From assembly GCF_008642335.1 (NCBI RefSeq), contig NZ_CP029191.1, positions 5,270,001-5,334,000 on the forward strand: 64,000 nucleotides of DNA, given 5' to 3'. Positions within the stretch are counted from its first letter, which is position 1. The number at the start of each line of letters is the position of its first letter. Shown here piece after piece: positions 1 through 64,000 of the stretch. The notes below the pieces were generated by a model. That model ran no database searches, had not been told where the DNA came from, and worked only from the letters and a program-made list of their open reading frames with translations. The position numbers and the translations under genes are program-made. This DNA is from Streptomyces venezuelae (GTDB taxonomy: Bacteria > Actinomycetota > Actinomycetes > Streptomycetales > Streptomycetaceae).

Positions 1-1
1 T

Positions 2-217
2 CCCGTATACGAACTGACGGCCCCGATGCTCGCGGGCGCCGCGGCCATCTCGCCCCTCATACGTCCCGAGCCGCCCGGTCGGCACACCGCCGCCCTGCCC
101 GGCATCAAGCTGCCGCAGGCGACGGACGCCGTGGTGCCGGGGGACGCGGATCCGGTGCGCGCCGGCGCGGCGGCTCCGGGCGTCGGACCGCTGGAGGGCA
201 CGTCGCAGGTCCGCTGA
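2..217 (+). CDS. C-terminal end of an unidentified protein (5' truncated)
   Basis: An open frame enters from the left edge and stops at 215-217, giving the last ~71 residues of a protein. The tail is rich in Ala, Pro and Gly with no recognisable fold (segments such as LPGIKLPQATDAVV). It lies 130 bp upstream of an HtrA-type protease on the same strand. In streptomycetes an ECF sigma/anti-sigma pair is often found near such proteases, so the tail of an anti-sigma factor is possible, but nothing in this fragment shows it. The codon use is typical of a real gene. Confidence 0.5.
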   Translation, partial: PVYELTAPMLAGAAAISPLIRPEPPGRHTAALPGIKLPQATDAVVPGDADPVRAGAAAPGVGPLEGTSQVR

Positions 218-347
218 CGCGACGGCGCCCTGCGCTTCCGCGCGGGAACCTGGTTGAATCCTCGGTGGGCCGTGCCCGCCGGGGATTCGGCGGTCACGGG
301 GTTGAACATGCGAACGGCGTCCGCCGCGGGCCAGTTGTGGGGAGAAC

Positions 348-2414
348 ATGGACGAGGGGAAGCCCACGAAGGCGAACTGGTGGAGCCGCCCACGGCCGGA
401 CGCGCGGGGTGCGTCGGACGACCCCTCGACGCGGCCCCCGCACCCCACCGACGCCCCGTCCACGGCACAGGACGGCTCCGCCGAGTTCTCGTCGGGCCAG
501 GCCCCCGAGGTCCCGGCCCGGTCGGGTGGCACGTGGGCCGAGCCGTCGCAGCCCACCGACCTTCCGCCCGCTCAGGCGCAGGTGCCGGACGCTCCGGCGG
601 TGCCGGATCGCCCTGCCGAGGTCCCGGGCCGGCCGGACGCGACGTGGACCGGGTCCGGTGCTCAGCCCCAGTCGCCGAGCCCGGCGCACTCCGGGGAGTA
701 CCCGATCGCGCCCGCCGAGCCCACCGCGAGCCAGACCGGCCCCGTGGACCGGCCCAGGCCCCTGCACGACCCGGATCCGTACAGCACTCCGCCCTACGGT
801 GAGCCGGGGCCCTGGGCACCCGCGCCGCCCGTGCAGCACCCCGCGGCGACGCCGGCGCACGGCACCCAGCTCTCGCCGCCGCACGGCACCCAGCTCCCGC
901 CGCCACACGGCGGCACACCCTCGCACGGCACACCCGGCCCGACTCCCTACGGGGGCACGCCGCCGCACGGCACGTCTGGCCCGGCCCCGCACGGCACACC
1001 GGGTCCCGCGCCTCACGGCGGCACGCCCCCGCACGGCACACCCGGTCCCGTCCTTCAGGGCGGCACGCCGCCCCACGGCACACCCGGGCCCGCCCCTCAC
1101 GGCGGCACGCCCCCGCACGGCACCTCTGGTTCCGCTCCCCATCCCGGCCCCCAGGTGCCTCAGCAGCAGGCCCAGCCTTCCCACGGCGTGACTCCCTCCG
1201 CGCAGGCCGGGGCCGGTCAAGGCGTGCCTCGGCAGCCGTACGATCCCTGGGACGCGCCCTTTCAGCAGGTCGGCTCTCTGCCGCCCGAGACCCGGGAGAA
1301 GCGGGACAAGCGGGGGCGGCGGGTGTTGTTCATCGGGGTTGCCGTCATCGCGCTGCTCTCGGGGCTCATCGGTGGGGCCACCGGCGCGTATCTGGAGCGG
1401 AACGGGACCGGGGACATCGAGTTGCGGCAGGCCGATGCCGAGTCCGCCGACCGGCCCAAGGGCAGCGTCGCCGGCATCGCGTCGGCCACCCTGCCCGGCG
1501 TCGTGACGCTGCACGTCAGCGGCGACTCCGCCCAGGGCACCGGCACCGGCTTCGTCCTCGACGGCAAGGGCCACATCCTCACCAACAACCACGTCGTGGA
1601 GCCCGCGGGCACCGGCGGCGAGGTCTCCGTGACCTTCAGCGGCGGCGAGACCGCCAAGGCGGAGGTCATCGGCCGCGACTCCGGCTACGACCTCGCGGTC
1701 GTCAAGGTCAGCGGCGTCCGCGGCCTCAAGCCCCTGCCCCTCGGCAACTCCGAGAACGTCCAGGTCGGCGACGCCGTCGTCGCCATCGGCGCCCCTTTCG
1801 ACCTGGAGAACACGGTCACCTCCGGGATCATCAGCGCCAAGGAGCGGCCGATCACCGCGGGCGGCGAGAAGGGCGACGGCAGCGACATCTCGTACGTCGA
1901 CGCCCTGCAGACCGACGCCCCGATCAACCCGGGCAACTCCGGCGGCCCCCTCGTCGACTCCAAGGCCCGCGTCATCGGCATCAACAGCGCCATCCGCTCC
2001 GCGGACGACGGCTCCGAGCCGGGCGGCGGCCAGGCAGGATCCATAGGCCTCGGCTTCGCCATCCCGATCAACCAGGGCAAGCGCGTCGCCGAAGAGCTGA
2101 TCAACTTCGGCAAGGCGACGCACCCCGTGATCGGTGTCACGCTCGACACGGAGTTCAACGGCGACGGCGCGCGCATAGCGGACAAGGGCAGGAACGGCGG
2201 CTCGTCGGTCAACAAGAACGGCCCCGGCGACAAGGCGGGCCTGAAGCCGGGCGACGTCATCACCGAGGTCGACGGCCGCGCCGTGCACTCCAGCGACGAA
2301 CTGATCATCAAGGTCCGCGCCCACCGTCCGAAGGACAGCCTGCGGCTGACCGTCGAGCGCGACGGCGACGACCGCGAGGTGACCCTGGTGCTTGGAACGG
2401 CCGGCAGCGGCTGA
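348..2414 (+). CDS. HtrA/DegP-type membrane-anchored serine protease with PDZ domain
   Basis: A 688-residue trypsin-like protease that should act on misfolded proteins outside the membrane. Residues ~1-310 are Pro/Gly/His-rich and disordered, with imperfect repeats of the type PHGGTPPHGTPGPA. A single transmembrane helix lies at ~326-349 (VLFIGVAVIALLSGLIGG). The protease domain has the full triad: His415 (TNNHVV), Asp448 (GYDLAVV) and Ser531 (NPGNSGGP). A C-terminal PDZ domain follows (~600-688, GLKPGDVITEVDGRAV). The ATG is preceded by GGGGAG at 5 nt. The long cytoplasmic N-terminus makes the protein longer than enteric HtrA (~450 aa) but is usual for streptomycete members. tatB follows 176 bp downstream on the same strand. 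Confidence 0.93.
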   Translation: MDEGKPTKANWWSRPRPDARGASDDPSTRPPHPTDAPSTAQDGSAEFSSGQAPEVPARSGGTWAEPSQPTDLPPAQAQVPDAPAVPDRPAEVPGRPDATWTGSGAQPQSPSPAHSGEYPIAPAEPTASQTGPVDRPRPLHDPDPYSTPPYGEPGPWAPAPPVQHPAATPAHGTQLSPPHGTQLPPPHGGTPSHGTPGPTPYGGTPPHGTSGPAPHGTPGPAPHGGTPPHGTPGPVLQGGTPPHGTPGPAPHGGTPPHGTSGSAPHPGPQVPQQQAQPSHGVTPSAQAGAGQGVPRQPYDPWDAPFQQVGSLPPETREKRDKRGRRVLFIGVAVIALLSGLIGGATGAYLERNGTGDIELRQADAESADRPKGSVAGIASATLPGVVTLHVSGDSAQGTGTGFVLDGKGHILTNNHVVEPAGTGGEVSVTFSGGETAKAEVIGRDSGYDLAVVKVSGVRGLKPLPLGNSENVQVGDAVVAIGAPFDLENTVTSGIISAKERPITAGGEKGDGSDISYVDALQTDAPINPGNSGGPLVDSKARVIGINSAIRSADDGSEPGGGQAGSIGLGFAIPINQGKRVAEELINFGKATHPVIGVTLDTEFNGDGARIADKGRNGGSSVNKNGPGDKAGLKPGDVITEVDGRAVHSSDELIIKVRAHRPKDSLRLTVERDGDDREVTLVLGTAGSG

Positions 2415-2590
2415 GTGCCGGTGGTGGCTGAGTAAAGGACTGGCCACGTCTGATCCGGGTTGTCGTGCAGCGGCTACCGGACAGACATCAGCGGCGGGTA
2501 CCGTGGTCACGGTCCGACCCGGACGACGACCTGTTGCCGACGACCTGCTGCGGGCTGAGGACATCGCGGACATCGCGCAAGGAGCTCTAG

Positions 2591-3052
2591 GTGTTCAATG
2601 ACATTGGCGCACTCGAGATAGTGACGCTGGTCGTCCTCGCCGTGCTCATCTTCGGTCCGGACAAGCTGCCGAAGGTCATCCAGGACATCTCCCGCACGAT
2701 CCGCAAGATCCGCGAGTTCTCCGACAGTGCGAAAGCGGACATTCGCGAGGAGCTGGGCCCCGAGTTCAAGGACTTCGAGTTCGAGGACCTGAACCCCAAG
2801 AAGTTCATCCGCAAGCAGCTCGACAACGACGATCTCGGGCTCAAGGAGATCCGCAACGGCTTCGACCTGAAGAAGGAGATGAACGAGGTCGCGGACGCCG
2901 TGCACGGCCGCGACAGCGACTCCTCCGACACCGGGTCCGCGGCCTCCGCCGCCTCGTCCGGCGGAGCCCGCGTCGACATGCGGAAGAAGTCCGAGGAGCC
3001 CCGGAAGCCGGTCGCCGACGACCGTCCGCCCTTCGACGCGGACGCCACCTGA
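2591..3052 (+). CDS. tatB: Sec-independent protein translocase subunit TatB
   Basis: A 153-residue TatB that forms the twin-arginine substrate receptor with TatC in the cytoplasmic membrane. It has the short N-terminal membrane helix (residues ~7-21, ALEIVTLVVLAVLIFGP), the hinge GPDKLP, an amphipathic helix with KVIQDISRTIRKIREF, and a long charged C-terminal tail. The start is GTG at 2591, with AAGGAG 8 nt before. The tail ends in Ala/Ser-rich and charged sequence with no fold. It is not next to tatA/tatC, as expected: streptomycete tatB is usually a lone gene. Confidence 0.95.
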   Translation: MFNDIGALEIVTLVVLAVLIFGPDKLPKVIQDISRTIRKIREFSDSAKADIREELGPEFKDFEFEDLNPKKFIRKQLDNDDLGLKEIRNGFDLKKEMNEVADAVHGRDSDSSDTGSAASAASSGGARVDMRKKSEEPRKPVADDRPPFDADAT

Positions 3053-3172
3053 GCCCTCGCCTGGACTGCTCACGCCAACAGGTGTGGCTATCCTGCCTTG
3101 TTGTCCGGCGTGAGGACGCCCGAGGGGGGCGGGCCGCTCCGGACCGACGAGAGCGAGGAGGCGGCCGGGTAC

Positions 3173-3841
3173 ATGGAGACGACAAGTCGGGTGGGCGCGC
3201 AGGCGCCGACCGCGGAGGGCACCGCACCAGCGGTGTCGACCGCCCGGCGCACGGTCGACGGCTACCTGCTGGCGCCCTTCCCCTGGTACGGCCTCGACGA
3301 GGCCTTCACGGGGCAGCGCTGGCTGATGCAGGTCGGCGCGACATCGGACGGTGCCGTGGAGCACGGTTCCATCGGACACGGTGACGAGCCGTCGGTCCTG
3401 GCCGAGGGCACCCTCGGCAACAGCGACAAGGAGCGCTTCGCGGTCGTGGTGACCGTCGCCGCCAACCCGGTGCGGCGCACCGCGGACGGCACGGGCGTCC
3501 TGGAGGCCACGTCGGTCTCCTCGGCGGCCTGGCTCGCCGGGGTCGGCCTGCTGAACTTCACCTGGCCCGGCCAGATGGACCACACCCTGCGCGACGACTG
3601 GCTCGACCAGCAGACGGAGACCGCGTGGGTCCTCGCCGACGACCTGGAGGGCTCCGACTGGTCGTCGCTGTCACTGCCGGTCGACGGGGTGCCGACGCCG
3701 TTCCACTACCGCGAGTCCGAGTACGGCTGGATCCTCGCGGGCTCCACGAAGGAGGGCGTGCACCTGGGCGCGTACGGGCGCGGCATGAGTGCGTATGGGT
3801 TGGGGTTCTCGGTGATCGAGGACATCAGCGCGTACGCCTAG
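3173..3841 (+). CDS. Conserved actinobacterial protein of unknown function
   Basis: 222 residues from the ATG at 3173. GAGGAGG lies ~11 nt upstream, so the longer in-frame TTG start at 3098 is not needed. There are no signal peptide or membrane helices. The body is rich in aromatic and acidic residues (DGYLLAPFPWYGLDE, SEYGWILAGSTKEGVHLGAYGRGMSAYGLGFSVI) and looks like a compact soluble alpha/beta protein. No catalytic motif is recognisable. A strong terminator follows 15 bp after the stop, so it ends the tatB-side transcript. Confidence 0.75.
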   Translation: METTSRVGAQAPTAEGTAPAVSTARRTVDGYLLAPFPWYGLDEAFTGQRWLMQVGATSDGAVEHGSIGHGDEPSVLAEGTLGNSDKERFAVVVTVAANPVRRTADGTGVLEATSVSSAAWLAGVGLLNFTWPGQMDHTLRDDWLDQQTETAWVLADDLEGSDWSSLSLPVDGVPTPFHYRESEYGWILAGSTKEGVHLGAYGRGMSAYGLGFSVIEDISAYA

Positions 3842-3856
3842 GGCGGCGGGCGGAGC

Positions 3857-3900
3857 GGGAACGGGGGGCGCCGTCACTGTGACGGCGCCCCCCGGTTCCC
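3857..3900. terminator. Strong rho-independent-type hairpin between convergent genes
   Basis: A perfect 14-bp stem GGGGGGCGCCGTCA / TGACGGCGCCCCCC (3863-3876 with 3880-3893) closes a CTG loop. A further GGGAAC/GTTCCC arm extends it to about 20 bp with one bulge. It lies between the + gene ending at 3841 and the - gene ending at 3987, so it can serve both. There is no T-run, as is common in Streptomyces. Confidence 0.85.
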
Positions 3901-3922
3901 GTACAACCTGCTCGTGTTTCGG

Positions 3923-3964
3923 CTGCGGGTCCGCTGTGGCTGGGCGCGCAGTTCCCCGCGCCCC
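3923..3964 (-). repeat. Dispersed ~42-bp intergenic repeat, copy 1
   Basis: On the minus strand it reads GGGGCGCGGGGAACTGCGCG followed by a C/G-rich spacer and ACCCGCAG. Three more copies lie at 7989-8030, 21076-21117 and 21166-21207, all between converging genes. This copy differs from the others by one base in the 21-bp core and is more degenerate in its second half. Confidence 0.8.
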
Positions 3965-3986
3965 TTACGGGGCGCTCCCGGGGTCT

Positions 3987-5120
3987 CTAGAACTTGTTGC
4001 GTGGGGTGATGCCCAGGGACATGCCCGACAGGCCGCGCTGGCGGCCGCCCAGCTTGCCCGCGATGGCGCGGAGCGCGGAGCCCGCGGGGGAGTCCGGGTC
4101 GGACAGGACGACGGGCTTGCCCTCGTCGCCGCCCTCGCGCAGCCGCACGTCGATCGGGATGGAGCCGAGGACCGGCACCGTCGCGCCCGTCGTCTTCGTG
4201 AGGCCCTCGGCGACCTTCTGGCCGCCGCCCGTGCCGAACACGTCGACCATCTCGCCGCAGTGCGGGCACGGCAGGCCCGACATGTTCTCGACGACGCCGA
4301 CGATCTTCTGGTGGGTCTGGACGGCGATGGAGCCGGCCCGCTCGGCGACCTCGGCGGCAGCCTGCTGCGGGGTGGTGACCACCAGGATCTCCGCGTTCGG
4401 GACGAGCTGCGCGACCGAGATCGCGATGTCGCCCGTGCCCGGCGGCAGGTCGAGGAGCAGGACGTCCAGGTCGCCCCAGAAGACGTCCGCGAGGAACTGC
4501 TGGAGCGCGCGGTGCAGCATCGGGCCGCGCCACACGACCGGCGCGTTGCCCGGCGTGAACATGCCGATGGAGATGACCTTCACGCCGTTCGCGGACGGCG
4601 GCATGATCATGTTCTCGACCTGGGTGGGCTTGCCGTCGGCGCCCAGCATGCGGGGCACCGAGTGGCCGTAGATGTCCGCGTCGACGACGCCGACCTTCAG
4701 GCCGTCGGCGGCCAGCGCGGCGGCGAGGTTCACCGTCACCGAGGACTTGCCGACGCCGCCCTTGCCGGACGCGACCGCGTAGACCCGGGTCAGTGAGCCG
4801 GGCTTGGCGAAGGGGACCTCGCGCTCGGCGGTGCCGCCGCGCAGCGCCGCCGCCAGCTCCTTGCGCTGCTCGTCGCCCATCACGTCCAGGGTCACGGTGA
4901 CATCCGTGACGCCCTCGACCGCCGCCACCGCGTCGGTCACGTTCTTGGTGATGGTCTCGCGCATCGGGCAGCCGGAGACCGTCAGGTACACGGTGACCGC
5001 CACTGCCCCCTCGGCGGAGATGTCCACCGATTTGACCATCCCCAGTTCGGTGATGGGTCGCTGGATCTCGGGGTCGTTCACCGTCGCCAGTGCTTCACGC
5101 ACCGCGTCTTCCGTAGCCAT
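3987..5120 (-). CDS. mrp: Mrp/ApbC family Fe-S cluster carrier ATPase
   Basis: A 377-residue P-loop ATPase of the Mrp/NBP35 family, which carries and inserts Fe-S clusters in the cytoplasm. Residues ~3-80 are a MIP18-type (DUF59) domain with NDPEIQRPI and a conserved Cys51. The deviant Walker A is GKGGVGKSS at 119-127. Walker B is LLLDLPPGTGD near 221-231. The cluster-binding CxxC is Cys285/Cys288 (LPCPHCGE). The length and domain order are those of the bacterial family. It starts at ATG 5120 and sits upstream of the terminator shared with the convergent gene. Confidence 0.95.
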   Translation of the reverse strand: MATEDAVREALATVNDPEIQRPITELGMVKSVDISAEGAVAVTVYLTVSGCPMRETITKNVTDAVAAVEGVTDVTVTLDVMGDEQRKELAAALRGGTAEREVPFAKPGSLTRVYAVASGKGGVGKSSVTVNLAAALAADGLKVGVVDADIYGHSVPRMLGADGKPTQVENMIMPPSANGVKVISIGMFTPGNAPVVWRGPMLHRALQQFLADVFWGDLDVLLLDLPPGTGDIAISVAQLVPNAEILVVTTPQQAAAEVAERAGSIAVQTHQKIVGVVENMSGLPCPHCGEMVDVFGTGGGQKVAEGLTKTTGATVPVLGSIPIDVRLREGGDEGKPVVLSDPDSPAGSALRAIAGKLGGRQRGLSGMSLGITPRNKF

Positions 5121-5164
5121 GGCACCGATAGTACGGCGCGGTAACCCCGCCCCGGGAAGGTATG

Positions 5165-5722
5165 TCAGCGGTCGCCTACATCACTCCCGCGCGAGCGCTC
5201 CGACGGGAATACGGCGCGCTGCTCCTCCAGCTCCTTGACCAGGTCCTGGAGCTCGGAGCGGATCCAGTCGCGGGTGGCGACCTCGCCGAGGCCCATGCGC
5301 AGCGAGGCGATCTCGCGGGTGAGGTACTCGGTGTCCGCGATGGACCGCTCGTTCTGCTTGCGGTCCTGTTCGAGGTTGACGCGGTCGCGGTCGTCCTGCC
5401 GGTTCTGCGCGAGGAGGATCAGCGGGGCGGCGTAGGACGCCTGGAGGGAGAGCATCAGGGTCAGGAAGATGAACGGATACTGGTCGAAGCGCAGGTGGTC
5501 GGGGGCGGCGATGTTCCACACCACCCACATGATGATGACGACCGTCATCCAGACGATGAACCTGCCGGTGCCGAGGAACCGCGCGATGCGTTCCGAGAGG
5601 CGCCCGAAGGCCTCCGGGTCGTAGTCGGGCAGGATCTTGTTGCGCGGGGGCCTGGGCTGGTCCAGACGGAAGCGCGGATTCCGCTGCTCGGGACGGTTCT
5701 CGCGGTCGCGGTCAGCCGCCAT
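5165..5722 (-). CDS. DUF1003 family membrane protein
   Basis: 185 residues from ATG 5722. The longer in-frame start at 5860 would put a shadow of the MgtE-N gene into the protein. Two membrane helices (IVWMTVVIIMWVVWNIA and YPFIFLTLMLSLQASYAAPLILLA) are followed by a charged coiled-coil-like tail (QDDRDRVNLEQDRKQNERS), the usual DUF1003 layout. The start overlaps the end of the upstream MgtE-N/CBS gene by 11 bp, so the two are translationally coupled. The function of DUF1003 is not established; the pairing suggests a role with divalent cations or membrane stress. Confidence 0.88.
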   Translation of the reverse strand: MAADRDRENRPEQRNPRFRLDQPRPPRNKILPDYDPEAFGRLSERIARFLGTGRFIVWMTVVIIMWVVWNIAAPDHLRFDQYPFIFLTLMLSLQASYAAPLILLAQNRQDDRDRVNLEQDRKQNERSIADTEYLTREIASLRMGLGEVATRDWIRSELQDLVKELEEQRAVFPSERSRGSDVGDR

Positions 5723-6989
5723 GGCCCGCCCCTTCCTCCTCCAGGTGGAACTCCGTCTCGCGCCAGTCGACCGGCAGCATGTGGTCCAGCACGTCGTCGA
5801 CGGTGATCGCGCCGAGCAGCGAGCCGCTCTCGTCGACGACGGGGGCGGCCACCATGTCATACGTCGCGAAGTACCCGGCGACGGCCGGCAGCGTCGTGGC
5901 GGGCGCGAGCGGCAGCAGATCGTCGTCCAGGATCGAGCCGACCAGCGTGTACGGGGGATCGCGCAGCAGCCGCTGGAAGTGCACGGTGCCCAGGTACTTG
6001 CCGGTCGGCGTCTCGTCCGGCGGGCGGCACACGTACACCTGCGCGGCGAGCGCCGGGGAGAGGTCCTGCTGCCGCACCCGGGCGAGCGCGTCGGCGACCG
6101 TCGCGTCGGGCCGCAGCACGATCGGCTCGGTGGTCATCATGCCGCCGGCGGTCCGCTCCTCGTACGCCATCAGGCGCCGCACGTCCGCCGCGTCGGCGGG
6201 CTGCATCAGGGTGAGCAGCCGTTCCTTGTCCTCCTCGGGCAGCTCGGCCAGGAGGTCGGCCGCGTCGTCCGGGTCCATGGCCTCCAGGACGTCGGCGGCG
6301 CGCTCCTCCTTGAGCTTGCCGAGGATCTCGATCTGGTCGTCCTCGGGGAGCTCCTCCAGGACATCCGCGAGCCGGTCGTCGTCGAGGGCGGCGGCCACCT
6401 CCGTCCGCCGCTTCGGGGAGAGGTGGTGCAGGACGTTGGCGAGGTCGGCGGGGCGCAGCTGCTCGAAGGTGGCCAGGAGGCTCTCCGCGCCCTGTCCGTG
6501 CTCCTCCAGGGAGAAGCCGTCCACGGCGGACCAGTCGACGGTCAGCGTCTCGCCCTTGCGCCGGAACGTGCCGGCCTTGCCCTTCCGTACGAAGACCCGG
6601 TCGATCTCCCAGTCGCGGCGTGCGGGCAGCTGCTGAATCGATACGTCGAGGACGGTGACCTCGTCGCCCGTCTCCACGAGCCGCACGCGCCGGTCGAGCA
6701 TCTCGCCGAGCACGAGCCGCTCCGTGGGCCGCTGCTCGAAGCGCCGCACGTTCAGCACGCCGGTGGTGATGACCTGGCCCGACTCGATGCCGGTGACGCG
6801 GGTCATCGGCAGGAAGATGCGGCGCCTGGTCGCGAGTTCGACGACGAGCCCGAGGAGCCGGGGCGGCCGTCTGCTCACCCGCAGCATCGCCACCAGATCG
6901 CGCACCCGGCCCACCTGGTCGCCGTTCGGGTCGAAGACGGGGGTGCCGGAGAGGTGTGAGACGAAGACCCTGGGGGCACCTGCCGCCAT
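5712..6989 (-). CDS. PRC-barrel / MgtE N-domain / CBS-pair protein lacking a transport domain
   Basis: 425 residues. The order is a PRC-barrel-like N-terminus (FVSHLSGTPVFDPNGDQVGRVRDL), a second barrel-like segment, an MgtE N-terminal superhelical domain (LANVLHHLSPKRR ... LLAELPEEDKERLLTLM, ~190-290), then two CBS domains (~290-420, TTEPIVLRPDATVADAL and VGSILDDDLLPLAPATTL). In true MgtE channels five membrane helices follow the CBS pair; here the protein ends. It therefore resembles the cytosolic Mg2+-sensing half of MgtE and probably regulates something. The overlapping DUF1003 membrane protein is the obvious candidate partner. It is commonly misannotated as a Mg transporter. Confidence 0.9.
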   Translation of the reverse strand: MAAGAPRVFVSHLSGTPVFDPNGDQVGRVRDLVAMLRVSRRPPRLLGLVVELATRRRIFLPMTRVTGIESGQVITTGVLNVRRFEQRPTERLVLGEMLDRRVRLVETGDEVTVLDVSIQQLPARRDWEIDRVFVRKGKAGTFRRKGETLTVDWSAVDGFSLEEHGQGAESLLATFEQLRPADLANVLHHLSPKRRTEVAAALDDDRLADVLEELPEDDQIEILGKLKEERAADVLEAMDPDDAADLLAELPEEDKERLLTLMQPADAADVRRLMAYEERTAGGMMTTEPIVLRPDATVADALARVRQQDLSPALAAQVYVCRPPDETPTGKYLGTVHFQRLLRDPPYTLVGSILDDDLLPLAPATTLPAVAGYFATYDMVAAPVVDESGSLLGAITVDDVLDHMLPVDWRETEFHLEEEGAGHGG

Positions 6990-7182
6990 ACGTGCGCCTC
7001 CTTCAGGCCGGGGGTTTCATGCCGGTTGGTCCGTCAATACGGGCTTCAGGCTAGCCCGTCCCGGTCGGGTACGCCCCGGCGGAGGGTCCGGAAGGACTGC
7101 CGCCGGTCGACTCGGCCGACCCGGGTACGCTGCCGTACTGCCGAAGCCGTAGAGGTCGTCCGTACGAGAGGCAGCGCCACCT

Positions 7183-7956
7183 GTGACCGCTCTTCCCCTG
7201 GCCAGCCGCGCCCGCAGGGCAGCTTTCGTGAGCGCCGTGTGCGCGGGCCTGGTCGCGGCGGCGACGAGTCTGACGGGCTGCAGCAGCGGCGAGGACCCGG
7301 ACGCGGGCACCAACGGCGTCGGGAAGCTCTCCGCGTCGAAGATCCAGGGCAAGGCGGACAAGGCGGCCGAGTCGGCGTCGGCGGTCCGGCTCTCCGGCAC
7401 GGTGGTCAGCAAGAGCCACACGTACAGCCTCGACATGCGCCTCAAGGGCGAGGGCGGCACCGGCTCGGTCACCTCGAAGGGCAGGACGTTCCAGCTGCTC
7501 CGGATCGGCGAGCAGCTGTACCTGAAGGCCGACACGGAGTTCTGGACGGGCGGCGACGGCGAGGCCGACGGGAAGTCCGGCAAGTCCGACGCGACGGCCG
7601 CGGCGAAGCTGGACGGCAAGTACGTGAAGGTCCCGCAGGGCGACCCGGCCTACCAGCAACTGAGCGGCTTCACGGACAAGGACAAGCTCCTGGGCGGCAT
7701 GCTCACGCTGCACGGCAAGCTCACCGTGGGCGACCGCGGCAAGACGGGCACCCTGCGCAGCATCAAGATCACCGGCGACGAGGGCGCGGGCGGCACGCTC
7801 TCCGTCTCCCTGGACGGCAAGCCCTACCCCCTCCGCCTGGACCGAGGCGGCCACGCGGGCACCCTGAAACTCACGGACTGGAACAAGGACTTCCCGCTGG
7901 AGGAGCCGGGAAAGGACGAGATGGTCGACTACGGGAAGCAGCTGCCGACATCCTGA
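7183..7956 (+). CDS. Secreted lipoprotein, LppX/LprG-like
   Basis: 257 residues from GTG 7183, with GAGAGG 11 nt upstream. A lipoprotein signal peptide (VSAVCAGLVAAATSLTGCSS) has a lipobox cysteine near residue 31. The mature part has SASAVRLSGTVVSKSHTYSLDMRLKG, QLLRIGEQLYLKAD and TLRSIKITGDEGAGGTLSVSLDGKPYPLRL. This is the beta-rich pattern of the LppX/LprAFG and related streptomycete lipoproteins that bind hydrophobic ligands. A paralogue lies at 58327-59019. The gene is transcribed divergently from the MgtE-N gene and ends before a dispersed repeat. Confidence 0.8.
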   Translation: MTALPLASRARRAAFVSAVCAGLVAAATSLTGCSSGEDPDAGTNGVGKLSASKIQGKADKAAESASAVRLSGTVVSKSHTYSLDMRLKGEGGTGSVTSKGRTFQLLRIGEQLYLKADTEFWTGGDGEADGKSGKSDATAAAKLDGKYVKVPQGDPAYQQLSGFTDKDKLLGGMLTLHGKLTVGDRGKTGTLRSIKITGDEGAGGTLSVSLDGKPYPLRLDRGGHAGTLKLTDWNKDFPLEEPGKDEMVDYGKQLPTS

Positions 7957-7988
7957 GGGGATAGCAAGCCCCGAAGGGGTGAGCTTCA

Positions 7989-8030
7989 GGGGCGCGGGGA
8001 ACTGCGCGAACAACCCCGACGCACCCGCAG
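7989..8030 (+). repeat. Dispersed ~42-bp intergenic repeat, copy 2
   Basis: GGGGCGCGGGGAACTGCGCGA at 7989-8009, then AACAACCCCGACGCACCCGCAG to 8030. It lies between a + gene ending at 7956 and a - gene ending at 8049. The 21-bp core is identical to the copies near 21.1 kb. Confidence 0.85.
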
Positions 8031-8048
8031 AGCAAAGCAGCGAACCCC

Positions 8049-8579
8049 TCAACGCCGCTTGCGCTTGAAGAGCAACCGAGGAAGCCCACCGGGCAACGCC
8101 TCACGCGTAGTGACCCCGGTAGGCAGCGGCGCAGCCGCGAGAGACCCCGACGGAAGCTCCGTCGTCACATCACGCGGCTTGAGCCGGACGACCCGGCACT
8201 GCTCGGCCCACCGCACCGTGACCCGCTCCGCGTCCGGCGCGTTCAACCGCTTCCCCTTGAGTTCCGAGGCCGCCGCCTCCCACTCCTCGGACCCGGCCGA
8301 AAGCTCCCGCACGTCCGCGGTCCAGGCGACGACCCGCCCGCCCTTGTCCTTGCTGCGCACGGTCACCTCGGCCGTGCCCCCGTCGACGAGCCCCGGCAGC
8401 GGCTGCTCGCCGGGCCCGTCCCCGACGAGATGCACGGCCCCCTCGTACCAGACGTGCCAGAGCGCCCGAGCGGGCGAACCCTCGCCCTGGACCCAGATGA
8501 GGCCGGACTTCTTCGTGGCCTCCTCGACGAGGGCGCGGTCGAGCAGCGGGTCGGCGGCCGTGGCGGGGTCAGCAGTCAT
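8049..8579 (-). CDS. Conserved hypothetical protein, possible split-barrel (PNPOx-like) fold
   Basis: 176 residues, soluble, with no signal peptide. The N-terminal half (KKSGLIWVQGEGSPARALWHVW, GAVHLVGDGPGEQPLPGL, AEVTVRSKDKGGRVVAWTADV) has alternating strands reminiscent of the FMN-binding split-barrel family, but I cannot point to a cofactor motif. The C-terminus is basic (LLFKRKRR). It starts 24 bp upstream of the corA stop region reading the other way round, so corA (8603-9739) lies immediately upstream on the same strand and the two are probably co-transcribed. The function is not known. Confidence 0.65.
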   Translation of the reverse strand: MTADPATAADPLLDRALVEEATKKSGLIWVQGEGSPARALWHVWYEGAVHLVGDGPGEQPLPGLVDGGTAEVTVRSKDKGGRVVAWTADVRELSAGSEEWEAAASELKGKRLNAPDAERVTVRWAEQCRVVRLKPRDVTTELPSGSLAAAPLPTGVTTREALPGGLPRLLFKRKRR

Positions 8580-8602
8580 GGCGGCAGCCTACCGAGTGGC
8601 GG

Positions 8603-9739
8603 TCAGAGCCAGCCGTTGCGCTTCAGGGTCCGGTGGATCGCGAAGCAGACGCCGCCGATGAGGGCGAGCACCATCGGGTAGCCGTACCGCCACCGCAGTT
8701 CGGGCATGTGGTCGAAGTTCATGCCGTAGATCCCGCAGACGGCGGTCGGGACGGCGATGATCGCCGCCCACGAGGTGATCTTGCGCATGTCCTCGTTCTG
8801 CGCGACGGCGGCCTGCGCGAGGTTGGCCTGGAGGATCGAGTTGAGGAGCTCGTCGAAGCCGATGACCTGTTCCTGGACGCGCGTGAGATGGTCGGCGACG
8901 TCACGGAAGTACTTCTGGATGTCGGGGTCGACGAGCCGCATCGGCCGCTCACTGAGCAGCAGCATCGGCCGGAGCAGCGGCGACACGGCGCGCTTGAACT
9001 CCAGGACCTCGCGTTTGAGCTGGTAGATCCGTCCGGCGTCGACGCCGCGAGAGGTCCCCTTGCCCTTGCTCGGCGCGGAGAACACCTCGCTCTCCACGTC
9101 GTCGATGTCGTCCTGCATGGCGTCGGCGACCGCGATGTACCCGTCGACGACGTGGTCGGCGATGGTGTGCAGGACCGCCGATGGACCCTTGGCCAGCAGC
9201 TCGGGGTCCTCCTGGAGGCGGCGGCGCAGGGCGCGCAGCGAGCCGTGGCCGCCGTGCCGGACGGTGATGAAGAAGTCCCGGCCGGTGAAGCACATCACCT
9301 CGCCGGTCTCCACGACCTCGCTGGTGGCGGTGAGTTCGGTGTGCTCGACGTAGTGGATGGTCTTGAAGACGGTGAACAGCGTGTCGTCGTACCGCTCCAG
9401 CTTGGGCCGCTGGTGGGCGTGGACGGCGTCCTCGACGGCGAGCGGGTGCAGCCCGAACTCGGCCGCGATACCGGCGAACTCGGCCTCGGTCGGCTCGTGC
9501 AGGCCGATCCAGGCGAAGCCGCCCCGGCGGCGCACTTCGAGCATCGCCTCGTGCGGGCTGAGGGTGTCGGCGCACTCCAGGCGGCGCCCGTCGCGGTAGA
9601 CGGCGCAGTCGACGACGGCCGACGCGGCGTCACGGGTGGCGTCGTAGGTGTCGTACGACGCGGGGGAGGAGGGGTAGGCGGTGCCGTCCTTGCGCAGCGA
9701 GGGGCGGACGGCGGCACGAAGGTCGCGGATCATCGACAT
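8603..9739 (-). CDS. corA: CorA family divalent-cation (Mg2+/Co2+) channel
   Basis: 378 residues from ATG 9739, chosen because GAAGGAG sits 7 nt upstream; an in-frame start at 9841 has no such site. The large cytoplasmic funnel domain (LHPLAVEDAVHAHQRPKLERYDDTLF) and the long stalk helix (residues ~220-310) are present. Two C-terminal membrane helices follow, and the first ends in the CorA selectivity signature YGMNFDHMPEL. The basic tail KRNGWL matches CorA. The upstream 500 bp has no gene and carries an 18-bp tandem repeat that may be regulatory. Confidence 0.94.
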   Translation of the reverse strand: MSMIRDLRAAVRPSLRKDGTAYPSSPASYDTYDATRDAASAVVDCAVYRDGRRLECADTLSPHEAMLEVRRRGGFAWIGLHEPTEAEFAGIAAEFGLHPLAVEDAVHAHQRPKLERYDDTLFTVFKTIHYVEHTELTATSEVVETGEVMCFTGRDFFITVRHGGHGSLRALRRRLQEDPELLAKGPSAVLHTIADHVVDGYIAVADAMQDDIDDVESEVFSAPSKGKGTSRGVDAGRIYQLKREVLEFKRAVSPLLRPMLLLSERPMRLVDPDIQKYFRDVADHLTRVQEQVIGFDELLNSILQANLAQAAVAQNEDMRKITSWAAIIAVPTAVCGIYGMNFDHMPELRWRYGYPMVLALIGGVCFAIHRTLKRNGWL

Positions 9740-9868
9740 GGGCAGGCTCCTTCGAAGGAGGCCGCCGGCGACGGTTGGAACTGCCCGGAATGGGGACGTC
9801 CTACGGAGAAGTGTTTGGCACGTCCGCAAAGCGGGAAGCACCGCACCGTCGCGGTGGCAGCTTCGCTA

Positions 9869-9903
9869 CTGACACAGATCAGGGAACTCAGACAGATCAG
9901 GTG
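9869..9903. repeat. Two 18-bp direct repeats upstream of corA
   Basis: Two tandem near-copies with an 18-bp period share ACAGATCAGG (cores 9875-9883 and 9893-9901). They differ at a few flanking positions. They lie ~135-165 bp upstream of the corA start. Tandem spacing of just under two helical turns fits a dimeric activator or repressor site, which is inference only. Confidence 0.5.
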
Positions 9904-10208
9904 GGAACGAAGTGCTCTTCCGACGCACACGGCACGAACGGTGCTCGCGGTGCGTGCGTGTGCTCGCGCAGCAGCTACAGGGCTGCGGGAATCACCGGGC
10001 GGAAGAGCGGGTGGTACTGCACGGTCGACTTCGGTCCATTGCAGCCCCACCTCCTCCGGCCGGTCCCCCGTAAGGGAAGTCCCATGCGCCCCTCACGCCC
10101 GTGGCGCGAAGTCAGTGTCTGTCTGCAGGGCTTGAAAGCGACGCTTCTGCGTGCTGCCCTGAGCCAGCGGCCAACACTATCAGCCGACAGAAGTGTCAAG
10201 CCCCCGCT

Positions 10209-10235
10209 TTGCGATTGCCTGACGAGTTCTATGCT
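10209..10235 (+). promoter_or_regulatory. Promoter of the SUFU gene, leaderless
   Basis: TTGCGA (10209-10214), a 15-bp spacer and TATGCT (10230-10235). The ATG at 10242 begins 6 nt after the -10, where transcription should start, and there is no Shine-Dalgarno. The -35 spacing is a little short. Confidence 0.55.
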
Positions 10236-10241
10236 CGCGTC

Positions 10242-10826
10242 ATGGCTGATGTTCTTGCGCTGGTCGAGGCCCGTCTCCTTACTGGCCTGGGGGAACCCGA
10301 CGCGCGCGCCGCGGTGACCTTCCTCGGGACCGACCGCGTGGAAGTGCTGCGGTTCACGGACGGCGACGTGGTGCGCTATGCCACGCTCGGGATGTCGGCC
10401 CAGCCGATGGCCGACCCCACCGCCGCGCTGGCCGACCCGGTCAAGGGCCCGCGCGCCGAGCTGGTGCTCTCGGTACGCGGGGGACTCGCCGACACGGACA
10501 AGGTGCTGCGGCCGCTCGCCGTCCTCGCCGCCTCGCCGGTGGTCGAGGGGCTGATCGTGGCGCCGGGCGCGTCGCTGGACGTGGGCGAACCGCTGTGGCC
10601 GGGCGCGCCGTTCACCTCGGTGCTCGTGGCGGAGTCCGGCGGTCTGGTCGAGGACCTCGCGCTGGACGAGCCCATGGATCCCGTACGGTTCCTGCCGCTG
10701 CTGCCCATGACGCCGAACGAGGCGGCGTGGAAGCGGGTGCACGGCGCGGCGGCCCTTCAGGAGCGCTGGCTGAACAGCGGAACGGACCTGCGCGATCCGC
10801 TGCGCACGTCCGTGTCCCTGGACTGA
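10242..10826 (+). CDS. Suppressor-of-fused (SUFU) domain protein
   Basis: 194 residues. It is a soluble alpha/beta protein matching the streptomycete SUFU-domain family: ALGMSAQPM-like core (YATLGMSAQPMAD), AELVLSVRGG, LAVLAASPVVEGLIVAPG and FLPLLPMTPNEAAWKR near the C-terminus. Bacterial SUFU proteins have no settled biochemical role; some are immunity proteins for toxins, but no toxin lies here. The ATG at 10242 is favoured over upstream in-frame starts because the -10 box sits 6 nt before it, making the mRNA leaderless. Confidence 0.8.
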   Translation: MADVLALVEARLLTGLGEPDARAAVTFLGTDRVEVLRFTDGDVVRYATLGMSAQPMADPTAALADPVKGPRAELVLSVRGGLADTDKVLRPLAVLAASPVVEGLIVAPGASLDVGEPLWPGAPFTSVLVAESGGLVEDLALDEPMDPVRFLPLLPMTPNEAAWKRVHGAAALQERWLNSGTDLRDPLRTSVSLD

Positions 10827-10858
10827 ACTCCGGCCGCCGGGCTGAACTCCGGCCGCCG
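10823..10858. repeat. Tandem 17-bp direct repeat at a convergent gene junction
   Basis: CTGAACTCCGGCCGCCG occurs at 10823-10839 and again at 10842-10858. The first copy contains the stop codon of the SUFU gene. It fills the 37-bp gap before the MFS gene end. It looks like a small local duplication. Confidence 0.8.
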
Positions 10859-10863
10859 ACGGC

Positions 10864-12117
10864 TCAGTTGGCGAAGACCGTCACGCTGTCCTCCGTGGCG
10901 TGCTTCGGTTCGAGCTCCTCCGCTTCGTGCGTGAGGGCGTTCCTGCGCACCCACACCACGACCGCGCCGAGCACCGCCGTGACGGCCGCGACCACGAACG
11001 GGATGTGGATGTTGCTCCACTCCTCGATCTTCGGCGCGAAGAACGGCGCGGCGGCGGCCGCGAACCACCGGACGAAGTTGTAGCCGGCGCTGGCCACCGG
11101 GCGCGGCGCGTCGGAGACCCCGAGGGCGAGCTCGGTGTACACGGTGTTGTTCACGCCGATGAACGCGCCGGACAGGATGGTGCAGACGACGGCGACCGTG
11201 TGGTTGCCGTAGCCGAGGACCAGGACGTCGGCGGCGAGCAGCACCAGGGAGCTGCCGAGCACCTTCAGCGAGCCGAACCGCGCCTGCAGCCGGGGCGCCA
11301 CCAGGACGGAGAACACCGCGAGGAGCACGCCCCAGGCGAAGAAGACCGCGCCCGACTTGTACGGCGACATGTTCAGGACGAACGGCGTGAAGGCCAGCAC
11401 GGTGAAGAACGTGTAGTTGTAGAAGAAGGCGGACGCGGCGGCGGAGGCGAGTCCGCCGTGGCCGAGCGCCTTGACCGGGTCGAGCAGGGACGTCTTCCGC
11501 GCGGGCTTCGGCTGTTCCTTGAGGAACGCGGTGATGCAGAGGAAGCCGATCGCCATCAGGGCCGCGGTGCCGAAGAACGGGTAGCGCCAGCTGGCGTCGC
11601 CGAGCAGCGCGCCGACCAGCGGGCCGCAGGCCATGCCGAGGCCGAGCGCCGACTCGTACAGCAGGATCGCGGCCGCGCTGCCGCCGGCCGCGGCGCCGAC
11701 GATGACGGCGAGGGCGGTCGAGACGAAGAGCGCGTTGCCGAGCCCCCAGCCCGCCCGGAAGCCGACGAGCTCGCCGACCGATCCCGATGTGCCGGAGAGG
11801 GCCGCGAAGACCACGACGAGCGCGAGACCCAGCAGCAGGGTCTTCTTGCCGCCGATGCGGCTGGAGACGAAGCCGGTGACCAGCATCGCGACGGCGGTGA
11901 TCAGGAAGTACGAGGTGAAGAGGAGGGACACCTGGCTCGCGCTCGCGTCCAGGCCCTTGGCGATGGAGGGCAGGATCGGGTCGACGAGTCCGATGCCCAT
12001 GAAGGCCACGACGGACGCGCCGGCCGTCGCCCAGACGGCCTTCGGCTGCCGCAGCAGGCTGCCCGCCCCGGCGTCGAACGGGTCCCCTTCGGCGGGACCC
12101 CCTGTGCTGCTGTTCAT
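10864..12117 (-). CDS. MFS family transporter (drug/metabolite exporter type)
   Basis: 417 residues with about 12 membrane helices. The first helix region carries VVAFMGIGLVDPILPSIAKGLDAS, typical of DHA1-type proton antiporters, and the loop after helix 2 has FVSSRIGGKKTLLLG, the MFS motif A. A second half begins after LLDPVKALGHGG. The cytoplasmic N-terminus contains SLLRQPKAVW and the C-terminus is charged. Most homologues export drugs or metabolites; the substrate cannot be read from sequence. It has its own promoter with an inverted-repeat operator 56-85 bp upstream, so it is probably ligand-inducible through a regulator encoded elsewhere. Confidence 0.88.
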   Translation of the reverse strand: MNSSTGGPAEGDPFDAGAGSLLRQPKAVWATAGASVVAFMGIGLVDPILPSIAKGLDASASQVSLLFTSYFLITAVAMLVTGFVSSRIGGKKTLLLGLALVVVFAALSGTSGSVGELVGFRAGWGLGNALFVSTALAVIVGAAAGGSAAAILLYESALGLGMACGPLVGALLGDASWRYPFFGTAALMAIGFLCITAFLKEQPKPARKTSLLDPVKALGHGGLASAAASAFFYNYTFFTVLAFTPFVLNMSPYKSGAVFFAWGVLLAVFSVLVAPRLQARFGSLKVLGSSLVLLAADVLVLGYGNHTVAVVCTILSGAFIGVNNTVYTELALGVSDAPRPVASAGYNFVRWFAAAAAPFFAPKIEEWSNIHIPFVVAAVTAVLGAVVVWVRRNALTHEAEELEPKHATEDSVTVFAN

Positions 12118-12172
12118 ACAGCCGCTCCTTCACTGCCTCCGCTGCCTCCGCGGAAGTCGTTGACGTATGCAC

Positions 12173-12202
12173 ATATTAAGTTAGCAAGGCTAATGAATGC
12201 AA
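12173..12202 (-). promoter_or_regulatory. MFS gene promoter with palindromic operator in its spacer
   Basis: On the minus strand: -35 TTGCAT (12202-12197), an 18-bp spacer and -10 TAATAT (12178-12173). Inside the spacer lies the inverted repeat TTAGC-AAG-GCTAA (12181-12193). A repressor bound there would block polymerase. The motif and AT-rich setting resemble MarR-type operators, but the regulator is not adjacent. Confidence 0.7.
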
Positions 12203-12289
12203 GTTACACCTAATTTTGGCGGGTGACAGCGCCACCGGACGGGTGATCGTCCTTGACGGGGCGGCGACCGGGGAGGACCGTTGGGCGCT

Positions 12290-12931
12290 ATGAGGGGCGA
12301 ACCCAGTTGCCCGAAGTGTGGTGGCCGGGTCAGGGCTCCCGGTCTCTTTGCCGACTCCTGGCAGTGCGATGTGCACGGCACGGTGCACCCGCTGCAGCCC
12401 GTGATCCCGCCCAGCGTCGAGGCCCTCCAGGTCGTGGTGCACCGCACGCAGGTCCCGGTGTGGATGCCGTGGCCGCTGCCGGTCGGCTGGCTGTTCACGG
12501 GCGTGGCCTGCGCGGGCGACGACAGGAGCGGCGGCCGTGCGACGGCCGTGGCCTGCTCGGGCCCCGCGCCGCTGGGCGGGGTCGGTGAGCTGGTGCTCGT
12601 CGCCGAGGAGCTCGGGGTCGGACTCGGCGCGCGGTACGCGGGCATCGACGGCCCCGACCCGGGCCCCCACATGAGCGTCGAGAAGCCGCCGCAGACCAAG
12701 GTCCTCGCCGCCGGACGGCCGACACCCTTGTGGCACGTCTCCGGGACGCCCGACGACCGCGCCGTCTTCGCCGGAGAGGCGCGCGGCCTGTGGCTGTGGG
12801 CCATCGCGTGGCCGGAGCAGTCGGGCCTGCTCATGTACGACGAGCTGGTCCTCACGGACCTGCGGGACGCGGGCGCGGAAGTGGACCTGCTGCCGTGCGG
12901 GGCGCTGTCCCCGCGCCTGCTCATGCCGTAG
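12290..12931 (+). CDS. Conserved streptomycete protein with N-terminal zinc-ribbon-like motif
   Basis: 213 residues from ATG 12290, with GGAGGA 12 nt upstream; a TTG at 12281 lies too close to that site. The N-terminus has CPKCGG and, 20 residues on, WQCDVHGTVHP, a possible Cys3His or Cys4 zinc site. The rest is a soluble domain with PVWMPWPLPVGWLFTGVAC, GELVLVAEELGVGLGARYAG and LLMYDELVLTDLRDAG. It probably belongs to a DUF6758-type family. No catalytic role is visible. The PHP gene follows on the same strand after 155 bp. Confidence 0.75.
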   Translation: MRGEPSCPKCGGRVRAPGLFADSWQCDVHGTVHPLQPVIPPSVEALQVVVHRTQVPVWMPWPLPVGWLFTGVACAGDDRSGGRATAVACSGPAPLGGVGELVLVAEELGVGLGARYAGIDGPDPGPHMSVEKPPQTKVLAAGRPTPLWHVSGTPDDRAVFAGEARGLWLWAIAWPEQSGLLMYDELVLTDLRDAGAEVDLLPCGALSPRLLMP

Positions 12932-13086
12932 GCGAGCGGCTGCCGGGTGGCGCGTCCCGGGGCGGACGGTGCGCGGGGTGAGCGATGCCTCTTCCGGGGC
13001 GGGCCGTGCGGGGCCCGAACCCCGTTATCCTTGAGCGTCCGCTCTCATCTTGTCGTCCGTCCCGCCAAAGCCCTGGAGTCAGCGTC

Positions 13087-13962
13087 GTGCGCATCGATCT
13101 GCACACCCACTCCACCGCGTCCGACGGCACGGACACCCCCGCCGAGCTGGTCCGCAACGCGGCGGCCGCCGGGCTCGACGTCGTCGCGCTGACCGACCAC
13201 GACACCACCCGGGGCCACGCCGAGGCGAAGAAGGCACTGAGTGAGCTGTCGACCGGCCTGACCCTGGTGACCGGCGCCGAACTCTCCTTCAACCTCGACG
13301 GCATGGGCCTGCACATGCTGGCCTACCTCTTCGACCCCGAGGAGCCGGAGCTCGCCCGCGAGTGCGAGCTGGTCCGCGACGACCGCGTGCCGCGCGCCAA
13401 GGCGATGATCGAGAAGCTGCAGGGGCTCGGCGTGCCGGTGACCTGGGAGCAGGTCGCGCGGATCGCGGGCGACGGCTCGGTGGGCCGCCCGCACATCGCC
13501 GAGGCGCTCGTCGAGCTGGGCGTCGTGCCCACCGTCTCCGACGCGTTCACGGCCGAATGGCTCGCCGACGGCGGACGCGCGTTCGCCGACAAGCACGAAC
13601 TCGACCCCTTCGACGCGATCCGCCTGGTCAAGGCGGCCGGCGGCGTCACCGTCTTCGCCCACCCGGGCGCCATCAAGCGCGGCAAGGTCGTCTCGGAGAG
13701 CGTGATAGCCGACCTCGCGGCGGCCGGCCTCGACGGCATCGAGGTCGACCACATGGACCACACGCCCGAGACCCGCGCCCGGCTGCGCGCGCTCGCGGGT
13801 GACCTCGGCCTCCTGGTCACCGGGTCCAGCGACTACCACGGCAGCCGCAAGACCTGCGTGCTCGGCGAGTTCACCACGGACCCCGAGATCTACGGCGAGA
13901 TCACGCGCCGGGCCACGGGAGCGTTCCCGGTGCCCGGAGCGGGCGGACGCCCCGCCGCCTGA
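13087..13962 (+). CDS. PHP domain metal-dependent phosphoesterase
   Basis: 291 residues starting at GTG 13087, so that the protein begins directly with the PHP motif I (RIDLHTHSTASDGTDTP); GGAG lies 9 nt upstream. Motif II is LTDHDTTRGHAEA, and further metal ligands are seen in GVTVFAHPG and GLLVTGSSDYHG. This His/Asp set marks the trinuclear-metal phosphoesterases of the YciV/TrpH type, which hydrolyse 3',5'-nucleoside bisphosphates or short 5'-phosphorylated RNA. It is cytoplasmic. marC follows closely on the same strand. Confidence 0.9.
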   Translation: MRIDLHTHSTASDGTDTPAELVRNAAAAGLDVVALTDHDTTRGHAEAKKALSELSTGLTLVTGAELSFNLDGMGLHMLAYLFDPEEPELARECELVRDDRVPRAKAMIEKLQGLGVPVTWEQVARIAGDGSVGRPHIAEALVELGVVPTVSDAFTAEWLADGGRAFADKHELDPFDAIRLVKAAGGVTVFAHPGAIKRGKVVSESVIADLAAAGLDGIEVDHMDHTPETRARLRALAGDLGLLVTGSSDYHGSRKTCVLGEFTTDPEIYGEITRRATGAFPVPGAGGRPAA

Positions 13963-14107
13963 CGGCCGGCCCGCTCGCAGGACCGCCCGCCCCCTTCACT
14001 CCCACCCTTCACCGCACTCCACGGTTCCGTGGCGGCGGCTGCCCTGCCCCGCGCTCGGCGCCATGCCGCCGCGGCACCTTCGTACGACTCTCCGCAAGGC
14101 CATCACT

Positions 14108-14713
14108 GTGTTCGACGTCGCCGTTTTCGGATCTCTCTTTCTCACGCTTTTCGTGATCATGGACCCCCCTGGGATCACCCCGATCTTCCTCGGTCTCACC
14201 GCGGGCCGCCCCGCCAAGGTCCAGCAGCGGATGGCCTTCCAGGCCGTGTGCGTCGCCTTCGGCGTCATCTCGGTCTTCGGCCTCGTGGGCCACCAGATCC
14301 TCGACTACCTGCATGTCTCCGTCCCCGCGCTGATGATCGCGGGCGGTCTGCTGCTGCTCCTGATCGCGCTCGACCTGCTCACCGGCAAGACCGACGAGCC
14401 CAAGCAGACCAAGGACGTCAACGTCGCGCTGGTCCCGCTCGGCATGCCGCTGCTCGCGGGCCCCGGTGCGATCGTGTCCGTCATCCTGGCCGTGCAGGAC
14501 GCCGACAGCGTCGGCACGCAGATCTCCGTCTGGGCGGCGATCGTGGCCATGCACGTCGTGCTGTGGCTGGTGATGCGGTACTCGCTGCTGATCATCCGCG
14601 TCATCAAGGACGGCGGCGTGGTGCTTGTGACGCGGCTCGCGGGCATGATGCTGTCCGCCATCGCCGTGCAGCAGATCATCAACGGTGTGCTGCAGGTGAT
14701 CGAGGGGGCCTGA
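14108..14713 (+). CDS. MarC family integral membrane protein
   Basis: 201 residues with six membrane helices. GTG 14108 is the start that opens directly into the first helix (FDVAVFGSLFLTLFVIMDPPGITPIFLGL); the DPPG motif of the family is present. A second family motif is LVPLGMPLLAGPGAIVSVIL. The C-terminus ends AVQQIINGVLQVIEGA. MarC proteins (also UPF0056) are membrane proteins of unknown transport role; the link to antibiotic resistance has been withdrawn in E. coli. A strong terminator lies 63 bp downstream. Confidence 0.92.
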   Translation: MFDVAVFGSLFLTLFVIMDPPGITPIFLGLTAGRPAKVQQRMAFQAVCVAFGVISVFGLVGHQILDYLHVSVPALMIAGGLLLLLIALDLLTGKTDEPKQTKDVNVALVPLGMPLLAGPGAIVSVILAVQDADSVGTQISVWAAIVAMHVVLWLVMRYSLLIIRVIKDGGVVLVTRLAGMMLSAIAVQQIINGVLQVIEGA

Positions 14714-14734
14714 CGGGCTCCGAGCCCGACTGTC

Positions 14735-14775
14735 CGCGTACGTCTGTATACGACTGCGTACGTCTGTGTACACAC
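14735..14775. repeat. Short tandem repeat before the marC terminator
   Basis: Two near-copies of a ~20-bp unit, GCGTACGTCTGTATACGACT and GCGTACGTCTGTGTACAC, lie between the marC stop and its terminator. Both contain self-complementary GTAC/GTATAC steps. No function is evident. Confidence 0.5.
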
Positions 14776-14812
14776 GAAGGGCCCCGGTACGGATTCCGTA
14801 CCGGGGCCCTTC
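14776..14812. terminator. Bidirectional terminator between marC and the 50-aa gene
   Basis: A perfect 18-bp stem, GAAGGGCCCCGGTACGGA (14776-14793) with its complement at 14795-14812, around a one-base centre (an effective loop of 3-5 nt). The 50-aa gene ends 11 bp away on the other strand, so the hairpin can serve both convergent transcripts. Confidence 0.92.
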
Positions 14813-14822
14813 GACGTCTGCG

Positions 14823-14975
14823 TTACGAGGCCGTGGTGTCGGCCGGGCGGATGTAGATGCGCTGGCCGATCGCTGCGGCCTGCTGCACGATCCGATTGAC
14901 GGAGGCGGCGTCCACGACGGTGCTGTCCACGGCCGAGCCGTCGACGTCGTCGAGTCGCATGATTTCGAAGCGCAT
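14823..14975 (-). CDS. Conserved 50-residue microprotein
   Basis: ATG at 14975, TAA at 14823, with GGGAGA 8 nt upstream. The 50-residue product begins MRFEIMRLDDVDG and continues with STVVDAASVNRIVQQAAAIG then QRIYIRPADTTAS. The clean start, the good ribosome site, its own terminator and a protein-like composition (mixed charge, a predicted helix over VNRIVQQAAAIGQR flanked by strands) support a real gene rather than a chance frame. I believe orthologues occur across streptomycetes. The function is unknown. It is encoded divergently from the NYN gene across a 193-bp AT-rich promoter region. Confidence 0.8.
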   Translation of the reverse strand: MRFEIMRLDDVDGSAVDSTVVDAASVNRIVQQAAAIGQRIYIRPADTTAS

Positions 14976-15168
14976 AGGGCTTCTCCCTTCGTCTGGTCAT
15001 CCTCCTGCAAGGAGAACTGCTGGGGTGTTGCTGTTGTCTCTGATGGTGTCAACGAGTTGCCCCCTGCAAACATTCCCTACGCTAAAGAAATTTTTCGGTA
15101 ACCTAATTACCTGCGAGTAGCGGGAGCGGTTGTGTTCGCTGCGTGACCGGCGGGAGACTGGGATCGAT

Positions 15169-16095
15169 ATGAACGACGCCGACCCCAGTGCAGTCGACGA
15201 CTTCCGCGCAGTCGACATCAGCGCTCAGTTGGAGCGCGCCAACAACCTGCTCGAGCGTGTTCTCGCCGAGGTGGCGCGGACGCCCTCCACGCACGCGATC
15301 TTCGTCGACGCCGGGTACCTGTACGCTGCGGCGGGCCGCCTCGCCGCCGGCACCGAGGACCGGCGGACCTTCGACCTCGACGCGGAGGGCCTCATCGAGG
15401 CGCTCATCGACAAGGCGCGCACGATCTTCGCGGACAGCCGACTGCTGCGCGTCTACTGGTACGACGGTGCCAGGCGCCGCATCCACACCACCGAGCAGCA
15501 GTCGATCGCCGAGCTCCCCGACGTCAAGGTCAGGCTCGGCAACCTCAACGCCAACAACCAGCAGAAGGGCGTCGACTCCCTGATCCGCAGCGACCTGGAG
15601 TCACTCGCCAGGCACCGCGCCATCAGTGACGCGGCCCTCATCGGCGGCGACGAGGACCTCGTCTCGGCCGTCGAGGCGGCGCAGGGGTACGGCGCGCGGG
15701 TCCACCTGTGGGGCATCGAGGCCCCCGACGGGCGCAACCAGGCGGAGGCGCTGCTCTGGGAGGTCGACAGCCAGCGCACGTTCGACCTGGACTTCTTCAA
15801 GCCGTACGTGGCGCGGCGCACCGTCGCGACGTACGAGACGGCCACGGCCGCGCACCGCCCCTCCCGCGACGACGTCCGCTTCGTCGGCGCGCAGATCGCC
15901 GCGAAGTGGCTCGGGGCGCGCGGCCGCGAGGCGCTGGTCGGGCTGCTGCCCGGCCACCCCTACCTGCCCGGATCCGTGGACCAGGACCTCCTGGTCGAGG
16001 CGGAGCGGCTGCTCCAGTACTCGCTGCGCGGCCAGTCCGATCTGCGCAGGGCGCTGCGGGACGGGTTCTGGGAGCACCTGCAGGCGCAGTACTGA
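15169..16095 (+). CDS. NYN domain protein (PIN-like ribonuclease fold)
   Basis: 308 residues. ATG 15169 follows GGGAGA and is preferred to a TTG at 15130. Residues ~40-185 form a NYN/PIN-like nuclease domain with spaced acidic residues: AIFVDAGYLYAA (first Asp), QKGVDSLIRSDLESLA (GVDS motif) and DAALIGGDEDLVSAVE (GDED). These are the metal ligands of Vpa0982/YacP-like RNases. The C-terminal ~100 residues (VGAQIAAKWLGARGREAL...LEHLQAQY-like) form a helical domain. The protein is likely cytoplasmic and acts on RNA; the substrate is unknown. It ends 13 bp from a convergent hydrolase gene. Confidence 0.85.
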   Translation: MNDADPSAVDDFRAVDISAQLERANNLLERVLAEVARTPSTHAIFVDAGYLYAAAGRLAAGTEDRRTFDLDAEGLIEALIDKARTIFADSRLLRVYWYDGARRRIHTTEQQSIAELPDVKVRLGNLNANNQQKGVDSLIRSDLESLARHRAISDAALIGGDEDLVSAVEAAQGYGARVHLWGIEAPDGRNQAEALLWEVDSQRTFDLDFFKPYVARRTVATYETATAAHRPSRDDVRFVGAQIAAKWLGARGREALVGLLPGHPYLPGSVDQDLLVEAERLLQYSLRGQSDLRRALRDGFWEHLQAQY

Positions 16096-16111
16096 GATCA
16101 CCGAGATCTCA
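16093..16111. terminator. Minimal palindrome whose ends are both convergent stop codons
   Basis: TGAGATC-ACCGA-GATCTCA. The first TGA (16093-16095) is the stop of the NYN gene and the last TCA (16109-16111) is the stop of the convergent hydrolase. The 7-bp stem is short and may act as a weak bidirectional terminator. Confidence 0.5.
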
Positions 16112-17017
16112 CCCGGTCAGGTGCCAGAAACCGACCAGGGCCGCCGCCGTCTCCGCGGGGCGGTCCGTGTTGGGGGAGTGCTCGGCGCCGCGGATCACCG
16201 TGCGGTGGGCGTCCAGACGGCGGGCCATGTCGTCCAGGAGCGGCACGGGCCAGGTGTCGTCGCGCTCGCCCGAGATCACGTGCTTGGGCAGCGGCAGCGC
16301 GGCGAGCTCGGCCACGCGGTCCGGCTCCGCGGAGAGCTGCCTGCCGGTGGCGATGAGCTGGGCCGGGCTGTGCATCAGCCAGCGGGCGCGCAACGCCTCG
16401 CTGTCATCCGTGTCCCCGCCGTCCTCGGCGCCCGTCTCCGCCTCCTGCGGGGGCGGCGGCTCCATGGCCCGCATCGCCTGCCACACCTCGTCCATGGACA
16501 GCGTCGCGAGGGCGTCCGCGAGCATCTTCGCCCGGGCCTGCTGCACGGGGACGATCGCGGCGGGACCCGAGGACATCAGGGTGAGGGTGACGAAGGGGCG
16601 GGAGTCGAGCAGGACGGCGGCGCGGGCGATCTGGCCGCCGAGGGAGTGGCCGAGGAGGTGGAGCCGGGCGGCGAATCGCTCCTCGGAGGGCTCGTCCTCC
16701 GACAGGGCGGCGGCCTGCGCCAATACGTCGCGGGCCAGCTCTTCCTGGGCGTACGCCGCCACGTCGTCCGGGCCCGGCGTCTCGTACTGTCCGCGCCCGT
16801 CCACGGTCACCGCGCGGTAGCCCGCGGCGGTCAGCGGCTCCAGGAGGGCGATGAAGTCCTCCTTGCTGCCGGTGAACCCGGGAAGCAGAAGTACGGTCCC
16901 CCGGCGCCGGACGCCGTCCGCCGGAACGGCGTCGAGAACGGCGAAGTCGCCCCGCGTGGTGCGGAGGGTCCGCGCGCTCGCGCAGGGGGGTGGGACGAAG
17001 GTCGGCGGCCTGCTCAT
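16109..17017 (-). CDS. Alpha/beta hydrolase
   Basis: 302 residues, cytoplasmic. The oxyanion strand VLLLPGFTGSKEDF is followed by the nucleophile elbow LGHSLGGQ (Ser ~122) and a late acid/histidine pair (SGERDDTWPV and GAEHSPNTDRP, with the catalytic His in the latter). A lid insertion rich in Glu, Ala and Pro (MEPPPPQEAETGAEDGGD) lies near residues 190-205. The substrate cannot be inferred; its closest relatives are carboxylesterases or lactonases of secondary metabolism and lipid turnover. Confidence 0.88.
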   Translation of the reverse strand: MSRPPTFVPPPCASARTLRTTRGDFAVLDAVPADGVRRRGTVLLLPGFTGSKEDFIALLEPLTAAGYRAVTVDGRGQYETPGPDDVAAYAQEELARDVLAQAAALSEDEPSEERFAARLHLLGHSLGGQIARAAVLLDSRPFVTLTLMSSGPAAIVPVQQARAKMLADALATLSMDEVWQAMRAMEPPPPQEAETGAEDGGDTDDSEALRARWLMHSPAQLIATGRQLSAEPDRVAELAALPLPKHVISGERDDTWPVPLLDDMARRLDAHRTVIRGAEHSPNTDRPAETAAALVGFWHLTG

Positions 17018-17067
17018 GGGCCGAGGCTAACCGGTGCCGTGGACGACCGTGCCGGGCGCACTGCGCG

Positions 17068-17100
17068 AGAAGGCCCGCCCCGGGATGGGGCGGGCCTTCT
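17068..17100. terminator. Intergenic hairpin terminator
   Basis: A 14-bp perfect stem, AGAAGGCCCGCCCC (17068-17081) with GGGGCGGGCCTTCT (17087-17100), and a GGGAT loop. It stands 51 bp beyond the helicase stop on the minus strand and upstream of the hydrolase start, so it ends the helicase transcript. Confidence 0.88.
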
Positions 17101-17150
17101 GCGTGGCGGGCGGCCGGTCGAGGACCGAACCGTGTGGGTGGACCGGAGGG

Positions 17151-19955
17151 TCAGCCCTCCGGCGTCTCCACGGCTGCCGCCTTCTTGCGCGTGCGGCGGC
17201 GCGGCGCCGGGGCGGTCGCCTCGGCCTCGGCCGTCTCCGCCGGGGCGGCAGCGGCCTTGCGCGTACGACGTCGGGGCGTGGGCTCCTCCGTCGCCTGAGC
17301 CGGGATCCCGGCCTCGGTGGCGGCGGCCTCCGTGTCCTTGGCCGTGGTCTTGCGCGTGCGGCGCTTCGGCTTCTCGGCTTCGGCGTCGGTCGCGGTGACC
17401 TCGGTGGCGTCAGCCTCGGGTGCCTTGGTGGTGGTTTTGCGGGTGCGTCGCTTGGGCTTGTCCTCGGCCGGGGCCTCGGTGGTGGCCTCGGGCGCGGTGG
17501 CTTCGGCGGGCTTGTCCCCGGTCTTGCGGGTGCGGCGCTTGGGCTTGTCCTCGGCCGGGGCTTCCGCGACGGCTGCCTCGGGGGCAGCAGCCTCGGGTGC
17601 CTTGGCCGTGGCCTTGCGGGTGCGGCGCTTGGGCTTTTCGGCCTCGGCGTCGGTCGTGGTGACCTCGGCTGCGGTGACCTCGGGTGCCTTGGCGGCGGCC
17701 TTGCGGGTGCGTCGCTTGGGCTTGTCCTCGGCCGGGGCCTCGGTCGTGGCCTCGGGCGCGGTGGCTTCGGCGGGCTTGTCCGCGGTCTTGCGGGTGCGGC
17801 GCTTCGGCTTGTCCTCGGCCGGGGCCTCGGTGTCGGCCTCGGGCGCGGACGCCTCGACGGCCTTCTCCGTGGTCTTACGCGTGCGGCGCTTGGGCTTTTC
17901 GGCTTCGGCGTCGGTCGCGGTGACCTCGGTCGCGGCAGCCTCGGGTGCCTTGGCGGCGGCCTTGCGGGTGCGTCGCTTGGGCTTGTCCTCGGCCGGGGCC
18001 TCGGTGGTGGCCTCGGGCGCGGTGGCTTCGGCGGGCTTCTCCGCGGCCTTGCGGGTGCGGCGCTTCGGCTTGTCCTCGGCCGCGGCTTCCGTGACGGCTG
18101 CCTCGGTGGCGGTGGCCTCGGGGGCCTTTTCCGCGGTCTTGCGAGCGCGGCGCTTCGGCTGGTCCTCTGCCGGGGCTTCCGCGACGGTGGCCTCGGGTGC
18201 GGTCGCCTCGGCGGGCTTCTCCGCGGTCTTGCGGGTGCGGCGGCGCGGCTTCGTGGCCGGGGTCTCCGCCTGGGCGGCCGGCGCGGGTGCCTCCGTCTCG
18301 ACGACGGTCGCGGTCCCGGCCGTGGCCACGGCGGCCTCGGACGACGCGCCGGAACGCGTGCGCCGACGACGACGCGGCGTACGCGGCTCGGTCGTCTCGG
18401 CCACCGGGGCGCTCACCTCGGCGGCCGGGGCGCTCGCCTCGACCGTCGCAGCGGCCGGAGCCGACGCGGTGGCCTCAAGCGGGCTGCCGCCACGCGTACG
18501 GCGACGACGACGCGGCGTGCGCGCGGGGCGCTCGCCCTCTGCGGCCGCCGGGCCCGAACGGTCCCTGTCACGGTCCCGGTCGCGGTCGCGTCCACGGTCC
18601 CGACCGCGGTCACGGTCACGGTCGCGGTCCTGCGTACGACCGCCGGAGCGGCCACCGCGGCCGCGGCCACCGGTCTCGCCGAGGTCCTCGACCTCCTCCG
18701 CGCCCAGACCCGCACGGGTCCGCTCGGAGCGGGGCAGCACACCCTTGGTGCCCGCCGGGATGTCCAGGTCCTCGTAGAGGTGAGGGGAGCTGGAGTACGT
18801 CTCTACCGGGTCGTTGAAGCCCAGGTCGAGCGCCTTGTTGATCAGCTGCCAGCGCGGGATGTCGTCCCAGTCGACCAGCGTGATCGCGATGCCCTTGGCG
18901 CCCGCGCGGCCCGTACGGCCGATGCGGTGCAGGTACGTCTTCTCGTCCTCGGGGGACTGGTAGTTGATGACGTGCGTGACGCCACCGACGTCGATGCCGC
19001 GCGCGGCGACGTCCGTGCAGACGAGCACGTCCACCTTGCCGTTGCGGAACGCGCGCAGGGCTTGCTCGCGCGCGCCCTGCCCGAGGTCACCGTGCACGGC
19101 GCCCGAGGCGAAGCCCCGGCGCTCCAGCTGCTCGGCGATGTCGGCGGCCGTCCGCTTCGTGCGGCAGAAGATCATCGCGAGTCCGCGGCCGTCGGCCTGG
19201 AGGATGCGCGAGACCATCTCGGGCTTGTCCATGTTGTGCGCGCGGTACACGAACTGCTTCGTGTTCGCGACGGTCTGGCCCTCGTCGTCCGGCGCGGTGG
19301 CGCGGATGTGCGTGGGCTGCGACATGTACCGACGGGCCAGTCCGATGACCGCGCCCGGCATGGTCGCCGAGAACAGCATCGTCTGACGCTTCGCGGGAAG
19401 CATGTTGATGATCTTCTCGACGTCGGGCAGGAAGCCCAGGTCGAGCATCTCGTCGGCCTCGTCGAGGACCAGGCACTTGACGTGCTTGAGGTCGAGCTTG
19501 CGCTGGCCCGCGAGGTCGAGCAGGCGGCCCGGCGTGCCGACGATCACGTCGACGCCCTTCTTGAGGGCCTCGACCTGCGGTTCGTAGGCCCGGCCGCCGT
19601 ATATGGCGAGGACGCGGACGTTGCGCGCCTTGCCGGCGGTCAGGAGGTCGTTCGTGACCTGCTGGCACAGCTCGCGGGTGGGGACCACCACGAGGGCCTG
19701 CGGGGCCTCGGTCAGCTGCTCGGGCTTGGCGCGGCCCGCCTCGACGTCGGCGGGGACGGTCACGCGCTCCAGGATCGGGAGGCCGAAGCCGAGCGTCTTG
19801 CCCGTGCCGGTCTTGGCCTGGCCGATGACGTCCGTGCCGGAGAGGGCGACGGGGAGCGTCAGCTCCTGGATGGGAAAGGGATTGATGATGCCGACGGCTT
19901 CAAGGGCCTCGGCCGTCTCGGGAAGAATCCCGAGCTCTCGGAAAGTCGTAGTCAG
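17151..19955 (-). CDS. DEAD-box RNA helicase with long basic repeat tail; apparent CTG start
   Basis: 934 residues when read from CTG 19955. The first ATG/GTG in frame (GTG 19763) would remove the Q-motif (NPFPIQE, ~25-31) and Walker A (AKTGTGKT, 47-54), which are encoded upstream in the same frame without a stop. AAGAGG lies 7 nt before the CTG. Other motifs: PTRELC, TPGR, DEAD (165-168), SAT (196-198), the C-terminal RecA domain with FCRTKRTA, HRIGRTGR. After ~residue 450 comes an Arg/Asp-rich stretch (DRDRDRGRDRGRDR). From ~570 to the end there are about 13 copies of a 29-30-residue unit centred on KPKRRTRK, Lys/Arg alternating with Ala/Glu/Pro. The tail should be disordered and RNA-binding. 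The family remodels ribosomal and mRNA structure, often in cold or stress. Confidence 0.9.
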   Translation of the reverse strand: MTTTFRELGILPETAEALEAVGIINPFPIQELTLPVALSGTDVIGQAKTGTGKTLGFGLPILERVTVPADVEAGRAKPEQLTEAPQALVVVPTRELCQQVTNDLLTAGKARNVRVLAIYGGRAYEPQVEALKKGVDVIVGTPGRLLDLAGQRKLDLKHVKCLVLDEADEMLDLGFLPDVEKIINMLPAKRQTMLFSATMPGAVIGLARRYMSQPTHIRATAPDDEGQTVANTKQFVYRAHNMDKPEMVSRILQADGRGLAMIFCRTKRTAADIAEQLERRGFASGAVHGDLGQGAREQALRAFRNGKVDVLVCTDVAARGIDVGGVTHVINYQSPEDEKTYLHRIGRTGRAGAKGIAITLVDWDDIPRWQLINKALDLGFNDPVETYSSSPHLYEDLDIPAGTKGVLPRSERTRAGLGAEEVEDLGETGGRGRGGRSGGRTQDRDRDRDRGRDRGRDRDRDRDRDRSGPAAAEGERPARTPRRRRRTRGGSPLEATASAPAAATVEASAPAAEVSAPVAETTEPRTPRRRRRTRSGASSEAAVATAGTATVVETEAPAPAAQAETPATKPRRRTRKTAEKPAEATAPEATVAEAPAEDQPKRRARKTAEKAPEATATEAAVTEAAAEDKPKRRTRKAAEKPAEATAPEATTEAPAEDKPKRRTRKAAAKAPEAAATEVTATDAEAEKPKRRTRKTTEKAVEASAPEADTEAPAEDKPKRRTRKTADKPAEATAPEATTEAPAEDKPKRRTRKAAAKAPEVTAAEVTTTDAEAEKPKRRTRKATAKAPEAAAPEAAVAEAPAEDKPKRRTRKTGDKPAEATAPEATTEAPAEDKPKRRTRKTTTKAPEADATEVTATDAEAEKPKRRTRKTTAKDTEAAATEAGIPAQATEEPTPRRRTRKAAAAPAETAEAEATAPAPRRRTRKKAAAVETPEG
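17160..18245 (-). repeat. Tandem coding repeat array in the helicase tail
   Basis: Thirteen 87-90-bp units, each encoding R-R-T/A-R-K followed by an acidic Ala/Glu/Pro linker. Units also repeat as triplets of ~261-264 bp (linker types EATTEAPAED, TDAEAE, EAPAED in order), giving a higher-order repeat near 17455, 17715 and 17980. The array looks like recent unequal crossover and should vary in length between strains. Confidence 0.85.
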
Positions 19956-20325
19956 GGCTATGCCTCTTCTGTGAGACGCGGCGTGAGGCGAACGCTGGGG
20001 GTCGTGACCGTGCCACTACCGCCGGCCGCTTGGGGGGCGGGCCGGGGGCGCGGGACCACTGCCGGCGCTCGAGCGCTCTTACCGCTGAGGTTCCCTCCTC
20101 GTGCCGCACGCACCTGTGCGTGCCGCCCGGAGGGCTGTCGGGTCGGAGCCGATCGGGCCACCGACCGGGCATCCTCATTCGTACGGCCCGTCGAATATTC
20201 GGCAGGCGCTTTACCACTGTACCGCGTAATCTCGCATGTGTGTCCGGCGAATTCGTCACATGGTCGTCGTCACAGTCACTGACCAGGGCCTTACGCCGTC
20301 CGGCAAGCGGGCTATTGTGCGCTTC
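19956..20325. other. 370-bp divergent intergenic region, helicase leader
   Basis: No gene is seen. It carries the helicase ribosome site (AAGAGG, 19963-19968 on the minus strand), an 18-bp palindrome GCACGCACCTGTGCGTGC (20106-20123) in the probable helicase leader, the palindrome CGAATATTCG (20192-20201), and the -10 of the ferritin-like gene. A long leader is common for cold-inducible DEAD-box helicases, so the palindrome may be a regulatory hairpin. Confidence 0.6.
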
Positions 20326-21063
20326 ATGGAGACCCCCGACACCCCTGCAGAATCCGCCCCCGAGCCCACCGGAATCGCCGCCCAGGACTGGGCGAAAGCC
20401 GCCACCGAGCCGCAGTACCGCGCCGCTGTCGTGGACCTCCTCGGCGCGCTCGCCTACGGGGAGCTCGCCGCGTTCGAGCGGCTCGCGGAGGACGCGAAGC
20501 TCGCGCCGACGCTCGGCGACAAGGCGGAGCTCGCGAAGATGGCGTCGGCCGAGTTTCACCACTTCGAGCAGCTCAGGGACCGGCTCTCGGCGATCGGTGT
20601 GGAGCCGACGGAGGCGATGGAGCCGTTCGTCGCCGCGCTCGACGGCTTCCACCGGCAGACCGCTCCCTCCGACTGGCTGGAGGGTCTCGTCAAGGCGTAC
20701 GTCGGCGACTCGATCGCCAGCGACTTCTACCGCGAGGTCGCGGCGCGTCTCGACGGCGACACGCGTGCGCTGGTGCTCGGTGTCCTCGACGACACGGGGC
20801 ACGCGAGCTTCGCCGTGGAGAAGGTGCGCGCCGCGATCGAGGCGGATCCCCGGGTCGGGGGGCGGCTCGCGCTGTGGGCGCGGCGGCTGATGGGTGAGGC
20901 GCTCTCGCAGTCGCAGCGGGTGGTCGCCGACCGGGACGCGTTGTCGACCATGCTGGTCGGGGGTGTCGCCGACGGGTTCGACCTCGCGGAGGTCGGGCGG
21001 ATGTTCTCCCGGATCACCGAGGCGCACACCAAGCGGATGGCTGCGCTGGGCTTGGCGGCGTAG
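20326..21063 (+). CDS. Ferritin-like fold protein (MiaE-type di-iron family member)
   Basis: 245 residues. ATG 20326 sits 7 nt after a TANNNT box (TATTGT, 20313-20318), so the message is probably leaderless; a longer frame to 20236 is not needed. The sequence is a helical bundle with acidic pairs: LLGALAYGELAAFERLAED, MASAEFHHFEQLRDRL, YVGDSIASDFYREVA and GHASFAVEKV. The E...ExxH pattern (AEFHHFEQ) is that of di-iron ferritin-like proteins such as the tRNA hydroxylase MiaE. Whether it hydroxylates tRNA here is unproven. Confidence 0.82.
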   Translation: METPDTPAESAPEPTGIAAQDWAKAATEPQYRAAVVDLLGALAYGELAAFERLAEDAKLAPTLGDKAELAKMASAEFHHFEQLRDRLSAIGVEPTEAMEPFVAALDGFHRQTAPSDWLEGLVKAYVGDSIASDFYREVAARLDGDTRALVLGVLDDTGHASFAVEKVRAAIEADPRVGGRLALWARRLMGEALSQSQRVVADRDALSTMLVGGVADGFDLAEVGRMFSRITEAHTKRMAALGLAA

Positions 21064-21075
21064 GTCGTCTGTCAT

Positions 21076-21117
21076 CCGCGGGTGCGTGGGGGCTGATCGC
21101 GCAGTTCCCCGCGCCCC
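21076..21117 (-). repeat. Dispersed ~42-bp repeat, copy 3
   Basis: On the plus strand CGCGGGTGCGTGGGGGCTGA then TCGCGCAGTTCCCCGCGCCCC (21097-21117), the inverse complement of copy 4. Copies 3 and 4 face each other and could fold into one long hairpin around the terminator at 21141. Confidence 0.85.
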
Positions 21118-21140
21118 CAAGCCCCCCGGCACCACCCCGG

Positions 21141-21163
21141 CGCCCCCTCAGCGGGGGCGTTTT
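21141..21163 (+). terminator. Terminator of the ferritin-like gene
   Basis: Stem CGCCCCC (21141-21147) with GGGGGCG (21153-21159), loop TCAGC, followed directly by TTTT. It is nested between two facing copies of the dispersed repeat, which would extend it to a much larger structure. Confidence 0.8.
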
Positions 21164-21165
21164 GA

Positions 21166-21207
21166 GGGGCGCGGGGAACTGCGCGACAAGCCCCCACGCA
21201 CCCGCAG
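21166..21207 (+). repeat. Dispersed ~42-bp repeat, copy 4
   Basis: GGGGCGCGGGGAACTGCGCGA (21166-21186), then CAAGCCCCCACGCACCCGCAG. The core is identical to copy 2 and inverted relative to copy 3. Confidence 0.85.
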
Positions 21208-21233
21208 GTGAACACCGGCACCCCTTGCGGGAG

Positions 21234-21503
21234 CTAAGCCGTCGCCGAGCGGCGCATTCTGGTGCGGGTCGGGCGGAGCAGCAGGGACAGCAGGGCCACG
21301 GAGACGGCCGCCGCTCCTACGAGCGTCGCGGGCGCGTGGTCGGGGCCGAGCGCCATGTGGGTGATGAAGGCGCCGATGAGTGCGCCTGCGGGGCCCGTCG
21401 ACAGGACCAGGGTGCGCGCGGGCAGCCGGTGCCCGTAGCGACGCGCGGCGGCCCAGGCCAGGGCCAGGCCGAGCAGCATGGAGCCGAGTGCTTCCAGAAT
21501 CAC
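21234..21503 (-). CDS. Small membrane protein, three predicted helices
   Basis: 89 residues from GTG 21503, with GGGAGG 7 nt upstream; the longer frame to 21731 runs through a terminator and is rejected. Three hydrophobic segments are seen: LGSMLLGLALAWAAA, LSTGPAGALIGAFITHMAL and LVGAAAVSVALLSLLLRP. The tail is basic (RPTRTRMRRSATA). The glycine-rich middle helix recalls small GlsB/YeaQ-type proteins, but I see no clear family motif. The function is unknown. Confidence 0.75.
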   Translation of the reverse strand: MILEALGSMLLGLALAWAAARRYGHRLPARTLVLSTGPAGALIGAFITHMALGPDHAPATLVGAAAVSVALLSLLLRPTRTRMRRSATA

Positions 21504-21631
21504 GGTGTGTGCCCTCCCTTGCGGCCGGTGCAAATCGGTCGTAGCCGGTCTACCCCCGGCGGCCGGAATGCAACCCTCAAGATCGGATGACACCGACGCG
21601 ACCTCGTACAACGCGCCTCGTACAACGCACG

Positions 21632-21668
21632 GGAACGGCCCGGTGGTTGAGAACCACCGGGCCGTTCC
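21632..21668. terminator. Strong hairpin downstream of the DUF3107 gene
   Basis: A 17-bp perfect stem GGAACGGCCCGGTGGTT / AACCACCGGGCCGTTCC with a GAG loop. It lies 22 bp past the DUF3107 stop on the minus strand and insulates the 89-aa membrane protein gene downstream. Confidence 0.92.
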
Positions 21669-21690
21669 GTCACGATCCACCAAGAGCGTC

Positions 21691-21918
21691 CTACAGGGCG
21701 CTGAAGCCCACCTTGCGGGCGGTGGGCTCACCGAGCTCCACGTACGCGAGGCGGTCGGCCGGAACCAGGACCTTGCGGCCGTGGTCGTCCACGAGGCTCA
21801 GCAGCGGCGACTTGCCGGTCAGCGCCTCGGACACCGCGTGCTCGACTTCCTCGGCGCTCTGGCCGCTCTCCAGCACGATCTCGCGGGGCGCGTACTGCAC
21901 GCCGATCTTGACCTCCAC
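21691..21918 (-). CDS. DUF3107 family small protein
   Basis: 75 residues from GTG 21918, with AGGGA 8 nt upstream. The sequence VEVKIGVQYAPREIVLESGQ then SAEEVEHAVSEAL and DDHGRKVLVPADRLAYVELG is the actinobacterial DUF3107 (ATP-binding-protein-like) family, with full-length agreement. It folds as a small alpha/beta unit. The role is unknown. The same-strand neighbour upstream is a TetR regulator, 139 bp away. Confidence 0.9.
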   Translation of the reverse strand: MEVKIGVQYAPREIVLESGQSAEEVEHAVSEALTGKSPLLSLVDDHGRKVLVPADRLAYVELGEPTARKVGFSAL

Positions 21919-22057
21919 GGCTTTGTCCCTCCGACGGTCAGTCTGTGCGCGGCCGTCCGCGCCGTACCCAGCACACATTAGCCCGGTGAGGGGACGGGGA
22001 CGGCCGCGGCCGTGCACGCCGTCAGCGAACACGGGACGGGAACAAAACCGCGAGGGG

Positions 22058-22699
22058 TCAGTGGCCCTCTGAACCGTGCAGCGGGAAGCCCGCGATGCCG
22101 CGCCAGGCGAGCGACGTGATCAGCTGGACCGCCTTCTCGCGCGGCACCGTGCTGGAGCTCGCCAGCCAGTAGCGCGCGACGACCTGCGAGTACCCGCCGA
22201 GGCCGACGGCGAGGAGCATCGCCTCGTCGCGGGGCAGCCCCGTGTCCTCGGCGATGACCTCGCAGATCGCCTCGGCGCACTGCAGGGTGACGCGGTCCAC
22301 GCGCTCCCGCACGGCCGCCTCGTTGGTCAGGTCCGACTCGAAGACCAGGCGGAACGCGCCGCCCTCGTCCTCCACGTACGCGAAGTAGGCGTCCATCGTC
22401 GCGGCGACGCGGAGCTTGTTGTCCGTGGTGGACGCAAGTGCCGTGCGCACCGACTGCAGCAGTGACTCGCAGTGCTGGTCGAGCAGGGCGAGGTAGAGGT
22501 CGAGCTTGCCCGGGAAGTGCTGGTAGAGCACGGGCTTGCTGACGCCGGCGCGCTCGGCGATGTCGTCCATCGCCGCCGCGTGGTACCCCTGCGCGACGAA
22601 AACTTCCTGGGCAGCCCCGAGGAGCTGGTTGCGTCGGGCACGGCGCGGCAGGCGTGTGCCCCGCGGGCGTGCCGCCTCTGTCTGCTCGATGGCTGTCAC
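22058..22699 (-). CDS. TetR/AcrR family transcriptional regulator
   Basis: 213 residues from GTG 22699, with GGGAGG 4 nt upstream. A basic N-terminal arm (RPRGTRLPRRARRNQ) leads into the TetR helix-turn-helix: LLGAAQEVFVAQGYHAAAMDDIAERAGVSKPVLYQHFPGKLDLYLALL, split here across residues ~27-75. The ligand domain is helical, with CAEAICEVIAEDTGLPRDEAMLLAVGLGGYSQVVARYWL. A TACGAT -10 box lies 45-50 bp upstream and a palindrome at 22807-22826 is a candidate operator. Streptomycete members of this type often control lipid or envelope functions, but the targets are not visible here. Confidence 0.9.
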   Translation of the reverse strand: MTAIEQTEAARPRGTRLPRRARRNQLLGAAQEVFVAQGYHAAAMDDIAERAGVSKPVLYQHFPGKLDLYLALLDQHCESLLQSVRTALASTTDNKLRVAATMDAYFAYVEDEGGAFRLVFESDLTNEAAVRERVDRVTLQCAEAICEVIAEDTGLPRDEAMLLAVGLGGYSQVVARYWLASSSTVPREKAVQLITSLAWRGIAGFPLHGSEGH

Positions 22700-22806
22700 G
22701 CCGCCTCCCAAATCGTCCGATGTGCGGTGAGCGCCGCGCCGCCATCGTACTTTTCGGTAACAGCGATGTGCGCGGTACGAGCGCAGAATTTCATGGACTG
22801 GACCAT

Positions 22807-22826
22807 CGTTGAAGGGCTGTTCAACG
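22807..22826. promoter_or_regulatory. Inverted repeat, candidate TetR operator
   Basis: CGTTGAA-GGGCTG-TTCAACG: two perfect 7-bp arms (22807-22813, 22820-22826) and a 6-bp spacer, a usual TetR half-site geometry. It lies 108 bp upstream of the TetR gene and 43 bp past the stop of the acidic-protein gene on the same strand. Confidence 0.6.
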
Positions 22827-22868
22827 GTGCGTAGCAGGGCAAACACGGTCAGGCCACGGGTGCGGGCC

Positions 22869-23114
22869 TCATCGGTAGTCGTCCTCGTCGAGGCTGACGA
22901 CGCGGGCCTGCTCGGCCAGGTCGGCCTCGCTCGCCGCCGCCGGGTCGGCCTCCAGGAGGGAGTCGTCCCGGCTGGGGGTGAGGTCCGTGTGCTGTTCCGC
23001 CGTGTCCGCCTCCGGGGCCTCGACGTCGGCCTCGGCCGCGGTGTTCTCCGTCTCGTAGTTCTCGAAGTCGTCGGAGTCGTCGAAGGTGTCGGGATCGGTC
23101 GGGTCGACACTCAT
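22869..23114 (-). CDS. Small acidic conserved protein
   Basis: 81 residues from ATG 23114. The composition is strongly acidic and disordered: SVDPTDPDTFDDSDDFENYE, EADVEAPEADTAEQHTDLTP, ending RVVSLDEDDYR. There are no Cys, no membrane segment and no fold motif. GAGGGAA lies 12 nt upstream. The C-terminal LDEDDYR looks like a short linear motif. Such acidic tails may be protein-interaction modules; the function is unknown. Confidence 0.7.
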   Translation of the reverse strand: MSVDPTDPDTFDDSDDFENYETENTAAEADVEAPEADTAEQHTDLTPSRDDSLLEADPAAASEADLAEQARVVSLDEDDYR

Positions 23115-23289
23115 GTGTGGCTCGCTTCCCTCGCGGTACTCGGTGGTCTGCGGATGCGAGTGCCCCGTATCCACTCAATTCATCGCTCTTCGTGTCTCTC
23201 TCCGCAAGTCTTCACAAGCTGTTTCGAGCGTAGAAGAGGCACGCAAGGGGCGCCACGCGATCTGTGTACAACCTGTGACAGCGAACACG

Positions 23290-23318
23290 TGAACTAGCGC
23301 GTGATCGTCTCGTAACAT
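23290..23318 (+). promoter_or_regulatory. Promoter of the 23325 hydrolase, leaderless
   Basis: TGAACT (23290-23295), a 17-bp spacer, TAACAT (23313-23318), then 6 nt to the ATG at 23325. No Shine-Dalgarno is present. Confidence 0.6.
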
Positions 23319-23324
23319 TGCCGC

Positions 23325-24326
23325 ATGTCTTCGACCGAGCTGCCCGCCCTGCTGGCCTCCGCCGTCGCCCCCAAACCGGGTGTCGTGGCGGTCGCGGACG
23401 GCGAGCGGCTCGACTCCGTGGCGCTTCCCGGCCTTTCGCTGACCGTGCGTTCGCGGCCCTCGACAGGGCCCGGACTGCCGCCGGCGCTGTTCGTGCACGG
23501 GCTCGGCGGCTCCTCCCAGAACTGGTCGGCCCTGATGCCGCGGCTCGAGGACGTCGTCGACTGCGAGGCGATCGACCTGCCCGGGTTCGGGGACTCCCCG
23601 CCACCGGACGACGGGGACTACTCCGTCACGGGGCACGCCCGCGCGGTCATCCGCCATCTCGACGCGGCCGACCGCGGACCCGTCCACCTCTTCGGCAACT
23701 CGCTGGGCGGCGCCATCACGACGCGCGTCGCCGCGGTCCGCCCCGACCTGGTCCGGACGCTGACCTTGGTCTCGCCCGCCCTGCCCGAGCTGCGCGTGCA
23801 GCGCACGGCGGTGCCGACCGGGCTCCTCGCGGTGCCGGGCGTCGCCGCCCTCTTCACGCGGCTCACCCGGGAGTGGACGGCCGAGCAGCGGGTGCGTGGC
23901 GTCATGGGGCTCTGTTACGGCGACCCGGGCAAGGTGACGCCGGAAGGTTTCACCGCGGCGGTCCACGAGATGGAGCGCAGGCTGCAGCTCCCCTACTTCT
24001 GGGACGCGATGGCCCGCTCGGCGCGCGGCATAGTGAACGCGTACACGCTGGGCGGCCAGCACGGGCTGTGGCGGCAGGCCGAGCGGGTGCTCGCGCCGAC
24101 GCTCCTCGTCTACGGCGGGCGCGATCTGCTCGTCTCCTTCCGCATGGCCCGCAGGGCGGCCGCCGCGTTCCGCGACTCGCGGCTGCTCACGCTGCCCGAC
24201 GCGGGGCACGTCGCGATGATGGAGTACCCCGAGACCGTGGCGACCGGCTTCCGTGAACTGCTCGTCGACATCGGCGAGTTGACTGCCGTGGGCCGGGGTG
24301 GCGCGCGCGTGGGCTCGGGGAGCTGA
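23325..24326 (+). CDS. Alpha/beta hydrolase
   Basis: 333 residues. Oxyanion region ALFVHGLGGSSQNWSAL; nucleophile elbow LFGNSLGGAITTRV (Ser ~128, GNSLGG rather than GHSLGG); acid LLVYGGRDLLVSF; histidine DAGHVAMMEYPE. This is the full triad order of the family, resembling esterases, C-C hydrolases and haloperoxidase-like enzymes. There is no signal peptide. The start has a leaderless promoter. The stop is 8 bp before the start of the DUF3152 gene, so the two form an operon. Confidence 0.88.
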   Translation: MSSTELPALLASAVAPKPGVVAVADGERLDSVALPGLSLTVRSRPSTGPGLPPALFVHGLGGSSQNWSALMPRLEDVVDCEAIDLPGFGDSPPPDDGDYSVTGHARAVIRHLDAADRGPVHLFGNSLGGAITTRVAAVRPDLVRTLTLVSPALPELRVQRTAVPTGLLAVPGVAALFTRLTREWTAEQRVRGVMGLCYGDPGKVTPEGFTAAVHEMERRLQLPYFWDAMARSARGIVNAYTLGGQHGLWRQAERVLAPTLLVYGGRDLLVSFRMARRAAAAFRDSRLLTLPDAGHVAMMEYPETVATGFRELLVDIGELTAVGRGGARVGSGS

Positions 24327-24334
24327 GGCGGCGC

Positions 24335-25675
24335 GTGGGACGTCACAGCCGCCGGGCTCCGGCAGACGCGACGGACAACACCAGCACCTCGGGCACACCG
24401 GTGTCGCCGATGGTGGGCCCGCAGGCGGGGCCCGGCACGGGACGGCGCAGGCGGGGCCGCGCGGCGGACGGCACTCCGGTGGACGGCACGCCCGCTCATG
24501 GTGTGCCCCGCGCCACCCCGCCCCACGGTGTCCCGCACGTCCGCGGCGGCCACCCCGAGCAGCGGGAGCCCGGCGGCGCCTGGGGCGACACCCCGGGCTC
24601 AAGCACAAGCTCAAGCACCGGTACGGGCCCCGGCCCCCGCATCGTGACCGGCCCCGGCGTCGTCCCCGGGCCCCGCCAGGACTACGTCGCCGCCTTTCCC
24701 GAGGGCCGCAGGCAGGGCACGCAGCCGCCGGAGCCCCGCGACCCGTACGCCTCCGTCACCCAGTGGGACACGGAGGCCGACGGAGGCGACGGCGGCAACG
24801 GAGACGGCGATCTCGCGGACGGCGAGGACGGCGGCGGCAGGAAACGCGGCCGCAACCGCACCATGACCGTCGTCGTGACCGCCGCCGTGACCACCGTGGT
24901 CGCCGTGGTCGTCGCGGGCCAGATGATCGGCGGGGGCAAGAGCCCGGAGCCGCAGACCCGCGCGGCCCCGGGCGGCGATCGCGACACCGAGGACCCCGCG
25001 TCCCGCTCCGACCGCAGGCCCACCCCCGCCGAGGTGCGCAAGGAGGCCCCGGCGACGTACGACGACAAGATGAAGGAGACGTATCCGCTGGACGCGAAGC
25101 TCAAGGCGTCCGGCGACTTCGAGGCGATGGCCGGCTTCGACAAGGCGCCCGGCAAGGGGCAGAAGTTCCGCTACCGCGTCGACGTGGAGAAGGGGCTCGG
25201 TCTGGACGGGAAACTCTTCGCGCAGGCCGTGCAGAAGACCCTGAACGACGACCGCAGCTGGGCCCACAAGGGCGCCCGCACCTTCGAGCGCATATCGTCG
25301 GGCAGGCCCGACTTCGTCATTACGCTCGCGAGCCCGGGAACGACCGGCGTCTGGTGTGCGAAATCCGGTCTCGACACCACCCAGGACAACGTGTCGTGCG
25401 ATTCCGCGGCGACGGACCGCGTGATGATCAACGCTTATCGGTGGGCCCAGGGCGCGCCCACCTACGGCGACGAGGTCAAGAAGAAGTTCGGCAACGCCAT
25501 CCACCCGTACCGGCAGATGCTGATCAATCACGAGGTCGGCCACCGGCTCGGCTTCAACCACACGGACTGCACGAAGAGCGGGGACCTCGCGCCCGTCATG
25601 CAGCAGCAGACGAAGTTCCTGGAGCACGACGGAATCAAGTGCAAGGCCAACCCATGGGCCTTTCCCAAGAGTTGA
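24335..25675 (+). CDS. DUF3152 membrane-anchored, metzincin-like protein
   Basis: 446 residues from GTG 24335. Residues 1-170 are disordered (Pro/Gly/Arg/Asp-rich). One membrane helix lies at ~173-195 (TVVVTAAVTTVVAVVVAGQMIGG). The extracellular C-terminal domain (~240-446) ends in the zinc-protease signature HEVGHRLGFNH (399-409), the HExxHxxGxxH pattern of metzincins, followed by a Met (VMQQQTKFL) that could be the Met-turn. Cys residues before and after (VWCAKSGLD, NVSCDSAA, TDCTKSG, IKCKANP) suggest disulfides. Probably a cell-surface protease of the DUF3152 family; the substrate is unknown. Confidence 0.87.
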   Translation: MGRHSRRAPADATDNTSTSGTPVSPMVGPQAGPGTGRRRRGRAADGTPVDGTPAHGVPRATPPHGVPHVRGGHPEQREPGGAWGDTPGSSTSSSTGTGPGPRIVTGPGVVPGPRQDYVAAFPEGRRQGTQPPEPRDPYASVTQWDTEADGGDGGNGDGDLADGEDGGGRKRGRNRTMTVVVTAAVTTVVAVVVAGQMIGGGKSPEPQTRAAPGGDRDTEDPASRSDRRPTPAEVRKEAPATYDDKMKETYPLDAKLKASGDFEAMAGFDKAPGKGQKFRYRVDVEKGLGLDGKLFAQAVQKTLNDDRSWAHKGARTFERISSGRPDFVITLASPGTTGVWCAKSGLDTTQDNVSCDSAATDRVMINAYRWAQGAPTYGDEVKKKFGNAIHPYRQMLINHEVGHRLGFNHTDCTKSGDLAPVMQQQTKFLEHDGIKCKANPWAFPKS

Positions 25676-25684
25676 GCAGCCGCT

Positions 25685-25713
25685 TTGACATCTGTCGGAA
25701 TTTCGTTCATATT
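25685..25713 (+). promoter_or_regulatory. Near-consensus promoter of the Cys-leader and peptide transporter operon
   Basis: TTGACA (25685-25690), exactly 17 bp, then CATATT (25708-25713). The leader ATG at 25721 starts 7 nt after the -10, so transcription should begin at or next to the A of the ATG. This is the best promoter in the window. Confidence 0.85.
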
Positions 25714-25720
25714 TCTCCGC

Positions 25721-25813
25721 ATGTCGAACCTTCACGCCCCTTCGAGCGCCGCCATTGAGCTGGCGCTCCTCGGCGTGACCGCGCTCTGCGTGGCCGACAT
25801 CCACTGTTGCTGA
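25721..25813 (+). CDS. Leaderless 30-codon leader peptide ending in Cys-Cys
   Basis: ATG 25721 to TGA 25811. The product begins MSNLHAPSSAAIEL and ends ALCVADIHCC, with three Cys codons (TGC, TGT, TGC at codons 23, 29, 30) and the last two directly before the stop. It has no Shine-Dalgarno; the promoter places the mRNA 5' end at the ATG. In mycobacteria, leaderless short ORFs ending in Cys tracts are known cysteine-responsive attenuators of downstream operons. The layout here is the same: the ORF lies 136 nt before a transporter gene whose ribosome site can be paired away. A RiPP precursor is the alternative, but no maturase is nearby. Confidence 0.8.
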   Translation: MSNLHAPSSAAIELALLGVTALCVADIHCC

Positions 25814-25890
25814 CGCCCGCCCCGGCGAGTGCGTCGCTTTTCTCCGGCTCCTGGCTTTTTCCGCGCCCGTGTGCCGTTTTCTCCCGCGCC

Positions 25891-25939
25891 TTTCCCGGGG
25901 TGAGCTCTGTCGCTCCCTTTTCTCACTCATCCCGAGAGG
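25891..25939 (+). promoter_or_regulatory. Hairpin sequestering the transporter Shine-Dalgarno
   Basis: TTTCCCGGGGTGAG (25891-25904) can pair with CTCATCCCGAGAGG (25926-25939): 14 positions with one mismatch and three G-U pairs, loop 21 nt. The right arm contains GAGAGG, the ribosome site for the ATG at 25950. An upstream CCCCGG (25820-25825), just after the leader stop, can pair with CCGGGG (25895-25900) in the left arm and would free the ribosome site. A ribosome at the leader stop would cover that segment; one stalled at Cys23 would not. Confidence 0.6.
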
Positions 25940-25949
25940 TCTCTTTCCG

Positions 25950-27671
25950 ATGCGTCAAACGTCCGTCATAGCCCGCCGCGTGGCAGCGGCATCCGTCAGC
26001 CTGGTCCTGGCCTCGGGCGCCGTCGCCTGCGCGGGCCCCAAGGACGGCGGCGCCGGGAGCGGCGGCGGCAAGCCCGCCGAGGGCGGCACGCTCACCGTCC
26101 TCAACCGCGATCCGCAGACCGACTTCGACCCCGCGCGGCTGTACACCTCCGGCGGCGGCAACGTGCCGAGCCTCGTCTTCCGCACCCTGACCACCCGCAA
26201 CCGCGAGGACGGCGCCAAGGGCGCGGAGGTCGTCCCCGACCTCGCGACGGACCTCGGCAAGCCGAGCAAGAACGCCACCGTGTGGACGTACACCCTGAAG
26301 AAGGGCCTCAAGTACGAGGACGGTTCGGCGATCACGGCCGCCGACATCAAGTACGGCATCGAGCGTTCCTTCGCGGCCGAACTCTCCGGCGGCGCACCCT
26401 TCCTGCGGGACTGGCTGATCGGGGGCGCCGACTACGAAGGGCCGTACAAGAACAAGGGCGGCCTGAAGTCGGTCGAGACGCCGGACGAGCGGACGATCGT
26501 CTTCCATCTGAACAAGCCCGTGGGCGACTTCGACTACGTGGCCACGCAGACGTCGTTCGCACCCGTGCCGAAGGCCAAGGACAAGGGCACGAAGTACGAG
26601 GAGCACCCGGTCTCGTCCGGGCCCTACAAGGTCGTCAAGAACGAGAACGACGGCGAGCGGCTCCGTCTGGAGCGCAACCCGCACTGGTCCGCGAAGAACG
26701 ACGCCGAGCGCAAGGCCTACCCGGACGTCATCGACGTACGGTCCGGGCTCGACCAGTCCGTCATCAACCAGCGGCTCTCCGCGGGCCAGGGCGCCGACGA
26801 CGCAGCCGTCACCACCGACACCAACCTCGGCCCGGCCGAGCTCGCCAAGGTCGCCGGTGACAAGGAGCTCTCCTCGCACGTCGGCACCGGCCACTTCGGC
26901 TACACGAACTACCTCGCCTTCAACCCGAAGGTGAAGCCGTTCGACGACCCGAAGGTCCGCCAGGCCATCTCGTACGCCGTGGACCGCTCCTCGGTCGTCA
27001 ACGCGGCGGGCGGCTCCTCGCTCGCCGAGCCCGCCACCACGTACCTGCCGAACCAGAAGTCATTCGGATACACGAAGTACGACCACTTCCCCGCGGGCCC
27101 CTCCGGCAACCCGAAGAAGGCCAAGGAGCTCCTGAAGGAGGCCGGTCACAAGGACGGGCTCACCATCACGCTCACACACTCCAACGCCAAGGACTTCGAG
27201 ACCAGCCCCGAGATCGCGACCGCGATCCAGGACGCGCTCAAGAAGGCCGGGATCACCGTCAAGCTCCAGGGCCTTGAGGACAACGACTACAAGGACAAGG
27301 TCCACAGCGCCAAGGACGAACCCGGCCTCTTCCTCGCCCACTGGGGTGCTGACTGGCCCTCCGGCGGCCCCTTCCTCGCCCCGATCTTCGACGGCCGGCA
27401 GATCGTGAAGGACGGCGCCAACTTCAACTCCGGCTTCCTCGACGACAAGTCCGTCAACGACGAGATCGACGAGATCAACAAGCTGACCGACCTGAAGGCC
27501 GCCGCCGAGCGGTGGGGCGCACTCGACAAGAAGATCGGCGAGAAGGCGCTGACCGTGCCGCTCTTCCACCCGGTCTACAAGCGCCTGTACGGCAAGGACG
27601 TCAAGAACGTCGTCATCAGCGACTGGACCGGCGTCCTCGACGTCTCGCAGGTCGCGGTGGAGTCGTCGTGA
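25950..27671 (+). CDS. Peptide ABC transporter substrate-binding lipoprotein (SBP family 5)
   Basis: 573 residues from ATG 25950 (GAGAGG 10 nt upstream). Lipoprotein signal with lipobox AVAC at Cys27. The family-5 body is clear: GGTLTVLNRDPQTDFDPARL, LKKGLKYEDGSAITAADIKYGIERSF (the family signature region), FNPKVKPFDDPKVRQAISYAVDRS and LFLAHWGADWPSGGPFLAPIF. Members bind oligopeptides, dipeptides, glutathione, nickel or sugars. The Cys-responsive-looking leader points to a sulfur-containing ligand such as Cys-peptides or glutathione, which is inference. Its stop overlaps the first permease start (GTGA). Confidence 0.92.
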   Translation: MRQTSVIARRVAAASVSLVLASGAVACAGPKDGGAGSGGGKPAEGGTLTVLNRDPQTDFDPARLYTSGGGNVPSLVFRTLTTRNREDGAKGAEVVPDLATDLGKPSKNATVWTYTLKKGLKYEDGSAITAADIKYGIERSFAAELSGGAPFLRDWLIGGADYEGPYKNKGGLKSVETPDERTIVFHLNKPVGDFDYVATQTSFAPVPKAKDKGTKYEEHPVSSGPYKVVKNENDGERLRLERNPHWSAKNDAERKAYPDVIDVRSGLDQSVINQRLSAGQGADDAAVTTDTNLGPAELAKVAGDKELSSHVGTGHFGYTNYLAFNPKVKPFDDPKVRQAISYAVDRSSVVNAAGGSSLAEPATTYLPNQKSFGYTKYDHFPAGPSGNPKKAKELLKEAGHKDGLTITLTHSNAKDFETSPEIATAIQDALKKAGITVKLQGLEDNDYKDKVHSAKDEPGLFLAHWGADWPSGGPFLAPIFDGRQIVKDGANFNSGFLDDKSVNDEIDEINKLTDLKAAAERWGALDKKIGEKALTVPLFHPVYKRLYGKDVKNVVISDWTGVLDVSQVAVESS

Positions 27672-28603
27672 CCGAACGCTCCGTCTTCTGGGGGCGGCTG
27701 CGCGCACAGCGCGCCGCCCTCGTGGCGGCGGGCGTCGTCGCGCTGCTCGTGGTCGTGGCGCTCGCTGCGCCGCTGCTCACCGCCCTGGAGGGGCAGGACC
27801 CCACCTCGTACCACCCGCATCTCATCGACTCGGCGCGCGGCGGTGTGCCGGTCGGCCCGCTCGGCGGGATCAGCGGCGAGCACTGGCTCGGCGTCGAACC
27901 GCAGACCGGGCGCGACCTCTTCGCCCGCCTCGTGTACGGGGCGCGGGTCTCGCTCGGCGTCGCGCTCGCCGCGACCGTCGTACAGGTCGTCGTCGGCGTG
28001 GCGGTCGGATTGGCCGCAGGGTTCGGCAACCGCTGGGTCGACCAGGTGCTCAGCAGGGCCACCGACGTCATCGTGGCCCTGCCGCTCATGGTCTTCGCGC
28101 TCGCGCTGATGGCGGTCGTGCCCAGCGGATTCCCGCGGCCCGTGCTCGTCGCCCTCGTCATCGGGCTCGTCGCCTGGGGCGGCGTCGCCAAGATCGTCCG
28201 CGCCCAGACCATCACGCTCAAGGAGCTCGACCACGTGGCCGCCGCGCGGCTCAGCGGCTGGGGCTCCGTGCGGATCGCCCGCCGTGAACTGCTGCCCGCG
28301 CTCGCCGCGCCCGTCATCACCTACGCCGCGCTCCTCGTCCCCACCAACATCACCGTCGAGGCCGCGCTCTCCTTCCTCGGCGTGGGCGTGAAGCCGCCCA
28401 CCGCGTCGTGGGGACAGATGCTCACGTCCGCCGACGTCTGGTACCAGGCGGCGCCGCAGTACCTGCTGTACCCGGCGAGCGCGCTGTTCGTGACCGTGTT
28501 CGCCCTCACCGTGTTCGGTGACGGCGTGCGTACGGCGCTCGACCCGCGGGCCACGTCGCGGCTGCGGATCGGCGCGGGGCGGAAGCAGGAGGCCCGCGCA
28601 TGA
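27668..28603 (+). CDS. Peptide ABC transporter permease (DppC-like)
   Basis: 311 residues from GTG 27668, overlapping the binding-protein stop by 4 bp. The N-terminal cytoplasmic segment and first helix (ALVAAGVVALLVVVALAAPLL) precede a periplasmic loop with HWLGVEPQTGRDLFARLVYGARVSL, the OppC-type motif. The core has five more helices and the EAA loop LKELDHVAAARLSGWGSVRIARRELLP. The C-terminus has the conserved PTASWGQML. It pairs with the next gene to form the translocation pore. Confidence 0.92.
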   Translation: MTERSVFWGRLRAQRAALVAAGVVALLVVVALAAPLLTALEGQDPTSYHPHLIDSARGGVPVGPLGGISGEHWLGVEPQTGRDLFARLVYGARVSLGVALAATVVQVVVGVAVGLAAGFGNRWVDQVLSRATDVIVALPLMVFALALMAVVPSGFPRPVLVALVIGLVAWGGVAKIVRAQTITLKELDHVAAARLSGWGSVRIARRELLPALAAPVITYAALLVPTNITVEAALSFLGVGVKPPTASWGQMLTSADVWYQAAPQYLLYPASALFVTVFALTVFGDGVRTALDPRATSRLRIGAGRKQEARA

Positions 28604-29598
28604 CCGGCTTCCCCGGGTTCCTGCTGCGGCGCGTCGTCGGCGCCGCCGTCACGCTCCTCGCCCTCTCCGTCATCATCTACGCGGTCTTCTACACCGCCCC
28701 GGGCGACGTCGCCCAGATCACCTGCGGCCCGCGCTGCTCACCCGCCCAGGTCCAGCAGGTCGCCGAGCAGCTGCGGCTCGACGACCCGCTGTACGTCCGC
28801 TACTGGGACTTCCTGCACGGCATCGTCGTCGGCCAGGACTACTCGACCGGCACCGGCACCGAACACTGCGGTGCGCCCTGCCTCGGGATCTCCTACCAGA
28901 GCGACCAGCAGGTCACCGCGCTGATCACGGCGAAGCTGCCGGTCACCGGGTCGCTCGCGCTGGGCGCGATGGTGCTGTGGCTGATCCTCGGGGTGGGCGC
29001 GGGCGTGCTCTCCGCCTGGCGGCGCGGCAGGCTCAGCGAGCGCGTGCTGACCGCCGTCACCCTCGCGGGCACCGCCACGCCCGTCTTCGTGATCGGCCTG
29101 CTCCTGATGATCGTGGTCTGCGGTCAGCTGCAGTGGCTGCCCTTCCCGCAGTACGTGCCCTTCGCGGACGACCCGACGCAGTGGGCGTGGAACCTGCTCC
29201 TGCCCTGGCTCTCGCTGGCCCTCATCGAGGCCGCCAAGTACGCGCGCCTGACCCGCTCCTCGATGCTGGAGACCCTCGCCGACGACCACGTGCGGACCTT
29301 CCGCGCGTACGGCGTGGGGGAGCGGTCGATCATCGGGAAGCACGCGCTGCGCGGCGCCGTCGCGCCCGTCATCGCGCTGACCGCCAACGACTTCGGATCG
29401 ATGTTCGGCGGCGCGGTGCTCAGCGAGACGCTGTTCGGCCTGCCCGGACTCGGGCGTGAACTCGTGCACGCCGTCAAGGTCGTCGACCTGCCGGTGGTCG
29501 TCGGGATGGTCCTCGTCACCGGCTTCTTCGTGGTGCTCGCCAATGCCGTCGCGGACGTGCTGTACGCGGTGGCCGACCGACGGGTGGTGCTGTCATGA
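28600..29598 (+). CDS. Peptide ABC transporter permease (DppB-like)
   Basis: 332 residues, ATG 28600 overlapping the previous stop (ATGA). OppB-type start: LLRRVVGAAVTLLALSVIIYAVFYTAPGDVA, followed by a long external loop with four Cys (TCGPRCS, EHCGAPCLG) that is unusual for the family and may be disulfide-bonded. The EAA loop is LADDHVRTFRAYGVGERSIIGKHALRGAVAP. In most dpp/opp operons the B permease precedes C; here C comes first. Confidence 0.92.
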   Translation: MTGFPGFLLRRVVGAAVTLLALSVIIYAVFYTAPGDVAQITCGPRCSPAQVQQVAEQLRLDDPLYVRYWDFLHGIVVGQDYSTGTGTEHCGAPCLGISYQSDQQVTALITAKLPVTGSLALGAMVLWLILGVGAGVLSAWRRGRLSERVLTAVTLAGTATPVFVIGLLLMIVVCGQLQWLPFPQYVPFADDPTQWAWNLLLPWLSLALIEAAKYARLTRSSMLETLADDHVRTFRAYGVGERSIIGKHALRGAVAPVIALTANDFGSMFGGAVLSETLFGLPGLGRELVHAVKVVDLPVVVGMVLVTGFFVVLANAVADVLYAVADRRVVLS

Positions 29599-31196
29599 GT
29601 CTCGTCCACGTCACCGATCTGTCCGTCGAGTTCGCGTCCGGCGTACGTGCCGTGGACGGGCTCTCCTTCACGCTGGAGAAGGGCGCCGCCCTCGCCCTCG
29701 TCGGCGAGTCGGGATCCGGCAAGTCCACCGTGGCGTCCGCGCTCCTCGGCCTCCACCGGGGCACGGGCGCGCACGTCGACGGGACGGTGCTGGTCGACGG
29801 CGTCGACGTACAGGCGGCGTCCGAGGCGGAACTGCGCGGGCTGCGCGGCGGAAAGGCCGCGATGGTCTTCCAGGACCCGCTCTCCTCGCTCGACCCGTAC
29901 TACGCGGTCGGCGACCAGATCGCCGAGGTGTACCGCGTGCACACGGGAGCGTCCCGACGGGCGGCACGCGCGCGTGCCGTCGACGTGCTCGACCGGGTCG
30001 GCATTCCCGACGCGGCCCGCCGCTCCCGCTCACGGCCGCACGAGTTCAGCGGCGGCATGCGCCAGCGCACCCTGATCGCCATGGCGTTGGCGTGCGAGCC
30101 CGCGCTGCTCGTCGCCGACGAGCCGACCACCGCGCTCGACGTCACCGTCCAGGCCCAGATCCTCGACCTGCTGCACACGCTGCGGACCGAGACCGGCATG
30201 GGCCTGCTCCTCGTCACCCACGACGTGGGCGTCGCGGCGGAGAGCGCCGACGAGGTCCTGGTCATGCGCAACGGGCGCGCGGTGGAGCGCGGCGAGGTGC
30301 GGGACATCCTCGGCGCGCCCCGTGAGGCGTACACGCAGGAACTCCTCAAGGCCGTGCCCCGGGTGGACGCGCCGCTCGTGCCGGCCGCCGGGGAGCCGGG
30401 CGAGGTCGTGCTCGAAGCGGTCGGGCTGCGGAAGGAGTTCGGGCGCGGGAAGCGCGCGGTCACCGCCGTCGACGACGTCTCGCTGACCGTCCGCCGCGGA
30501 GAGACCCTCGGCGTGGTCGGCGAGAGCGGCAGCGGCAAGACCACGCTCGGGCGCATGCTGGTCGGCCTCCTGGCACCCACCGCCGGGCAGCTCCTCCACG
30601 GGGGTGCGGAGAAGCCCGGCGGGCAGGTGGTGCCCGGCGTGCAGATGGTGTTCCAGGACCCGGTCTCCTCCCTGAACCCGCGGCGCTCCGTCGGCGAGTC
30701 GATCGCCGACCCGCTGCGCGCACGGGGCGAGAGCGACTCCTACGTACGGGGGCGCGCACGGGAACTCCTGGAGCGCGTCGGCCTCGAACCGGCGCACTAC
30801 GACCGCTACCCGCACGAGTTCAGCGGCGGACAGCGCCAGCGCGTGGGCATCGCGCGGGCGCTCGCCGGCGAGCCGCGCCTCATCGTGTGCGACGAGCCGG
30901 TGTCGGCGCTCGACGTGACGACCCAGGCGCAGGTCATGGATCTCCTCGCCGAGCTGCAGCGCGAACTGGGCCTCGCCCTGGTCTTCGTCGCACACGACCT
31001 CGCCGTGGTCCGCCAGGTCAGCGACCGGGTCGCCGTGATGCGGCAGGGGCAGATCGTGGAACAGGGCCCCGTCGCGGAGGTGTACGGCGCGCCCCGTGAC
31101 CCGTACACGAAACGGCTGCTCGCGGCCGTGCCCGCGCTCGACCCCGAGGCCGCGGCGCGGCGGCGTGCGGCCCGCGAGGAGCTGGCCGCAGCCTGA
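29595..31196 (+). CDS. Fused DppD-DppF-type ABC ATPase
   Basis: 533 residues with two complete nucleotide-binding domains in one chain, ATG 29595 overlapping the permease stop (ATGA). Domain 1: Walker [10 protein letters not shown] (37-45), signature FSGGMRQR, Walker [13 protein letters not shown]. Domain 2: Walker [10 protein letters not shown] (~310-318), signature FSGGQRQR, Walker [13 protein letters not shown]. Oligopeptide C-terminal extensions follow each domain ([16 protein letters not shown] and [16 protein letters not shown]). Both sites look active. It powers uptake through the two permeases. Confidence 0.95.
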
Positions 31197-31283
31197 CCGA
31201 CGGTGACGAAAAGTGGCTTCTGAAGTGCTATAGCGCGACAGAACGCCACCGGCGCCGGAAAGTTACTGCCGTTCACCCCTTCT

Positions 31284-31317
31284 GGTGGCGCGATGGACAA
31301 CCGTCCGTCGCGCCACC
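31284..31317. terminator. Terminator of the peptide transporter operon
   Basis: A 15-bp stem GGTGGCGCGATGGAC / GTCCGTCGCGCCACC with one G-U pair and an AACC loop, 88 bp past the ATPase stop. Confidence 0.85.
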
Positions 31318-31346
31318 TGCATGACCGCTTACGTTCGTCCCGCTGC

Positions 31347-31369
31347 GAGCCGCCGGCCAACGGCGGCTC
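31347..31369 (+). promoter_or_regulatory. Leader hairpin before the glycosyltransferase cassette
   Basis: A 9-bp perfect stem GAGCCGCCG / CGGCGGCTC with loop GCCAA. It ends 27 nt before the GTG at 31397 and just before the ribosome site region GGGAGATCGGGGG. It may tune translation of the cassette or be part of a leader; no riboswitch is recognised. Confidence 0.45.
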
Positions 31370-31396
31370 ACCGAACGGGAGATCGGGGGTGCGCTC

Positions 31397-33136
31397 GTGC
31401 GCGTCGGACTGCTTACGGAGGGTGGCTATCCGTATGTGAGCGGTGAGGCGAGGCTCTGGTGCGACCGGCTCGTACGGGGACTCGGACAGCACGAGTTCGA
31501 CATCTACGCGCTCAGCCGCAGCGAGCGGCAGGAGGCCCAGGGCTGGGTCGAGCTGCCGCCGCAGGTCGGCAGCGTGCGCACGGCGCCGCTGTGGACCGTC
31601 GACGACGAGGCGCTCAGCGCCGCCGGACCCCGCGGCGGACGCGGACGGCGGGCGCGGCGGCGCTTCGAGGAACACTTCGGGGAGCTCGCCGACACCGTCT
31701 GCCGGGGCGATCGCGACGCGGTGGCGGACCGTTTCGGCAACGCTCTGTACGGACTCGCCGAACTCGCCCGCGACGAAGGCGGTCTGGTCGGCGCGCTGCG
31801 CTCGGAGTCCGCCGTCCGCGCCCTGGAACGCGCCTGCCACGCGCCCGGCGCGCTGCGGACCGCCCACACCGCACGCGTCGCCGACCTGCTCGCCGCCGCC
31901 GGTCTGATGGAGCGCGCACTGCGGCCGCTCTCCCTCGACTGGTACGGGCCCGACGCGCTCGGCGCCGTCGACCTCTGCCACGCCACCTCCGGCGGACCCG
32001 CCGCGCTCCCGGGACTCCTCGCCAAGCACTTCGCGGGGGTGCCGCTGCTCGTCACCGAGTACGGCGTGCAGCTGCGCGCGCACTACCTCGCGGCCGGCGA
32101 CACGGACCTGAGCGCGCCGACCCGGGCCCTGCTCGCCTCCTTCCACGGCCTCCTCGCCGCGGAGGTCTACCGCGCGGCCACGGTCGTGACCCCGGGCAAC
32201 ACCCACGCCCGGCGCTGGCAGGAACGCTGCGGCGCCGACCGCGCCAAGCTGCGCACGGTCCACCCCGGGATGGAGGCGGACCGCTTCACGGAGATCGGCG
32301 AACGGGGCTACGACGACTTCGCCGCCGCTCCCGACACCCTCCTGTGGGTCGGCCGCGTCGAGCCCGCCAAGGACCTGATCTCCCTGCTCCACGCCTTCGG
32401 GGAGATCCGCGCGCGGGTGCCGGGGGCACGCCTGCGGATCGTCGGGGCGCCCGCGGAAGGACCCGATGCGCGGGCCTACCTCACGCACTGCCGCGCCCTC
32501 GCCGCGCAGCTCTTCCCGGACGAGGCGCCGGGCGCGCACGCCATCGGCGACAACCCCGTCTCCTTCGAGGAGATCGGCGGACCCGAGGTGCCGGGACTCG
32601 CCGACGCGTACGCCTCCGCGGGCGTCGTCGTCCTCTCCAGCGTCGTCGAGGGCTTCCCGATCAGTCTGGTCGAGGCGATGTTCTGCGGACGCGCGACCGT
32701 CTCGACGGATGTCGGCGCGGTGGTCGAGGTCATCGGCGGCACGGGACTCGTCGTACCGCCGCGCAACCCGCGGGCGCTCGCGGAGGCATGCGTGGCGCTC
32801 CTGCGTGACCCCGAGCGGTGCGCACGCCTCGGCGCGGCGGCGCGGGCGCGGGCTCTCGAACTCTTCACCGTCGAGCAGAACATCGCGGCATTTCGGAGCA
32901 TCTACCTCGAGATCGTCTCGCACTGTCCCGTCCGCAGGGACGCGCTGGACGAGGCGGGCGAGCCGTTGCCGTTCGCGCATCCGGCGGAGGCGTACGTCCC
33001 GGGGCGCTGGGCGGTGGCGACGGGGGCGACCGCGGGCGGGGCGGGAGCGGCGGAGGAGGTGCCGGTGTTGGTGCCGAGTTGGGCCGTGACGGAGGAGGTT
33101 CCGGTGGGGGACGGGCTGAAGGGGGCCGCCGTATGA
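31397..33136 (+). CDS. PelF-like GT4 glycosyltransferase with DUF3492 domain
   Basis: 579 residues from GTG 31397. The N-terminal DUF3492 region (MRVGLLTEGGYPYVSGEARLW-like opening, LLVTEYGVQLRAHYL) is the hallmark of PelF, the cytosolic transferase of Pel polysaccharide. The GT4 catalytic half has LLWVGRVEPAKDLISLLHAF and the EX7E motif EGFPISLVE (~418-426), with FCGRATVSTDVGAVVEVIGG after it. Pel-type enzymes use UDP-GalNAc/UDP-GlcNAc. The C-terminal ~70 residues are a low-complexity extension. It overlaps the next gene by 4 bp (ATGA) and starts a five-ORF coupled cassette. Confidence 0.88.
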   Translation: MRVGLLTEGGYPYVSGEARLWCDRLVRGLGQHEFDIYALSRSERQEAQGWVELPPQVGSVRTAPLWTVDDEALSAAGPRGGRGRRARRRFEEHFGELADTVCRGDRDAVADRFGNALYGLAELARDEGGLVGALRSESAVRALERACHAPGALRTAHTARVADLLAAAGLMERALRPLSLDWYGPDALGAVDLCHATSGGPAALPGLLAKHFAGVPLLVTEYGVQLRAHYLAAGDTDLSAPTRALLASFHGLLAAEVYRAATVVTPGNTHARRWQERCGADRAKLRTVHPGMEADRFTEIGERGYDDFAAAPDTLLWVGRVEPAKDLISLLHAFGEIRARVPGARLRIVGAPAEGPDARAYLTHCRALAAQLFPDEAPGAHAIGDNPVSFEEIGGPEVPGLADAYASAGVVVLSSVVEGFPISLVEAMFCGRATVSTDVGAVVEVIGGTGLVVPPRNPRALAEACVALLRDPERCARLGAAARARALELFTVEQNIAAFRSIYLEIVSHCPVRRDALDEAGEPLPFAHPAEAYVPGRWAVATGATAGGAGAAEEVPVLVPSWAVTEEVPVGDGLKGAAV

Positions 33137-34668
33137 CGGGACAAGAAGGCGCCGGTACGAGCGGCGCCGTGGACGCGCCGCGCGCCCCTGAGGGCGCGAG
33201 CGGCTGGGACTCCCGGTCGGCGGAACTGCTGGACGCCGGTGCGGATCTGCCCGGCGACGGAACGTCGATTCCCGCCTCCGTCTCCGTTCCCGCCTTCGGC
33301 GAGGGGCGCGAGGACAGCGGCGTCGACGACGGTGACAGCGGCTGGGACGCGCGCGGCAAGGGGCGGCGCGGGGGCGCGGGGGCGCGTAGGGGCGTGGGCG
33401 GTGTCGGGGGCGGCGCGAGCCGGTCGTCGTCGGCGCGCGCCACCGCCCGCGCCAAGCCGCCCCGGCGCGGCGCCGCCGACCCCGTGAAAGCCCTCATGCA
33501 CCGGCACCGCGAGCTGTGCGAGCGCGCCGTCGACCCGCTGGAGATCGCGGCGGGCCTGGAGGCGCACGGCGTCACCGACCGGGCGGCCGCACGCTTCCGG
33601 CACCGGGACGTGTTCGCGCTCGCCGAGGAGATGTACGCGCGCGTGCCGACGCTCCCGGAAGGCCGCACGCCACCGACGGCGACGACGGAGGCACACCCGG
33701 TGCAGTCCGCGCGTGCGGAACTCCCCGCCGGGTGGGCCCTGTTCGCCCTGCTGCCCGGCGCCGTGTGCGCGGCCGCCGTCGCGGGGGCCGCGTGCAGTGA
33801 GGGACGCGTGCGGCTCGTGGTCGCGGTCGTCGGCGCGCTCGCCGTCGCCCTCGCCCTGCGCGTCGCCCTGCGGAACGGCCCCTTGCGCGCCGTCGCCCAC
33901 CCGGTACGCGCCACGCGCGCGTGGGTGTGCTGGCTCCTCGCGTACGCCCTGCTCGGCGACGGCCTCCTGAACGGCGCCCTCACGAACGGCCCGGACGGCT
34001 TCGCCGACCTCTGGGACCCGGCGGCCGCCGCGCTCCTCGGCCTCGCGCTCGCCGTCGCGCCCGCGATCTGGTGCGCCCGCCTCTTCGCGGTACGGGCCGG
34101 GGCGCGGCTCGCCGCCAGCCGAGGGCTCGACGAGTTCGCGTCCGCCGTACGGCCGTTGCTCCTCGGCGTCGTCGCGCTGTTCCTCGGCGCGCTCGGGGCG
34201 TTGCTCGCGGGGGTGTACGCACTCATCGGCGACGCGGGCACAGGCCCAGGGCACGCCACCCCCGCCCCGCTCGGCGCGTTCACGCTCGGCGCCCTGCTCC
34301 TGCTCGCCCGGCTCCTCGGCGTCCACGGCTTCACCCGCGCCCCCGTCCTGCTCCTCGGCGCCGCGGCCTCCTGCGAAGCGGCCGTCCTGGTCCTGGCGTT
34401 CGCCGGCCGGCTGCCCGGCCCGGACGCGCTCGCCGCCCCCGTCACGGCCGCCGTCGACACGTGGGGCCCCGGCGTCGTACCGGCCGCGGCCTGCGGCGGC
34501 GCCGCCCTCGTCCTCCTGGTCCACGCGGCCAGGACCCTGACCCTGGCCTCGGCCCACGCCGGTACCGGTACCGGCGCGGGCCGTTCTTCCGACCACTCTC
34601 CCGCGGGGCCGACACCGCGGGCCCACCCCGTGCACCACGGCAACTTCCCGAAGGAGAAACACAGATGA
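33133..34668 (+). CDS. Eight-helix membrane protein of the glycosyltransferase cassette
   Basis: 511 residues from ATG 33133 (ATGA overlap). Residues 1-110 are disordered (Gly/Ser/Arg/Asp-rich). A helical soluble module at ~115-170 (DPVKALMHRHRELCERAVDP, then GVTDRAAARFRHRDVFALAEEMYARVP) precedes about eight membrane helices, e.g. LVVAVVGALAVALALRVAL and LLLGVVALFLGALGALLAGVYALI. Its place next to a PelF-like transferase suggests the role of PelG, the membrane partner. But PelG has 12 helices and is a MATE-type fold, and I see no PelG motif. The product is therefore unassigned. Confidence 0.75.
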   Translation: MTGQEGAGTSGAVDAPRAPEGASGWDSRSAELLDAGADLPGDGTSIPASVSVPAFGEGREDSGVDDGDSGWDARGKGRRGGAGARRGVGGVGGGASRSSSARATARAKPPRRGAADPVKALMHRHRELCERAVDPLEIAAGLEAHGVTDRAAARFRHRDVFALAEEMYARVPTLPEGRTPPTATTEAHPVQSARAELPAGWALFALLPGAVCAAAVAGAACSEGRVRLVVAVVGALAVALALRVALRNGPLRAVAHPVRATRAWVCWLLAYALLGDGLLNGALTNGPDGFADLWDPAAAALLGLALAVAPAIWCARLFAVRAGARLAASRGLDEFASAVRPLLLGVVALFLGALGALLAGVYALIGDAGTGPGHATPAPLGAFTLGALLLLARLLGVHGFTRAPVLLLGAAASCEAAVLVLAFAGRLPGPDALAAPVTAAVDTWGPGVVPAAACGGAALVLLVHAARTLTLASAHAGTGTGAGRSSDHSPAGPTPRAHPVHHGNFPKEKHR

Positions 34669-34721
34669 CCACCCGCAGCCGTCTCCGCCGCCGAGCGGCC
34701 ACCCCGGGAGGCGCCCGATGA
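34665..34721 (+). CDS. 18-codon bridging ORF between two overlapping stop-starts
   Basis: ATG 34665 overlaps the membrane-protein stop (ATGA), and its own stop overlaps the epimerase ATG at 34718 (ATGA). It has a perfect AAGGAG 8 nt upstream, better than most genes here. The product is MTTRSRLRRRAATPGGAR, six Arg in 18 residues. It may be a pure coupling device that loads ribosomes for the epimerase, or a short basic peptide. The epimerase has its own GGGAGG site inside this ORF. Confidence 0.6.
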   Translation: MTTRSRLRRRAATPGGAR

Positions 34722-35677
34722 GGGTGCTGCTGATCGGAGCCAACGGATACCTCGGCCGGTTCGTCGCCGACCGGCTGCTCGCCGACCCGGCCGTGCAGCT
34801 CACCGCACTCGGCCGCGGCGACGACTCGGACGTACGGTTCGACCTCGCCAGCGGGAGCCCCGGCGCGCTCACCCGCTTCCTGGACGCCGTCCACCCGGGC
34901 GTCGTCATCAACTGCGCCGGTGCCACCCGGGGCGGTGCCCGCGACCTGACCCGGCACAACACCGTCGCCGTCGCCACCATCTGCGAGGCGTTGCGGCGCA
35001 GCGGCTGCGGGGCGCGCCTCGTGCAGCTCGGCTGCGGCGCGGAGTACGGGCCGAGTCAGCCGGGCTCCTCCACGGCCGAGGACGCGGTGCCGCGGCCCGG
35101 CGGACCGTACGGCGTCAGCAAACTGGCCGCCACGGAACTGGTGCTCGGCTCCGGACTCGACGCCGTCGTCCTGCGCGTCTTCTCGCCCGCGGGGCCCGGC
35201 ACGCCCGCCGGATCACCGCTCGGGCGGCTCGCGGAGGCCATGCGGCGCGCCATGCAGGCCGGGGACGGCGAGCTGAAGCTCGGCGGGCTGGGCGTCCAGC
35301 GCGACTTCGTCGACGTACGCGACGTGGCGCGCGCCGTGCACGCCGCCTCGCTCTCCGCCGCGCAGGGAATCGTGAACATCGGCGCGGGGCGGGCCGTACG
35401 ACTGCGTGACGCGGCCGCCGTCCTGGCCCGCGTCGCGGGGTACGGCGGCGCGCTGCACGAACTCGACCAGGTGCCGGTGCGGACATCCATCGGCCACCCC
35501 CGCGGCGAATCCGAGCACGGGGGCCCGGCCGCGGCCGCGTACCCCTACCCGGACGGCTGCGGGAGCTGGCAGCAGGCGGACGTCCGCACCGCGCGGGACC
35601 GGCTCGGCTGGCGGCCCCGCATCAACCTCGAAGAGTCACTCGCCGACATCTGGATGGAGGCCGCATGCCGCATCTGA
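34718..35677 (+). CDS. NAD-dependent nucleotide-sugar epimerase/dehydratase
   Basis: 319 residues, ATG 34718 (GGGAGG 6 nt upstream). Extended SDR fold: the dinucleotide motif is GANGYLG (~7-13); the catalytic YxxxK is in GPYGVSK, with a Ser/Thr-rich strand (VQLGCGAEYGPSQPGSS) before it. The rest is VNIGAGRAVRLRDAAAVLARVAGY and a nucleotide-binding C-terminus with TARDRLGWRPRINLEES. The family interconverts UDP-hexoses such as UDP-GlcNAc/GalNAc, the substrate expected for a Pel-type transferase. The sugar is not readable from sequence. It overlaps the next gene by 13 bp. Confidence 0.88.
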   Translation: MRVLLIGANGYLGRFVADRLLADPAVQLTALGRGDDSDVRFDLASGSPGALTRFLDAVHPGVVINCAGATRGGARDLTRHNTVAVATICEALRRSGCGARLVQLGCGAEYGPSQPGSSTAEDAVPRPGGPYGVSKLAATELVLGSGLDAVVLRVFSPAGPGTPAGSPLGRLAEAMRRAMQAGDGELKLGGLGVQRDFVDVRDVARAVHAASLSAAQGIVNIGAGRAVRLRDAAAVLARVAGYGGALHELDQVPVRTSIGHPRGESEHGGPAAAAYPYPDGCGSWQQADVRTARDRLGWRPRINLEESLADIWMEAACRI

Positions 35678-36429
35678 CCAGGACCACGAGGGGTACCGCG
35701 AGCACCGAGGTACGTATCGGCTTCGGCATCCCGGGCTTCGCCCACCCCCTGGTCGCCCCCGCCGAATGGTCCGAACTCGCCCGGCCGGGCACCCCTTTGA
35801 AGTGGGTCGTCCTGAATGTCGCCAACGGTCCGGGGGAGCGGCCGGACCCGCACTGCCTGGAGGCGGCGGGCCGGCTGCGGAACGCGGGCGTCCGCGTGCT
35901 CGGCCACCTGGACACGACGTACGGCGCGCGCGCCTTCGGGGAGCTGATCTCCGACGCGCACCGCTACCTGGACTGGTACCAGGTGGACGGCTTCTCGCTG
36001 GACCGCTGTCCCACCGAGCGGACCGCGCTCCCCGAGGTGCGCAGGACGGTGGCGACCCTGCGGGCGCTGGTCGGGGACGCGCACATCGTCCTCGGGCACG
36101 GGACGCACCCGTATCCCGGGTATGCCGAGACGGGCGACCAGCTGGTGACCTTCGCGGGCCCGTGGAGCGATTACCGCTGGTCGCAGGTTGCCGAGTGGAC
36201 CGCGGACTACCCGCCCGAACGGTTCTGCCACTTCGTGCACGGCATGCCGCGCGGTCACCTGGAGGAGGCGCTGCGGATCGCCCGCTGGCAGGGCGCGTCG
36301 ACGATCTACTTCACGGACCGCGTGGACGGAAGCGGCGCGGACGGGGGTGGCTCGGGCGACCCCTGGGAGTCCATGCCCGGTTACTGGGACGAAATCGTCT
36401 CGCGTATCGGAACGGGTGTCTCGGAATGA
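35665..36429 (+). CDS. Spherulin-4 (spherulation-specific family 4) protein, GH135-like
   Basis: 254 residues. The TIM-barrel strand pattern of the spherulin-4 family is clear: IGFGIPGFAHPLVAPAEW, LKWVVLNVANGPGERPD, GVRVLGHLDTTYG and WYQVDGFSLDRCPT, with conserved acids Asp108 and Asp113 in the region that holds the catalytic Asp of fungal Sph3. Sph3 cleaves galactosaminogalactan (GH135). Unlike secreted relatives, this protein has no signal peptide or anchor, so it should be cytoplasmic, acting on nascent polymer or a lipid-linked chain. ATG 35665 overlaps the epimerase end. Last gene of the cassette. Confidence 0.85.
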   Translation: MPHLTRTTRGTASTEVRIGFGIPGFAHPLVAPAEWSELARPGTPLKWVVLNVANGPGERPDPHCLEAAGRLRNAGVRVLGHLDTTYGARAFGELISDAHRYLDWYQVDGFSLDRCPTERTALPEVRRTVATLRALVGDAHIVLGHGTHPYPGYAETGDQLVTFAGPWSDYRWSQVAEWTADYPPERFCHFVHGMPRGHLEEALRIARWQGASTIYFTDRVDGSGADGGGSGDPWESMPGYWDEIVSRIGTGVSE

Positions 36430-36492
36430 AGAAGGGCGTGGCAGTGTTACTTGCAGAACAACCGTTCCGCATTACCGACCAACGGAGTCCCC

Positions 36493-37671
36493 GTGTCGCT
36501 GCCACCCCTGGTCGAGCCCGCATCCGAGCTCACCGTCGATGAGGTTCGCAGGTACTCCCGCCACCTGATCATCCCCGACGTCGGGATGGACGGGCAGAAG
36601 CGGCTGAAGAACGCCAAGGTGCTGTGTGTCGGCGCCGGCGGCCTCGGGTCGCCGGCGCTGATGTACCTGGCCGCGGCGGGTGTCGGCACGCTCGGCATCG
36701 TCGAGTTCGACGAGGTCGACGAGTCCAACCTGCAGCGGCAGATCATCCACAGCCAGGCGGACATCGGCCGTTCCAAGGCGGATTCGGCGAAGGACTCGGT
36801 CCTCGGCATCAACCCGTACGTGAACGTGATCCTTCACAAGGAGCGGCTCGAGGCCGACAACGTGATGGACATCTTCAGCCAGTACGACCTGATCGTCGAC
36901 GGCACCGACAACTTCGCGACCCGTTACCTGGTCAACGACGCGTGTGTGCTGCTCAACAAGCCGTACGTCTGGGGTTCCATCTACCGCTTCGACGGCCAGG
37001 CGTCCGTCTTCTGGAGCGAGCACGGCCCCTGCTACCGCTGCCTGTACCCGGAGCCCCCGCCGCCCGGCATGGTCCCCTCCTGCGCCGAGGGCGGCGTGCT
37101 CGGCGTGCTGTGCGCGTCGATCGGCTCCATCCAGGTCACCGAGGCGATCAAGGTCCTCACGGGCACGGGCGACCCGCTGGTCGGCCGCCTGATGATCTAC
37201 GACGCCCTGGAGATGCAGTACCGCCAGGTCAAGGTCCGCAAGGACCCCGACTGCGCGGTCTGCGGCGAGAACCCCACCGTCACCGAGCTCATCGACTACG
37301 AAGCCTTCTGCGGCGTCGTGTCCGAGGAGGCCCAGGAGGCGGCGGCCGGTTCGACGATCACTCCCAAGCAGCTCAAGGAGTGGATCGACGACGGCGAGAG
37401 CATCGAGATCATCGATGTCCGCGAGATCAACGAGTACGAGATCGTCTCGATCCCCGGCGCCAAGCTGATCCCGAAGAACGAGTTCCTCATGGGCAACGCC
37501 CTCCAGGACCTCCCGCAGGACAAGAAGATCGTCTTGCATTGCAAGACGGGTGTCCGCAGTGCGGAAGTCCTCGCGGTGCTGAAGTCCGCGGGCTTCGCGG
37601 ACGCGGTGCACGTGGGCGGCGGCGTGATCGGCTGGGTCAACCAGATCGAGCCCGACAAGCCGGTCTACTGA
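36493..37671 (+). CDS. moeZ: MoeZ adenylyltransferase/sulfurtransferase
   Basis: 392 residues from GTG 36493 (GGAG 5 nt upstream); a TTG at 36451 gives a 14-residue extension without support. The N-terminal E1-like domain has GAGGLG (47-52), the Arg-rich DESNLQRQ loop and two zinc CxxC pairs (CYRC, CAVC). The C-terminal rhodanese domain has the active Cys350 in HCKTGVRS. It adenylates and then thiocarboxylates the C-termini of sulfur carrier proteins (MoaD, ThiS, CysO types), feeding molybdopterin, thiamine and cysteine synthesis. It has the molybdopterin link needed for the nitrate reductase 9 kb away. Confidence 0.96.
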   Translation: MSLPPLVEPASELTVDEVRRYSRHLIIPDVGMDGQKRLKNAKVLCVGAGGLGSPALMYLAAAGVGTLGIVEFDEVDESNLQRQIIHSQADIGRSKADSAKDSVLGINPYVNVILHKERLEADNVMDIFSQYDLIVDGTDNFATRYLVNDACVLLNKPYVWGSIYRFDGQASVFWSEHGPCYRCLYPEPPPPGMVPSCAEGGVLGVLCASIGSIQVTEAIKVLTGTGDPLVGRLMIYDALEMQYRQVKVRKDPDCAVCGENPTVTELIDYEAFCGVVSEEAQEAAAGSTITPKQLKEWIDDGESIEIIDVREINEYEIVSIPGAKLIPKNEFLMGNALQDLPQDKKIVLHCKTGVRSAEVLAVLKSAGFADAVHVGGGVIGWVNQIEPDKPVY

Positions 37672-37677
37672 TCTGTT

Positions 37678-37714
37678 GAGAAGCCCCGCTCACCGGAGGT
37701 GAGCGGGGCTTCTC
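37678..37714. terminator. Bidirectional terminator after moeZ
   Basis: A 17-bp perfect stem GAGAAGCCCCGCTCACC / GGTGAGCGGGGCTTCTC with a GGA loop. It begins 6 bp after the moeZ stop and touches the stop of the convergent hydrolase. Confidence 0.95.
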
Positions 37715-39280
37715 TCATGAGCAGACCTTGTTGTCCTTCGGCGGGGTGCCCTCCAGGAGGTACGTGTCGATCGCGTCGTCCACGCAGTCGCTGCCGTTGC
37801 CGTACGCCCCGTGGCCCTCGCCCTTCCACGTCAGGTGGACGCCGACGTCCTTGCCGAGCTCGTCCGCCATCTTGCGGGCGCCCTCGTACGGGGTGGCCGG
37901 GTCGCCGGTGTTGCCGACGACGAGGATCGGGTCGGCGCCGGGCGCGCTGACCTCGGGGGAGTCGTGCAGACCGGCCACCGGCCACTCGTGGCACCAGCCG
38001 GCCGTGTCCCAGCCGAGGAACTCGCCGAACACCGGCGATATCCCGCGGAACCGGTCCAGGCGCTTCTTCGCCTCCGCCGGAGTGGTCCGCGCCTTGGTGT
38101 CCAGGCAGGCGATCGCGCGCTGGGAGTGGCTCTGCGTGCTGTAGCGACCCGAGGCGTCGCGTTCGTTGTAGGCGTCGGCGAGCTGGAGCAGCGCCGAACC
38201 GTCGCCCTTCTCGGCGTTCTCGAGGGCGCGGGTCAGCGCGGGCCAGGTCTGCTTGCTGTAGAGGGTGACCAGGACGCCGGTGTGGGCGAGGGACTCGGTC
38301 AGCTTCCGGTCGCCGGAGGTGCGCATCGGCTCCGCGTCCAGGCGCTTGAACAGCTTCTGTATCTTCGCGGAGCCCGCCTTGGGGTCCTGTCCGCGGGACG
38401 TGAAGTAGTTGTCCAGGGCGCGCTGGAAGCCGCGGGCCTGGTTCTCCGCGTGGCCGATCGAGTCGGCGCTCGGGTCGACGACCGCGTCGAACACGAGGCG
38501 GCCGACGCGCCGGGGGAACATGTGGGCGTACGTCCCGCCGAGTTCCGTGCCGTACGAGACGCCGAAGTAGTGCAGTTTGTCGTCGCCGAGGACCTGGCGC
38601 AGGACGTCCATGTCGCGGGCCGCGTCGTCCGTCGAGACATGTCCGACGATCTTCGCGGAGTTCTTGGCGCAGCCAGCGCCGAAGTCCTTCGCGTCCTTGA
38701 AGTACGCCTTCTCCTCGGCCGCGGTGTCCGGTGTGAGGTCGACGTTCTTCTCCGCGGCCTGGGTCTCCGCGTCGTCCCGGCAGCGCACGCCTTCGCTCGC
38801 CGCGACCCCGCGCGGGTCGAAGCTCACCAGGTCGTACCGCTCGCGCAGCGAGTCGTACGAGTCGGCGAAGGAGGGGAGGCCGGAGACGCCCGAGCCGCCG
38901 GGGCCGCCGAAGTTGAAGAGGAGGGAGCCGATGCGGTCGCCCTTGCCGGTGCTCTTGGTACGGATCAGGGCGATGCCTATGGTTTCGCCGTCCGGCTTGT
39001 CGTAGTCCAGCGGGACCTTCAGCGTCGAGCACTGCCATGCGGCGCCGGGCGCGCTGCCGCCCTCGGGTGCCTTGCAGCGGCTCCAGTCCAGCCTCTGGGT
39101 GGTCAGCGAGGCGGGCAGGGTGGAGGAGGGGTCCGGCTTCGGCTCCGGCTCGGGACCGGTCGCCGAGGGGTGCTTCCCGTCGCTCCCGCCCCCGTCGTCG
39201 GACGAGCCGCACCCGGCGGCCAGTCCCGCCACGAGCACGCCTGCTGCGGCCAGGGCCGCGGACCGTACGAAACGCTGCAT
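37715..39280 (-). CDS. Secreted TAP-like alpha/beta hydrolase lipoprotein
   Basis: 521 residues. Lipoprotein signal with LAAGC (Cys24), then a Ser/Gly/Asp linker. The hydrolase core carries LLFNFGGPGGSGVSGLPSFA (oxyanion region), LVSFDPRGVAASEGVRC, the nucleophile FGVSYGTELGG and a C-terminal TAP-like domain with NTGDPATPYEGARKMADEL and the final histidine in GEGHGAYGNGSDCV. The family includes streptomycete tripeptidyl aminopeptidases. The next gene upstream on the same strand is a close paralogue, 94 bp away. Confidence 0.92.
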   Translation of the reverse strand: MQRFVRSAALAAAGVLVAGLAAGCGSSDDGGGSDGKHPSATGPEPEPKPDPSSTLPASLTTQRLDWSRCKAPEGGSAPGAAWQCSTLKVPLDYDKPDGETIGIALIRTKSTGKGDRIGSLLFNFGGPGGSGVSGLPSFADSYDSLRERYDLVSFDPRGVAASEGVRCRDDAETQAAEKNVDLTPDTAAEEKAYFKDAKDFGAGCAKNSAKIVGHVSTDDAARDMDVLRQVLGDDKLHYFGVSYGTELGGTYAHMFPRRVGRLVFDAVVDPSADSIGHAENQARGFQRALDNYFTSRGQDPKAGSAKIQKLFKRLDAEPMRTSGDRKLTESLAHTGVLVTLYSKQTWPALTRALENAEKGDGSALLQLADAYNERDASGRYSTQSHSQRAIACLDTKARTTPAEAKKRLDRFRGISPVFGEFLGWDTAGWCHEWPVAGLHDSPEVSAPGADPILVVGNTGDPATPYEGARKMADELGKDVGVHLTWKGEGHGAYGNGSDCVDDAIDTYLLEGTPPKDNKVCS

Positions 39281-39374
39281 GAAGGCGCTTCCCCCCTCGG
39301 AAGACAGTTCAGGCCATCGTAGGCGGGGCCACTGACAGGGCCGGGGCGGGGGCGGCGGACCCGGGGACGCGGCG

Positions 39375-40925
39375 TCAGGAGCAGACCGTGCCCTCCTTCG
39401 GGACCTTTCCGTCCAGCAGATAGCCGTTCACGGCGTCCCGCACGCACTTGTTCTTGCTGTCGTACGCGCCGTGCCCCTGGCCCTTGTACGTCAGCTCGAC
39501 GCCGACACCCTTGCCGAGCGCCTGAGCCATCTTGCGGGCCCCTTCGTACGGCGTGGCCGGGTCGCCGGTGTTGCCGATGACGACGATGGGCGGCGCGCCC
39601 GCCGCGCTCACGTCGGGGTGGTCGGCCTGGCCGTCGACCGCCCAGTCGGTGCAGCCGACCATGCCCCACGCGAGATAGTCGCCGAACAGGGGCGACGCCT
39701 CGCGGAACTCGGGGAGTTTCTTCTCGACGTACGCCGCGTCGTAACGCGCCTTGTCGTCGGCGCAGTTGATCGAGATGTTGGCGGACTGGATGTTGCTGTA
39801 CTCGCCGTCCTCGTTGCGCCCGTTCATCGAGTCGGAGAGCGCCATGAGGATCTTGCCGTCGCCTTCGTAGGCCTCTTCGAGGCCCTGGGTCAGATACGGC
39901 CAGAAGTCCTTGGAGTACAGGGACTGCGCGATGCCGTTGGTGGCGGCGGTCTGCGTCAGCTCGCGCGGCGCGATGCCGGCGATCGGCTTGCCGTCCAGGT
40001 CCTTCAGGAGCTTCGCGATCCGGTCCTTGACGTCCTGCTCGGAGTCGCCGACGGGACAGTCCGCCTCCTGTGACGTGCAGTCCTTCGCGAAGTTGTCGAG
40101 CGCGAGCTGGAATCCTTCGGCCTGGCCGAGTGAGCCCTGTTCGGCGGTCTGGGTGGGGTCGACGACCGCGTCGAAGACGGCTCGCCCCACCTTCTTGGGG
40201 AACAAGTGTGCGTAGACGCCGCCGAGTTCGGTGCCGTACGAGATGCCGAAGTAGTGCAGCTTGTCGTCGCCGAGGACCTGGCGCATCAGGTCCATGTCGC
40301 GGGCGGCGTCGGTGGTGCGGACGTGCGGGAGGGTCTTCCCCGCGTTCTTCTCGCACCCGTTGTTGAACTCGCGGACGTTGTCGACGTGCTTCTTGCGCTC
40401 GGCCTCGTCGTCGGGCGTGGCGTCCTGCTGGAAGTACGTGTCCAGGGCGGAGTCGTCCTCGCACCTGATGCCGGCGCTGCGGCCGACACCGCGCGGGTCG
40501 AAACTGACCAGGTCGTAGCGGGTGCGCAGCTTGGCGTAGTCCTCTCCGAAGGCGGGCAGCGTGGTGATGCCCGAGCCGCCGGGGCCGCCGAAGTTGAAGA
40601 CGAGCGAGCCGATGCGGTCGCCCTTGTCGCCGCTCGTGGCCGCCTTGATCAGGGCGATGTCGACCGTGTCGCCCTTGGGCTTCGACCAGTCGAGGGGGGC
40701 CTGCATGGTGGCGCACTGCCACTCGGCGCCGCCGGGCAGCGGGGACGGGGCCTCGCCGCCGCCCTCCGCCGCGTCGGGCGCGGGGCAGTCCTTCCAGCTC
40801 AGCTTCTGAGCCGACAGATCCTCGTCCTTGGAGTCGTCACTGCCGCCGCACCCCGCGAGGGCGGCGGACAGGAGCAGGGTGGCGGCGGCCAGTGCGGTGG
40901 CGCGCGGCGTGGACTGTGTGGGCAT
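39375..40925 (-). CDS. Secreted TAP-like alpha/beta hydrolase lipoprotein (paralogue)
   Basis: 516 residues from ATG 40925; the longer frame to 41147 would start inside the hemY region without a ribosome site. Lipobox ALAGC (Cys26). The same layout as its neighbour: LVFNFGGPGGSGITTLPAFG, LVSFDPRGVGRSAGIRC, FGISYGTELGG, NTGDPATPYEGARKMAQAL and GQGHGAYDSKNKCV. The ends match almost motif for motif, so the pair arose by tandem duplication. It differs in having an insertion with many acidic residues around DDEAERKKHVDN. Extracellular peptidase or esterase. Confidence 0.92.
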   Translation of the reverse strand: MPTQSTPRATALAAATLLLSAALAGCGGSDDSKDEDLSAQKLSWKDCPAPDAAEGGGEAPSPLPGGAEWQCATMQAPLDWSKPKGDTVDIALIKAATSGDKGDRIGSLVFNFGGPGGSGITTLPAFGEDYAKLRTRYDLVSFDPRGVGRSAGIRCEDDSALDTYFQQDATPDDEAERKKHVDNVREFNNGCEKNAGKTLPHVRTTDAARDMDLMRQVLGDDKLHYFGISYGTELGGVYAHLFPKKVGRAVFDAVVDPTQTAEQGSLGQAEGFQLALDNFAKDCTSQEADCPVGDSEQDVKDRIAKLLKDLDGKPIAGIAPRELTQTAATNGIAQSLYSKDFWPYLTQGLEEAYEGDGKILMALSDSMNGRNEDGEYSNIQSANISINCADDKARYDAAYVEKKLPEFREASPLFGDYLAWGMVGCTDWAVDGQADHPDVSAAGAPPIVVIGNTGDPATPYEGARKMAQALGKGVGVELTYKGQGHGAYDSKNKCVRDAVNGYLLDGKVPKEGTVCS

Positions 40926-41028
40926 GTGCCCATCCTGCGGCGGGTCCTGACGGGGCGCTCGGGGCGCGGGCCGTGTGGGTGAGGAATCGGCCACTTCGTG
41001 CGGGTGGGTCGGAGCCGCCCGACTCTTG

Positions 41029-42468
41029 TCAGCCCTCCGTGATCTGGCGGGCCGCCCCCGTCCCCGTCGCCACGCACGCGGCGACGCCCACGCCGTCGTA
41101 CGCGGCGCCGCACAGGGCCAGCCCCGGCAGCCTGCCGACGGCCGCACGGACGCGGGCGACGCGCTCGATGTGCCCGACGCCGTACTGCGGCAGACCGCGC
41201 TCCCAGCGGGTGACGCGGGCCGCGACGGGCTCGCCGATGGAGCCCAGGGCCTGGTGCAGCTCGATGACGGAGCTGCGGACCAGATGCCGGTCGGGGACGG
41301 CGAGCCGGTGCTCCTCGGCGACGCGCCCGATGGAGGTGCGCAGCAGGAAGACGTCGGGCGCCTCCTCGCGCTGCCACCGCCACTTGTTGCTGAGGAACGT
41401 GGCGGCCTTGAGGGCGCGTCCGTCGACGGCGGGCACCAGGAAGCCGTTGCCCTCGGGAAACACCTCCCCGGGGGCGTGGCCCGGCCCGCTGCCGGGTGCG
41501 CGGGTGAGGGCTCGCGCGCGCGGGAACGCCAAGGTCACCACCGCGGTGCTGGCGTGCTGGATCGCGCCCAGATCGGCGTCGGCGAGCGGCGCGTGCGGCC
41601 GCAGCAGCTCCGCGGCCTCGTACGCGGGCACGGCGAGGATCACCGCGTCCGCCTCCAGGAGGAGGGGGCCGTCGCCTGTGACGGCGAGGACGCGCCACCG
41701 TCCTCCGGGGGTGCGTTGCAGCTCACGCGCGCGCGTGCCGGTGAGCACCCGGGCGCCGCTCGCCGCCGCCACGGCGACGGGCAGGCGCCCGGTGCCGCCG
41801 CGCAGCCCCTGGACGGGGACGGTGCGGGGTGCGTCCGCGCGCGGGAAGGCTCCGCCGCCGGGCGTACGCATCCGGCGCAGAGCCTCGAGCAGCGGCTCCC
41901 CGCGCTCCGCGACCGCCGCCACGCGCGGCAGCACGGCCCGCAGCGAAAGACGGTCGGGACGGCCCGCGTAGACCCCGCCCAGCAGCGGTTCCACGAGCCG
42001 GTCCACGGTCTCCTGGCCGAGCCGGCCGATGAGGTACTCGGCCACCGACGCGTCCTCGGTCAGCGGTTTCGCCGGCAGCGCCTCCTCGTGGCGCAGCCTG
42101 GCCACGCCCTCGTCGGAGAGCAGCCCCGTGCCCGCCATCAGGTCCGGGTCGGTGGGGATGCCCATGACGTGGCCGGGCGGCAGCGGGCGCAGCGCGCCGT
42201 TCGACCACAGGGTGGTGGGCGCCGGGGCCGGGTCGCACAGCGCGTCGCCGAGGCCGACCTCCTGCGCAAGGCGCACGGCCTCGGGCCGCAGTGCCATCAG
42301 GGACTCGGCGCCCTCGTCGACGGGGACGCCCGCGAGGGTGCCGGTGCGCAGCTTGCCGCCGACGCGAGCCGCACCCTCCAGGACGGTCACTTCCGCGTCC
42401 GCGCGCAGCCTCCAGGCGGCCGTCAGTCCGCTGATGCCGCCGCCGACGACGATCACTGAACGCGTCAT
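41029..42468 (-). CDS. hemY: HemY-type protoporphyrinogen/coproporphyrinogen oxidase
   Basis: 479 residues from ATG 42468, overlapping the radical SAM stop by 4 bp. FAD-binding GGGISGL (~9-15) opens the protein; the amine-oxidase-fold signature GKLRTGTLAGVPVDEGAESLMALRPEA, PLLGGVYAGRPDRLSLRAVLP, and the C-terminal FAD strand LPGLALCGAAYDGVGVAAC are present. In actinobacteria this enzyme (CgoX) oxidises coproporphyrinogen III in the coproporphyrin heme route. It lies at the distal end of the nar transcript, where it may supply heme b for NarI. Confidence 0.9.
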   Translation of the reverse strand: MTRSVIVVGGGISGLTAAWRLRADAEVTVLEGAARVGGKLRTGTLAGVPVDEGAESLMALRPEAVRLAQEVGLGDALCDPAPAPTTLWSNGALRPLPPGHVMGIPTDPDLMAGTGLLSDEGVARLRHEEALPAKPLTEDASVAEYLIGRLGQETVDRLVEPLLGGVYAGRPDRLSLRAVLPRVAAVAERGEPLLEALRRMRTPGGGAFPRADAPRTVPVQGLRGGTGRLPVAVAAASGARVLTGTRARELQRTPGGRWRVLAVTGDGPLLLEADAVILAVPAYEAAELLRPHAPLADADLGAIQHASTAVVTLAFPRARALTRAPGSGPGHAPGEVFPEGNGFLVPAVDGRALKAATFLSNKWRWQREEAPDVFLLRTSIGRVAEEHRLAVPDRHLVRSSVIELHQALGSIGEPVAARVTRWERGLPQYGVGHIERVARVRAAVGRLPGLALCGAAYDGVGVAACVATGTGAARQITEG

Positions 42469-43652
42469 GCCGTACGTCCTTCCGCGAGCAGCTCTCGCAA
42501 CTCGTCCTGGTAGGGGAAGCTCCCCGGTTCGTACGCGCACCAGGGGTCGGCGGCGAGCACGCGCCCTGTGGCCCCGTAGGCGCGCGAACGGGAGCCCCCG
42601 CACACGGTGTTGAACTCGCAGCGCCCGCACGCGCCGCCGAGCAGTGAGGGTTCGCGCAACGTCGTGAACAGCGCGGAGCCGCGGTAGATGTCGACCAGCG
42701 GATGGTGCTTCACATTGCCCGCCGACAGCGGCAGGAAGCCGCTGGGATGGACCTCTCCGGTGTGCGACACGAAGACGAAGCCGCGCCCCGAGCCGACGTC
42801 CATGGGTGGCCTGCGCACCGCCCGCCGCTCGCCGTCGTGCAGGCCGAGGGCACGCGCGCGTGCCGACAGGCGGGCGTACAGGGGCCCCAATTCGGGCTCT
42901 TCGCCGTGCCGTTCCAGAAGGGTGCGCTGGAGGGCCACGCGGCGGAAGTGGTGGCCCTCAGTGGTCTTGGTGGCCAGCGCCGCGCCCGTGTCGTACAGGA
43001 AGTGCAGGACGTCCTCGACCTCGGTTGGGGTGAGCGAGGCGAGCTGTTCGCCGCGTCCCGTCGGCACGAGGACGAAGCCGCTCCAGAGCATCGCGCCCTC
43101 CCTGCGCACCAGGGCCGCGATGTCGGCGAGGTCCTCCAGGCTGTCGCGGGTGACGGTGGTGTTGACCTGCACCTTGAGGCCGAGTTCGCGGGCGGTGCGC
43201 CAGCCGTCGAGGGTCCATTCGAAGACGCCGTCCACCCCGCGGAACGCGTCGTGGCGCTCGGCGGTGGACCCGTCGACGCTCAGGGAGAGAGCGACGGCGC
43301 CAGCGTCGCGCACGGCGGCCAGGTTCGCCCGGTCCAGCGTCGGTGTGCCCGAGGGGGAGACGGCGACGCGCAGCCCGAGCGCTGTTCCGTACGCGACGAG
43401 GTCGGTGAGGTCGGGCCGTTGGAACGGGTCGCCGCCGGTGATCACGAAGAGCGGGCTCGGCTTCCCGAAGGCGGCGATCTGGTCCATGAGGCGGCGGGCG
43501 TCCGCGCCGTCCAGTTCGTGCGGGTCCCGTGCGGGCTGCGCCTCTGCCCTGCAGTGCAGACAGGCCAGTGGGCACGCGCGCGTGGCCTCCCAGATGACGA
43601 TGAAGGGGCGCTCGGCGACATCGTGCCGGGGACGCCGCACGACGCGGTTCAC
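42465..43652 (-). CDS. Radical SAM/SPASM protein of the nar operon
   Basis: 395 residues from GTG 43652, overlapping the narI stop by 4 bp. The radical SAM motif CxxxCxxC is at Cys27, Cys31, Cys34 (CPLACLHC), followed by FVITGGDPFQRPDL (the GGE-like motif) and NTTVTRDSL. The SPASM region has CGRCEFNTVCGGSRSRAYG and a further Cys (DPWCAYEPGSF) for extra Fe-S clusters. It resembles the TIGR04053 group, related to AhbD/NirJ heme-modifying enzymes and MftC. The product is unknown; it could be a heme-processing enzyme given its neighbour hemY. Confidence 0.88.
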   Translation of the reverse strand: MNRVVRRPRHDVAERPFIVIWEATRACPLACLHCRAEAQPARDPHELDGADARRLMDQIAAFGKPSPLFVITGGDPFQRPDLTDLVAYGTALGLRVAVSPSGTPTLDRANLAAVRDAGAVALSLSVDGSTAERHDAFRGVDGVFEWTLDGWRTARELGLKVQVNTTVTRDSLEDLADIAALVRREGAMLWSGFVLVPTGRGEQLASLTPTEVEDVLHFLYDTGAALATKTTEGHHFRRVALQRTLLERHGEEPELGPLYARLSARARALGLHDGERRAVRRPPMDVGSGRGFVFVSHTGEVHPSGFLPLSAGNVKHHPLVDIYRGSALFTTLREPSLLGGACGRCEFNTVCGGSRSRAYGATGRVLAADPWCAYEPGSFPYQDELRELLAEGRTA

Positions 43653-44371
43653 GAGGCACGCTCCCAGCCGCGCTTCGGACGCCGGTTCGCGAGCTCCCGC
43701 GGGTCCCGGGCGCGGTAGACGACGTACGGCCTGAAGACGTACTTGAAGGGCGCGCTGACGACGTGGGCGAGCCGCGAGAACGGGATCAGCGCGAACAGCG
43801 CGAAGCCGAAGACGATGTGCAGCTTGAAGGCGAGCGGCGCGGCGCCCATCAGCTTGTAGTCGGGCTGGAGCGTGAACAGGCTGCGGAACCAGACGGAGAT
43901 GCCTTCACGGTAGTTGTAGTCGACCGCTCCGGCGGAGTTGAGGACGGTCGCGAGGATGCCGAGCAGCATCGCCCCGAGCAGCACCGTGTACATCAGGTGG
44001 TCGCTACGGAGGGTGGCTTTGCGGACGGCGGGCACCGTGAAGCGCCGGTACACGAGGATGCCGATGCCGACGGCCGCCGCGACGCCCGCGACCGCGCCGG
44101 TGGAGACCGCCATCAGGTGGTACGTGTGGTCGCTGACGCCGACCGCGTCGGTCCAGCTGTCCGGGACGACGAGGCCCACGACGTGCCCGAGCACCACGAA
44201 CACCATCCCGAAGTGGAAGAGCGGCGAGCCGACGCGCAGCAGCCGCGACTCCTGCAGCTGCGAGGAGTGCGTGGTCAGGCCGAACCGGTCGTAGCGGGCC
44301 CGCCAGACGAGGCCCGTGATCAGGAGGGTGACGGCGACGTAGGGCATGACGCCCCACAGGAGGAGGTCCAT
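43649..44371 (-). CDS. narI: Respiratory nitrate reductase gamma subunit NarI
   Basis: 240 residues from ATG 44371, whose A overlaps the narJ stop (TGATG). Five membrane helices carry the diheme cytochrome b. The four axial ligand positions are His53, His63, His185 and His203, with spacings of 10 and 18 identical to E. coli NarI (56/66/187/205). It passes menaquinol electrons to NarH. The length is a little above the E. coli subunit (225). Confidence 0.95.
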   Translation of the reverse strand: MDLLLWGVMPYVAVTLLITGLVWRARYDRFGLTTHSSQLQESRLLRVGSPLFHFGMVFVVLGHVVGLVVPDSWTDAVGVSDHTYHLMAVSTGAVAGVAAAVGIGILVYRRFTVPAVRKATLRSDHLMYTVLLGAMLLGILATVLNSAGAVDYNYREGISVWFRSLFTLQPDYKLMGAAPLAFKLHIVFGFALFALIPFSRLAHVVSAPFKYVFRPYVVYRARDPRELANRRPKRGWERAS

Positions 44372-45027
44372 CACGCCGGGGTCCTTTCCTGGGCGGCGGA
44401 TTGCCGGGCGGCGGTTTCCCGGGAGCCGGGAACGGCGGGCCAGGGGAGGTCCACGCCGGGGCCGAAGGGTTCGAGTCCGACGGTCTCGCGGGGCGGCCCG
44501 CCGCGGGCCAGCGCCTTCGCCTCGGCGCGCGTCTTCGGAGAGGGACCGGGGAGCGTCCCGCAGACCGCTTCGAGCACGCGCGCGTAGGGGGTGTCCGCGT
44601 CGGCGACGGCGAGCCGCAGCAGTTCGAGTCCGGCCCGGTGCTCCTCCAGGAGAGCGGTGCCCGCCTCCTCCTCGCGGGCGGCGAACTCCAGCATCACCGG
44701 GAGGAAGTCCGGCAGCTCCTCGGAGGCGAACTCCAGACCGTGCCGGCGGTACACCTGCTTGACGCGCACCAGGGAGAGGCCGCGGTTGCGGGTGTCGCCG
44801 TCCGACCACCAGGTGAGGTACAGGCAGCGGCGGTTACGGGTGTCGAAGACGTCCGTGTAGTGCGCCGCGAGGTCCAGGGGGCGTCGTGCACGCGCGTGGG
44901 CGATGAATTCCCGCAGCAGCGGTTGGCCGGTCGCTTCGTGGAGGCGGTCCAGCTCCGCGTACAGCCGCTCGTCCGGGTACCGCAGGAGCCGCCCGGCGAC
45001 GAGCCGGACCACGGCGTCGGGGGTCAT
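44371..45027 (-). CDS. narJ: Nitrate reductase molybdenum cofactor assembly chaperone NarJ
   Basis: 218 residues from ATG 45027, overlapping the narH stop (ATGA). The all-helical NarJ/TorD fold shows VRLVAGRLLRYPDERLYAEL, AAHYTDVFDTRNRRCLYLTWW (the family signature around YVxxFD) and ELPDFLPVMLEFAA. It binds apo-NarG to allow cofactor insertion and membrane attachment and is not part of the final enzyme. The C-terminal tail is Pro/Arg-rich. Confidence 0.93.
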   Translation of the reverse strand: MTPDAVVRLVAGRLLRYPDERLYAELDRLHEATGQPLLREFIAHARARRPLDLAAHYTDVFDTRNRRCLYLTWWSDGDTRNRGLSLVRVKQVYRRHGLEFASEELPDFLPVMLEFAAREEEAGTALLEEHRAGLELLRLAVADADTPYARVLEAVCGTLPGPSPKTRAEAKALARGGPPRETVGLEPFGPGVDLPWPAVPGSRETAARQSAAQERTPA

Positions 45028-46556
45028 ACGGTCCTCCGGGTGGGGCCGAGGTTGAGCATGACGCGCTCCTTGGAGGCGGCGATCGGGCTGTCGGCGACCG
45101 GGCAGCCGTCGTCGAGCGGGTGCGTGTCCGCGAGGGCGTCGGCGTCGGAGCGGGCGGCGGTCGGGACGACGTACCGGTCCTCGTACTTGGCGATCGCCAG
45201 GAGCCGGAACATGTCCTCCATCTCCTGTCCGGTGAGGCCGACCGCCGTGGCGATGGACTCGTCGCGCTCCTCCCCGAGGTTGATGTGGCGCATGTACGCG
45301 CGCATGGCGGCCATCCGGCGCAGCACCGCCTCCACGGCGTACGTGTCGCCTGCGGTGAGCAGTGCGGCGAGGTACTCCACCGGGATGCGCAGCGCGTCGA
45401 TCGCTCCGAAGAGGTTGCCCGCGTCCTCCCCGTCGCGGCCCGCGGCGGCCACCGCCTCGACCACGGGGGACAGCGGAGGCACGTACCAGACCATCGGCAT
45501 GGTGCGGTACTCCGGGTGCAGCGGCAGCGCGACCTGGTACGTCCTGATCAGGTCGTACACGGGGGAGCGGCGGGCCGCGTCGAGCCACTCGTCGGTGATG
45601 CCCGAGGCGCGCGCGGCGGCCACGACCGCCGGGTCGTCCGGATCGAGGAGGCACTCCAGCTGTGCCGGGTAGAGGTCCTGTTCGTCCTCCACGGCGGCGG
45701 CCTCGGCGACCTTGTCGGCGTCGTACAGCATGACGCCCAGGTAGCGCATGCGGCCGACGCAGGTCTCCGAGCAGATGGTCGGCATGCCGGCCTCCACGCG
45801 CGGGAAGCAGAAGGTGCACTTCTCCGCCTTGCCGGTGGAGTGGTTGAAGTAGACCTTCTTGTAGGGGCAGCCGGTCACGCACATGCGCCAGCCGCGGCAC
45901 TGGTCCTGGTCGACGAGGACGATGCCGTCCTCCACACGCTTGTACATCGCTCCGGAGGGGCACGACGAGACGCACGCGGGGTTGAGACAGTGTTCGCAGA
46001 TCCGCGGCAGGTAGAACATGAAGCTCTGCTCGAATTCAAAGCGGATCTTCTCGCCCACCTCGTCGCGGACCTTCTCGACCAGCGGGTCCCTGGGGCCGTG
46101 CTCCGGGGCGCCGCCGAGGTTGTCGTCCCAGTTCGGGCCCCACTCGATGGTGCCGATGGGCTCGCCCGTCACCTGCGAGACGGGCTTCGCGACGGGCATG
46201 TCGTCACCGGCAGGGGCGTCGGTGAGGTTCTTGTACTCGTACGTCCACGGCTGGTAGTAGTCCGAGAGCTCCGGCAGCTCGGGGTTGGCGAAGATCTGGC
46301 CGAGCCGCCTGAGGCGCCCTCCGGCCCTCAGCCGCAGCCGGCCGGACCTGGTCCGCTCCCAGCCGCCCTTCCACCGCTCCTGGTCCTCCCAGCGGCGCGG
46401 ATAGCCCTGTCCGGGGAGCGTCTCGACGTTGTTGAACCAGACGTACTCGGTGCCCTTGCGGTTCGTCCACGCCTGCTTGCAGGTGACCGAACACGTGTGG
46501 CAGCCGATGCACTTGTCGAGGTTCATGACCATGGCGACTTGGCTCATCACGCGCAT
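45024..46556 (-). CDS. narH: Respiratory nitrate reductase beta subunit NarH
   Basis: 510 residues. Four cysteine clusters hold three [4Fe-4S] and one [3Fe-4S] centre: Cys16/19/22/26 (CIGCHTCSVTC), CEHCLNPACVSSCPSGAMYK, CRGWRMCVTGCPYKK (Trp replaces one ligand, as in E. coli) and CTFCFPRVEAGMPTICSETC. The N-terminal MAMVMNLDKC-type start may be internal (MSQVAMV at residue 4). It overlaps narG by 1 bp (TGATG). It relays electrons from NarI to NarG. Confidence 0.96.
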   Translation of the reverse strand: MRVMSQVAMVMNLDKCIGCHTCSVTCKQAWTNRKGTEYVWFNNVETLPGQGYPRRWEDQERWKGGWERTRSGRLRLRAGGRLRRLGQIFANPELPELSDYYQPWTYEYKNLTDAPAGDDMPVAKPVSQVTGEPIGTIEWGPNWDDNLGGAPEHGPRDPLVEKVRDEVGEKIRFEFEQSFMFYLPRICEHCLNPACVSSCPSGAMYKRVEDGIVLVDQDQCRGWRMCVTGCPYKKVYFNHSTGKAEKCTFCFPRVEAGMPTICSETCVGRMRYLGVMLYDADKVAEAAAVEDEQDLYPAQLECLLDPDDPAVVAAARASGITDEWLDAARRSPVYDLIRTYQVALPLHPEYRTMPMVWYVPPLSPVVEAVAAAGRDGEDAGNLFGAIDALRIPVEYLAALLTAGDTYAVEAVLRRMAAMRAYMRHINLGEERDESIATAVGLTGQEMEDMFRLLAIAKYEDRYVVPTAARSDADALADTHPLDDGCPVADSPIAASKERVMLNLGPTRRTV

Positions 46557-49500
46557 CAGTAGGAGACCTCCTGGTCGCGGCGGCGGATGACCGTCACCTC
46601 GTCACGCTGGTTGCCCGTCGGGCCCAGGTAGTTGAACGCCCACGTCAACTGGGCGTAGCCGCCCACCAGATGGGTGGGCTTGAGCATGATCCGGGTGAGG
46701 GAGTTGTGGATGCCGCCGCGGCGGCCCGTCTTCTCCGTCTTCGGGACGCCGACGGTCCGCTCCTGGGCGTGGTTCATGTAGACCGTCCCGGGCGGCATCT
46801 TGTGGGACACGATCGCGCGTGCCGTGACGACGCCGTTGCGGTTCACGGCCTCGATCCACTCGTTGTCCTTCACGCCGATGGCGTCCGCGTCCTGCGGGGA
46901 CATCCACACCGTCTGTCCGCCGCGGCCGAGCGTCATCATGTAGAGGTTGTCCTGGTACTGGGAGTGGATCGCCCACTTGTTGTGCGGGGTCAGGAACCGC
47001 ACGGCGACCTCGCGGCCGCCCTTGCCGTCCTTGCCGTCCGTCCGGGAACCCAACTCGGGCTCTCCGTAGAGGCGGTGCATGTTCAGCGGCGGCTTGTAGA
47101 CGGGCAGTGCCTCGCCGACCTCGTGGATCCAGTCGTGGTCGAGGAAGAAGTGCTGGCGCCCGGTCAGGGTGTGCCACGGCTTCAGGTGCTCGGTGTTGAC
47201 GGTGAACGCGGTGTAGCGGCGCCCTCCGGACTCGCTGCCCGACCACTCGGGCGACGTGATGACCGGCACCGGGCGGGCCTGGGTGTCCGCGAAGGTGATC
47301 CGCTTGCCCTCCGCCTCCGTGGCCAGGTGCGCCAGCTCCGTGCCGACGCGCTTCTCCAGCGTCTCGAAGCCCTGGGTGGCCAGGCGGCCGTTGGAGGTCC
47401 CGGAGAGCGACAGGATGGCCTCACAGGCCCGCTGGGCGGTGTCCAGGCGGGGCCTGCCGTCCGCGGTGCCACCGCGCACGGTGCCGTTCTTCTCCTTCAG
47501 GTACGCGACTTCCTCGGCGACGTCGAACGTGACCGCCTTCGTGGTGACGCCCAGCTGGTCGACGAGCGGGCCGAGCGCGGCGAACTTCTCGCCGACCGCT
47601 CCGTAGTCGCGCTCCACGACGGCCAGGTTGTACATCGTGCGTCCGGGGACGGGCTCGCACTCGCCCTTCGCCCAGTCGAGCGCCACCCCGCCGGGCTGCG
47701 CCATCTCGCCGCCCGGGGTGTCGTGCTGCAGCGCCGTGGCGACGAGGTCGCGGCGCACGCCCAGGTGCTCGCCCGCAAGATCGCCGAACCGGCGGGCGAC
47801 GGCGAGGAACGCGTCGTAGTCGGTGCGCGCCTGCCAGGGCGGGTCCACGGCCGGTGTGAAGGCGTGCAGGAAGGGGTGCATGTCCGTGGAGGACAGGTCG
47901 TGCTTCTCGTACCAGGTGGCGGCGGGCAGGACGACGTCGGAAAGCAGCGTCGTGGACGTCATCCGGAAGTCGAGGCAGAGCAGCAGGTCGAGCTTCCCCT
48001 CGACGTCCTCAGAGTGCCACTTCACGTCGCGTGGCGCGCAGCGCGGCCCGTCGTCGGGGAGGTTGGAGTGGGTGCCGAGCAGGTGCTTCAGGAAGTACTC
48101 GTTGCCCTTGGAGGACGAGCCGAGGAGGTTCGCCCGCCATACGTTGAGCACGCGCGGCCAGTTGCCGGGCGCGTCGGGGTCCTCGCCCGCGAAGCCCAGG
48201 GTGCCCTCCCTCAGCTCCCGCACGGTGTCGACCACGGGGTCCTCGGCGGCTCCCAGGTCCAGCGGGTTGCGGTCGAAGGTCGGGTAGGACGGCATCCAGC
48301 CCATGCGCGCGGACGCGGCGAGACAGTCGGCACCCGTCATCCCCTCGAAACGGCCCTCTCCCAGAGGGGAGGCGAGGGACTCGGCGGGAAGGGTGTCGTA
48401 GCGCCACTGGTCGGTGTGCAGGTAGAACCAGCCCGCGCCGATCATGTGCCGGGGCGGCCGCGCCCAGTCGGACGCGCTCGCGAGCGTCGCCCAGCCGGTC
48501 ACCGGGCGGCACTTCTCCTGTCCTACGTAGTGCCCCCATCCGCCGCCGTTGCGCCCCTGGCAGCCGGTGAGGGTGAGCAGGGCAAGGAACGCGCGGTAGG
48601 TGGTCTCCGCGTGGAACCAGTGGTTGGTCCCCGCGCCCATGAGGATCATGCAGCGCCCTTGTGACGCCTCCGCCGTCCCGGCGAATTCGCGCGCCACGCG
48701 CGTGGCCTGTGCGGCCGGCACCGACGTGAGGGTCTCCTGCCAGGCAGGCGTGCCGGGCTGGGAGGCGTCTTCGTAGGAGGCGGGCCACTCGCCGGGCAGC
48801 CCCGCGCGCGGGACCCCGTACTGGGCGAGCATCAGGTCGTGGACGGTGGTGACGAGCCGGTCGCCGACACGGCGCACGGGAACCCCCCGGCGTACGACAC
48901 CGCCGTCGCCGTGGTCGCCCTCTTCGAAGCGGGGCAGCACGATCTCCGCGGCGCCCTCGCCGTACAGGGTGAGCCGGGGCACGGTGTCGCCGAGGTCGAG
49001 GTTCCAGTCGGGGGTCGCGGAGGCGCCCCAGCGGTGGCCGAGCGTGCCGTTCGGGACGGTCGGCTCGCCCGTCGCGTCGTCGATCAGGACGGTTTTCCAC
49101 TGTGCGTTCTCGGTCTCCGCAGCCGCCCCGCCGAGGTCCGCCGCGGTGAGGAACTTGTGCGGCACGAGACCCTTGTCGGTCTCGTCGAGCGTGACCAGGA
49201 AAGGCAGATCCGTGTAGCGGCGCACGTAATCCTGGAAGAACGGCGTCTGCCGTTCGACGAAGAATTCCTTGAGGATCACGTGCCCCATCGCGAGGGCGAG
49301 CGCGCCGTCCGTTCCGGGGTGCGGGTGCATCCATTCGTCGGCGAACTTCGTGTTGTCCGCGAAATCCGGTGACACGGTGACGACTTTCTGCCCGCGGTAG
49401 CGAGCCTCCGCCATCCAGTGCGCGTCCGGAGTCCGCGTCACCGGCACATTGGAGCCCCACATCATCAAATACGCGGCGTCCCACCAGTCGCCCGACTCCG

Positions 49501-50242
49501 GTACGTCGGTCTGGTCGCCGAACACCTGCGGAGAGGCGACGGGCAGATCCGCGTACCAGTCGTAGAAGGACAGCATCGGGGCGCCGATGAGGGAGTGGAA
49601 ACGGGCACCGGCGGCGTGCGACGCCATCGACATCGCGGGAATGGGGGAGAATCCCGCGACGCGGTCCGGGCCGTGCTCCTTGATGGTGTGCACGTGCGCC
49701 GCCGCCACGATCTCGACGGCCTCGTCCCAACTCGCCCGCACCAGACCGCCCTTGCCTCGGGCCCGCTGGTAGCGCCTGCGGCGCTCGGGGTCACTCTGGA
49801 TGTCGGCCCAGGCGAGCACGGGGTCCTTCAGCCGCGCCTTGGCCTCTCGGTACATCTCGAGAAGGGTTCCGCGCACATGGGGATAACGGACGCGCGTGGG
49901 CGAATACGTGTACCAGGAGAAGGAAGCTCCGCGTGGACAGCCGCGGGGTTCGTATTCGGGACGGTCGGGGCCGACGGAGGGATAGTCCGTGGCCTGAGTC
50001 TCCCAGGTGATGATGCCGTCCTTGACGTACACCTTCCACCGGCACGAGCCCGTGCAGTTCACGCCGTGCGTGGAATACACGACTTTGTCGTGGCTCCAGC
50101 GGTCACGGTAGAAGGCTTCCCCGTCCCGGCCCCCGGTGTGCTGCACCCGGTGCAGATCCTCGGAGGTCTCAGCGGTCCGGGTGAAGAAACTCCCGGCCTT
50201 CACGAGCGACTCAGCGATGTCTTTCCTCTGCTGCAACGTCAC
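46556..50242 (-). CDS. narG: Respiratory nitrate reductase alpha subunit NarG
   Basis: 1228 residues, the full length of the family. The first Fe-S site (FS0) uses His59, Cys63, Cys67 and Cys102 (HGVNCTGSC ... RGCPRG), with the His ligand typical of NarG. TDVPESGDWWDAAY is the region with the Mo-ligating Asp; GTNHWFHAETTYRAFLAL, DFRMTSTTLLSDVVLPAATWYEKHD and QARTDYDAFLAVARR follow. There is no Tat signal, so the active site faces the cytoplasm. GTG 50242 is only 2 nt from GGAG; TTG 50236, 8 nt away, may be the true start. Confidence 0.97.
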   Translation of the reverse strand: MTLQQRKDIAESLVKAGSFFTRTAETSEDLHRVQHTGGRDGEAFYRDRWSHDKVVYSTHGVNCTGSCRWKVYVKDGIITWETQATDYPSVGPDRPEYEPRGCPRGASFSWYTYSPTRVRYPHVRGTLLEMYREAKARLKDPVLAWADIQSDPERRRRYQRARGKGGLVRASWDEAVEIVAAAHVHTIKEHGPDRVAGFSPIPAMSMASHAAGARFHSLIGAPMLSFYDWYADLPVASPQVFGDQTDVPESGDWWDAAYLMMWGSNVPVTRTPDAHWMAEARYRGQKVVTVSPDFADNTKFADEWMHPHPGTDGALALAMGHVILKEFFVERQTPFFQDYVRRYTDLPFLVTLDETDKGLVPHKFLTAADLGGAAAETENAQWKTVLIDDATGEPTVPNGTLGHRWGASATPDWNLDLGDTVPRLTLYGEGAAEIVLPRFEEGDHGDGGVVRRGVPVRRVGDRLVTTVHDLMLAQYGVPRAGLPGEWPASYEDASQPGTPAWQETLTSVPAAQATRVAREFAGTAEASQGRCMILMGAGTNHWFHAETTYRAFLALLTLTGCQGRNGGGWGHYVGQEKCRPVTGWATLASASDWARPPRHMIGAGWFYLHTDQWRYDTLPAESLASPLGEGRFEGMTGADCLAASARMGWMPSYPTFDRNPLDLGAAEDPVVDTVRELREGTLGFAGEDPDAPGNWPRVLNVWRANLLGSSSKGNEYFLKHLLGTHSNLPDDGPRCAPRDVKWHSEDVEGKLDLLLCLDFRMTSTTLLSDVVLPAATWYEKHDLSSTDMHPFLHAFTPAVDPPWQARTDYDAFLAVARRFGDLAGEHLGVRRDLVATALQHDTPGGEMAQPGGVALDWAKGECEPVPGRTMYNLAVVERDYGAVGEKFAALGPLVDQLGVTTKAVTFDVAEEVAYLKEKNGTVRGGTADGRPRLDTAQRACEAILSLSGTSNGRLATQGFETLEKRVGTELAHLATEAEGKRITFADTQARPVPVITSPEWSGSESGGRRYTAFTVNTEHLKPWHTLTGRQHFFLDHDWIHEVGEALPVYKPPLNMHRLYGEPELGSRTDGKDGKGGREVAVRFLTPHNKWAIHSQYQDNLYMMTLGRGGQTVWMSPQDADAIGVKDNEWIEAVNRNGVVTARAIVSHKMPPGTVYMNHAQERTVGVPKTEKTGRRGGIHNSLTRIMLKPTHLVGGYAQLTWAFNYLGPTGNQRDEVTVIRRRDQEVSY

Positions 50243-50294
50243 ATCTCCTGGCCGTCCCGAAGAAAAGGCCGCACGGCACGTGCCGCCTGCAACG

Positions 50295-50338
50295 ACCCTA
50301 AGCCTGGGGGATGTTGGGAACCCGGGGACTTAGGTCCC
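50295..50338 (-). promoter_or_regulatory. nar promoter with DevR/OsdR-like box
   Basis: The palindrome GGGACTTAGGTCCC (50325-50338) matches the core of the DevR (DosR)/OsdR box (GGGACT-WW-AGTCCC), with one core mismatch. On the narG strand a TAGGGT -10 (50300-50295) lies downstream, which puts the box centre near -44 from the predicted start, the position of an activator overlapping the -35. There is no good -35 hexamer, as expected for an activator-dependent promoter. The box could also serve ywiC on the other strand. Confidence 0.6.
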
Positions 50339-50396
50339 GTGAAGGGGTGACCTCTTTCCGGAATTGTTCGGGCCCTGTGCTGCGATGCTGGGACGC

Positions 50397-51164
50397 ATGG
50401 GTAGGAAGAAGCGGGGCGCGCTCCGTTCGTGGCTGCCGAACCAGCACGGTGCGTGGGCGATGCTCGCCGTGCCGTTCATGGTGGGCGCGTTCCTCGGCGA
50501 CGGGCCGGGCGAAGGCCCCCGGTGGGCCCATCTGCCGCTGTTCGGCGCCTGGTTGGCGGGGTACGTCACCGCCTTCCACGTCCAGCAGTGGCTCCGGCTC
50601 CGCCGCCTCTCCCGCAACCCGAGGGCCCCGCGGCGCCACGTGCGGCCCGCCATCGGCGCGGCGGCGGTCTCCGCGGTGTGCGGGGTGCCGCTCCTGTTCG
50701 CCTACCCCTGGCTGCTGCTCGCGGCCGCCTGCGCCGCGCCCTTCGTGGCCGTCAACACGTGGTACGCGTGGCGCAACGAGGAGCGGGCCCTGCTGAACGG
50801 CCTCGCCGCCGTGGTCCCCGCCTGCGGCATGCTCCTCGTCACGCTGCGGCTGGGCGGCGGCGACCTCTCCGAAGGCTGGCGTCCCGCCCTCGCCTGTCTG
50901 CTGTTCTTCGCGGGCACGGTGCCGTACGTGAAGACGATGATCCGCGAGCGCGGCTCACGCGCGTACTACCGGGCGTCGGTGGCGTACCACGCCCTCGCAG
51001 TGCCCGTCGCGTACGCGCTGAACCCCTGGCTCACGATCCTGTTCGCGGCCTATCTGGTGCGCGCGGCGGTGCTGCCGGGGAAGGGCCTCAGGGTGCCGGT
51101 GGTCGGGGCCGTGGAGGTCATGGGCGCGCTGCTGCTGCTCGCCGCGCTCCTGGTGCTGTTCTGA
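50397..51164 (+). CDS. ywiC: YwiC-like integral membrane protein
   Basis: 255 residues from ATG 50397; an in-frame ATG at 50385 is an alternative, neither having a good ribosome site. The family signature LPNQHGAWAMLAVPFMVG lies at the start, followed by about eight hydrophobic helices, e.g. LFGAWLAGYVTAFHV, LLLAAACAAPFVAVNTWYAWRN and EVMGALLLLAALLVLF. In Bacillus, ywiC lies in the narK-fnr-nar region, and here it diverges from narG, so a link to nitrate respiration is likely. Its biochemical role is unknown. Confidence 0.9.
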   Translation: MGRKKRGALRSWLPNQHGAWAMLAVPFMVGAFLGDGPGEGPRWAHLPLFGAWLAGYVTAFHVQQWLRLRRLSRNPRAPRRHVRPAIGAAAVSAVCGVPLLFAYPWLLLAAACAAPFVAVNTWYAWRNEERALLNGLAAVVPACGMLLVTLRLGGGDLSEGWRPALACLLFFAGTVPYVKTMIRERGSRAYYRASVAYHALAVPVAYALNPWLTILFAAYLVRAAVLPGKGLRVPVVGAVEVMGALLLLAALLVLF

Positions 51165-51181
51165 GGGCGGTCACCACACCG

Positions 51182-53989
51182 TCAGAGCAGCCCCTTCCTT
51201 GTGAGGTGGTTGAAGAACAGCCACCCGGGGAGCACCGGAAGCCACAGCGTGAGCAGTCGGTAGAGCAGCACCGCGGGCGCCGCCACGTCCTTGGGCACGC
51301 CCACCGCGATCAGACCCAGGGTCAGCGTCGCCTCGACCGCGCCGACACCGCCGGGCGTCGGCGCCGCCGATCCCAGGGCGTTGCCCGCGAGGAAGACGAC
51401 CGCGACGCTCGCGAGACTCAGTGACGTCATCTCTTCGTTGCCGAAGGCCCGCACCGAAGCGTCCAGACAGAGCACGAACATCAGGGTGAGGAGCAGCATC
51501 CCGCCGATGCCGGTGAGCAGCTTCTGCGGCCGCTGCAGCACGTCCAGCATGCGCGGCACGACACCCGCGAAAAGCGACCGCACGCGCGTGACGACGAATT
51601 TGCGCAGGAACGGGATGGCGGTCACCACGAGGACCAGCACCGCGACCGACAGCAGACCGGCGATGACGGTCCGGGACGGTGTGAACGACGGCGTCTTCTC
51701 CGTCCCCGTCAGATAGCCGAAGATCAGCAGCAGCAGGATGTGCGAACCGAGCCCGAAGAGCTGCGAGGCGCCGACGCTCGCCACCGCGAGCCCCGAGCGC
51801 ACCCCGGACCGCTGCAGGAACCGCGTGTTCAGCGCGACACCGCCGACCGCGGCGGGCGCCACGATCTTCACGAACGACCCGGCGACCTGCGCCGCCACGG
51901 CCCGCAGGAACGGCACCCGCTCCGGCACGAAGCCCAGCAGGCTCATCGCGGCCGCGAAGTAGCTCAGCGCGGAGAAGCCGACCGCGGCGGCCACCCAGCC
52001 CCACTCCGCCTCCTGGAAGAGGGTGCCGAATTCGACGTGCGTCAGCTGCGAGAGCAGGAAGTAGGCGCCGATGGCACCCGCGATGAAGCTGATCAGCGTG
52101 CGCGGCCTGATCCGCTCCAGCTGCGCCGGCTCGACCGGCGCCGTCGGGCGGATGAGCAGCACCTGGTGGCGGATCTGCGTGAGGAGATCCTCCTCGCGCG
52201 CCTGCTCCAACGCGTCGTCTATGGCCTGCTTCTCGGCCTGCCGCTCCTGCTTGGCCGCCTGCTTCTCCTGCTTCGAGGACGGCTTGTCCGGCTGCCCGTC
52301 CTCGGAGACGTCCGCGCGCAGGCTCTGCCGGGACTTGCGGGAGGCCTCCAGGACGGCCTCACGCTCGCGCTGGGACCGCTCACGGGCCAGCTTGCCCAGC
52401 GTGGCGCGGGTGGAGCGGGTGAGGGCGATGGGCTGCAGCAGCGGCAGACAGTCGGCCACCGCGTCGGGGCCGAGGACCTCGACGGCCGCGGCGACCGCGC
52501 GTTCCGCACCCACCCGCAGGCCGAGTGCGGCCAGGAGCTGGGCGATGTCGATGCGCAGGACCAGGTCGCCCGCGGCGATCTCGCCGCCGCGCAGATCGGT
52601 GAGGATCACCGTGCCGGAACGATCCACCAGAATCGCGTCGCCCGCGAGCCTGCGGTGCGCGATCCGCCGGGACTGCAGGGCCTGCACCTGCCGCCACGTG
52701 TCGCACAGCAGTTCGTCGGTGATGGCCTCGTCGGGCAGGGAGTCGAGGGAGTGGCCGCCCGTGTGCTCGTAGACGAGCATCACGGCGTCGGGGCCGAGTT
52801 CGGAGGTGGCGATCAGCTTGGGCGCGTTCGCCCCGGCCGCGATGGCCGCGTACGCGAGGAGGGCCTCCTGCTCCAGTGCCTGCCGCAGGGACTGCAGGCT
52901 GCGCCGCTGGGTGATGCCGCGCAGGGTGAGCCTGCGCCAGACGCGGTAGAAGAAGCCCTGCGCCTGCTGTTCGCGGTCGATGACCGTCACATCGAGCGGC
53001 GGGCCGTCCTCCAGGGTGACGAAGTAGCGGCGGCCGCGGTCGCCGTGCTCGCTGTCGGGGGACTCCTCGCGGGAGGCGCTCACGGGGTGGAACCCGACGT
53101 GCCGCAGGCCCGCGAGCAGCGTCTGCCCGGTGGGCCGCACGTTCGGCGAGCCGACCGCGTACAGCGTTCCGTAGGCCACGGCCCAGCCGATGAGCACCGT
53201 CAGGATGATCGAGAAGGGCGTCGTGTAGCCGGTGACCAGCATCGTGAACGCGTCGAGCAGCAGCACCACGAACAGCACCAGGCGCCAGCGCGGTCTGCGG
53301 GACATGCCGACGGCCGTCATGTACGCGATGACGGGCGCGAGATAGCCGTGCACCGGATCGGTGAACGCGTGGAGGTCGGCGGGGGACGGCTTGGTGAGCG
53401 CGTCCTGGATGGAGTCGGGAGCGGCCTTCGCGACCCAGAGGTCGGTGGCGAGCGTCACGCCGTGCGCCAGGACGGCCGCCAGGACGCCGTCGGCGATGCG
53501 CAGCCCGTCCCGCTTGATGAGCCGCTCGATCGCGAACGCGACGGGGACGAGCAGCACGCCGATGCTGGCGACGAGACCCGCGACCTTGATCAACAGATCG
53601 GGAGCCTGGTCCGTGCCCTTGTCGATGTCCTGTTCGAGCCCGGACGTCGTGCCGTGCGCGAACGCGGCGATGGAGAGCAGCACGGCGATGGCGAGGACAC
53701 CGACGAGGAGCCGCATGAGGTCGGACGGGCGGTGCACGCGGGCGGCTAGCAGCGGTTCGTCGCGCTCGACACGCTCGGCGTGGGCTCCGTCGTCGGCGCA
53801 TCCGGAGTCGTCGACGAGGCCGGTTTCGGGGGCCCCGTCGCCGTTGGTCGGTCCGTTGCCGTTCTCGGTCTTCTCGCTCTTCAGGGCGCGCTCACCGGTG
53901 TCCAGGTGTGACTCGGACGCAGAGGTGCCCGCCTTCTCATCGGGATGCACGCCCTGCCGCTCCGTGGTCTCTTCTTGATCTCGTATCAC
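51182..53989 (-). CDS. Large flippase-like protein with embedded kinase-like domain
   Basis: 935 residues. Residues 1-90 are disordered. N-terminal helices (LLVGVLAIAVLLSIAAFAHG and others, ~90-290) precede a soluble middle region (~320-560) with a kinase-like pattern: LEQEALLAYAAIAAGANAPKLI, AVMLVYEHTGGHSL, RRIAHRRLAGDAILVDRSGTVILTDL. A Lys/Gln/Glu-rich coiled coil (~580-630) follows. The C-terminal half is the LPG synthase/UPF0104 membrane domain (GVALNTRFLQRSGVRSGLAVASVGASQ, FLAGNALGSAAPTPGGVGAVEATL). A lipid-moving or lipid-modifying role is plausible; the HRRLAGD/DLRG motifs suggest an aminoglycoside-kinase-like fold that may not be active. Confidence 0.85.
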   Translation of the reverse strand: MIRDQEETTERQGVHPDEKAGTSASESHLDTGERALKSEKTENGNGPTNGDGAPETGLVDDSGCADDGAHAERVERDEPLLAARVHRPSDLMRLLVGVLAIAVLLSIAAFAHGTTSGLEQDIDKGTDQAPDLLIKVAGLVASIGVLLVPVAFAIERLIKRDGLRIADGVLAAVLAHGVTLATDLWVAKAAPDSIQDALTKPSPADLHAFTDPVHGYLAPVIAYMTAVGMSRRPRWRLVLFVVLLLDAFTMLVTGYTTPFSIILTVLIGWAVAYGTLYAVGSPNVRPTGQTLLAGLRHVGFHPVSASREESPDSEHGDRGRRYFVTLEDGPPLDVTVIDREQQAQGFFYRVWRRLTLRGITQRRSLQSLRQALEQEALLAYAAIAAGANAPKLIATSELGPDAVMLVYEHTGGHSLDSLPDEAITDELLCDTWRQVQALQSRRIAHRRLAGDAILVDRSGTVILTDLRGGEIAAGDLVLRIDIAQLLAALGLRVGAERAVAAAVEVLGPDAVADCLPLLQPIALTRSTRATLGKLARERSQREREAVLEASRKSRQSLRADVSEDGQPDKPSSKQEKQAAKQERQAEKQAIDDALEQAREEDLLTQIRHQVLLIRPTAPVEPAQLERIRPRTLISFIAGAIGAYFLLSQLTHVEFGTLFQEAEWGWVAAAVGFSALSYFAAAMSLLGFVPERVPFLRAVAAQVAGSFVKIVAPAAVGGVALNTRFLQRSGVRSGLAVASVGASQLFGLGSHILLLLIFGYLTGTEKTPSFTPSRTVIAGLLSVAVLVLVVTAIPFLRKFVVTRVRSLFAGVVPRMLDVLQRPQKLLTGIGGMLLLTLMFVLCLDASVRAFGNEEMTSLSLASVAVVFLAGNALGSAAPTPGGVGAVEATLTLGLIAVGVPKDVAAPAVLLYRLLTLWLPVLPGWLFFNHLTRKGLL

Positions 53990-54162
53990 CAGTCACCGCC
54001 CGCACGATGGTGGCATGTCCGGCCCGCGAAGGGGGGCAGCAGGGGGCAACGCAAGGCTGCGAAGTGGTCACGAAACGACACTTTGCGCCTTGTCGGAGGG
54101 GTCGCGGCACGCTGTGTGGCGGGCCTGTCACCGTGTCGGTGGGGTACGGCAGGATGGTCCGG

Positions 54163-54564
54163 ATGAGCGAGTTGCCGGAGTACGCGGAGCGGGTCCTGGA
54201 GGTCGCGGAACTGATCCCTCCGGGTCGGGTGATGACCTACGGGGATGTTGCCGAGTGGCTTGAGGAGGGCGGTCCGCGGCAGGTCGGACGCGTGATGGCC
54301 CTCTACGGAGGGGGCGTTCCGTGGTGGCGTGTCGTCCGCTCCGACGGCGTGCTCCTTCCCGGCCACGAACTGCGGGCCCTGGAGAGGTACCGGGAGGAGG
54401 GGACCCCACTGCGACAGGCCTCGCGCACCGCCCAGGGACACGTCCCGAAGCTCGACATGCGACGGGCGCGGTGGGACGGCGCGGCTCCGGGAAGCGTGCC
54501 TCCGGAGGGCCCGGCCGACGAGGGCCCGGCTCCGGTCGGCGCGGCTCCAGAGGATCACACCTGA
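54163..54564 (+). CDS. Alkyltransferase-like protein (ATL; MGMT fold without active Cys)
   Basis: 133 residues from ATG 54163 (GGA 9 nt upstream; ATG 54154 in frame is also possible). The MGMT DNA-binding domain has the flipping Tyr26 (MTYGDVA) and the Arg finger region (RQVGRVM). The active-site PCHRV of MGMT reads PWWRVV at 53-58, so Cys is replaced by Trp54. This is the ATL signature: it binds O6-alkylguanine and flags it for nucleotide excision repair. It sits 167 bp upstream of the AdnA gene, on the same strand. Confidence 0.9.
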   Translation: MSELPEYAERVLEVAELIPPGRVMTYGDVAEWLEEGGPRQVGRVMALYGGGVPWWRVVRSDGVLLPGHELRALERYREEGTPLRQASRTAQGHVPKLDMRRARWDGAAPGSVPPEGPADEGPAPVGAAPEDHT

Positions 54565-54731
54565 CAGCTTCCGGCATCCGGCCGCCCGACGGGGGACCGG
54601 TGGCCCGTACGGGGGAAGGCACGCGTTCTCCGCGCCCACTGGCGTAGCGTCGACAGCACGCATCCCCCTCACCCCGCGGCCACCGTGCGGCCGCTCACAG
54701 ACCAGCACACCCACCAGGACCGGCGACCCAC

Positions 54732-57700
54732 GTGAGTTCCCCTTCTTCCACTCGGCACATCCGGCACCCGTCGCACCAGCAGGTACGACAGGGGACCCGG
54801 GATGGCTACCGACTGGTGCGTACGCCGCCGGCCCAGACGGATCCCCCTCGCATGGACGCAGGTCAGCGCCGTGTGGTTGACCACAAGGAGGGACCGCTCC
54901 TGGTCCTCGCGGGGCCGGGCACGGGCAAGACCACCACGCTCGTGGAGAGCGTCGCCGCGCGCGTGGCCCGGGGCGTGGACCCCGCGCGGATCCTGGTGCT
55001 CACCTTCAGCCGCAAGGCGGCGGTCGAGCTGCGGGACCGCATGGCGCTGCGCGTGGGCGCGGCGCGCGCCCCGCAGGCCACGACGTTCCACTCCTTCTGC
55101 TACGCCCTGGTCCGCGCCCACCAGGACACCGAACTGTTCGTGGAGCCGCTGCGGCTCCTGTCAGGGCCCGAGCAGGACGTGGCGGTACGTGAACTGCTCG
55201 CGGGACAGATCGACCTCGCCCAGGAGGGGCGCGGGCACATCCGCTGGCCGGACGAGCTCCGCGCCTGCCTCACCACCCGGGGCTTCGCGGACGAGGTCCG
55301 CGCGGTGCTCGCCCGCAGCCGTGAGCTCGGCCTCGGCCCGGACGCCCTGGACGCGTTCGCGCGCCGCAGCGGCCGGCCCGACTGGGGCGCGGCGGCGGCG
55401 TTCCTCGCCGAGTACCTGGACGTGCTCGACCTCCAGGGAGTGCTCGACTACGCGGAACTGGTCCACCGCGCGGTGCTGCTCGCGCGCCGCCCCGAGGTGG
55501 CGCGGGCGCTCGGCGCGCAGTACGACGCGGTCTTCGTGGACGAGTACCAGGACACCGACCCGGCGCAGGTGCGGCTGCTGCACGCGCTCGCCGGGGGCGG
55601 CCGGACCTTGGTCGCGTTCGGCGACCCCGACCAGTCGATCTACACCTTCCGCGGTGCCGACGTGAACGGCATCCTGGAGTTCCCGGACGCCTTCACGCGC
55701 GTGGACGGGTCCCCGGCGCCGGTCGAGGTCCTCACGACCTCCCGCCGCTCGGGCGCGCGGCTCCTCGCCGCCACGCGGCTCCTCACCCGGCGCATGCCGC
55801 TCACCCGGCTCCCCGCCGAGAAGGTGCGGGTCCACCGGGAGCCGACGCCGGTCAGGGACGGCGGGCGCGTCGAGGTGTACACGTATCCGACGGCCGGCAC
55901 GGAGCTCGACAACGTCGCGGACATCCTGCGCCGCGCCCACCTGGAGGATGGCGTCCCCTGGGGCGAGATGGCGGTCCTCGTCCGCGCGGGCGCCCGCACG
56001 ATCCCCGCGGTCCGCCGCAGCCTCAGCGCGGCGGGCGTCCCCCTGGAGATCGACGGCGACGACATCGCCCTGCGCCACGAACCGGCGGTGACGCCGTTGC
56101 TGACGGCGTTGCGGGTGGTGGCCATGGCGGTGGATTCAGAACCTTCGGAGCCGGGGCCGGAGCTGGAGCCGGAGCCGGAGATTGAGTCGGACTCCAAGCC
56201 GCAGCCCGAGCCCGAGTTCGAACCGCAGCCCGAGCCCGAGTCCGAGCTCGGCGCCGAGGAGCCCGGAGCACAGCGCGAAGCCACCGCCCCCTCCTGGCTC
56301 GACACCGAGACCGCCCTCGCCCTCCTGACGTCCCCCCTCGCCGGCATGGACGCCGCCGACCTGCGCCGCCTGGGCCGCGCCCTGCGCGAGGAGGAGCGCG
56401 CCGCGGGCAACCACGTGCCGCCGCCCTCCGACGAACTCCTCGCCCGCGCCCTCGCCGAGCCGGAGCGGCTCGTCGCGCACGACCCGACGTACGCCCGCGG
56501 CGCCCAGCGGCTCGGCGCGCTGCTCCGCAAGGCCCGTGAGCGCCTCGCGGGCGGCGGAACGGCCGAGGAGGCGCTGTGGGAGCTGTGGGACGGCACGCCC
56601 TGGCCCAGGCGCCTGGAACGCACCGCGCGGCGCGGCGGCGCGGCCGGCCGCAACGCCGACCGTGACCTCGACGCCGTGTGCGCCCTGTTCGCGGCCGCGG
56701 CCCGCGCGGAGGAGCGCACGGGCGGCCGCGGCGCCCTCAACTTCCTGGAGGAGACCGAGGCGCAGGACATCGCCGCGGACACCCTCACGCGCCGGGCGGC
56801 CCGTTCCGACGCCGTACGCCTGATGACGGCGCACCGAGCCAAGGGGCTCGAGTGGCGGCTCGTCGTGGTCGCGGGCGTGCAGGAGGGACTCTGGCCCGAC
56901 CTGCGCCGCCGCGGTTCCCTCCTGGAGGCCGACCGCATCGGACGCGACGGCCTCGCCGAACCCCTCACCCCCGGAGCGCTCCTCTCCGAAGAGCGCCGCT
57001 TGTTCTACGTCGCCGCCACGCGCGCGCGGGAACGCCTCGTCGTGACCGCGGTGAAGGCGCCCGCGGAGGACGGCGACCAGCCGTCCCGGTTCCTGACGGA
57101 ACTCGGCGTCGAGCCCAAGGACATAACGGGCCGCCCGCGCCGTCCCCTGTCCGTCGCCGCGCTCGTCGCCGAGCTGCGCGCCACCACCGTCGACCCGCGG
57201 GTCTCGGAGACCCTGCGCGAGGCGGCGGCCCAGCGCCTGGCCCGCCTCGCCGCGCTCGCCGACAGCGAGGGCCGCCCCCTCGTGCCGGCCGCGCACCCCT
57301 ACCGCTGGTGGGGGATGTACGAGCCGACGGCGAGCGAGGTGCCGCTGCGGGACCGCGACAAGCCCGTCGTGCTCTCCGGAAGCGCACTCGACCAGCTCGC
57401 CAACACGTGCGCCCTGCAGTGGTTCCTGGGCCGCGAGGTGAAGGCGGACGCGCCCGCGACCGCGGCCCAGGGCTTCGGGAACGTCGTGCACGTCCTGGCC
57501 GACGAGGTGGCCTCGGGGCGTACCCCCGCCGACCTCGCCGTCCTCATGGAGCGCCTCGACTCCGTATGGGACGCGCTCGCGTTCGACGCGCCCTGGAAGT
57601 CGGCACAGGAGAAGGAGCACGCGCGCGTGGCACTGGAACGCTTCCTCCAGTGGCATGTGATGGACCGCACGAGCCGCACCCCCGTCGCCAGCGAGCACGG

Positions 57701-58166
57701 CTTCGACGTGACGCTGGAAGCGGGTCCCTACGAAGTACGCGTACGCGGCTCCATGGACCGCGTCGAACAGGACGCCGAAGGCCGTGCCTACGTAGTCGAC
57801 TTCAAGACCGGCAAGCAGTCCCCGAGCGCCGCCGAGGTCGCCCGCCATCCGCAGCTCGCGGTCTACCAGCTGGCGGTCCGCGAGGGCGCCGCGGACGACC
57901 TCTTCGAAGGCGTACGCCCCGAGCCGGGCGGCGCCGAACTGGTGCAGCTGCGCCAGGGTGCCGCCAAGAAAAACGGCGGAGAAGCACTCCCCAAGGTGCA
58001 GGCCCAGGAGGCCCTCTCCGGGGAGTGGATCGGCGACCTGCTCGCCACGGCGGCGGGCAAGGTCCTCGACGAACGCTTCGCCCCCACCGCGGGACAGCAC
58101 TGCACCCACTGCGCCTTCCGCGCCTCGTGCAGTGCGCGACCTGAGGGACGGCATGTGGTGGAGTGA
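54732..58166 (+). CDS. adnA: AdnA-like helicase-nuclease subunit
   Basis: 1144 residues from GTG 54732. UvrD-type helicase: Walker A GPGTGKT (61-67), VFVDEYQDTDPAQ (motif II), GDPDQSIYTFRG, HRAKGLEW and FYVAATRARERL (motif VI). A Glu/Pro-rich linker (~470-515) is inserted in the second helicase part. The C-terminal RecB-type nuclease has Asp1009, Asp1023 and Lys1025 (GSMDR ... VVDFKTGK), and an Fe-S cluster from Cys893, Cys1124, Cys1127, Cys1133 (CTHCAFRASC). AdnA and AdnB together resect double-strand breaks in actinobacteria. A terminator follows at once. Confidence 0.93.
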   Translation: MSSPSSTRHIRHPSHQQVRQGTRDGYRLVRTPPAQTDPPRMDAGQRRVVDHKEGPLLVLAGPGTGKTTTLVESVAARVARGVDPARILVLTFSRKAAVELRDRMALRVGAARAPQATTFHSFCYALVRAHQDTELFVEPLRLLSGPEQDVAVRELLAGQIDLAQEGRGHIRWPDELRACLTTRGFADEVRAVLARSRELGLGPDALDAFARRSGRPDWGAAAAFLAEYLDVLDLQGVLDYAELVHRAVLLARRPEVARALGAQYDAVFVDEYQDTDPAQVRLLHALAGGGRTLVAFGDPDQSIYTFRGADVNGILEFPDAFTRVDGSPAPVEVLTTSRRSGARLLAATRLLTRRMPLTRLPAEKVRVHREPTPVRDGGRVEVYTYPTAGTELDNVADILRRAHLEDGVPWGEMAVLVRAGARTIPAVRRSLSAAGVPLEIDGDDIALRHEPAVTPLLTALRVVAMAVDSEPSEPGPELEPEPEIESDSKPQPEPEFEPQPEPESELGAEEPGAQREATAPSWLDTETALALLTSPLAGMDAADLRRLGRALREEERAAGNHVPPPSDELLARALAEPERLVAHDPTYARGAQRLGALLRKARERLAGGGTAEEALWELWDGTPWPRRLERTARRGGAAGRNADRDLDAVCALFAAAARAEERTGGRGALNFLEETEAQDIAADTLTRRAARSDAVRLMTAHRAKGLEWRLVVVAGVQEGLWPDLRRRGSLLEADRIGRDGLAEPLTPGALLSEERRLFYVAATRARERLVVTAVKAPAEDGDQPSRFLTELGVEPKDITGRPRRPLSVAALVAELRATTVDPRVSETLREAAAQRLARLAALADSEGRPLVPAAHPYRWWGMYEPTASEVPLRDRDKPVVLSGSALDQLANTCALQWFLGREVKADAPATAAQGFGNVVHVLADEVASGRTPADLAVLMERLDSVWDALAFDAPWKSAQEKEHARVALERFLQWHVMDRTSRTPVASEHGFDVTLEAGPYEVRVRGSMDRVEQDAEGRAYVVDFKTGKQSPSAAEVARHPQLAVYQLAVREGAADDLFEGVRPEPGGAELVQLRQGAAKKNGGEALPKVQAQEALSGEWIGDLLATAAGKVLDERFAPTAGQHCTHCAFRASCSARPEGRHVVE

Positions 58167-58178
58167 CGGTCGAGTGAT

Positions 58179-58207
58179 GGGTGAGGCCCCGCGGGGACGC
58201 CTCACCC
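58179..58207 (+). terminator. Hairpin terminator after adnA
   Basis: Stem GGGTGAGGC (58179-58187) with GCCTCACCC (58199-58207), 9 bp, around CCCGCGGGGAC, which can add a few inner pairs. It lies 13 bp past the adnA stop. Confidence 0.8.
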
Positions 58208-58283
58208 GTGGCGATTGTCACGTCGCACCACCCGGGGACACAGCACCCCCCGGAGCAATCTAAAGTCTCCGTAAAGACACCCT

Positions 58284-58304
58284 GTGCACTGGCTGAAAGT
58301 GCAC
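58284..58304 (+). promoter_or_regulatory. Small hairpin in the lipoprotein leader
   Basis: GTGCAC (58284-58289) repeated at 58299-58304 with a 9-nt loop TGGCTGAAA; each copy is palindromic, so they form a 6-bp stem. It ends 6 nt before the GAGGAG ribosome site. It may affect translation or bind a regulator. Confidence 0.4.
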
Positions 58305-58326
58305 CTTTTCGAGGAGATGCGCGTAT

Positions 58327-59019
58327 ATGGCAGCCAACCGGAAGCTCCTGGCAGTGGCCGTCGCCTGTGCCGCCGCCGTCATCGGCGTGACGGGCTGCAG
58401 CAGCGACGGGGACAAGGACCCCTTCGACGGCATGAGCGCCGACAAGATCGCCGACAAGGCCTCCAAGGCTTCCAAGGACGCCGGTTCCTTCACGATGAAG
58501 GGCAAGATGGAGCAGAAGGGCGAGGCGAGCAACATCGAGTTCTCCGTCGCCGAGTCCGGCGACTGCAAGGGCACGATGGGCTCGCCGAAGAAGGGGACCG
58601 CCGAGTTCCGCTCCGTCGGCAAGACCTCGTACGTCAAGGGTGACGACAAGTTCTGGGAGGGCAGCGGCGGTGCCGCCGCGGCCGAGCTCGTCAAGGGCCG
58701 CTGGGTGAAGTCCGCCAAGCAGGACAGCGTCTGCAACCAGGACGACATGTTCAAGTCCGACAAGCTCAAGGACCTGAAGCGCGAGGACGACGCCGATGTC
58801 GACGGCCAGAAGGCCGCCGTCCTCACCAAGAAGAAGGGCTCCGAGACCACCACGTTCTACGTGGCGATGGAGGGCAAGCCCTACTTCCTGAAGGTCGTCA
58901 ACAAGGGCAGCGACGAGCCCGGCTCGGTGACCTTCAGCGACTACGGCAAGACCGTCGACGTCAAGGCTCCGCCGGCCGGCGAGGTCGTCGACCCGGCGAA
59001 GATCGCCGCCGGTTCCTGA
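58327..59019 (+). CDS. Secreted lipoprotein, LppX/LprG-like, between adnA and adnB
   Basis: 230 residues, ATG 58327, GAGGAG 10 nt upstream. Lipoprotein signal with the lipobox cysteine in IGVTGCSSDG. The mature part has KASKASKDAGSFTMKGKMEQ, EFRSVGKTSYVKGDDKFWE, a disulfide-ready pair of Cys (GDCKGTM, SVCNQDD), AAVLTKKKGSETTTFYVAME and GKPYFLKVVNKG. The order of strands matches the paralogue at 7183-7956. It sits between two DNA-repair genes with no obvious functional link and has its own leader and hairpin, so it is probably a separate transcript. Confidence 0.85.
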   Translation: MAANRKLLAVAVACAAAVIGVTGCSSDGDKDPFDGMSADKIADKASKASKDAGSFTMKGKMEQKGEASNIEFSVAESGDCKGTMGSPKKGTAEFRSVGKTSYVKGDDKFWEGSGGAAAAELVKGRWVKSAKQDSVCNQDDMFKSDKLKDLKREDDADVDGQKAAVLTKKKGSETTTFYVAMEGKPYFLKVVNKGSDEPGSVTFSDYGKTVDVKAPPAGEVVDPAKIAAGS

Positions 59020-59102
59020 CCCCACGCGTCCCATGAGCGGGCGGTGGCCGCCCGCGTCCGGATCCGCCCCGGATGTCAGTGGCCACCGCTAGCCTCTCTC
59101 AC

Positions 59103-62100
59103 GTGTCACCTCGCATCACCGATCCCGAGCAGCTCAAGGAGCTCGTCGGGATCCCGTTCACCCCGGAGCAGACGGCGTGCATCATCGCGCCGCCCGCCCC
59201 GCAGGTGATCGTGGCCGGAGCCGGCTCGGGCAAGACGACGGTCATGGCCGCACGCGTGGTGTGGCTCGTCGGCACCGGCCAGGTCGCCCCCGAGCAGGTC
59301 CTCGGCCTGACGTTCACGAACAAGGCGGCGGGCGAGCTCGCCGAGCGCGTGCGCCAGGCGCTCGTCAAGGCGGGCGTCACCGATCCCGACGCGGCCGACC
59401 CCGACAACCCGCCGGGCGAGCCCGTCATCTCCACGTACCACGCCTTCGCGGGCCGCCTCCTGACCGACCACGGCCTGCGCATCGGCCTGGAGCCCACCTC
59501 CCGCCTCCTCGCCGACGCCACCCGCTTCCAGCTCGCCGCACGCGTGCTCCGCGAGGCCCCCGGGCCCTACCCCGCGCTGACCCGCTCCTTCCCCGACCTC
59601 GTCAGCGACCTCCTCGCCCTCGACAGCGAGCTCGCCGAGCACCTGGTGCGGCCCGAGCGACTCCGCGCGTACGACACCGAGCTCCTGCGCGCCCTCGACG
59701 GCGTGAAGCTCTCCAACGCCGACCTGCGCAAGGTCCCCGAAGCGGCGGCGGCCCGGCTCGAACTGGCCGAGCTCGTCGGGCGCTACCGCGCGGCGAAGCG
59801 CTCCCGCGACCTCCTCGACTTCGGCGACCAGATCGCCCTCTCCGCGACGCTCGCCGACACCCGCGCGGAGGTCGGCCAGATCCTCCGCGAGGAGTTCCGC
59901 GTCGTCCTCCTCGACGAGTACCAGGACACGTCGGTCGCCCAGCGCATCCTCCTCTCCGGACTCTTCGGCGGCGGCACGGGACACCCGGTGACCGCGGTCG
60001 GCGACCCCTGCCAGGCCATCTACGGCTGGCGCGGCGCCTCGGTCGCGAACCTCGACGACTTCCCCGACCACTTCGCGCACGCCGACGGCCGCCCCGCCGC
60101 CCGCCACGCGCTCAGCGAGAACCGCCGCAGCGGCGGCCGCCTCCTGGACCTCGCCAACGGCCTCGCGGAGCCCCTGCGCGCCATGCACGCGGGCGTGGAG
60201 GCCCTCCGGCCCGCCCCCGGCGCCGAGCGGGACGGCGTCGTGCGCTGCGCCCTGCTGCGCACGCACGCCGAGGAGATCGACTGGCTCGGCGACTCGATCG
60301 CCCACCTCGTCCGCACCGGCAAGGCACCCGGCGAGATCGCGGTCCTGTGCCGCACGGCCACGGACTTCGCCGAGATCCAGGCCGCCCTCGTCGCCCGCGA
60401 CATCCCCGTGGAGGTCGTCGGCCTCTCCGGACTGCTGCACCTCCCGGAGGTCGCCGACCTCGTCGCCGTCTGCGAGGTCCTCCAGGACCCCGGTGCCAAC
60501 GCCTCCCTGGTGCGGCTCCTCACCGGCCCCCGCTGGCGGATCGGCCCCCGCGACCTCGCCCTCCTGGGCCGCCGCGCCCGCCTCCTCGTACGCCCGGGGC
60601 ACGCCGCGCCCGACGACCCGGACCGCCGCCTCGCCGAAGCCGTCGAAGGGGTCGACCCGGCCGAGGTGATATCGCTCGCGGACGCCCTGGACACCTTCCT
60701 GGAGTCACCGCTGGACCCGGACGACGCCTCAGGAGGGGACGACGGACTGCCCTTCTCGGCGGACGCCAGGGTGCGCTTCGCCCGACTCACCGCCGAGCTG
60801 CGCGAACTGCGCCGGTCCCTGGCCGATCCGCTCATGGACGTGCTGCACCGGGTGATCGCCGTCACCGGCCTGGAGGTCGAGCTCTCCGCGTCCCCGGGCG
60901 CCCTCGCGGCCCGCCGCCGCGAGACGCTCTCCAACTTCCTGGACGTCGCCGCCTCCTTCGCCGCGAACGACAGCGGCGCGACACTCCTCGCCTTCCTCGG
61001 CTTCCTGCGCACCGCGGCCCAGTACGAGAAGGGCCTCGACAACGCCCTGCCGGGCGGAGAGAACACCGTCAAGGTGCTCACCGCCCACCGGTCCAAGGGC
61101 CTGGAGTGGGACGTCGTCGCCGTCCCCGGCCTCGTCAACGGCACCTTCCCCAGCGCGCAGGGGCGCGAGAAGTGGACCGCACAGGCCAAGGTCGTCCCGC
61201 ACGGGCTGCGCGGCGACAGGGCCACGCTCCCCGACGTCGACACGTGGGACGCCAAGGGCATGAAGGCCTTCCACGAAGCGATGAAGGACCACCAGCGCAC
61301 CGAGGAGCTCCGCCTCGGGTACGTGACGTTCACCCGGCCCCGCTCCCTGCTTCTCGGCTCCGGCCACTGGTGGGGCCCCACCCAGAAGAAGCCGCGCGGC
61401 CCCTCCGACTTCCTCCAGGCCCTGTACGACCACTGCGCGGCCGGCCACGGCGAGATCGAGGCCTGGGCCGACGCACCCGCCGAGGACGAGGAGAACCCCG
61501 CCCTTCAGGAAGCGACCGCCGACCAGGCGTGGCCCCTCCCGCTGGACGACGCCTCCCTGGCCCGCCGCAGGAGCGCCGCACAGACGGTCCTCGCCCACCT
61601 GGACCGCCTGACGGGCGAGGGCACGACGGAGCCCGCCCGCTCCCACGAAGAGGCCCATCCGTCGGCACACGACGACGTGCCCCCGGCCGACGACCCCGAA
61701 TGGCCACCCCCTCCGGAGGACGAAGAGGGTCTCTACGAAGAGGGTCTCCAGGAAGAGGCCTGGGACTCCCTGGCGACGGAGCGCCCCGCGGTTCCGCACC
61801 CCACGGAGGGCCCGGACCCCGCGCCCGCGCACGTGAGACTCCCCGCGCCCCGCCCCGACGCCCGCCCCCACCCCGTCGCGGAGGAACCCCGGCAGGCCCC
61901 CGGCACCTCGCTCACCCCGGAGGAAGCCCGCACCCTCGCCTCCTGGGACCGCGACCTGGACGCCCTGACCGGGGAGCTCCTGCGCGCCCGCGAGGCCGTC
62001 AGGGACGTCCCCGTGCCGCCCTCGCTCACCGCGTCCGAGCTGATGCGGCTGGCCGCCGACCCGGACGGCTTCGCGCGGGACCTCGCCCGGCCCATGCCGC

Positions 62101-62660
62101 GTCCGCCGCAGCCCGCGGCCCGCCGCGGTACCCGCTTCCACGCCTGGATCGAGTCGCGCTTCGAAGAGCTCCCGCTGCCGATGCTCTCCCCGGAGGACCT
62201 GCCGGGCGGCGCCCCCGACGAGGCCGAGATCGCCGACGAACGCGACCTCGAAGCCCTCAAGGAGGCCTTCGAACGCACCGAGTACGCCCACCGCGCGCCC
62301 CACCGCGTCGAAGTGCCCTTCCAGTTCGTGATCGCCGGCCGCGTCATCAGGGGCCGCATCGACGCCGTCTACAAGGACGGTGACGGCGCCGACGCGACGT
62401 ACGAGATCGTCGACTGGAAGACGAGCCGCACCCGCACCGCCGACCCCCTCCAGCTCGCCGTCTACCGGCTCGCCTGGGCCGAGCAGCAGGGCGTCCCCCT
62501 GGAGTCGGTCAAGGCCGCCTTCCTCTACGTACGCAGCGGCGAGACGGCACGCCCCAGGAACCTGCCGGGCCGCGCCGAGCTCGAACGCCTCCTTCTGGAG
62601 GAACCGGCCGGGGCGCCGGCCGACGAGCCGCGGGACGAGCCCGCCCCGGATGGCGGATAG
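59103..62660 (+). CDS. adnB: AdnB-like helicase-nuclease subunit
   Basis: 1185 residues from GTG 59103, which lies 7 nt after a TAGCCT -10-like box and gives the MSPRITDPEQLKEL start; ATG 59073 is possible but unsupported. Helicase motifs: Walker A GAGSGKTT (39-46), VVLLDEYQDTSVAQ, GDPCQAIYGWRGAS, TAHRSKGLEWD and YVTFTRPRSLLL. The nuclease has Asp1087, Asp1104 and Lys1106 (GRIDAVYKD ... EIVDWKTS). Unlike AdnA there is no Fe-S Cys set. An acidic Pro/Glu linker (EWPPPPEDEEGLYEEG) lies near residues 870-890. In mycobacteria AdnB is the lead motor. Its stop TAG is the start of the -10 for the next gene. Confidence 0.93.
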   Translation: MSPRITDPEQLKELVGIPFTPEQTACIIAPPAPQVIVAGAGSGKTTVMAARVVWLVGTGQVAPEQVLGLTFTNKAAGELAERVRQALVKAGVTDPDAADPDNPPGEPVISTYHAFAGRLLTDHGLRIGLEPTSRLLADATRFQLAARVLREAPGPYPALTRSFPDLVSDLLALDSELAEHLVRPERLRAYDTELLRALDGVKLSNADLRKVPEAAAARLELAELVGRYRAAKRSRDLLDFGDQIALSATLADTRAEVGQILREEFRVVLLDEYQDTSVAQRILLSGLFGGGTGHPVTAVGDPCQAIYGWRGASVANLDDFPDHFAHADGRPAARHALSENRRSGGRLLDLANGLAEPLRAMHAGVEALRPAPGAERDGVVRCALLRTHAEEIDWLGDSIAHLVRTGKAPGEIAVLCRTATDFAEIQAALVARDIPVEVVGLSGLLHLPEVADLVAVCEVLQDPGANASLVRLLTGPRWRIGPRDLALLGRRARLLVRPGHAAPDDPDRRLAEAVEGVDPAEVISLADALDTFLESPLDPDDASGGDDGLPFSADARVRFARLTAELRELRRSLADPLMDVLHRVIAVTGLEVELSASPGALAARRRETLSNFLDVAASFAANDSGATLLAFLGFLRTAAQYEKGLDNALPGGENTVKVLTAHRSKGLEWDVVAVPGLVNGTFPSAQGREKWTAQAKVVPHGLRGDRATLPDVDTWDAKGMKAFHEAMKDHQRTEELRLGYVTFTRPRSLLLGSGHWWGPTQKKPRGPSDFLQALYDHCAAGHGEIEAWADAPAEDEENPALQEATADQAWPLPLDDASLARRRSAAQTVLAHLDRLTGEGTTEPARSHEEAHPSAHDDVPPADDPEWPPPPEDEEGLYEEGLQEEAWDSLATERPAVPHPTEGPDPAPAHVRLPAPRPDARPHPVAEEPRQAPGTSLTPEEARTLASWDRDLDALTGELLRAREAVRDVPVPPSLTASELMRLAADPDGFARDLARPMPRPPQPAARRGTRFHAWIESRFEELPLPMLSPEDLPGGAPDEAEIADERDLEALKEAFERTEYAHRAPHRVEVPFQFVIAGRVIRGRIDAVYKDGDGADATYEIVDWKTSRTRTADPLQLAVYRLAWAEQQGVPLESVKAAFLYVRSGETARPRNLPGRAELERLLLEEPAGAPADEPRDEPAPDGG

Positions 62661-62670
62661 GCTCGTGACC

Positions 62671-64000
62671 ATGAGCGAGACACCGGACAGCGCCGTCCGC
62701 ACGTACATCGAGAAGCACCGCGCCGCCTTCCTCGACCACCTCTCCGAGTGGCTGCGCATCCCGTCCGTGTCGGCTCAGCCCGACCACGCCGGGGACGTGC
62801 GCCGCAGCGCTGACTGGCTCGCCGCGGCACTCAAGGAGACCGGCTTCCCGGTCACGGAGGTCTGGGAGACCGCCGGAGCACCCGCCGTCTTCGCCGAGTG
62901 GCCCTCCGACGACCCGGACGCCCCCACCGTCCTCGTCTACGGGCACCACGACGTGCAGCCCGCCGCCCGCGAGGACGGCTGGGACACCGACCCCTTCGAG
63001 CCCGTCGTCCGCGGAAACCGCCTCCACGCGCGTGGCGCGGCCGACGACAAGGGCCAGGTGTTCTTCCATACCCTCGGCGTCCGCGCCCACCTCGCCGCCA
63101 CCGGCCGCACGGCGCCCGCGGTCCACCTCAAGCTGCTCGTCGAGGGTGAGGAGGAGTCCGGCTCACCGAACTTCCGCGCGCTCATCGAGGCTCATAAGGA
63201 CCGCATCGCCGCCGACGCGGTGATCGTCTCCGACACCGGCATGTGGTCGGAGGACACCCCGACCGTCTGCACGGGCATGCGGGGCCTCGCCGAGTGCGAG
63301 ATCGTGCTGCACGGCCCTGACCAGGACATCCACTCGGGCTCCTTCGGCGGCGCCGTGCCGAACCCCGCCACCGAGGTCGCCCGCCTCGTCGCCGCCCTCC
63401 ACGACGAGCACGGGCGCGTGGCGATCCCCGGGTTCTACGAAGGCATCACGGAACTCACCGACCGCGAGCGCGCCCTCTTCGCCGAGCTGCCCTTCGACGA
63501 GGGCCGCTGGCTGCACACGGCCAAGTCGCACGCGACCCACGGCGAGGCCGGACACACCACCCTGGAGCGGATATGGGCCCGCCCCACCGCCGAGGTCAAC
63601 GGCATCGGCGGCGGCTACCAGGGCGTGGGCAGCAAGACGATCATCCCGTCGTCCGCGCTGGTGAAGCTCTCCTTCCGGCTGGTCGCGGGACAGGACCCGG
63701 CCCACGTCGAGCAGACGGTCCGCACCTGGGCCGCCGACCGCATACCCGCCGGAATCCGCCACACGGTCACCTTCGGGGGAGCCACGCGCCCGTGCCTGAC
63801 CCCGCTCGACCACCCGGCCCTGCAGTCCGTCGTCCGCGCGATGGGCCGTGCCTTCGAGCAGAAAATCCGCTTCACGCGCGAGGGCGGCTCCGGGCCCGCC
63901 GCCGACCTCCAGGACGTCCTCGGGGCGCCCGTGCTCTTCCTGGGCATCTCGGTCCCCTCCGACGGCTGGCACGCGCCGAACGAGAAGGTCGAGATCGATC
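62671..64000 (+). CDS. M20 family dipeptidase (3' truncated by window end)
   Basis: 443 residues visible, probably only a few missing. ATG 62671 lies 7 nt after TAGGCT (62658-62663), whose first three bases are the adnB stop, so it is likely leaderless. Metal and catalytic motifs: YGHHDVQP (His92, Asp94), GAADDKGQ (Asp125 region), LLVEGEEESGS (Glu general base and ligand), and HSGSFGGAVPNPA of the dimerisation domain. The CPG2/M20A dipeptidase family takes peptides apart in the cytoplasm. The end WHAPNEKVEID includes the last metal His. Confidence 0.92.
   Translation, partial: MSETPDSAVRTYIEKHRAAFLDHLSEWLRIPSVSAQPDHAGDVRRSADWLAAALKETGFPVTEVWETAGAPAVFAEWPSDDPDAPTVLVYGHHDVQPAAREDGWDTDPFEPVVRGNRLHARGAADDKGQVFFHTLGVRAHLAATGRTAPAVHLKLLVEGEEESGSPNFRALIEAHKDRIAADAVIVSDTGMWSEDTPTVCTGMRGLAECEIVLHGPDQDIHSGSFGGAVPNPATEVARLVAALHDEHGRVAIPGFYEGITELTDRERALFAELPFDEGRWLHTAKSHATHGEAGHTTLERIWARPTAEVNGIGGGYQGVGSKTIIPSSALVKLSFRLVAGQDPAHVEQTVRTWAADRIPAGIRHTVTFGGATRPCLTPLDHPALQSVVRAMGRAFEQKIRFTREGGSGPAADLQDVLGAPVLFLGISVPSDGWHAPNEKVEID

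Follow-up and report, generated by a model that had tools for sequence, protein, structure and literature searches.

Upstream of the genes for an Opp-type peptide importer in Streptomyces is a short open reading frame (ORF) that we propose, with moderate confidence, to be a cysteine-responsive, ribosome-stalling leader. A ribosome stalled at its penultimate codon, Cys29, would block a hairpin (H1) at the end of the leader that otherwise reduces transcription into the importer genes. Comparison of the leader with its relatives brings out membership of a known leader peptide family, a constant promoter-to-ATG layout, an invariant UGU cysteine codon together with an invariant UGA stop codon, and a hairpin that is above chance in the relatives and is followed by a U-rich tail.

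A predicted leaderless ORF behind a conserved promoter

The DNA analysed (the window, a stretch of 64,000 nucleotides) is part of an 8.05 Mb genome of the genus Streptomyces. A gene encoding a DUF3152 protein (24335-25675) precedes the promoter, the leader and the importer genes. The leader region contains the following:

25685..25713, + strand: promoter, with TTGACA at 25685-25690, a 17-nt spacer and CATATT at 25708-25713
25721..25813, + strand: leader ORF of 30 codons, leaderless by its layout, Ms4533A family NF042937
25787..25789, + strand: Cys23 codon TGC, the stall site suggested in the first-pass annotation
25805..25807, + strand: Cys29 codon TGT, the proposed sensing codon

The Cys30 codon (25808-25810) and the stop codon TGA (25811-25813) complete the ORF. 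The promoter, the ORF, the three Cys codons and a CCCCGG at 25820-25825 had all been described in the first-pass annotation, and each is found where it was placed. The gap between CATATT and the ATG is 7 nt, and the predicted start point coincides with the leader ATG at 25721. This is the only promoter-like match in 25600-26000 (10/12, with a mean of 0.0 in shuffles), and the combination of promoter and ORF is beyond chance. Among 127 distinct Streptomyces leaders TTGACA is matched 6/6 in 107 and CATATT 6/6 in 96, with a promoter-to-ATG gap of 6-7 nt (gaps of 5-9 searched). The available portion of the S. lividans annotation gives a -10-to-start distance of 4-9 nt and 17% of transcripts as leaderless (PMC8079986), and because of these values transcription is expected, by analogy, to start on the leader ATG. 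A search of 25400-26200 against the Rfam 15 families gave no match up to E = 1.

The leader peptide scores 48.7 bits against NF042937, 'Ms4533A family Cys-rich leader peptide' (cut-off 31, model positions 1-30), and is the only match over cut-off in this genome. The family is named after a mycobacterial gene, which bears out the parallel drawn earlier with mycobacterial leaderless polycysteine ORFs. As the locus belongs to a family already in NCBIfam, NCBI annotation may already name the leader.

Some related binding protein is present in all of 199 Streptomyces genomes, and a clear orthologue group comprises 93 of these, our own genome included (identity of at least about 73%, against 45% for the next match). 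Upstream DNA from the 92 other orthologue genomes, 44 loci from named genomes and the window itself make up a set of 137 sequences, in which the same species may occur in both source collections. The strict leader pattern is found in 132 of the 137, giving the 127 distinct leaders, all upstream of importer orthologues; of the five sequences outside the pattern, four contain variant leaders in which TGT occupies the corresponding position, and one (L130) has no leader. One locus (L057) has no recognisable gene start and was dropped from the fold tests, leaving 126 loci. Among the Streptomyces genomes listed in both searches, orthologue and leader go together: both are present in six genomes and both are absent from the other five.

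A class-wide search with NF042937 at E up to 0.01 matches 30 of 296 genomes (25 over cut-off) in 5 of 114 genera, and all 17 matching genomes outside Streptomyces were inspected. The main family among these (f4) appears to be the Mycobacteriaceae. By likeness, a sulfate-type binding protein is encoded downstream of 13 of the 17 leaders, and both of the downstream proteins tested (L156 and L171) pass TIGR00971; a sulfatase is downstream of one further leader (L178).

The Streptomyces peptides have the consensus ELALIGV....VADI.C, of which LAL..V.....VAD recurs in most members outside the genus. This conservation of positions other than cysteine is what would be seen if the peptide itself, and not the supply for a Cys codon, arrested the ribosome. 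However, third positions are biased too (GAG 118/118, GCG 117/118, GTG 124/127), such that the conservation may lie partly at the RNA level, and the penultimate Cys is encoded by UGU without exception. We consider an arrest peptide distinctly unlikely.

The importer and its sulfur context

Profile and model comparisons identify four importer genes downstream of the leader:

25950..27671, + strand: binding protein, lipoprotein-like, SBP_bac_5 (oligopeptide/nickel type), by profile match
27512..28603, + strand: OppC-type permease (ORF as listed), by profile match
28600..29598, + strand: OppB-type permease, by profile match
29595..31196, + strand: fused double ATPase of the transporter; the nearest NCBIfam models are GsiA and YejF, both below cut-off

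Scores of the four proteins fall short of the equivalog cut-offs (in parentheses) of the GsiABCD glutathione importer, at 93.4 (594) bits for GsiB, 521 (1077) for GsiA, 184 (463) for GsiC and 187.5 (484) for GsiD. The best solved relative of the binding protein by sequence is clavulanic acid oligopeptide-binding protein 2 (2wok).

Searching this genome for a second type of leader, NF042934 (cis_reg_atten), gives eight hits with an E of 0.1 or less, of which six are over cut-off. Downstream of these leaders are genes for a sulfatase, a cysteine synthase, a cysteine dioxygenase, a nitrite/sulfite reductase family protein and a sulfurtransferase, as well as for an SsuC/TauC-like permease, a dicarboxylate-type symporter and a flavin reductase; several of these proteins score below NCBIfam equivalog cut-offs. 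Since most of the NF042934 neighbours are sulfur genes, leader-based control by cysteine is probably general in this genome. Cysteine control of the leader in the window is itself well supported by sequence comparison, because it is a member of NF042937, members outside the genus have a sulfur-gene context and the genome contains the eight NF042934 leaders. It is a fair inference that the importer carries sulfur-containing peptides, because its leader is of a conserved cysteine type whose members outside the genus mostly precede sulfur genes; the NF042934 context supports a sulfur role for the importer without proving it.

Leader genes have also been proposed to increase downstream expression, as put forward in the accessible part of PMC4833913, and the ORF could accordingly do no more than raise basal translation of the operon, with no regulation. 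The family membership and the sulfur-gene context run against such a role, as does the invariant UGU codon, and we regard it as very improbable.

The proposed sensing cysteine is encoded by UGU

The penultimate residue (position -2, Cys29 in the window) is Cys in all 127 leaders, as the pattern required, and likewise in the four variant leaders. Position -8 (Cys23 in the window) varies, with 88 Cys, 30 Ser and 9 Ala, and so does the final residue (94 Arg, 24 Cys, 8 Ser and one Leu). All 127 leaders end in UGU-codon-UGA, with CGC as the last codon in each of the 94 ending in Arg. The terminal Cys-Cys of the window is thus not typical, as 94 of the 127 end Cys-Arg, 29 have a single Cys, and 101 have only one or two Cys codons. 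Stalling had been assigned to Cys23 in the first-pass annotation, and this position is rejected as the stall site for its lack of conservation (88/127, against 127/127 for Cys29); of the terminal Cys pair to which it also drew attention, alignment of the relatives upholds Cys29 and not the last Cys (24/127).

The pattern left the codon at Cys29 free, and it is TGT in 127 of 127 leaders, whereas Cys at -8 is TGC in 83 of 88 (Fisher p = 4e-54). TGT accounts for 48 of 498 Cys codons in genes of at least 250 codons at the same loci and for 6 of 42 in twelve genes of the window, and its share in neighbouring genes is about 10-17%. Common descent alone fails to explain the invariant TGT because synonymous sites close by vary: Ile at -4 is ATC in 69 and ATT in 45, Val at -7 is GTG in 78, GTC in 32 and GTA in 14, and Gly at -13 is GGC in 100 and GGT in 27. 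Outside Streptomyces, each of the 17 NF042937 members has at least one tail Cys encoded by TGT (34 TGT and 6 TGC in total), compared with 8 of 40 Cys codons in the neighbouring genes.

The same preference is seen in NF042934. Among its leaders in 13 Streptomyces genomes, 85 of 87 use TGT for the conserved Cys, a count that leaves out 6 of 93 loci not matching the pattern, and the other leader Cys codons are 13 TGT and 75 TGC (p = 6e-33). Outside Streptomyces all 22 leaders counted, from 17 genera, likewise have TGT at the conserved Cys; these derive from 29 loci, of which 4 were unmatched and 3 were from Streptomyces, and they are the best-scoring loci only, from 60 genomes of which 43 had a match. 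The other Cys codons in these leaders are 11 TGT and 30 TGC, and the genes neighbouring the 25 matched loci use TGT at 11 of 64 (p = 1e-12). The leaders are related and the p values therefore overstate the case, the number of separate loci and genera being the stronger argument.

Two tRNA-Cys genes of differing sequence are present in this genome, both with anticodon GCA (at the loci covering 68 tRNA matches). Three of the 68 matches have no anticodon at default settings; with relaxed settings one is a tRNA-Gly and the other two are still without a call. By the wobble rule a GCA anticodon reads both UGU and UGC. A sulfur-dependent modification of tRNA-Cys, such as ms2i6A37, might affect UGU more than UGC. 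Codon bias in attenuators has been explained by selective charging of isoacceptors that read different codons (PMC1183508, from the part available). This theory cannot separate UGU from UGC here, because GCA is the only tRNA-Cys anticodon found.

A plausible scenario is that cysteine sensors of the Actinobacteria follow a codon rule, in which two unrelated leader families, over many genera, nearly always encode the sensing Cys by the rare, wobble-read UGU and their other Cys residues mostly by UGC, and in which sensing operates through slower G-U decoding or through a sulfur-dependent modification of tRNA-Cys. We see the case for and against such a rule as about evenly balanced. If it is true, a synonymous change of UGU to UGC would keep the peptide and should weaken or abolish the response, and with the modification reading UGU would report on both cysteine supply and sulfur state. 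The rule also offers a clean test of attenuator codon choice where isoacceptors cannot differ, and as a simple DNA signature UGU could help to separate cysteine leaders from chance short ORFs. We note a small hairpin inside the ORF, GACA-N5-UGUC, predicted by RNAalifold, that could explain UGU in NF042937; we have not adopted it as the cause.

Neither these Streptomyces leaders nor a UGU rule came up in the literature searched, which is weak evidence of absence as subscription journals lie largely outside the search. As far as these listings reach, three points are new: the UGU rule, the stop-codon hairpin and the connection with a peptide importer.

A hairpin overlapping the leader stop codon

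Two adjoining elements are found at the end of the leader:

25809..25837, + strand: hairpin H1, overlapping the last codon and the stop codon, -13.8 kcal/mol, with CCCCGG (25820-25825) as its tip
25838..25845, + strand: U-rich tail TTTTCTCC, terminator-like, directly after H1, from the terminator scan

Around the leader stop codon (-9 to +35), the RNA of the 126 loci folds more stably than dinucleotide shuffles (mean z -2.02, with z < -2 in 50%), and the GA of the stop codon is paired downstream in 117. Non-coding pairs at +1 to +6 are of several types (at +2, for example, GC in 94, CG in 8 and AT in 7), these counts being taken from the folds themselves. T makes up 0.389 of the 12 nt that follow H1, compared with 0.225 in the rest of the spacer, and TTTT is present in 27 of 117 H1 tails against 4% of background 12-mers; the other 90 are without TTTT, and the U tails are short. 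In the window, the terminator scan finds two sites in 401 nt, against a mean of 0.4 in shuffles, and 25823-25836 plus tail is one of them. At the same place outside Streptomyces the mean z is -1.43 (n = 17), with 11 values below -1, 5 below -2 and 3 positive. The importer orthologues are not independent samples.

H1 in the window alone is no more stable than shuffles (z of -0.12, 0.05 and -0.34). By the classical test for an attenuator terminator, H1 with TTTTCTCC is thus above chance in the relatives but not in the window itself. Because the loops vary, H1 was missed by a MAFFT and RNAalifold consensus fold of its region and was assessed by single folds and shuffles instead. NF042934 leaders have no hairpin at the leader end (mean z -0.42, n = 87), so cysteine leaders as a class can do without H1.

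These features suggest how the leader could operate. The mRNA would begin at the leader AUG. With Cys-tRNA plentiful, the ribosome would pass the presumably slow UGU at Cys29, terminate one codon further on and leave, whereupon H1 (25809-25837, overlapping the stop codon and followed by UUUUCUCC) could form and lower transcription into the importer genes. With Cys-tRNA short, the ribosome would wait with UGU in its A site and cover the left arm of H1, such that H1 would not form and the importer would be made. We take a ribosome with UGU 25805-25807 in the A site to cover to roughly 25816-25817, which is the left arm of H1, and H1 is favoured as the target because a ribosome at UGU would cover this arm.

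Transcription could alternatively be stopped by Rho, acting on a free C-rich, G-poor spacer after termination at UGA, with a ribosome at UGU covering the entry site. Spacers have a mean pyrimidine content of 0.63 (above 0.6 in 84% of the 126 loci), and C exceeds G in 126 of 126; in the window the pyrimidine content is 0.72 over 25814-25930, and its first 100 nt (0.69) rank within the highest 0.2% of + strand stretches of that length. Rho has been suggested for mycobacterial cys leaders in a prediction called weak (Seliverstov et al. 2005, PMC1262725, in the sections available). Against this, the C-over-G skew of the window spacer is ordinary, about 10% of stretches being as high, and H1 and its U-rich tail are left unexplained. 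We consider Rho-dependent attenuation somewhat unlikely.

The spacer and the importer ribosome binding site

Two further elements are present between H1 and the binding protein gene:

25894..25908, + strand: conserved non-coding block CCCGGGGTGAGCTCT, which contributes to the left arm of the helix in the first-pass annotation and complementary to the tip of H1
25934..25939, + strand: ribosome binding site GAGAGG of the binding protein, by sequence, conserved among close relatives

Three non-coding stretches are conserved in 20 chosen close relatives: H1, a block resembling CCCGGGG(Y)(S)AGCTCT, and CCGAGAGG. Palindromes are also seen in the spacers, with GACGTC in 38 and GAGCTC in 6 of the 126; other GC-rich palindromes, such as CCCGGG (46) and TCGCGA (43), have similar counts.

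The first-pass annotation had proposed a translational switch, in which a 14-nt helix (25891-25904 with 25926-25939) over GAGAGG is opened on leader stalling through pairing of CCCCGG with CCGGGG. The helix is indeed present and includes GAGAGG, all of which is paired, the outer part of the helix being shifted slightly in register (25888-25894/25934-25940 plus 25897-25904/25926-25933, -19.4 kcal/mol). The CCCCGG competitor is complementary to the conserved block at about 25895-25900 but is not free, as it sits in the tip of H1. The conservation of the block at 25894-25908 and of the ribosome site, besides H1, and the capacity of the block to pair with the H1 tip are consistent with such a switch, and translational attenuation has been reported for mycobacterial leaders, as described in the available parts of PMC9031893 and PMC13236596.

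Across the relatives the helix is nevertheless at chance level. In the window it has a z of -1.49, with 18 of 200 shuffles folding as well, and over 126 loci the ribosome-site region has a mean z of -0.03, with z < -2 in 2%. Shuffling the spacers makes no difference to how accessible the ribosome site is (0.175 vs 0.187 with shuffled spacers, p = 0.16, for 63 of the 126 loci), and masking the leader to 3 nt past the stop codon does not open the site (mean change -0.015 over 126 loci, with accessibility up by more than 0.1 in 6 and down by more than 0.1 in 17). A conserved switch at the ribosome-site helix is rejected at the level of these tests of z, accessibility and masking; translational attenuation, with Rho the main rival of the H1 reading, may escape equilibrium folding, and we judge it unlikely. 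An alternative 1:2/2:3/3:4 switch of our own was not borne out in a partition-function test. What endures of the first-pass reading is a conserved cysteine leader with a leaderless layout, and its Cys23 stall, terminal Cys-Cys, ribosome-site switch and free CCCCGG give way to stalling at Cys29 and H1 as the preferred reading.

Comparison with known systems

The available portion of the S. lividans annotation contains eight leader peptides, none of them there termed cysteine-dependent (PMC8079986). Seliverstov et al. 2005 describe cys leaders in Mycobacterium, P. acnes and B. longum that, like ours, are short Actinobacterial ORFs with Cys codons near the stop, in their case before cys operons; they differ in being without conserved terminator hairpins, and no Streptomyces cys leader is named in the parts of that paper available (PMC1262725).

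The NF042934 leaders (HVDLxRxxSxxC) occur in the same genome, mostly adjoin sulfur genes and have UGU at the conserved Cys, but they encode a different peptide, with 0-7 residues between the conserved Cys and the stop codon, and have no end hairpin. The attenuators of E. coli and Salmonella are alike in that a ribosome held at regulatory codons sets the choice of RNA structure and in that the codons are biased; their bias reflects isoacceptors, whereas here only a GCA tRNA-Cys was found (PMC1183508, as far as available).

The closest parallel is with Ms4533A and the other polycysteine leaders, which share the NF042937 family, the leaderless layout (predicted for ours), Cys codons at the very end and members mostly before sulfur genes. 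Translational attenuation by Ms4533A and other polycysteine leaderless short ORFs of mycobacteria was reportedly found by Canestrari et al. 2020 (doi 10.1111/mmi.14498). The Streptomyces leaders differ in that their target is an Opp-type peptide importer, in that 101 of 127 have one or two Cys and no run, and in having a terminator-like hairpin over the stop codon, a conserved ribosome-site helix being unsupported. Cysteine control by leader peptides would thereby extend to a peptide importer of Streptomyces, providing a testable hint as to its substrate.

Additional candidate cysteine leaders and associated features

Among leaders of the Ms4533A type (NF042937), which in Streptomyces usually end in TGT-CGC and a stop codon, those at two loci (L113 and L114) retain TGT-CGC, lack the stop that normally follows it and extend in frame for several codons. 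An NF042937-like leader in a host from another family of the class (L178) scores 29.9 bits, slightly under the cut-off of 31 bits, and is followed downstream by a sulfatase gene. The spacer between the leader ORF and the binding-protein gene includes a conserved non-coding block resembling CCGGGG(Y)(S)AGCTCT, at 25894-25908 in the window and at equivalent positions in relatives, which in many relatives has GACGTC instead.

The window also contains an ORF, taken by eye for a DEAD-box helicase, with a long array of KRRTRK-type repeats at its C-terminal end:

17151-19763, minus strand, DEAD-box helicase-like ORF

The same genome encodes eight leaders of the unrelated cysteine leader family NF042934 (L183-L190), two of them under the cut-off, with mostly sulfur genes downstream; the conserved Cys codon is TGT in all eight. 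Its two tRNA-Cys genes (L317, 1614-1687, and L344, 97-169) share the anticodon GCA and have clearly unlike bodies.

The Streptomyces lividans metNIQ leader is labelled methionine-dependent in the leader-peptide table of PMC8079986; the sequence listed there has three Cys close to its end, and it may be a cysteine leader.
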